The position numbers were made by a program, and so were the translations under genes. A model generated the notes under the pieces. The model saw only the letters and a program-made list of their open reading frames with translations. It was not told the DNA's origin and made no database searches. A stretch of DNA of 11,373 nt from Gemmatimonadota bacterium (GTDB taxonomy: Bacteria > Gemmatimonadota > Gemmatimonadetes > Gemmatimonadales > Gemmatimonadaceae): assembly GCA_031127185.1 (NCBI GenBank), contig JARIET010000063.1, positions 1 through 11,373 of the forward strand. Reading direction: 5' to 3'. Position 1 is the stretch's first letter. Each line of letters opens with the position of its first letter. Of this stretch, positions 1 to 11,373 are shown piece after piece.

Positions 1-1545
1 GCGATCAACTGCGAAAGTTGTCACGGGCCGGGCCGTCGGCACGTGCAACTGGCGGAGAGCGGAGAGATAGCGCGCAGCGCGGACATCGGGCTCGGATCGT
101 TGACCACACTCGATAAGGACGCGTCGAACCGGGTCTGCTTCCAGTGCCACAGTGTGAAGGATCAACTCCAGGAGCGGTACCTGCCCGGCGACTCGCTCGA
201 ACTGTTCTACTCGCTCCGTCTGCCGACGCTGGGCGATCGGCCGCTGCACTCCGACGGGCGGGTCCGCACGTTCGCGTATCAAGAGGCCCAGTCGTACAGC
301 GATTGCTACGTGCGGGGCGGAATGACCTGCACCGCCTGCCACGATCCGCACACACAGTCGTATCGAACGGTGGCCGGCGCGCCAATCCCTGGACGCCTCG
401 ATGACCGCCAGTGCACGTCGTGCCATCCCAGCAAAGCCATTGATGTCGCCGCGCATACCCAGCATTCGGCCGGCTCGGCAGGGAGTCGCTGCACGGCGTG
501 TCACGCGCCGTACCTGCAGCAGCCAGAAACAATGAATCGCCAATCCGGTCGCGCGCCGATTCGCTATGCACGCTCCGACCACGCGTTCCCGATTCCGCGG
601 CCTCGCGCGGACAGCGCGCAAGGAGTCCGTACGGCCTGCGCGGCCTGCCACGGCAAGAGTACGACCGCGCAGTTGGAAGTGCAGGTGGCGGCCGGGTGGG
701 GCGAACTCAAGCCGCCTTCGGTGGCCGCACCATACGACAAGGCGCGGACATTCGCCGCTCTGGCCGCGCGGTTCGAGACGGCCGGCGCGCCGGACCGCAG
801 TCCAGCGATGGGAGACGAGCGCGCTGCCCTGATGGCACAGATGCGCGACGCGGATGTCGATATTCGCGCGTTGGCGTTGGCCACGCTCCACCTGCGCAAC
901 GGGACTGATCCCAGCGCGCGCCGGGCAATTGCGCGCACAGCGGCCCGCGAAGGCGCTCAGGATTTTGCGCTTCGATCGCGGTGGGCCACGATTCTGGGGT
1001 TTGCTGGCGATCGGTTTATGGAAGCCGGTGACCTGACCGCCGCCCGCATGGCCTACGATCGTGCTCTCGAGGTGATGCCGGACCACCCACGGCTGCTGCA
1101 GAACCGGGGTAACGCGGCGCGCGCGGCAGGGGACGCCGGGGTGGCGATTGCTTCATATGAAAGGGCGCTGGCACGCGAACCCGGCAACGCGCTCACCCTC
1201 GTGAATCTGGGAATCGCCCATCAATTGGCCGGCGACTCAGTGCCTGCGGCCGAGGCGTTTCAGCGGGCGGCGGAGATCGATCCCGCCGAACCGCTCGCCT
1301 GGTTCAACCTGGGGAATATCACGCTGACGCGTGGCGATCTGGCTGGGGCTGCCGGACATTTCCGCAGGGCGCTCGCGCTCGACGGATCGCTGGTCGACGC
1401 GCATTTCCAGTTGGCGCGTATCGCACTGCTCACCCGCGACACCCGAGCGGCATTGATCGCGCTGCGCCAAGGGTTGGCGCTGGACTCCTCGAACGTCGCG
1501 GCGAGAAATCTCCTGATCGAGTTGGTCCGAGCGCCGAAACCGTGA
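1..1545 (+). CDS. Multihaem cytochrome c with C-terminal TPR repeats (5' end outside window)
   Basis: The reading frame is open from base 1, so the start and any signal peptide lie upstream; 514 codons are visible. Six CXXCH haem c sites start at nt 10 (CESCH), 136 (CFQCH), 328 (CTACH), 412 (CTSCH), 490 (CTACH) and 637 (CAACH). The CTACH-DPH stretch and a SDHAFPIPRP stretch before the last haem are typical of cytochrome c554-like/doubled-CXXCH proteins, and their histidines are candidate distal ligands. A helical, HEAT-like linker follows (about nt 800-980). Then about five TPR units with 34-residue spacing run from about nt 980 to 1490, with the signatures AxxxYxxALxxxP and NLGNxxLxxGD. Haem attachment implies export to the periplasm and the Ccm system (family knowledge). 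The likely role is electron transfer, with TPRs as a protein-binding scaffold. Donor and acceptor are unknown. The total haem count is open because the N-terminus is missing. Confidence 0.88.
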   Translation, partial: AINCESCHGPGRRHVQLAESGEIARSADIGLGSLTTLDKDASNRVCFQCHSVKDQLQERYLPGDSLELFYSLRLPTLGDRPLHSDGRVRTFAYQEAQSYSDCYVRGGMTCTACHDPHTQSYRTVAGAPIPGRLDDRQCTSCHPSKAIDVAAHTQHSAGSAGSRCTACHAPYLQQPETMNRQSGRAPIRYARSDHAFPIPRPRADSAQGVRTACAACHGKSTTAQLEVQVAAGWGELKPPSVAAPYDKARTFAALAARFETAGAPDRSPAMGDERAALMAQMRDADVDIRALALATLHLRNGTDPSARRAIARTAAREGAQDFALRSRWATILGFAGDRFMEAGDLTAARMAYDRALEVMPDHPRLLQNRGNAARAAGDAGVAIASYERALAREPGNALTLVNLGIAHQLAGDSVPAAEAFQRAAEIDPAEPLAWFNLGNITLTRGDLAGAAGHFRRALALDGSLVDAHFQLARIALLTRDTRAALIALRQGLALDSSNVAARNLLIELVRAPKP

Positions 1546-1574
1546 CCGCAGCTACGCCTAACTGCTACCGGGTG

Positions 1575-1604
1575 TTGACAGAAACGACGCTGGAGAGGTA
1601 TTTA
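1575..1604 (+). promoter_or_regulatory. Putative sigma70-type promoter of the susC-like/susD-like operon
   Basis: A perfect -35 hexamer TTGACA (1575-1580) is followed after 18 bp by TATTTA (1599-1604), which matches the TATAAT consensus at only its first three positions. Transcription would start near 1611 and give a leader of about 96 nt before the ATG at 1707. The site lies 30 bp after the cytochrome stop codon, in a non-coding gap. The exact -35 and the position support it; the weak -10 is the main doubt. Confidence 0.5.
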
Positions 1605-1641
1605 GGGGTGCCGTAACCGGCCTCGCTGATCGCTGGATTCG

Positions 1642-1674
1642 CTTGGCGCGTCCGGAGTTACCAAGGTTTTTTTT
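1642..1674 (+). promoter_or_regulatory. Weak hairpin plus T8 tract in the susC leader (possible attenuator)
   Basis: CTTGG (1642-1646) can pair with CCAAG (1661-1665) across a 14-nt loop. One G and then eight T's (1667-1674) follow. This is the layout of an intrinsic terminator, placed between the putative promoter and the ribosome binding site GGAGGG (1695-1700). The 5-bp stem with a long loop is weak, so it may only be a homopolymer tract beside a chance inverted repeat. Confidence 0.25.
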
Positions 1675-1706
1675 CGTGCATTCCCCCCAATGCCGGAGGG
1701 TAGGTC

Positions 1707-4700
1707 ATGCTGCAGTCCCTGAGGTGGCGCATCGCCACCGCGCTCGTGGCCCTGGCGAGCCTTGCGCTCCCGGGCGCCGTTTCAGCCCAAGGTACCGGAA
1801 CCGTGGAAGGTACGGTTACGGATGCCGCGTCCCAGCGCCCGCTGGCGAATGTGCAGGTGTCCATCCAGGGAACGGGGGCCACGGTCGGCGCCCTGACCAC
1901 TGCGGCGGGCACCTTTCGCATTCCCAACGTTGCGGTTGGGACCCAAACGGTGCGCGCGCGCCTGATCGGCTACGCCGCCGCGACGGCAACCGTCAGCGTG
2001 ACCGCCGGCGGAACCGGGCGAGTGAACATCGAGCTCCGGCAGTCGGCCATCGAGCTCTCGGCGGTCGTGACGACCGGCACTGGTGGCAGTCAGGTGGAAG
2101 CCCGAAAGCTGGGCAATACGGTTGCATCGGTTGAGATGCCGACGAACGTCCCGGTCGCCAACTTCTCGGACGCGCTGCAAGGCCGCGAGCCGGGCCTGAT
2201 GATGCTTCCGTCGTCCGGCACCACGGGCGAAGGCGCCCGTATCCGGATCCGCGGCAATGCATCGCTGTCGCAGAACAACGAACCGATCGTCTACGTCGAC
2301 GGCGTGCGCATCGATAACGGCGGCGGGTTCGGCGGCGGCTTCGTGGGCACCGGCGGCGGTGGTCGTCCGTCACGCCTCGACGACATCAACCCGTCGTCGA
2401 TCGAGAAGGTCGAAGTCCTCAAGGGTGCCGCAGCGGCAACGCTATATGGCACGGAAGCTTCGGCCGGCGTCATCCTGATCACGACCAAGAAGGGTGCCGT
2501 CTCGAACACCAAGTGGTCGCTCGATGTCGAGCAGGCCGCCAAGACATACCCGAAGGCCCGCATTGAGGATCAATACGGCTTCTCGGGCCGGACGTGCGGC
2601 ATCAGCGCAACGGCGAAAGCCTGCGCCGACACGCAATCCACGCGGTTGGCCGCCCATTTCGGCTACCCGATCAGCGCATACCAGGTGATCAACCAGAACG
2701 TCCCGACGCAACTCTTCGAGACGGGCAAGGCGACCACAGTCAGCGGTCAGGTGACCGGTGGCACTCCGCTCTCGACCTACTTCGCCTCCGTGCGCGCCTA
2801 TCGCGAAGACGGTCCGTTCACGGCGAACAACTTCGACTGGCCCGATGCCCAGGGGAACACACGCGGGGTGTTCATGAAGGACATCGCTAACAAGTATCAG
2901 GGCACGATGGCCATTGGCCTCACACCCACGAAGGAGTTCAAGCTCCAGTTCAACTCGTTGTTCGCGCTGACGCACAACGAAGTTCCGCAGAACAACAACA
3001 GCATCTACGCGCCGTACACGATCGGCCTGTTCTCGAAGCCTGAGAACGCGCAGTGCGACGCATCAAAGACCAGCGCCACGGATCCGAGCTTTGGCAGCCT
3101 CGGCAACGGGCTTTGCAAGGGCTCGGGCAACCCGACCGGCGCCAGCGCGTTCGGTTCGCAGCGTGAAATGGTTCAGGAAGAAGTCAAGCAGGACGCGCGC
3201 CACTACAATGGCTCGGTTCGCGCCAGCTTCATCCCGTCGGCAACGCTCAACTTCGATGCCACGTTCGGCATCGACTACACGGCGCAGCGCTCGACCCAGT
3301 TCCTCGGGTTCGGCAACAACGTGGACCGCCGCATCAACCGCGCGAACAACGGTTTTGCGAGCGTGGACAATCGGTCGAACCAGGTCCTGACGCTCTCCGT
3401 CAACGGCGGCTGGACGAGCACCATTCCCTTCGTGAACTTCTCGTCGAACCTCGTGTTCGGCGGCCAGGGTTTCATCACCCGGACCAACGTCGAAGGCGGC
3501 AATGCGACGGCGTTCCCGGGCCCAGGTATCGAAGTGCTGGGTGGTGCGGCGAGCCCGCAGGTGTTTGAATCGTTCGCCTCGATCGTGAACACCGGTATGT
3601 TCGCGCAGGAGCAGCTCGGCTGGCGCGACTGGGTGTTCGCCACGGTCGGTGGTCGGTATGACTACAACTCGGCGTTCGGCAAGACGTCGGGCGGCGTGTT
3701 TTATCCGCAGGCGTCGTTCTCGTTCGTGCTCAGCGATCGCAACGGGTACTCGGACAGCTTCATCGGCAAGTACCTGTCCACATTCCGCATCCGCGGTGCA
3801 CTGGGCAAGGCGGGACGCCAGCCGGGTGCCTTCGACAAGCTGACCACGTACTCGCCGCTGACTGCATCGACGGGCCCAGGCCTCGTTCCAGGCAACCTCG
3901 GCAACCCCGAACTCAAGCCCGAGATCTCGACTGAGATCGAGGTCGGCGCCGAGATCGGCCTGTTTGACGACAACGTCTCGGTTGACCTGACCCGCTGGCA
4001 GCGCAATCTCAAGGATGCACTGGTGGCCCGTCAGTTCCCGGTATCCGGCGGCTTCCGCGCGCTTCAGCTGGACAACATCGGCGAGATGCGCTCGTGGGGC
4101 TATGACGTAAAGGTGAAGGCCTTCCTGGTCAACCGGGCGAATCTCTCGGCCGACGTGTTCGCATCAACGGCCTTCCTCAGCCAGATCGTTTCGAGCCTGG
4201 GTGGCGCGCCGCCGCTCAAGGTTGGCGGCAGCTATCCGCGCTACCGCAACTTCATCAAGGAAGGCTACGCGCCCGGCACGTTCTTTGGCGCACGCCTGCC
4301 GCTGGCCTGCCAGGCCGGTAGGACTACGCACCCGGACGGTGGCGTTTGCATCGCGCAGGGCCAGCTCCCGGTTGACCTGAACGGCAACCGCATTCCGGAC
4401 ACGGAGGCGGAAGTGCTCGCCTACCTGGCATCGCCGCGTACGTTGACGAACGTCAACCCGATGCAGTCGGACGACAACAAGAATGGCGATCCGCTTGACC
4501 ACTTTGACGGCAAGCCGCTCCCGGACTTCGAAGGCGCGTTTGGTGGTTCGCTCACGTGGCGGAAGAACTGGCGCGTGTCGACCAACTTCGAGTATCGCGG
4601 TGGCAACTACACCATCTCGAACCTGACGCAGGCCTTCCGAACCGGCAGCCCGACGAACGGCGGCAACACAGAGCGTCGCGCGACGATCGAGTCGATCATC

Positions 4701-5072
4701 CAGAACCCGGCCAGCACGGCCGCGCAGCGGCTCGATGCGGCCAAGGAATACTGGGGTTCGATTGCCGCGCTCTCGCCGTACGACGGACTCAACCAGCAGA
4801 TGCCGGGTGACTTCATCCGCTGGCGCGAGCTGAGCCTGACGTACACGGCGCCGACGTCGTGGGCGGCGAAGGTTGGCGGCAGCGACATGTCGATCACATT
4901 CGCTGCACGCAACTTCATGATGTGGACGAAGTACCCCGGCGTTGACCCGGAAGTGAACGTCTTCGGCCGTGGCGGCGGTGGCGGAACTGACCAGAACGTC
5001 GGCGAGTCCATTGACGCCTTCGGATTCCCGATTCCGAAGCAGCTTTCCTTCAACATTCGCGTGGGCTTCTAA
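1707..5072 (+). CDS. SusC/RagA-family TonB-dependent outer-membrane transporter
   Basis: The product is 1121 aa, usual for this family. A Sec signal peptide spans residues 1-27 with likely cleavage after VSA. A carboxypeptidase-regulatory-like beta domain follows (about 30-111), then a TonB-box-like stretch ELSAVVTT (117-124). The plug domain (about 130-262) has the SusC-type signatures NEPIVYVDGVRIDN and IEKVEVLKG...LYGTEASAGVILITTKKG. The rest is a 22-strand-type barrel ending in an aromatic residue (LSFNIRVGF), the usual BAM recognition end. The start is fixed by GGAGGG (1695-1700), 6 nt before the ATG. The barrel region holds only six cysteines, as three close pairs (297/306, 450/470, 868/881), and a calcium-loop-like DLNGNRIPD (890-898). 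With the SusD-like partner it should import an oligomeric nutrient using TonB energy. The substrate is unknown. Confidence 0.95.
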   Translation: MLQSLRWRIATALVALASLALPGAVSAQGTGTVEGTVTDAASQRPLANVQVSIQGTGATVGALTTAAGTFRIPNVAVGTQTVRARLIGYAAATATVSVTAGGTGRVNIELRQSAIELSAVVTTGTGGSQVEARKLGNTVASVEMPTNVPVANFSDALQGREPGLMMLPSSGTTGEGARIRIRGNASLSQNNEPIVYVDGVRIDNGGGFGGGFVGTGGGGRPSRLDDINPSSIEKVEVLKGAAAATLYGTEASAGVILITTKKGAVSNTKWSLDVEQAAKTYPKARIEDQYGFSGRTCGISATAKACADTQSTRLAAHFGYPISAYQVINQNVPTQLFETGKATTVSGQVTGGTPLSTYFASVRAYREDGPFTANNFDWPDAQGNTRGVFMKDIANKYQGTMAIGLTPTKEFKLQFNSLFALTHNEVPQNNNSIYAPYTIGLFSKPENAQCDASKTSATDPSFGSLGNGLCKGSGNPTGASAFGSQREMVQEEVKQDARHYNGSVRASFIPSATLNFDATFGIDYTAQRSTQFLGFGNNVDRRINRANNGFASVDNRSNQVLTLSVNGGWTSTIPFVNFSSNLVFGGQGFITRTNVEGGNATAFPGPGIEVLGGAASPQVFESFASIVNTGMFAQEQLGWRDWVFATVGGRYDYNSAFGKTSGGVFYPQASFSFVLSDRNGYSDSFIGKYLSTFRIRGALGKAGRQPGAFDKLTTYSPLTASTGPGLVPGNLGNPELKPEISTEIEVGAEIGLFDDNVSVDLTRWQRNLKDALVARQFPVSGGFRALQLDNIGEMRSWGYDVKVKAFLVNRANLSADVFASTAFLSQIVSSLGGAPPLKVGGSYPRYRNFIKEGYAPGTFFGARLPLACQAGRTTHPDGGVCIAQGQLPVDLNGNRIPDTEAEVLAYLASPRTLTNVNPMQSDDNKNGDPLDHFDGKPLPDFEGAFGGSLTWRKNWRVSTNFEYRGGNYTISNLTQAFRTGSPTNGGNTERRATIESIIQNPASTAAQRLDAAKEYWGSIAALSPYDGLNQQMPGDFIRWRELSLTYTAPTSWAAKVGGSDMSITFAARNFMMWTKYPGVDPEVNVFGRGGGGGTDQNVGESIDAFGFPIPKQLSFNIRVGF

Positions 5073-5074
5073 CG

Positions 5075-6427
5075 ATGACGACCCCCCACAACATCTTCGC
5101 TTCCACCCGCCGCGCAGTTCGGCTGGTCGCCGGTGCGGGCGTGCTGCTCGTTGCTGGTGCCTGCCAGAACCTGCTCGATGTGGAAAACCCGAACAACATC
5201 GCGGAATCCTCGCTCGAAAACCCCGCCTCCGCTGGCCCTCAGGCCAACGGAGCGCTGGGGGCGCTGACCCGGATGTTGAGCGCCACGACAGTCGTGTACT
5301 CCGATGCAACCGATGAAATGGATTGGATCGGTTCGCGCGACGCATGGGGTGAGCTCGATCAGGGAATCATCGGCAACCATATCAATGAGTTCGCCGACGG
5401 CGCATTCCCGTGGTCGACCGAGGCGCGATACCTCGCCGACCAGACGATCGCCCGCCTGGAAAAGTTCGACACGGACGGGGTCCTTTTGACCCGTTCGGAC
5501 TTGATGCGGTCGTACCTCTACGGTGCGGTGGTGTATGCCTCCATCGCCGACATGTACGATGATTTTGCGTTTTCGAACAAGACTATCGCTGCCGCACCGG
5601 TTGGCCGCGCGAACATGTTCAAGTTGTACGACACGGCGGTGGGCTACCTCGACAAGGCACTCGCCATCGCGACGTCCAACTCCGACCGGTTCAACATCCT
5701 CGCGTACCGCGCGCGGGTGAAGCACGGCAAGGGCGTTTGGCAGAAAGTGACGCCCAAGGGCACCTCGGCACCGGCCCAGCCGCTGGTGAACGACGCTGGC
5801 GCAGTTGCGGATGCCAACGCAGCGATCGCCCTTGCCTCGCCCGACCAGGAGTTCAACCTGGTGAACAATCAGGAAGCCACGGCCGGCATCAACGTCTGGT
5901 TCGAGGTCAACGGGCGCAACGAAAGCGCTCCGGGCGCGACGTATGTCGTGAATCCGTTGAGCGTCACCGACAAGTACGTCGCCAAGCTGCGGGACCCGGT
6001 GTCAAACACGCCTGATGCACGGTTGCAGGCACGCCTGACCGCGTTCAAGGCGTTTGGGACGCTCTCCGGTACGTTGTGGATCACCAGCGTCCGTGAGCTG
6101 CGGCTGATCCTGGCCGAGGCGGCTCTGGCTGCGAACAACGTGGCCGAGTTCACCACACAGCTCAATATGGTGCGCGCGATGGATGGCAAGCCCGCGTTCA
6201 CCGGTCAGATTGCGAATACCACGATGCTCGCGTACGAGCGTCAGGCGCAGCTGTGGCTCATGCGCCGCCGCCTGATGGACATGTACCGGTTTGGACAAAA
6301 GGACCCGAAGTGGACGACGAGCTCGAACTACGACTCGGCGTTCAGTCAGGTGGGGCTGCTCTTCCCGATCACGAATGTGGAGAGGCTGGCCAATCCCTGC
6401 TACAGCGATCCAACGAAGTGCCAGTAG
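5075..6427 (+). CDS. SusD/RagB-like substrate-binding outer-membrane lipoprotein
   Basis: The 450-aa product has basic residues, a hydrophobic stretch and a lipobox-like LLVAGAC ending at Cys30, the expected lipidation site. Next comes CQNLLDVENPNNI, the usual start of a mature SusD-like protein. The C-terminal FPITNVERLANP matches the end of RagB/SusD-type proteins. The middle is helical, as expected for the TPR-like SusD fold. In this family the protein caps the SusC barrel and captures substrate at the cell surface. The ATG lies 2 bp after the susC-like stop (TAA-CG-ATG) and no Shine-Dalgarno sequence is visible, so translation is probably coupled to the upstream gene. The mature protein ends with two cysteines eight residues apart (NPCYSDPTKCQ), a possible disulphide. 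The exact substrate cannot be inferred. Confidence 0.93.
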   Translation: MTTPHNIFASTRRAVRLVAGAGVLLVAGACQNLLDVENPNNIAESSLENPASAGPQANGALGALTRMLSATTVVYSDATDEMDWIGSRDAWGELDQGIIGNHINEFADGAFPWSTEARYLADQTIARLEKFDTDGVLLTRSDLMRSYLYGAVVYASIADMYDDFAFSNKTIAAAPVGRANMFKLYDTAVGYLDKALAIATSNSDRFNILAYRARVKHGKGVWQKVTPKGTSAPAQPLVNDAGAVADANAAIALASPDQEFNLVNNQEATAGINVWFEVNGRNESAPGATYVVNPLSVTDKYVAKLRDPVSNTPDARLQARLTAFKAFGTLSGTLWITSVRELRLILAEAALAANNVAEFTTQLNMVRAMDGKPAFTGQIANTTMLAYERQAQLWLMRRRLMDMYRFGQKDPKWTTSSNYDSAFSQVGLLFPITNVERLANPCYSDPTKCQ

Positions 6428-6446
6428 GGAAGTGATTTCGAAGTAG

Positions 6447-6483
6447 CGTGGGGCGGGTCTGCTGTCAGCAGGCCCGCCCCACG
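6447..6483 (+). terminator. 17-bp GC-rich hairpin after the susD-like gene
   Basis: Positions 6447-6463 pair with 6467-6483 over 17 bp with a single G-U wobble and a 3-nt loop (GTC), beginning 20 nt after the susD-like stop. The stem is very GC-rich. The downstream bases (AAGTTTCG) lack a real U tract, so it may act as a transcription end point, a 3' stabiliser of the operon mRNA, or both. The stem is almost symmetric and would also form on a transcript from the other strand. Confidence 0.65.
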
Positions 6484-6540
6484 AAGTTTCGTGGCTAGAT
6501 TCCTGGCGGGTGCAAGCTCGAGATCTTCAATGAGGGACGG

Positions 6541-7014
6541 ATGACAGTCAGGTTTCGTCGATCAGCCGGCATCGTTCTTGGCGCACTTCTGCTGTTGAAT
6601 ACGGCGTGTTACGCATATGCTCCGTTGGCAACCGGGGTGAGTGTGGGTCCGGGTACGTCGGTTCGTGTGCATCTCTCGGCGGAAGGCAGCCAGGAGTTGG
6701 TCGGTAGCCTTGGTCCGGGCACGGTGGCCGCCATGGGGATGCTCACGGAGCGACGCAGTGATGGGAGCGTGGTGGTTGGCGTTGACGCTGTTGAGCGTCT
6801 TGGCGGGGCTCGCCAGTCGTGGTCCGGCGTGAACGTCGTGACGCTGATGCCGCGGCAGATCGCGTCGATCGACGCCAAGACGCTCGACAAGCAGAAGACG
6901 CGGGCTGCGGTCATTGGCAGCACGCTGGGGATCATCGCGGTCTTTGCCCTGGCACTTGCCACGGGCGGGGTAAGCGGATCGCCAGCCGACGGTGGGACCC
7001 TGCCGCCGCCGTAA
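6541..7014 (+). CDS. Hypothetical small membrane-associated protein, possible lipoprotein
   Basis: The product is 157 aa and I do not recognise the family. The N-terminus has arginines (residues 4-7), then a hydrophobic core GIVLGALLLL and LNTAC, giving a possible lipidated Cys23. Asn at -3 is atypical for a lipobox, so an ordinary signal peptide or anchor is possible. The middle (about 35-110) looks like a small beta domain with alternating Val/Gly strands. A second hydrophobic segment (AAVIGSTLGIIAVFALALA, 122-140) could cross the membrane and is followed by a Gly/Pro-rich tail. The start is supported by GAGGGA at 6532-6537. It sits between the operon-end hairpin and the fusA promoter, so it is probably transcribed alone. 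A 6-bp hairpin (7004-7009/7016-7021) spans its stop codon. A link to the SusCD importer is only positional. Confidence 0.7.
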   Translation: MTVRFRRSAGIVLGALLLLNTACYAYAPLATGVSVGPGTSVRVHLSAEGSQELVGSLGPGTVAAMGMLTERRSDGSVVVGVDAVERLGGARQSWSGVNVVTLMPRQIASIDAKTLDKQKTRAAVIGSTLGIIAVFALALATGGVSGSPADGGTLPPP

Positions 7015-7046
7015 CGCGGCGCATCGGACCAGAGCCACCGTGGCCA

Positions 7047-7068
7047 TCGCCCGGTTGACATCGGGCGA
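7047..7068. promoter_or_regulatory. Inverted repeat around the -35 box of the fusA promoter (possible operator)
   Basis: TCGCCCG (7047-7053) and CGGGCGA (7062-7068) are perfect 7-bp inverted arms separated by 8 nt. The 8-nt spacer contains the whole TTGACA -35 hexamer (7055-7060). A dimeric regulator bound here would block or touch RNA polymerase. It could instead be part of the 3' end of the upstream gene's transcript, but no U tract follows. Confidence 0.4.
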
Positions 7069-7082
7069 GACCTCACTATCTT
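7055..7082 (+). promoter_or_regulatory. Putative sigma70-type promoter of the fusA-tuf-rpsJ-rplC operon
   Basis: A perfect -35 TTGACA (7055-7060) lies 16 bp upstream of TATCTT (7077-7082), which matches four of six -10 positions. Transcription would begin near 7089, giving a leader of about 410 nt before the fusA ATG. It is the best promoter match in the gap and uses the same exact -35 as the site at 1575. A 16-bp spacer is within the normal range. No alternative promoter of equal quality was seen before tuf or rpsJ. Confidence 0.6.
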
Positions 7083-7088
7083 CCTAAG

Positions 7089-7501
7089 GCTCTGGCAGAA
7101 TAGATGTTAGGCCAGCGAAAAGATTGTGTTCTTGGGCAAGACCGGCGAACTGCGTGCCGGCACGATGGGCTCGCCAACCTCTCCGAGATCGTACCGAGCT
7201 CGGGGTCGCGCGGGGGAGCGATGGACCGCTCCGATCGACGACGCTCGCCCTGCAGCACCGGGGCGCGCTGAGACTCCCGAAAAGCAACGCAGGACAATTT
7301 GACGTCAGTGCTGGAGCGTTGTTTTTCAGAACTGACGCGCCGTGGGTCCCCACCCGTGCAACAGATGCGGGTGCACCCGGCGAGAGCGGATGGACACCGG
7401 TCCCCCTGGGGATGCTGGTCCACCCGCATTTGTGTTCCGGTGAAGCCACGCAACCGCTGCCCCACGAGGGGCGCGATCAACGAAGAGAGCACGAAGAGCA
7501 G
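7089..7501 (+). promoter_or_regulatory. Long structured 5' leader of fusA
   Basis: This stretch has no recognisable gene and many inverted repeats that could fold as RNA. They are CTGGC/GCCAG (7092-7096/7111-7115), CCGGC/GCCGG (7142-7146/7156-7160), GGAGCG/CGCTCC (7215-7220/7227-7232), CGTCAGT/ACTGACG (7303-7309/7331-7337), the large element at 7361-7433, and GCCCC-ACGA-GGGGC (7459-7472) just upstream of the start. The fusA frame stays open back to 7124, but that extension has no EF-G character. The Shine-Dalgarno signal at fusA is poor (only purine-rich GAAGAG), so leader structure may matter for translation. No known riboswitch class was recognised. Confidence 0.5.
7351..7433 (+). promoter_or_regulatory. 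Candidate RNA switch element: 13-bp helix with competing pairings
   Basis: ACAGATGCGGGTG (7361-7373) pairs with CACCCGCATTTGT (7421-7433) over 13 bp with one G-U. Inside it a second hairpin forms from ACCGG (7396-7400) with CTGGT (7415-7419) and TCCC (7401-7404) with GGGA (7409-7412), with a 2-nt bulge and a CCTG loop. The CGGGTG segment (7368-7373) can instead pair with CACCCG at 7351-7356, or form the palindrome CGGGTGCACCCG with 7374-7379. The three states exclude one another. The function is inferred, not known. Confidence 0.4.
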
Positions 7502-9637
7502 ATGAGTCAATCGACGGGTCGCGAAACCGAACTGAAGCATTACCGCAACATCGGCATCATGGCCCACATTGATGCCGGGAAGACGACCACGACTGAGCGC
7601 ATCCTCTACTACACGGGGAAGTCGCACAAGATTGGTGAAGTCCACGATGGCGCCGCCACGATGGACTGGATGGAGCAGGAGCAGGAACGCGGCATCACGA
7701 TCACGTCTGCGGCGACGACCTGCTTCTGGAAGCGCCACGGCTCCACGCACAAGACGGATGAGGCGACGGGTCCGGAATACAGGATCAACATCATCGACAC
7801 GCCCGGTCACGTGGATTTCACGGTGGAAGTCGAGCGGTCGCTGCGCGTGCTTGACGGCGCCGTGACGCTGCTGGACTCGGTTGCCGGCGTCGAGCCGCAG
7901 ACCGAAACCGTGTGGCGCCAGGCCGATCGCTACAAGGTGCCGCGCATCATTTTCGCGAATAAGATGGACCGGGTCGGTGCGAACTTCGATCGTTGCATGG
8001 AGATGATCCGTGGGCGGCTGACGAAGGAAGCGCACCCGCTTCAGTTGCCGGTGGGGTCGGGCGAGCTCTTCACGGGCCACATCGACGTCATCGAGCGCAA
8101 GCAGTACATCTTCGACGAAGAAACGCTCGGCAAGACCTTCACGGTCACCGAGGTACCGGCCGACATGAAGGAGATCGTCGAGCAGACGCGTCACGCGCTG
8201 GTCGAGGCCGCGATTCAGTACGACGACGAACTTATCGAGAAGTACCTGGCCGGCGAGACGCTGACCGATGACGAGATTCGCCATGCGATTCGCGCGGCGA
8301 CGCTCAAGATGCATTTCGTGCCGGTGCTCTGCGGCGCCTCGTTCAAGAACAAGGGCGTGCAGGCGCTGCTCGACGCGGTCATCGACTTCCTGCCGGCGCC
8401 GGTCGACGTGCCGCCGATGCAGGGGCACCTGCCGCACCACGACGAGCATTTCGAGACGCGGGAAGTGAGCGACGATGCGCCGTTTTCGGCGCTCGCGTTC
8501 AAGATCGCGACCGATCCGTTCGTCGGAAAGCTGACCTTTTTCCGCGTCTATTCCGGCACGATGAAGGCCGGCTCGGGCGTGTATAACTCGACCAAAGACA
8601 AGACCGAGCGGGTCGGGCGTCTGCTGCAGATGCACGCCAACAAGCGCGAAGAGATCACCGAAGTGCGCGCCGGCGACATCGCCGCCGCCATCGGCCTCAA
8701 GGAAACGCGCACGGGCGATACGCTCTCGGACGAGAACAAGCCGATCATCCTCGAGGCGATGAAGTTCCCGGCGCCCGTGATCGACGTGGCGATTGAGCCG
8801 AAGACCAAGGCCGACCAGGACAAGCTGGCGATCGCGCTGCAGAAGCTGGCGGAGGAAGATCCGACATTCCGCGTTCACACGGACGCGGAAACGTCGCAGA
8901 CGATCATCTCAGGAATGGGCGAACTACACCTCGAGATCATCGTGGACCGCATGATGCGCGAGTTCAAGGTGGACGCGAACGTGGGCCGACCGCAGGTGGC
9001 GTATCGCGAGACCATCCGCAAGTCGGTCAACAAGGTGGAAGGCAAGTTCATCCGGCAGTCGGGCGGTAAGGGCCAGTACGGCCACGTGGTCATCAACGTC
9101 TCGCCCGCCGAGACGGGGCAGGGCTTCGTCTTCGAAGACGAGATCGTCGGTGGCACGATTCCGCGCGAGTACATCAAGCCGGTTGAAGCCGGCATCAAGG
9201 AAGCGCTGGAAAACGGCGTGCTGGCGGGCTATCCGATGGTCGACGTGAAGGTTGCGCTCGTCTACGGCTCGTACCACGATGTGGACTCCAGCGAAATGGC
9301 GTTCAAGATCGCGGGCTCGATGGCCATCAAGGAGGCGTGCCGCATTGCGAACCCGGTGCTGCTCGAGCCCATGATGAACGTCGAAGTCGTGACGCCCGAT
9401 GCGTTCATGGGCGACGTGCTCGGCGACATCTCGGCGCGTCGCGGCAAGATCGGCGGCATGACGCAGCGCGGCGAAGCGCAGGTGATTGCGGCGACGGTGC
9501 CGCTCTCGGAAATGTTCGGGTACTCCACCCGCATGCGTTCGATGACGCAGGGGCGCGCGGTGTACTCCATGGAATTCGCGCACTATGACGAGGTGCCGAA
9601 GTCGAAGGCAGAAGAGATCGTCAGCAAGCAGAAGTAA
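7502..9637 (+). CDS. fusA: Translation elongation factor G
   Basis: EF-G is the GTPase that drives tRNA-mRNA translocation on the ribosome. From the ATG at 7502 the product is 711 aa, typical for EF-G. The GTPase motifs are complete: G1 AHIDAGKT (21-28), switch I RGITI (63-67), G3 DTPGHVD (99-105), G4 NKMD (153-156) and the GAS loop (278-280). Domain II follows from about 310, domain IV shows GGKGQYGHV (521-529), and domain V has ARRGKIGGM and [18 protein letters not shown] near the end. The frame is open 126 codons further upstream, but only the start [18 protein letters not shown] aligns with EF-G N-termini. The segment between switch I and G3 (about 77-94) is about seven residues longer than in E. 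coli, as judged from memory of that sequence. It heads an operon with tuf, 62 nt downstream. Confidence 0.97.
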
Positions 9638-9699
9638 GCACAGCGAACCCACGCAGTTCACCATACCACACCAGTTCACCGCAACAAGGAAGCGATCCC
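9638..9699 (+). promoter_or_regulatory. fusA-tuf spacer with tuf ribosome binding site and a 9-bp direct repeat
   Basis: AAGGA (9686-9690) lies 9 nt before the tuf ATG and serves as its ribosome binding site. CAGTTCACC occurs twice, at 9654-9662 and 9672-9680, with an 18-nt period. No promoter or terminator is evident, so tuf is probably read from the fusA transcript. The direct repeat has no known function. Confidence 0.5.
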
Positions 9700-10902
9700 A
9701 TGGCCAAGGCAAAGTTCGAGCGGAACAAGCCACACGTGAACGTCGGCACCATCGGCCACGTTGACCACGGCAAGACCACGCTCACCGCGGCGCTCACGAA
9801 GATTTCGTCCGATAAGGGTTTCGGCACGAAGTACATCGCCTATGACCAGGTCGCCAAGGCGTCCGAGTCGCAGGGTCGTCGTGACCCCACGAAGATCCTC
9901 ACGATTGCCACGTCGCACGTGGAGTACGAGACGACCGCGCGTCACTACGCGCACGTCGACTGCCCCGGCCACGCGGACTATGTGAAGAACATGATCACGG
10001 GTGCCGCGCAGATGGACGGCGCGATCCTCGTGGTGAGCGCGGTCGACGGGCCGATGCCTCAGACGCGCGAGCACATCCTGCTCGCCCGCCAGGTCAACGT
10101 GCCGAAGATCGTCGTCTTCCTGAACAAGTGCGACCTCGTGGAAGACTCCGAGCTCCTCGACCTCGTCGAGCTCGAAGTGCGCGAGCTGCTCTCCAAGTAC
10201 AACTACGACGGCGACAATGCGCCGGTGATCCGCGGGTCGGCCATCAAGGCGATCGAAGGCGACGCGGCCTGGATTGCAAAGATCGAAGAGCTGTATTCCT
10301 CGCTGGACTCGTTCATCCCGGAGCCGGTGCGCGCCGTGGACCAGCCGCTGCTGATGCCGGTCGAAGACGTGTTCTCGATCACGGGCCGCGGCACTGTGGC
10401 CACCGGGCGTATCGACCGCGGCAAGGTGAAGGTGGGCGACGAACTCGAACTCGTGGGCTTCGGCACGGACAAGAAGACCATCGTGACGGGCGTCGAGATG
10501 TTCCGCAAGCTGCTGGATGACGGTCAGGCCGGTGACAATGTCGGTCTCCTCCTCCGCGGAGTGGACAAGAAGGAGATTGAGCGCGGCATGGTGTTGGCCA
10601 AGCCGGGTTCGATCACGCCGCACACGAAGTTCGAGGCCGAGGTGTACGTCCTCACGAAGGATGAGGGCGGCCGTCACACGCCGTTCTTCAAGGGATACCG
10701 TCCGCAGTTCTATCTCCGCACCACCGACGTCACGGGTTCGATCGAGTTGCCGGGCGGCACGGAGATGGTGATGCCGGGCGACAACACGCAGATGGTGATT
10801 GAGCTCATCACCCCCGTCGCGATGGAGACGCAGCTGCGTTTTGCCATCCGCGAGGGTGGCCGCACGGTTGGCTCGGGCGTCATCACGAAAATCCTGAAGT
10901 AA
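9700..10902 (+). CDS. tuf: Elongation factor Tu with divergent switch I
   Basis: EF-Tu delivers aminoacyl-tRNA to the ribosomal A site as a GTP complex. The 400-aa product is slightly longer than E. coli EF-Tu. G1 GHVDHGKT (19-26), G3 DCPGH (87-91), G4 NKCD (142-145) and G5 GSA (179-181) are intact. Domains II and III are highly conserved: [41 protein letters not shown], and the end [14 protein letters not shown]. The unusual part is switch I (53-72). The usual APEE(K/R)xRGITIN is replaced by [20 protein letters not shown], about five residues longer, with RGIT read as KILT. The Mg-binding Thr (T68) and the following TSHVEYET are kept. Neither alternative frame restores the usual motif, so a sequencing frameshift is not the cause. 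A good Shine-Dalgarno AAGGA supports the start. It lies between fusA and rpsJ, as in many str/S10 clusters. Confidence 0.97.
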
Positions 10903-10914
10903 CGACCACAACGA

Positions 10915-10992
10915 GTTTGCGGTTCGCAGTGAACGGTTGGCGGAGCGCGGTACCGGCCCTCCGTCCTCCGCCAACCGCAAACCGCCAACCGC
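10915..10992. repeat. Inverted array of 7-bp GCGGTTN-like units between tuf and rpsJ
   Basis: Five degenerate 7-nt units of the type TTNGCGG run from 10916 to 10950, and five of the opposite type CNACCGC run from 10958 to 10992 (the last three are CAACCGC, AAACCGC, CAACCGC). The arms make a 12-bp helix, CGGTTGGCGGAG (10934-10945) with CTCCGCCAACCG (10966-10977). An alternative 10-bp helix pairs GTTTGCGGTT (10915-10924) with AACCGCAAAC (10973-10982). CGGTTGGCGG can also pair with the second CCGCCAACCG (10982-10991). It fills nearly the whole spacer before the rpsJ ribosome binding site and could be a dispersed repeat, an attenuator or a processing site. Confidence 0.7.
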
Positions 10993-11021
10993 ACTCTCGC
11001 AGTCGTAGTTGAGGAACTCAT

Positions 11022-11330
11022 ATGGCTGGCAGAATTCGCATCAGACTGAAGGCTTTTGACCACGCGGTGATCGACCAGGCCGCGGGGGACATCGTGCGCA
11101 CGGCTGAAAAGACGGGCGCGCAGGTGTCGGGACCGATCCCGTTGCCGACGAAGACGCAGCGGTGGACCGTGCTGCGTTCGCCGCACGTGGACAAGAAGTC
11201 CCGCGAACAGTTCGAGCTCAAGACGCACAAGCGCGTGATCGACATTCTCGACTCGCGCGCGCAGACGGTGGACGCGCTGACCAAGCTCGACCTGCCGGCC
11301 GGCGTGGACGTCGAAATCAAGGTGGAGTAG
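11022..11330 (+). CDS. rpsJ: 30S ribosomal protein S10 (NusE)
   Basis: The 102-aa product is the usual length for S10 and is recognisable along its whole length: [18 protein letters not shown] at the start, [20 protein letters not shown] in the middle (the long loop), [18 protein letters not shown], and the conserved end [13 protein letters not shown]10 is part of the 30S head and also acts as NusE with NusB in transcription antitermination (family knowledge). GAGGAA (11011-11016) lies 5 nt before the ATG. It follows tuf after a 119-nt spacer with the inverted heptamer array and is followed 2 nt later by rplC, the standard start of an S10 operon. Confidence 0.97.
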
Positions 11331-11332
11331 CC

Positions 11333-11373
11333 ATGATCGGCATCATCGGTCGCAAGCTGGGCATGACCCAGAT
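11333..11373 (+). CDS. rplC: 50S ribosomal protein L3 (3' end outside window)
   Basis: Only 13 full codons are visible: [13 protein letters not shown], the highly conserved L3 N-terminus (MIGLIGRKxGMTQ in most bacteria). The start is preceded by GGTGGAG (11321-11327), which overlaps the end of rpsJ, and lies 2 nt after the rpsJ stop TAG, so the two genes are probably translationally coupled. The rpsJ-rplC order is the normal S10 operon order. L3 is an early-assembly protein of the 50S subunit near the peptidyl transferase centre (family knowledge). Confidence 0.93.

Follow-up and report, generated by a model that had tools for sequence, protein, structure and literature searches.

The window, which is the whole stretch of 11,373 nucleotides analysed (contig JARIET010000063.1 of a Gemmatimonadota bacterium), harbours the elongation factor Tu gene tuf in the order fusA-tuf-rpsJ, which is its str-operon position (Table 1). 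Against the NCBIfam EF-Tu equivalog TIGR00485, whose cut-off is 522.4, the protein encoded by tuf reached 702.7 bits, and its motifs are standard, including G1 GHVDHGK, G3 DCPGH, G4 NKCD, and the switch I threonine Thr68. By this score and these motifs the protein is a bacterial EF-Tu, with aminoacyl-tRNA delivery as its predicted function. Upstream of the str operon end, two adjacent frames (1707-5072 and 5075-6427) resemble by their sequence an outer-membrane pair of SusC/SusD type.

Table 1. Features of the window related to tuf and its switch I segment
Feature	Position	Strand	Remark
fusA (EF-G), str operon, 5′ of tuf	7502..9637	+	RGITI retained; start codon picked within a longer open frame
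tuf (EF-Tu), 400 aa, K-type	9700..10902	+	sole tuf detected in the partial genome of the window
Block of residues 26-82	9775..9945	+	K-versus-R tree conflicting with the remainder of the protein
Switch I segment, residues 53-72	9856..9915	+	[20 protein letters not shown], then HVEYET
Insertion DPTKI, residues 62-66	9883..9897	+	relative to RGIT-type EF-Tu; MAFFT placement
Thr68, equivalent of the Mg2+-binding switch I threonine	9901..9903	+	column invariant in alignment
Residue 146 (Leu)	10135..10137	+	right after NKCD; Met in 78/94 R-type and 0/116 K-type sequences (three groups)
rpsJ (S10), 3′ of tuf	11022..11330	+	named on the basis of its own sequence

According to the original prediction, residues 53-72 of this EF-Tu are rewritten and lengthened by about five residues, with loss of RGITI. 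Translation and MAFFT alignment confirmed the observation: canonical RGIT(I) is absent, and KILTI is found instead, together with five extra residues directly before the conserved (I/L)-T-I in comparison with RGIT-type EF-Tus. The subgroup of the window possesses one further extra residue near 43-44 relative to the same EF-Tus. Hereafter, K denotes the long-KILT form, whose segment reads [19 protein letters not shown], and R the RGIT form. The translation also bore out that HVEYET, G1, G3, G4, and Thr68, which corresponds to the switch I threonine that binds Mg2+, are standard. In the MAFFT placement, the insertion site lies between the positions of Gly59 and Ile60 in E. coli numbering. Identity of the window EF-Tu to the R-type rows aligned was 64-73%.

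The residues Asp62, Lys65, and Ile66 were present in 70/70 K-type sequences of Gemmatimonadota, in 35/35 of the family of a Hyphomicrobium metagenome-assembled genome (MAG), and in 11/11 of the phylum of a Nitrospira MAG, with identical rows counted once, and the same positions are gaps in R-type sequences. This invariance excludes chance or sequencing error. Linked sites were found upstream, where K sequences possess Leu for Ile at residue 32 and mostly Asp at residue 38, with the same shift across groups. The clearest co-varying site outside residues 26-82 is residue 146, which is Met in R-type sequences of Gemmatimonadota (33/40), Alphaproteobacteria (21/30), and Nitrospirota (24/24), and never in K-type sequences of these groups (0/70, 0/35, and 0/11, respectively). 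The change was predicted to be specific to EF-Tu, and this holds among the translational GTPases checked in the genome of the window: RGIT is kept in EF-G and in both further members whose motif could be read (L002 and L003, which look like TypA and LepA).

A second, canonical tuf was looked for and not found in the genome of the window (219 contigs, 61.05% complete); in four single-contig relatives (G019, G039, G074, and G129) one tuf match apiece was detected, of K type. Several relatives likewise harbour K-type tuf at the normal str-operon locus.

The distribution of both forms was surveyed with a probe of 49 residues (window 9820-9966), so that K and R counts are probe scores, and sequences were read only for fetched loci. 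Groups are named here after the titles of the records on which each search was centred. Scores in Gemmatimonadota and Nitrospirota were bimodal, with K at 70 bits or above and all else at 51 or below. In Planctomycetota, long K scored at least 66 bits and all else below 50, and in the Hyphomicrobium family K scored at least 70 bits, except one copy at 61.5, with two partial matches at 52 and 28. Genomes without match were left unclassified (89/249 in Gemmatimonadota, 27/99 in the Hyphomicrobium family, 46/100 in the Nitrospira phylum, 19/199 in Planctomycetota, and 6/117 in Bradyrhizobium); their lack of a match may reflect loss of tuf from draft assemblies.

Among the 249 Gemmatimonadota genomes searched, 160 were matched, including 90 K, 68 R, and 2 partial (G028 and G233). 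The family of the window (f1) comprises 53 K, 14 R, and 1 partial among 68 genomes, while family f5 is mostly R with three K genomes (G034, G096, and G188), and genus g30 holds both types (G008 R, G049 K). The suggestion of a phylum-wide trait of Gemmatimonadota is therefore not sustained, as both types occur within one family and within one genus. Nor is the segment confined to this lineage, since it was found in records titled Hyphomicrobium, Nitrospira, Planctomycetota, Kiritimatiellaeota, Acidobacteriota, and Bradyrhizobium. The family of the Hyphomicrobium MAG (G253; 99 genomes searched, 72 matched) possesses 44 K, 26 R, and 2 partial matches (G644 and G648), and the phylum of the Nitrospira MAG (G256; 100 searched, 54 matched) 9 K and 45 R, one of the latter being a short partial. 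In Planctomycetota, the phylum of the Sedimentisphaerales MAG G259, 18 of the 180 matched genomes (199 searched) harbour long K and the remainder score lower; nine readable loci of this lower-scoring set correspond to seven shorter K-like forms and two R. The segment is also present in one Kiritimatiellaeota MAG and one Acidobacteriota MAG among the matches listed. Searched across Gemmatimonadota and other phyla, the segment is thus conserved in many genomes; as to whether such a form is common across many phyla, it occurs in several, with K and R coexisting. Taken together, the earlier interpretation is partly supported.

Where all matches were listed, which applies to two groups, no genome with at least two matches held K together with R according to the probe scores (0/15 in the Hyphomicrobium family and 0/25 in the Nitrospira phylum); for Gemmatimonadota only some of the weaker matches were listed, and a genome with both types may exist there. 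Uniform tuf copies within a genome are as expected if gene conversion homogenises them, and gene conversion between tuf genes is described in PMC4342817.

Other observations were made in the same survey. Of the 226 Gemmatimonadota genomes with a completeness of at least 90% and no more than 5% contamination, 80 are among those without tuf probe match; tuf duplicates that are almost identical may have been lost during draft assembly. In the Hyphomicrobium family, one genome encodes a third EF-Tu-like protein besides its two regular R-type tuf genes; this protein is strongly divergent and contains VRGITI (L332, G639:C1:3689700-3691500). Another genome of this family possesses, besides its own K-tuf, an extra K-tuf similar to that of Bradyrhizobium (L330/L367, G640:C26), on a contig that begins at the gene.

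K-type EF-Tu shares with canonical EF-Tu (TIGR00485, E. coli TufA/TufB) the three domains, G1, G3, and G4, the Mg-binding threonine, HVEYE, and the str-operon position. It differs from it by (T/S)KI(L/M/I)TI in place of RGITI plus five residues, by a block 26-82 with a separate tree, and by a residue 146 that is not Met. Short K-like EF-Tus of planctomycetes (L161, L166, and L168-L172) also lack RGIT, possess a Lys two residues before (hydrophobic)-T-I, and join long K in the tree of block 26-82. However, their form AKGG...TK(I/T)(L/V)TI contains two extra residues instead of five and lacks ASESQGRRD, and the window EF-Tu does not show this form. It is possible that these short forms are relatives of the K-type loop. 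Jenkins and Fuerst reportedly described in 2001 (J Mol Evol 52:405) a planctomycete-specific EF-Tu motif, to which the short segment may correspond.

Switch I of EF-Tu is treated as near-invariant. Streptomyces EF-Tu3, known as actEF-Tu, keeps RGIT; similar to the K-tuf of Bradyrhizobium described below, it is a divergent extra EF-Tu beside a housekeeping copy. In contrast, the K-tuf of the window lies in the str operon and is the only copy found, and no divergent second tuf beside a canonical one was detected in this genome at 61.05% completeness. Atkinson 2015 (PMC4342817) describes EF-Tu3 as stress-expressed and antibiotic-resistant, and regards this actinomycete subfamily as the sole EF-Tu-like one that stands clearly apart from EF-Tu. 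Neither the K-type loop nor a mosaic history of it was found described in the titles and abstract openings listed from the open-access literature, a scope that leaves most subscription journals outside, and passages of PMC3444138, PMC7203096, PMC13351119, and PMC4342817 do not describe such a loop. A PDB sequence search listed 59 distinct sequences, and the best alignment was with canonical RGITI.

For the phylogenetic analysis 352 loci were available, 16 of them without parsable EF-Tu; 97 of the other 336 were hand-picked for spread, aligned, and used for trees, covering both types, the surveyed groups, and other bacteria. The long-branched L332 and L044 were omitted from the tests on residues 83-212, domains II-III, and block 26-82, and approximately unbiased (AU) tests were run under LG+G4 and not under a mixture model. 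In the tree without residues 26-82, K and R of Alphaproteobacteria formed one clade (support 100/99; 22 rows, with the odd paralogue L332 apart), and so did K and R of Gemmatimonadota (99/98; 30 rows). Planctomycetota formed a clade (99/95) of 14 out of 15 rows plus the uncultured L037, with the short-K L166 elsewhere. Forcing all long-K sequences into one clade was rejected in this tree (AU p=2.2e-5). With domains II-III alone, a single clade of Gemmatimonadota K and alphaproteobacterial K was rejected (p=0.0016); neither Gemmatimonadota nor Alphaproteobacteria is strictly a single clade there, as two changes are needed in each, and one change sufficed in 0% and 8% of bootstrap trees, respectively. 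Parsimony required 10-12 changes of state.

Block 26-82 gave a different picture. Once the insert columns were taken out, R stood apart from both long and short K (100/99), and monophyly was rejected for both Alphaproteobacteria (p=0.025) and Gemmatimonadota (p=0.004). Mean identity of Hyphomicrobium-family K over residues 45-82 was 0.81 to Gemmatimonadota K and 0.50 to alphaproteobacterial R, whereas over residues 213-310 and 311-400 it was 0.70 and 0.76 to the former versus 0.79 and 0.84 to the latter. For the EF-G adjoining a Hyphomicrobium K-tuf (L039), identity is 70.6% to a Methylobacterium counterpart and 54.6% to the one in the window; this EF-G is thus alphaproteobacterial in type, which makes the locus look native. 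The trees thus give good support to a conflict of the block with the remainder of EF-Tu for Alphaproteobacteria and Gemmatimonadota, and recombination or transfer is its likely cause.

Not all partitions were decisive. Over all residues outside the block, a single clade of Gemmatimonadota K and alphaproteobacterial K was not rejected (AU p=0.23). In the tree of residues 83-212 alone, alphaproteobacterial K did not join alphaproteobacterial R, and the AU tests gave p=0.26 and 0.32. As this stretch is undecided, the transferred piece has no mapped downstream end, and in Alphaproteobacteria it may reach further into the G domain or even span all of it. The K of Bradyrhizobium over residues 311-400 is 0.71 identical to Gemmatimonadota K and 0.68 to alphaproteobacterial R. 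The mean identity of Nitrospirota K outside the block is the higher one for Nitrospirota R; as Nitrospirota K nevertheless lies apart from Nitrospirota R in the tree without residues 26-82, Nitrospirota were not counted as a separate case. Its grouping with Gemmatimonadota K was borderline with domains II-III (p=0.051). Two further K rows (L036 and L043) were placed beside unrelated taxa in the tree without the block. At fourfold sites, which are saturated, block 26-82 was no more alike between phyla than elsewhere, so the events would be old, and the DNA is also compatible with convergence. DNA evidence for a recent patch transfer was looked for and not seen at these saturated sites.

Within Bradyrhizobium, the genus of G261, 117 genomes were searched and 111 matched; eleven possess an extra K-tuf (one of them in two copies), and all eleven also carry R-tuf. 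The extra K-tuf was analysed at 13 loci in 12 genomes (L357-L366, L048, L139, and L141), which have differing neighbours, with a TonB-receptor neighbourhood in six loci. About 260 bases 5′ of the gene are conserved in 13/13 loci, and sequence further upstream is shared only within subgroups. This leader starts with a promoter-like CTTGC...TATGTA (TATTTA in one group), followed by a frame of 26-27 codons and then by structured sequence, where ACACCTG past the stop of this frame is able to base-pair with CAGGTGT, which lies at the ribosome-binding site of tuf. RNAalifold predicted 66 pairs from 12 leader sequences, four of them changed on both sides; the pairs of the binding site hardly vary and are therefore not tested by covariation. 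In folds of single sequences (z-scores -1.9 and -2.6) the ribosome-binding site is paired locally instead in L358. Rfam gave 0 matches for the leader. Among 198 genomes of the wider family, leader DNA was detected in full length only in G261, and over 22-35 bases in three others. Plasmid carriage was considered and found no support: plasmid records matching the Bradyrhizobium K protein numbered 1441, none of which reached 80% identity, and the 15 listed ranged from 62.8 to 64.2%. The leader looks like a translational attenuator of a backup EF-Tu, a prediction that we regard as a lead.

AlphaFold2 predicted the window protein in a closed, GTP-like form, with a TM score of about 0.9 to 1eft and 1ttt and about 0.54 to 1efc. 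Switch I was modelled with one helix (48-55), and residues 54-72 had a pLDDT below 50. The R control possessed two short helices in switch I and was poorly predicted at 55-57 and 59-67. Since switch I was predicted with low confidence for K and R alike, no mechanism was drawn from these models. In a stretch of the 16S 5′ domain, which is related to the EF-Tu site, no column has one fixed state in the 13 K and another in the 5 R genomes of Gemmatimonadota (42 searched, 19 matched, 18 usable). The earlier suggestion that timing of GTP hydrolysis, EF-Ts or tRNA contacts, or antibiotic sensitivity may be altered thus received no supporting co-change from this stretch. Given no 16S column separating the types, we think that K-type EF-Tu goes through the usual cycle on ordinary ribosomes, with a loop of another kind.

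Elfamycin resistance and co-occurrence with Lit were examined as candidates related to this loop and rejected. The contexts of the elfamycin-resistance sites look canonical in the window EF-Tu. Lit, a phage-exclusion protease, cleaves EF-Tu of E. coli within RGITI, at the bond from Gly59 to Ile60; its family PF10463 was found in 4/249 Gemmatimonadota genomes, corresponding to one K (with an internal stop), two R, and one without tuf match.

The window protein is a housekeeping EF-Tu with a second natural switch I allele of mosaic, multi-phylum history. On balance we favour, as probable, that K is an old alternative switch I that was spread by horizontal transfer and intragenic recombination into otherwise native tuf genes. 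K would have had a single origin, possibly near Planctomycetota, where shorter K-like forms occur, and would have entered other lineages via ancient horizontal transfer of tuf. Homologous recombination or gene conversion between tuf genes would then have restored native domains II-III, with the K loop retained as a patch. In the GTP state, switch I would still close over Mg-GTP via Thr68, and the loop before Thr68 would be longer, with Arg-Arg-Asp-x-Thr-Lys replacing Arg-Gly. With such a loop, the stretch that refolds on hydrolysis would differ, in a cycle that is otherwise normal on a standard ribosome.

The same pattern could have arisen if the K loop evolved repeatedly in native EF-Tus because few lengthened switch I sequences work. 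Synonymous sites of the block without excess similarity are consistent with such convergence, and the shorter forms of Planctomycetota indicate that partial steps exist. Nevertheless, about 20 residues are nearly letter-for-letter alike between phyla, Asp62, Lys65, and Ile66 are invariant in 116/116 K sequences of three groups, and positions 32 and 38 shift alike, so that we consider convergence unlikely. Transfer of the whole K-type gene or of its whole G domain, with domains II-III later converging on or being converted to the host type, is a rather improbable account. It agrees with alphaproteobacterial K not joining alphaproteobacterial R in the tree of residues 83-212, with Hyphomicrobium-family K being nearer to Gemmatimonadota K than to alphaproteobacterial R in most windows of residues 131-180, and with K-tuf being an extra gene in Bradyrhizobium. 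The K sequences of family f5 are nested within other Gemmatimonadota K in the tree without residues 26-82, which resembles whole-gene transfer within the phylum. In Nitrospirota K, however, residues 83-140 are 0.98 identical to Nitrospirota R versus 0.94 to Gemmatimonadota K. An apparent mosaic caused by the scant phylogenetic signal of EF-Tu or by mis-binned metagenome contigs seems very unlikely to us. Although 33 of the 94 inner branches in the tree without residues 26-82 have support below 80, and a number of K records come from MAGs whose names are doubtful, the AU rejections are reciprocal, being obtained for the block and also for the sequence outside it, including domains II-III. Moreover, K-tuf adjoins an alphaproteobacterial type of EF-G, and it is present in Bradyrhizobium, including records titled as strains, on contigs of up to 9.8 Mb.

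Under the spread of an old switch I by transfer and recombination, retention of K is most likely explained by near-neutral lock-in or by evasion of some factor able to recognise RGITI in its canonical form. The specific proposal that K was kept because an agent attacking RGITI (Lit, another toxin, or an antibiotic) does not recognise it is compatible with that history, and we hold it only as a doubtful possibility. The placement of the insertion at the Lit cleavage position, the K/R dimorphism in several groups, and the own leader of the extra K-tuf in Bradyrhizobium point to it. Against it stand the Lit family, which is rare in Gemmatimonadota and shows no association with type, the RGIT kept by EF-G and two other translational GTPases, and the canonical contexts of the elfamycin-resistance sites. 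A wider and quite improbable reading is that K and R are two interchangeable trans-phylum switch I alleles under balancing selection. K would then be a sub-gene patch conferring immunity to an agent directed at RGITI, and the Bradyrhizobium gene an inducible backup with promoter, leader peptide, and an attenuator sequestering the Shine-Dalgarno sequence, switched on when canonical EF-Tu fails.

If the favoured history of transfer and recombination is true, a second natural switch I has been swapped into distant EF-Tu backbones, and the GTP switch would be modular. EF-Tu is used as a phylogenetic marker, and trees of tuf would mix histories within one gene. Nature would also supply matched pairs, K versus R within the same family, for probing the role of the RGITI loop, and these pairs would serve as a ready-made test of agents directed against that loop in its canonical form.
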